Shown here one piece after another: positions 1 through 7,180 of a DNA stretch of 7,180 bases (its first letter is position 1; each line of letters begins with the position of its first letter). Below the pieces are notes generated by a model that searched no databases, was not told the origin of the DNA, and saw only the letters and a list, made by a program, of their open reading frames with translations. The DNA is from Nostoc sp. CHAB 5834 (GTDB taxonomy: Bacteria; Cyanobacteriota; Cyanobacteriia; Cyanobacteriales; Nostocaceae). A program made the translations under genes and the position numbers. The stretch lies in NCBI GenBank assembly GCA_020829485.1, contig JAIVFU010000232.1:1-7180 (forward strand). The letters run 5' to 3'.

Positions 1-1
1 G

Positions 2-82
2 ATTGGTGGTATTCAAGCTAGAGGGGAAAAAGGAAACTACAGTACACAACGTATTAAATTTAGCTCTAACAGTTCTGGTTAA
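2..82 (+). CDS. Possible 3' end of a gene entering from the left edge (26 codons)
   Basis: From base 2 a reading frame stays open for 26 codons and stops at TAA 80-82. Its peptide ends in NYSTQRIKFSSNSSG, which is plausible as the polar tail of a protein, and the sequence becomes strongly AT-rich and stop-dense straight after it. No family can be recognised from so short a piece. Another frame is open somewhat longer, to about base 170, but its composition (F, Y, L, V from AT-rich codons) looks like non-coding DNA. The call rests only on the change of composition at the stop and is weak. Confidence 0.3.
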   Translation: MGGIQARGEKGNYSTQRIKFSSNSSG

Positions 83-336
83 CTTTTCGTTACATAGTTA
101 TGATTTTTCCTGCCGACTTACTTATTTCAACATAAGTTATTTTTATTTCTACAGAGTATAAAACCATCAAACATCTAGCTAAAAAGGTGGTAGTATTTTC
201 TGGAATCTATATTTGTGGATTTGTAGCTTTATAAAGATTGTAAATAGTACGATTCATCAAACCCTTCTCTTTATTAATAGGGGAACTTCAGTGTTATGGA
301 TGAAAAAAAAGAAACGCTTTTATATATCTTGTGTTT

Positions 337-439
337 TACAGCACTTCCGCCAGCTATGAGGTACATCCTCAAATCTGAAAGCTTTGATAGGAGAGGGCAA
401 GGAGAAAAACTGTATTGCATAATAGCCGGAAGCGCTGTA
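337..439. repeat. MITE-like palindromic element with 13-bp terminal inverted repeats
   Basis: The left end TACAGCACTTCCG (337-349) and the right end CGGAAGCGCTGTA (427-439) are inverted copies matching at 12 of 13 positions. The similarity continues weakly inwards (left GCTATGAGGTAC, right arm reading GCTATTATGCAATAC on the other strand). The unit is about 103 bp, carries no transposase, and begins and ends in TA. These are features of a non-autonomous miniature element or a decayed repeat. Both arms resemble, from memory, a motif dispersed in Nostoc-type genomes, but I cannot confirm copy number from one window. Confidence 0.5.
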
Positions 440-552
440 TAAGAACCGAAGATGAGTCAGGCAAAGGAATTATATTCAGTTCATTGTGAAATTGAAGCTT
501 AACCGCATGATGCAGTTAGGTAAGCCGAGCATCTACAAAATAGCAGACTAAT

Positions 553-587
553 ATACCGCTCCAATCAAGTATTGGTGTATCTTTTTT
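553..587 (+). terminator. Possible intrinsic terminator
   Basis: CCAAT (561-565) pairs with ATTGG (571-575) around a 5-nt loop. Outside an asymmetric bulge, ATAC (553-556) pairs with GTAT (577-580), and a run of six T follows at 582-587. The stem is short and AT-rich, so it would be a weak terminator. No gene of known identity ends just upstream; it could serve a small RNA or a transcript from the left. Confidence 0.35.
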
Positions 588-738
588 CGATTCATGCAAA
601 AAAGCCCCCCGTAACACATAAATTCTGTCAATAAACAAATTGATGATTTTTCTAAAATCTGCATAAATAGCTAAAAATCAGCAGATAAGACAGTTAAGGG
701 GAACCCTAATTTTGAGTCTTTAATTCGAGCAAAGCGAC

Positions 739-767
739 TTGACGCATTGAACGTAAATTCTCATATC
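739..767 (+). promoter_or_regulatory. Weak promoter candidate upstream of the oxidase-peroxidase operon
   Basis: TTGACG (739-744) is a good -35 match and is followed after 17 bp by CATATC (762-767), a poor -10 match. A better -10-like TATATT at 773-778 is badly spaced from any -35. If used, the promoter would give a leader of roughly 150 nt. This is pattern matching only; sigma preference cannot be judged. Confidence 0.25.
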
Positions 768-775
768 TTGGATAT

Positions 776-790
776 ATTTCAATATGAAAT
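776..790. promoter_or_regulatory. Small dyad, possible operator
   Basis: ATTTCA (776-781) and TGAAAT (785-790) form a 6-bp perfect inverted repeat separated by three bases, just downstream of the candidate promoter. Its position would suit a regulator site. Dyads this short arise by chance in AT-rich DNA, so support is weak. Confidence 0.2.
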
Positions 791-922
791 CAGGCTCAAA
801 ATTTATTCCAATAAACGTGTCTATTGTGTTATTCAGAATCAAAAAATGGAGGTAGATAACATCGTAGTTTTTCTCATAAAGACTGCTTTCATAGATTTCA
901 AGTTGTCAATCTAATAATCAAT

Positions 923-3523
923 ATGCCATTACCAAAATTAGCTAAATTCCTTAATCCATCAGGTGAACCTGTAATAGCACCAGGTGGTATTCAGGATACA
1001 TCATTCAATCGTGATGCCCTTTCCAGGTTTGTTTGCAATACCCTAGATGAAGCTTTAGCAGCCGTACCAGGTGGCTTTGACATTATTATAGTTGGATCGG
1101 GAATGTATGGCGCATATTTTGCAACCGATATATATAACAAAACAAAGAATTTTGGGTCTGGTCGTCCTCGCCCTAAAATTTTAGTTCTTCAAGAAGGCCC
1201 ATTTTTGATTCACGAACATTTCCAAAACCTACCTTTGGGATTAGGAGGACTTTATGAATTACCTCTTGCCAATCTTCTACCTGAAGGACAATATCGAATC
1301 ATTAACGTAAATGGTACATCAGAGGGACAAGGAGTTCCATTTGGACGCGATTTTGCCGGAAAATTCCGACCTCATCATCGTTGTGTTGGTGGGAAAGGTC
1401 TTTTTTGGGGTGGTTGGTCTCCTTCCTTGACTACTGCTGATTTGGTTCAATGGCCAAACTCAGTCTCTGCATTCTTGAAGAGCGAACAGGGCTATAATTT
1501 TATCACTCAAGAAATTGGCGCAGATTACGATATTGATCGGCGTGGCAAAGAAGAGGACTTTATCTATGGCGGACTTTACGAAGCTTTACTCAAACGCTCT
1601 CGTAAATTAACTCCATTCAACATCCCAGTAGATAGTTATTCAATTGATCGTGTGCTTCAACCACCGATCGCAGTCAAAGTTGAATCTGAATTATCCGGAT
1701 TGTTTAGTCCAGATAAATATAGCAGTCTACCTGGTCTTTTGAGTGCGATTCGGGAGGATGTAGGAAGGTCAAACAATAATGATCAAGATCGCTATCTATT
1801 TTTAGTACCAAACGTTACTGTCCTAAATTTAGAAACACAAGAGGGAGTTGTCCGAGGCATAAGAGTTGCTGTTAATGACCCAGTTGATGCAGGCGAGATA
1901 GTTCAAAACATTACAGTTCCTGAGCAAGGGATGGTAGTTTTAGCCGCTAATTGTGTTAATTCAACCCGCATAGCCAGAAACTCTTTCCCTCGCCCAGCGT
2001 TACTTACAAAAGAACGTATGGGAGCTAACCTGATGGTTCATATCCGAGGTAATTATCTTTGGAAGATACGCCGTACCCACCTCGAAAGTTTACCTATCTT
2101 AGAAGAAGAAGGATTGTTCAAAGATATCTTCAAAGATAAAGTTTTACAGCAGGCAGCTTTACAGATTGAGGGTACAGCAACAGATTTAAACTCCAATAAC
2201 CTCACTGGACGCTTTCACTTCCAATTTTACGCAGCACCCAATGCTGGCAATAACGCCGAGTACTCTCTTTATCAGATGATACCCGATCGCGATGACCTAC
2301 TTGAGAAAGCCCAACAACTAAAAGGTGAGCCAGATGCCGATGAATGGATCACCGTAGGGATAAGAACTTGTGGGGAAGATTTCGGCGACAAAGAAGCGCC
2401 AGTAGAATATAGCGGGGTACGTAGTGCCAACACTAGTTGGATGGATACCAGCCCCTCAGCTAAAGACCGTTTTGGCAACCCAGAAGGCTATGTTCAACTT
2501 GTGGAAACGGACGAGGTATTGAAACTTCGTAATGCACAGAGGGCAGCAGCTTTCCAATTCATTGCTCGGTTAGCCAATGTTACCGTTGAAGAAGCTGGCA
2601 AAAGACAGGGTGAACCTAACGCTAATCCCAATATCATACTTGTTGATGCTGTTGAAGACGGCTTAGGAACTACTTATCACGAGTGCGGTACTCTTTGGAT
2701 GGGGGAAAATCCAGAGACATCTGTAACTGATGTGCATGGACGCTTTCATCATGTTGCCAATGCTTATTGTGCCGATCAGTCCTTGTTCCCCACAGCAGGT
2801 TCAGCGAATCCTGTGCCGACAGGGTTAGCGCTGGCTCGTAAAGTAGCTTTAGGTATTACTGAGCGATATCAAGAAGAAAAGCCTTTTGAAGACAAAGATG
2901 GTGATTTTCAATCTCTCTTCAACGGTAATTTTCCTGGTGTATGGCGTTCTGTTGGGTCTGCTAACTTTACACCCTTACAGCCTTTAGGTCAGCCTCCTAT
3001 TATTGAAGCAGGAAAAGCTGGCGCAGATAGTGTTTTAGGCTTGCTCTATTATCAACCGAAGCAATTCAAAGATTTTGTTCTGCGTCTAGAGTGGAAAGCC
3101 TTTTCTATACGTGCGAACTCTGGAATATTTTTACGTATCCCAGATCCTACAGGAAAATCCCTTGACAACTCTTTCTATGAAGCTTGTACAGAAATTCAAA
3201 TCGATGAAACTGGGAAGAATTATCGAGATGATAGAAATCCTCAATCAATATTTGGGGGATTCCGTGAGAAGACAGGTGCAATTTATACTCTTGCTCCCGC
3301 AGCACAGGGTATGAGTAAGGTAATCCGTCCCAGATTTACAGCTGATGGGCCTTGGAATGTTTACGAGATTACTGTTCAAGGCGATTCGATTGTCGTAGTT
3401 CTTAATGGTGAGAAAGTATCTAACACTACTATTGCTGCACCAAAGCAGAGGGAAGGTTATATAGCCCTACAATGCCACACCGAAATTGTTCAGTTTCGCA
3501 ATATCCGCATTAAAGAATTGTAA
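923..3523 (+). CDS. GMC-family FAD oxidoreductase fused to a C-terminal DUF1080 (3-keto-glycoside hydrolase-like) domain
   Basis: An 866-aa two-domain enzyme. Residues about 50-650 form a GMC/pyranose-oxidase-like flavoprotein. It has the FAD dinucleotide motif VGSGMYG (57-63), an acidic residue after the second Rossmann strand (E91), the loop GGKGLFWGGW (156-165), and a C-terminal catalytic block with H586 (YHECGT) and N629 (SANPVPT), the usual GMC His/Asn pair. Residues about 660-866 match DUF1080 (PF06439): an LFNG-like opening, NSGIFLR (732-738), EIQID (757-761), TGAIY (784-788), WNVYEI (811-816), LNG (827-829) and the closing LQCH...FRNIRIKEL. Family knowledge: GMC enzymes oxidise alcohols or sugars, often with O2 to give H2O2; DUF1080 members hydrolyse 3-keto-glycosides. 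No signal peptide is evident, so cytoplasmic. ATG 923 is the first in-frame start after a stop at 857-859; it has no clear Shine-Dalgarno. It leads an operon with a peroxidase 19 bp downstream. The substrate is unknown; a GMC dehydrogenase using another acceptor remains possible. Confidence 0.9.
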   Translation: MPLPKLAKFLNPSGEPVIAPGGIQDTSFNRDALSRFVCNTLDEALAAVPGGFDIIIVGSGMYGAYFATDIYNKTKNFGSGRPRPKILVLQEGPFLIHEHFQNLPLGLGGLYELPLANLLPEGQYRIINVNGTSEGQGVPFGRDFAGKFRPHHRCVGGKGLFWGGWSPSLTTADLVQWPNSVSAFLKSEQGYNFITQEIGADYDIDRRGKEEDFIYGGLYEALLKRSRKLTPFNIPVDSYSIDRVLQPPIAVKVESELSGLFSPDKYSSLPGLLSAIREDVGRSNNNDQDRYLFLVPNVTVLNLETQEGVVRGIRVAVNDPVDAGEIVQNITVPEQGMVVLAANCVNSTRIARNSFPRPALLTKERMGANLMVHIRGNYLWKIRRTHLESLPILEEEGLFKDIFKDKVLQQAALQIEGTATDLNSNNLTGRFHFQFYAAPNAGNNAEYSLYQMIPDRDDLLEKAQQLKGEPDADEWITVGIRTCGEDFGDKEAPVEYSGVRSANTSWMDTSPSAKDRFGNPEGYVQLVETDEVLKLRNAQRAAAFQFIARLANVTVEEAGKRQGEPNANPNIILVDAVEDGLGTTYHECGTLWMGENPETSVTDVHGRFHHVANAYCADQSLFPTAGSANPVPTGLALARKVALGITERYQEEKPFEDKDGDFQSLFNGNFPGVWRSVGSANFTPLQPLGQPPIIEAGKAGADSVLGLLYYQPKQFKDFVLRLEWKAFSIRANSGIFLRIPDPTGKSLDNSFYEACTEIQIDETGKNYRDDRNPQSIFGGFREKTGAIYTLAPAAQGMSKVIRPRFTADGPWNVYEITVQGDSIVVVLNGEKVSNTTIAAPKQREGYIALQCHTEIVQFRNIRIKEL

Positions 3524-3528
3524 AACAC

Positions 3529-3533
3529 GGAGA
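3529..3533 (+). promoter_or_regulatory. Ribosome binding site of the DyP peroxidase gene
   Basis: GGAGA lies nine bases before ATG 3543, within the 19-bp gap after the oxidase stop. It supports ATG 3543 as the true start and translation from a shared mRNA. Confidence 0.6.
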
Positions 3534-3542
3534 ATATAAACT

Positions 3543-5123
3543 ATGCCATTAGATTTAACGACCAATTCAGGGCCAATTGATCAAGATAATCCCAAAATTG
3601 CAGATGTTCTCAAGGACTTACAAGGAAACATCCTTAACGGGCATGGACGAGATCATGCTGCCCATATTTTTATCGCCTTCGATAAACCCAATCAGATCGA
3701 AAACGTCAAAAAGTGGATTGCTAGATTAGACGTTACTTCAGCTAAAGCCCAATTGGATGGAACAGAACGCTATAAACGAGAGAAAGTTGATGCGGGTTTA
3801 TTTACCCATTTTGCTTTGAGTACTAGTGGTTATGCTCGTCTCGGCATCCCAGTAAACAAAATACCTACAGGAGCAAACCCACAAAAACGAACAGCTCCAT
3901 TTTACGCCAATACTTTTCAAGAAGGAATGAAAAATCGTGCCTCAGTTCTTCTTGATCCGCCTACGAGTAACTGGGAAAGTGGATTTCAAAACTCAATTGA
4001 TGCAGTTTTGCTCCTTGCTAACGATGATCCGGCGGAATTAATCGCTCAGGAAATTAAAATTCTTGAACAACTCAAAGATATCGCCACAGTCAGAACCATC
4101 GAGCGTGGGTTTACCTTACGACGCAAATTTGATACTGTCGATACGACTAACCCTAGTAATGAGTTCGGTGTAGTTGTCGAACACTTTGGTTATGCTGATG
4201 GTGTTAGTCAACCTATCTTTCTAAAAAAACAGTACGAACGAGAGAAAAGCCTAAAAGGAACTCGTTTCTGGGGACCAGATGCTCCTTTAAAGTTGGTTTT
4301 AATTCCCGACCCAAATGGCAAGACGGCAGACGTTAGTTTTGGCAGTTTCTTAGTTTTTCGCAAACTCGAACAGAATGTGCAAGGTTTCAAAACTGCTGAA
4401 GCTAAGTTAGGAGAAAGCTTAGGACTGCCAAGAGAATTAGCAGGAGCGATGGCGGTGGGACGTTACGAGGATGGTTCACCTATTGTCCTGCAACCTGGTG
4501 ACGGTGCTTGGGCGAACACAAACAAACCCGCTATCCCCAACGATTTCAATTATCAAGGTGATAAGTTGGGTTTGACTTGTCCTTTTCATGCCCATATCCG
4601 TAAAAGTAATCCCCGATTGGAATCTGTGAAAGCAGATGGTCCTTTCGCTAAGTCGAAGGAGGAAGAACTAGGACACAGAATTGCTCGACGTGGTATTACC
4701 TATGGAGGACCTCTCAGCAGTTCTGATAATTTAGATGATCTTCCCACCAATGGAGTTGGATTACTTTTCATGTGCTACCAATCAGATATCTGGGAGCAGT
4801 TTGAGTTTATTCAGCGTTTTTGGTGTAATAATCCCAACTTCCTTGAACCTGGTATTTCTGGTGGCACAAATCCAAACTATGATAAAACGGGATTAGACGC
4901 GGTTATCGGTCAAAAACTGGGTGAGCAAGCCGATCCAGTGATTAATGAAGCTCCTAAACCCCCAAAAAATTGGCCATCACAGTGGGGGAAATCTACAGTC
5001 AAGCCCGAAATTCCCGACGAAAATCAATTTGGTCAATTTGTCACTCTCAAAGGTGGGGAATATTTTTTCTCTCCTTCGATTAGTTTTTTAAAAAATCTCA
5101 GTGGTAGTTCACCAAGCAAATAA
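3543..5123 (+). CDS. DyP-type haem peroxidase
   Basis: A 526-aa dye-decolourising peroxidase that uses H2O2 to oxidise aromatic or other donors with a b-type haem. Diagnostic motifs are in order: DLQGNIL (25-31) at the start of the first ferredoxin-like domain; GYADG (216-220), the GxxDG motif with catalytic D219; FRKLEQ (272-277) with the likely distal R273; CPFHAHIRKSNPR (346-358) with the likely proximal haem ligand H351; RRGITYG (382-388); FEFIQRFW (420-427); and GGEYFFSPSIS (504-514) near the C-terminus. The length fits the longer DyP classes (C/D, now V), which include an Anabaena enzyme. There is no twin-arginine or Sec signal and no encapsulin-targeting tail that I can recognise, so cytoplasmic location is inferred. 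It follows the oxidase gene by 19 bp with its own ribosome binding site, implying co-transcription and use or detoxification of peroxide made by that enzyme. The physiological donor is unknown. Confidence 0.95.
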   Translation: MPLDLTTNSGPIDQDNPKIADVLKDLQGNILNGHGRDHAAHIFIAFDKPNQIENVKKWIARLDVTSAKAQLDGTERYKREKVDAGLFTHFALSTSGYARLGIPVNKIPTGANPQKRTAPFYANTFQEGMKNRASVLLDPPTSNWESGFQNSIDAVLLLANDDPAELIAQEIKILEQLKDIATVRTIERGFTLRRKFDTVDTTNPSNEFGVVVEHFGYADGVSQPIFLKKQYEREKSLKGTRFWGPDAPLKLVLIPDPNGKTADVSFGSFLVFRKLEQNVQGFKTAEAKLGESLGLPRELAGAMAVGRYEDGSPIVLQPGDGAWANTNKPAIPNDFNYQGDKLGLTCPFHAHIRKSNPRLESVKADGPFAKSKEEELGHRIARRGITYGGPLSSSDNLDDLPTNGVGLLFMCYQSDIWEQFEFIQRFWCNNPNFLEPGISGGTNPNYDKTGLDAVIGQKLGEQADPVINEAPKPPKNWPSQWGKSTVKPEIPDENQFGQFVTLKGGEYFFSPSISFLKNLSGSSPSK

Positions 5124-5137
5124 GGACTCTAAAAGTC

Positions 5138-5189
5138 GGGTAAAGGGGAAAGGCAAAAGGTGAAGGGTTTCTACTTTTTCCCTTTACCC
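5138..5189 (+). terminator. G/A-rich hairpin after the peroxidase gene (terminator or short repeat)
   Basis: GGGTAAAGGG (5138-5147) pairs perfectly with CCCTTTACCC (5180-5189). After a one-base bulge, AAAGG (5149-5153) continues the stem against TTTTT (5175-5179). The hairpin begins 14 bp after the stop codon of the operon, a natural place for a terminator, but no T tract follows. The left arm and loop are made of degenerate purine-rich units, like the short repeats scattered in filamentous cyanobacterial spacers, so it may be a repeat that also stops transcription. Confidence 0.5.
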
Positions 5190-5222
5190 CTTACTCGAAT
5201 AGCACTAAGAAAAGCTAAAAGC

Positions 5223-5387
5223 CTTACCAATCAAGCAGTTTGTAATTGTTTACATCATTTCGATGTGGTGATGTATGAAAAATTACTGAGAAAAATTAAG
5301 AAGGCGCTGGTTGCTGATGGAAGAGTGATAGTTTTTGACTTTATTCCTAATGCTGATAGTATTACGCCGCCTCTAAGCAGTAACTAA
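5223..5387 (+). pseudogene. Remnant of a SAM-dependent O-methyltransferase
   Basis: About 54 codons resemble the middle of the methyltransferase domain of dimerising O-methyltransferases. LTN and CLHHFD match the usual LTNFLHHFD segment, EKLLRKIKKAL the next helix, DGRVIVFDFIPNAD the following strand and loop, and ITPP the turn after it. A full enzyme is around 330-350 aa. Here the N-terminal half, including the SAM glycine motif, and the C-terminal end are missing, and the frame stops at 5385-5387. Within the match, extra residues (QAVCN) disturb the LTN-LHHF spacing. The frame could be opened by GTG 5160, but that codon lies inside the hairpin and the residues it adds do not look like protein, so a functional start is unlikely. 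It is read as a decayed fragment, perhaps left by a rearrangement. Confidence 0.65.
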
Positions 5388-5715
5388 TGCCTTTAATTCC
5401 TCAGTTCTTAATCTTGTCCCATAGGATGTAACAATCGGCATACTACGACGAGCGTAATCAACTGGTTGCAGACGTATTTGACGACCACGGCCAGGAATTT
5501 ATTAAGTTCCGAAATGGTAAAGAAATTCTAGTTGACACTGCTTATAAGTGGGGATGGGAGCGAGTCGCAGATTATGCGTCCCCGTTTTCAGTAAGTAATT
5601 CGTTGCTTGGCAGTATCAATGCAAGGGAATCTTGATATACACCTTCTGCATTAGTAGACAAGCACAGTCTAGCAGCAATCGCTTTAGCTGCACATATTCT
5701 GAGGCAGTGTGATTT
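5388..5715. other. Gene-poor gap with unassigned open fragments on both strands
   Basis: No complete gene is supported. On the plus strand, 5432-5635 is open for 67 codons after a stop, without an early ATG, and reads like protein in part (FDDHGQEFIKFRNGKEILVD, then KWGWERV). On the minus strand, the frame of the neighbouring gene stays open for 47 codons past its stop, down to 5572. A separate minus frame (5387-5510) contains a 22-codon ATG-started piece beginning MPIVTSYGTRLRTEELK. The fragments overlap each other, so not all are real. The best reading is eroded gene debris next to the methyltransferase remnant. Confidence 0.5.
5432..5635 (+). pseudogene. Unidentified protein-like fragment, 67 codons
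   Basis: This frame runs from just after TAA 5429-5431 to TGA 5633-5635. It has no ATG at its beginning and no ribosome binding site. The peptide is acidic and aromatic, with segments such as LVADVFDDHGQEF, KFRNGKEILVDTAYKW and GWERVADYA, which look more like folded protein than random translation. I do not recognise a family. Taken with the methyltransferase remnant just upstream, it may be the 3' end of another truncated gene. The alternative is a chance open frame opposite a minus-strand frame. Confidence 0.3.
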
Positions 5716-6912
5716 TTACCTTTCCCAATCAACCAACGCCCCATCAACAATCGCAATCTCCCACTGAGGATATTTCGCCAACAATTTCTTGATTACAATC
5801 TGCAAAGCCGGATCATCATTCCAGCACTCTTGCAAAAAGTCAAAACCCGGATTCTCGCCCGAATTGCTTGCTACTTTGAGTTTCTGCATACGCTTAGGCC
5901 GCATATTCGACCTCGCAACAATCGCCTCTTGCGACCACTTTTCAGCATTTGGCACGGGCGGCGCGGAACTTTCACCCTCATCAACTGCTTTAATTTCTAC
6001 ACCCGAAACTGAATTTTCAACCGACAACAAAGCGGAATTACTTTGTTCTACTTGCCTCTGTGTTTGATTAGCGATCGCCGAACTTGAAGAAAATTCATTT
6101 TGGGCAACGGGCGCGGCGGAATAACCACCTTCATGACAACCTTTCAGCTCAACGCCACAATCTTGAGTTTCAGCCAACAACGAAGTAGATTCACCCTGTA
6201 CAGCATCCACAAGCGCTAGCGTCGTGCAGTCCCTTGCCATAGGCAACTCTTTCTCTTTCTCTGACACGCCTTGAACAAACTGAGGCGACGCGACCCCCAA
6301 GGGAGCGATCGCCGCCTCACAAGAGTGCGAAATTTCGGTAAGTGTGTCAGAGATACACCTCACAATCTCTTTTGAAGAGATTGTGAGGTGTTCCTGAATA
6401 GTTCGTGAGAGTTTTTGAAACCCTTGCTCTGAATGACTTTGACCTAAAATAGATGCTTCATACAAAGCACCCATTTCTTCAGAGCCAGCATCTTTATCTG
6501 AAATCTCAGCATTTGGTTCTCGTTTTAGAGAATCTGGTTGCTGATTTTGAGAATTAGCTTTCTCCCAAAACTCCTTCATCCGGCTACCATGCAAATTCTT
6601 CACCATCCAGCTAGCCGTTTCTCGGCCGTCTTGAATCGACTTGTCGGGTTTGAAAATGAACAACCCGCTTTCTGAGAGAATTTTCTTCGCAGAGATAAAA
6701 GTACTGTACCCCAAACCAGAAGCCAAAGGCATCCACCGAGAACCGTAGGGGTCAGCCGTCCAACACTCTTGCCACAATTGCGTAACTGATGGCTTTTGTT
6801 GCGATACCCACAACAAATCTTCTATGGGAATAATCACATGAAGCCGCTTATACGGTGATTGTGCTTTATCAGCAGTCTTTTTGAGCTTGGGTCTTGTGAT
6901 AGTTGTGGTCAT
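5716..6912 (-). CDS. Cyanobacterial protein of unknown function, probable winged-helix N-terminus with repeat-rich linker
   Basis: A 398-aa soluble protein without signal peptide or membrane segments. After a basic N-terminus (1-23), residues about 24-115 are compact. IPIEDLLWV, TQLWQECW, GSRWMPLASGLG and STFISAKKILSESGLFIF suggest a winged helix-turn-helix (recognition helix near 70-82, wing after it), as in replication or regulatory DNA-binding proteins; this is inference from pattern. Residues 120-350 are a Ser/Glu/Gln-rich, probably disordered linker with two related units (about 243-273 and 292-324, sharing GVE-[L/I]-K, EG, and SA-x-PV or SAPPV). Residues 357-398 form a second ordered patch, and its QECWNDDP (361-368) echoes QECWTADP (48-55). 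ATG 6912 is preceded by AGGAGA at ideal spacing. The gene is convergent with the operon. It contains both HIP1 sites and unusual palindromes in the linker. I recognise the N-terminus only as a cyanobacterial hypothetical family; a plasmid or island replication role is a guess. Confidence 0.8.
   Translation of the reverse strand: MTTTITRPKLKKTADKAQSPYKRLHVIIPIEDLLWVSQQKPSVTQLWQECWTADPYGSRWMPLASGLGYSTFISAKKILSESGLFIFKPDKSIQDGRETASWMVKNLHGSRMKEFWEKANSQNQQPDSLKREPNAEISDKDAGSEEMGALYEASILGQSHSEQGFQKLSRTIQEHLTISSKEIVRCISDTLTEISHSCEAAIAPLGVASPQFVQGVSEKEKELPMARDCTTLALVDAVQGESTSLLAETQDCGVELKGCHEGGYSAAPVAQNEFSSSSAIANQTQRQVEQSNSALLSVENSVSGVEIKAVDEGESSAPPVPNAEKWSQEAIVARSNMRPKRMQKLKVASNSGENPGFDFLQECWNDDPALQIVIKKLLAKYPQWEIAIVDGALVDWER
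5941..6039 (-). repeat. Second copy of internal protein repeat in the linker
   Basis: Codes residues 292-324, with the pattern NSALLSVEN, then GVEIKAVDEG and SSAPPVPNAE. It parallels the copy at 6094-6186 with an offset of about 50 residues. DNA identity between the copies is low, so the duplication is old or maintained at protein level. Confidence 0.5.
6071..6078. repeat. HIP1 octamer
   Basis: A perfect GCGATCGC, the highly iterated palindrome of many cyanobacterial genomes. It lies within the coding sequence of the 398-aa protein and supports a cyanobacterial source. Confidence 0.9.
6094..6186 (-). repeat. First copy of internal protein repeat in the linker
   Basis: Codes residues 243-273: TSLLAETQ, then GVELKGCHEG and YSAAPVAQNE. 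The shared core with the second copy is LL, GVE, K, EG, SA and PV in the same order and nearly the same spacing. Confidence 0.5.
6258..6353. repeat. 10-bp inverted repeat enclosing a HIP1-containing hairpin
   Basis: TCTCTGACAC (6258-6267) and GTGTCAGAGA (6344-6353) are perfect inverted copies. Between them, GAGGCG (6282-6287) and CGCCTC (6313-6318) close an inner imperfect hairpin with ACCC/GGG pairing and a perfect HIP1 site (6305-6312). The inner unit encodes EAAIAPLGVASP. Its GC-rich, HIP1-bearing character differs from the flanking AT-rich code and resembles a small dispersed repeat inserted in frame. Confidence 0.5.
6305..6312. repeat. HIP1 octamer
   Basis: The second perfect GCGATCGC in the window. 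It forms part of the right arm of the GC-rich hairpin at 6282-6318. Confidence 0.9.
6355..6391. repeat. Perfect 17-bp inverted repeat with 3-nt loop inside a coding sequence
   Basis: The arm at 6355-6371 (ACACCTCACAATCTCTT) is exactly complementary to 6375-6391 (AAGAGATTGTGAGGTGT), with the loop TTG at 6372-6374. In the minus-strand mRNA it would be a very stable stem about a third of the way into the gene, encoding residues 174-186 (EHLTISSKEIVRC). No stop or frame change occurs. A perfect stem of this length is not expected by chance in coding DNA. Confidence 0.9.
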
Positions 6913-7180
6913 TTTACAATCTCCTGTTATGTTGACGCACGGAAATTTCCCCCACTGTGATGCGGGGCTTGGTACTTCTATTCGTTTGTCTAAAAAGTTA
7001 CCGATTCACTGAAAATCTATTGAGGTTGCCAGAATCTTAATTCATCTCGGAAATAGACACGTCCTAAAACTCACAAGCCAATATTTACAAGGCTTTGAGA
7101 CCAAACCTTGCAGACTTGTTTTCAACGTAGCAATCAGCATTTGATATAGTTACCGATAGTTTAGAGGATAAAGATAGAAT
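6913..7180. other. Upstream region of the 398-aa protein gene
   Basis: No credible gene is seen; frames on both strands are 30 codons or shorter. It holds a small hairpin (CAAGGCTTTG 7088-7097 with CAAACCTTG 7102-7110, one bulge), a CCCC/GGGG pairing around 6950-6966 close to the gene start, and a direct repeat AGTTACCGAT at 6996-7005 and 7148-7157. No clear promoter could be chosen. Confidence 0.5.
6920..6925 (-). promoter_or_regulatory. Ribosome binding site of the 398-aa protein gene
   Basis: AGGAGA on the minus strand lies seven bases before the ATG at 6912. It is the best Shine-Dalgarno match before any gene in the window and fixes the start. Confidence 0.8.

What the first reader, a model, noticed from the sequence alone, without database searches (positions are those of the whole stretch)
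923..3523. One polypeptide joins a GMC flavoprotein oxidase to a DUF1080 3-keto-glycoside hydrolase-like domain
Sequence shows an FAD-binding GMC fold with the His/Asn catalytic pair (H586, N629), followed by a near-complete DUF1080 domain. Established knowledge: pyranose-oxidase-like GMC enzymes can oxidise sugars or glycosides at C3, and DUF1080 proteins (3-keto-disaccharide hydrolases) cleave the 3-keto product by elimination/hydration rather than by classical glycosidase chemistry. Inference: the fusion could be a self-contained oxidative glycosidase that channels an unstable 3-keto intermediate. Known pathways mostly encode these steps separately.
Basis: partly seen in the sequence, partly recalled or inferred. 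Interest (0 to 1): 0.75.

Follow-up and report, generated by a model that had tools for sequence, protein, structure and literature searches.

The report
Sugar oxidase fused to 3-keto-sugar lyase-like domain
A cyanobacterial protein joins a probable sugar-oxidising flavin enzyme to a domain related to enzymes that break oxidised sugars, and here and in some distant relatives its gene sits beside a peroxidase gene, which suggests a small oxidative machine that still has to be tested.

The parts
923..3523 (+). GMC flavoprotein-DUF1080 fusion protein, 866 aa
1094..1114 (+). FAD dinucleotide-binding motif GSGMYGA (58-64)
   Evidence: G58 and G60 in 64 of 64 rows
1388..1414 (+). GGKGLFWGG (156-164), probable FAD-contact loop; position 161 is F in 51, Y in 12, A in 1 of 64 rows, where by eye the motif resembles the flavinylation motif of pyranose oxidases
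   Evidence: compared by eye with the motif text in PMC10646112
2462..2836 (+). PF05199 GMC_oxred_C domain (514-638)
2678..2680 (+). catalytic-type His586
2807..2809 (+). catalytic-type Asn629
2903..3514 (+). PF06439/DUF1080 3-keto-disaccharide hydrolase-like domain (661-864), complete
3191..3205 (+). E757-x-Q759-x-D761 core of the DUF1080 domain
   Evidence: 54 of 54 fusions
3476..3478 (+). H852 of the DUF1080 domain (H in 51 of 54; Y in 2, gap in 1)
3524..3542 (+). 19-bp gap to the next gene, with a GGAG ribosome-site-like stretch
   Evidence: site read by eye
3543..5123 (+). DyP-type haem peroxidase, 526 aa, partner gene
4188..4202 (+). GxxDG motif (GYADG) of the DyP
   Evidence: GxxDG in 16 of 16 adjacent DyPs
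4671..4694 (+). GHRIARRG of the DyP, with the presumed proximal His (H378; role recalled)
   Evidence: GHRIxRR in 16 of 16

Best explanation
A two-gene oxidative module. (1) The GMC domain, in a protein without a recognisable signal peptide, binds FAD non-covalently, oxidises a secondary alcohol of a sugar or glycoside using the His586/Asn629 pair, and passes the electrons to O2, giving H2O2 (inferred). (2) The C-terminal DUF1080 domain, of the 3-keto-glycoside eliminase/hydratase fold, acts on the keto-sugar product and cleaves the glycosidic bond by elimination and hydration on the same chain (inferred). (3) The adjacent DyP haem peroxidase uses the H2O2 to oxidise a second, perhaps aromatic, substrate such as a released aglycone, and so also removes the peroxide (inferred from gene linkage). 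Shown here: the fusion, its conservation, the predicted folds, the residue conservation and the recurrent DyP neighbourhood. My estimates: GMC is a sugar/glycoside oxidase 0.65; the DUF1080 domain is catalytic 0.55; the DyP is the peroxide sink 0.65; all three together about 0.35, taking them as positively correlated.
Against: 40 of 56 fusion loci have no DyP in the fetched flanks (up to 8 kb, shorter where contigs end), among them 11 of 11 Bradyrhizobium fusions and the cyanobacterial L006, L016, L021, L058, L059. Choline oxidase (28.7) and fructose dehydrogenase (28.6) nearly tie with the sugar oxidases. The fusion scores 19.9 against NCBIfam pyranose_ox, cut-off 544.9. The His-containing HPDA loop of the BT2157 group is missing from the fusions. 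The best structural match of the DUF1080 domain, 3s5q (21.4), is only a putative glycosyl hydrolase. DUF1080 domains also sit on the periplasmic side of transmembrane kinases (PMC11032199, passage), which suggests binding roles. No signal peptide was seen, so the source of the glycoside is unclear. A clade of GMC-only relatives lacks the domain. Fusion and DyP distances correlate only moderately (Mantel r 0.416).
Confidence: 0.35

Rival explanations
1. The DUF1080 domain is a non-catalytic carbohydrate-binding module that brings the GMC oxidase to a glycan; the protein is a plain H2O2-producing oxidase that feeds the DyP.
Against: Closer by 2 to 5 Z units to the 3-keto-glycoside eliminase/hydratases than to CBM66 and lectins; ten positions invariant in 54 of 54 fusions, which I take as more than a loosely selected binding module would need.
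Confidence: 0.3
2. The GMC domain oxidises a non-sugar alcohol, for instance an aryl alcohol, to supply H2O2 to the DyP, as aryl-alcohol oxidases do for fungal peroxidases (recalled); the DUF1080 domain has a binding or other role.
For: Choline oxidase, HMF oxidase and others lie close to the pyranose oxidases in fold score; the sequence is far under the cut-offs of the named NCBIfam GMC families; DyP neighbour.
Against: The GMC part is fused to a domain of sugar-acting fold in 56 of 72 loci with a GMC frame; of the four best fold matches one is titled C-glucosyl oxidoreductase, one C-glycoside oxidase and two pyranose 2-oxidase.
Confidence: 0.2
3. The GMC domain is a dehydrogenase that gives its electrons to a carrier rather than O2; the DyP is linked for another reason such as haem or aromatic metabolism.
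For: Some fusions carry an inserted Rieske domain (P0119, P0121, L045, L053) and neither of the two such loci has a DyP in its fetched flanks; LacABC is a dehydrogenase (PMC9007349, passages).
Against: No Rieske-like motif in the window protein; a peroxidase partner that recurs even where it seems to have been exchanged points to peroxide.
Confidence: 0.15

Closest known systems
C-glycoside / glycoside 3-oxidases and pyranose oxidases (GMC superfamily; 7dve, 7qva, 8qve, 9fl2)
   Same: GMC fold; His/Asn pair 43 residues apart here (44 in PsG3Ox, H440/N484, PMC10646112); FAD site
   Different: 15-18% identity in the structural alignments, far under the NCBIfam pyranose_ox cut-off; carries a C-terminal DUF1080 domain and pairs with a DyP; F or Y where, by eye, fungal enzymes carry the flavin-linking His
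3-keto-glycoside eliminase/hydratases (BT2157 group: 3osd, 8rr2, 9fbe, 8tda, 8v31)
   Same: PF06439, same fold, 27-30% identity in the structural alignments, shared N732, E757, Q759, Y788, W811, H852 in the printed alignments
   Different: fused to its presumed oxidase, no recognisable signal peptide, HPDA loop absent, D761, T784 and G785 not shared
LacABC lactose 3-dehydrogenase plus DUF1080 protein CCNA_01705 of Caulobacter (PMC9007349, passages)
   Same: oxidation followed by a DUF1080 step (proposed there), genes near each other
   Different: separate proteins, membrane-bound dehydrogenase acting in the periplasm, no DyP mentioned in the passages seen
Alr1585 (PDB 5c2i; AnaPX of Anabaena, name recalled) and DyP2 (4g2c; Amycolatopsis, recalled) DyP-type peroxidases
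   Same: best solved relatives of the window's DyP (E 1.7e-100 and 2.1e-79)
   Different: the fusion-linked DyPs are longer (526-664 aa), and 11 of the 13 scanned carry C-terminal LysM domains

Membership tests
GMC oxidoreductase superfamily | GMC_oxred_C profile over its cut-off | tested here: met
   61.7 bits, cut-off 24.6
GMC oxidoreductase superfamily | His/Asn (or His/His) active-site pair | tested here: met
   H586 and N629 in 63 of 64 rows, gap in the other
GMC oxidoreductase superfamily | GMC fold | tested here: met
GMC oxidoreductase superfamily | GMC_oxred_N profile (PF00732) | tested here: inconclusive
   not listed at E 0.1 although the fold aligns there
pyranose oxidase (TIGR02462 equivalog) | score over the curated cut-off | tested here: not met
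   19.9 against 544.9
glycoside 3-oxidase | oxidation of glycosides at C3 with O2 as acceptor | not testable with these tools
   needs enzyme assay
PF06439 3-keto-disaccharide hydrolase domain | profile over its cut-off, full length | tested here: met
   113.1 bits, cut-off 26.8, positions 1-187 of 187
PF06439 3-keto-disaccharide hydrolase domain | fold of solved 3-keto-glycoside eliminase/hydratases | tested here: met
BT2157-type 3-keto-glycoside eliminase/hydratase | HPDA loop seen in the printed BT2157-group sequences | tested here: not met
   read by eye; whether the loop is needed for activity is unknown to me
BT2157-type 3-keto-glycoside eliminase/hydratase | catalytic residues | tested here: inconclusive
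   core positions invariant, but no readable source names the catalytic ones
DyP-type peroxidase (partner gene) | DyP_N and Dyp_perox_C profiles | tested here: met
   30.0 over 27.5 and 22.6 over 20
DyP-type peroxidase (partner gene) | GxxDG and proximal His | tested here: met
   16 of 16 adjacent DyPs
DyP-type peroxidase (partner gene) | NCBIfam TIGR01413 cut-off | tested here: not met
   93.2 against 100.5, E 1.8e-26

The most novel reading that the evidence does not exclude
A self-contained oxidative glycosidase that drives its own peroxidase: one polypeptide oxidises a glycoside, cleaves it by elimination/hydration, and the H2O2 of the first step powers a co-encoded DyP that oxidises the released aglycone, so that deglycosylation and oxidation of aromatic glycosides are coupled. 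Homologues with an inserted Rieske domain would be versions that send the electrons elsewhere.
Probability: 0.25. Interest if true: 0.78.

Novelty: new variant of a known kind. Interest (0 to 1): 0.55.

Why it matters
Cleavage of glycosides through 3-keto intermediates is an alternative to classical glycosidases, and the versions I could read about use separate oxidoreductases and lyases or hydrolases. A fusion would place oxidation and cleavage on one chain, and the recurrent DyP neighbour would give a bacterial peroxidase a dedicated sugar-driven peroxide source. It makes two open points testable: what PF06439 domains outside the BT2157 group do, and where bacterial DyPs get their H2O2. In Nostoc-type cyanobacteria, aromatic plant glycosides would be a reasonable first set of substrates (inference).

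Tried and rejected
Assembly or frame artefact: rejected, since close copies stand in three other assemblies and 119 of 120 listed homologues share the architecture.

That the fusion is unique to this organism: rejected. That it is common in cyanobacteria: rejected too; of 388 genomes sampled from the class of G001 only three gave full-length matches, G001 itself included (261 had some match, and the listed weaker ones cover mostly the GMC C-terminal region).

That DyP linkage is simple vertical inheritance: not enough. Distances of fusion and DyP correlate only moderately (Mantel r 0.416; 79 of 9999 permutations as high), and L002 seems to have exchanged its DyP.

GMC-only relatives: labels ten rows GMConly, but three (L044, L051, L056) run off their contig (flank 0); the seven whose frame ends inside the contig are L024, L034, L036, L037, L038, L039, L073, which form one clade (100/97). 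Dropped before the tree: rows with 430 or fewer aligned GMC residues; 65 rows remained of 72 loci with a GMC frame. L049 gave no GMC frame in my ORF list. The residue census left out frames of 540 aa or less, so the split L062 and L065 are not among its 54 fusions.

A common third gene: not found. A protein of about 95 aa lies between the two genes in five loci; the one tested (L008) matched no Pfam family.

Catalytic residues of the BT2157 group: the two papers I tried by identifier (identifiers recalled) are not held, and PMC9765024 shows its three putative active-site positions only in a figure. Close copy on a plasmid: no megablast match in the PLSDB set. The window's own whole genome: none held.

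Full report
What is there. The window holds one frame at 923-3523 (+), 866 aa. Pfam gives GMC_oxred_C at 514-638 (61.7 bits, cut-off 24.6) and a complete 3keto-disac_hyd/DUF1080 domain at 661-864 (113.1 bits, cut-off 26.8). H586 and N629 are correct. The next gene, 3543-5123 (+), starts 19 bp after the stop and encodes a DyP-type peroxidase (DyP_N 30.0 bits over 27.5; Dyp_perox_C 22.6 over 20; NCBIfam TIGR01413 93.2 bits, just under its cut-off of 100.5). Its best solved relative is Alr1585 (5c2i, E 1.7e-100).

Source. The window matches Nostoc sp. KVJ20 (L003) at 99.3% over 324-5688, Desmonostoc muscorum (L001) at 98.1% over 438-5647 and Nostoc sp. UCD121 (L002) at 96.6% over 438-3523; outside these stretches only shorter or weaker matches to these loci were found. 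So it is a close relative of KVJ20, not necessarily that strain.

How widespread. The protein search returned 212 homologues; of the 120 listed, 119 carry PF06439 and PF05199, the exception (P0015) being a 728-aa entry whose longest contig is 3,090 bases. A scan of genome contigs gave 73 loci, 72 with a GMC frame and 56 with both domains, fusions coming from Cyanobacteriota, Pseudomonadota, Actinomycetota, Planctomycetota, Acidobacteriota, Myxococcota, Chloroflexota and Verrucomicrobiota. The distribution is sporadic: of 388 genomes sampled in the class of G001 (KVJ20), three had full-length matches, G001 included. KVJ20 has a second, diverged module (L008, 48% identical to L003 by my alignment). 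Public names such as 'family 16 glycoside hydrolase' or 'Domain of Unknown Function (DUF1080)/GMC oxidoreductase' show that the architecture is visible in annotation.

The peroxidase partner. A DyP lies on the same strand beside the fusion in 16 of 56 fusion loci, or 14 of the 41 with at least 4 kb on both sides. All 16 lie in one clade of 28 fusions (support 100/98): 14 cyanobacterial loci, one Mycobacterium (9-bp gap) and one Polyangiaceae. In L015 and L027 the DyP comes first. Across 10 whole genomes the DyP_N profile gave 8 matches in 5 genomes, but it missed DyPs that lie next to fusions (those of L003, L013, L015 and L027), so it undercounts. Even several DyPs per genome of 4-12 Mb would rarely fall within a kilobase of the fusion by chance (inference). 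L002 is telling: its fusion is 97% identical to that of L003, its close DNA match to the window ends exactly at the fusion's stop codon, and the next gene is another DyP with 57% identity. All 16 DyPs keep GxxDG and GHRIxRR. Of the 13 adjacent DyPs scanned with Pfam, 11, all cyanobacterial, carry C-terminal LysM domains, and L013 and L027 do not; L001, L003 and L015 were not scanned, and the window's own DyP has none. As an independent hint, 13 contig lengths occur in both 120-row lists; some of these could be coincidences. Against the linkage, 40 of 56 fusion loci have no DyP in the fetched flanks, five of them cyanobacterial.

Location. No hydrophobic N-terminal stretch typical of a signal peptide was seen in the window protein (hydropathy of the first 45 residues of its near-identical copy L003 only). 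Among the other loci L025 reached a high value (2.31), in a frame whose start is probably too far upstream, and L052 and L064 middling ones (1.59, 1.39); several frames start too early, so this scan is rough. LysM domains on DyPs that show no signal peptide by eye (L002 and L010, printed) remain unexplained.

Mechanism. Shown: architecture, predicted folds, conservation, linkage. Inferred from the families: FAD-dependent oxidation with O2, formation of a keto-sugar, elimination/hydration by the DUF1080 domain, use of H2O2 by the DyP. The C3 position, the substrate and any channelling are guesses. The closest described pair is LacABC plus the DUF1080 protein CCNA_01705 of Caulobacter, proposed to act in the periplasm as separate proteins (PMC9007349, passages).

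Novelty. A library search for DUF1080, 3-keto-disaccharide hydrolase and GMC oxidoreductase found no paper with two of the three terms. The term DUF1080 occurs in six held papers; a word search found no GMC in the main text of any of the six. Searches joining pyranose oxidase or GMC oxidoreductase with DyP and cyanobacteria returned listings (17 and 15 papers) whose titles and abstract openings describe no such module; I did not open them. The library lacks most subscription papers, so this is weak evidence of absence. I class it as a new variant of a known kind: known parts in a fusion with a recurrent partner for which I found no experimental account.

Noticed in passing
P0119, P0121; L045:3157-6036; L053:7773-10835: Fusions with a Rieske iron-sulfur domain inserted in the GMC part (PF00355 listed for P0119 and P0121; motif CTH...CPCH in all four); neither of the two loci has a DyP in its fetched flanks, which suggests another electron outlet.
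   Followed up: partly
L002, window position 3523: Close DNA identity between L002 and the window ends exactly at the fusion's stop codon; a different, LysM-bearing DyP follows in L002, so the partner gene seems to have been exchanged.
   Followed up: partly
L031:6479-7183, L031:3141-4109, L031:1366-2484, L029:7293-7820 and clustered relatives: Bradyrhizobium fusions often have, mostly upstream within the fetched flank, a separate PF06439 protein, a DUF1259-type protein, a DUF6815 protein or an HbpS-like protein (one of each scanned with Pfam, the rest by BLAST cluster); no DyP.
   Followed up: partly
L004:3508-3834, L008:10580-10864, L009:10955-11359, L019:10413-10700, L066:10568-10852: A conserved protein of about 95 aa lies between fusion and DyP in five cyanobacterial loci; the one tested (L008) matches no Pfam family.
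   Followed up: partly
L010:10676-12622 and ten others: Eleven of 13 scanned fusion-linked DyPs end in LysM domains, although the two whose sequences were printed (L002, L010) show no signal peptide by eye.
   Followed up: partly
window 5160-5387 (+): 75-aa frame with a weak O-methyltransferase match (E 0.0074, under the cut-off), possibly a gene remnant.
   Followed up: no
window 5716-6912 (-): 398-aa frame without Pfam or NCBIfam match; L003 holds three stretches that match parts of it at 79-83% DNA identity, although its main match to the window ends at 5688.
   Followed up: no
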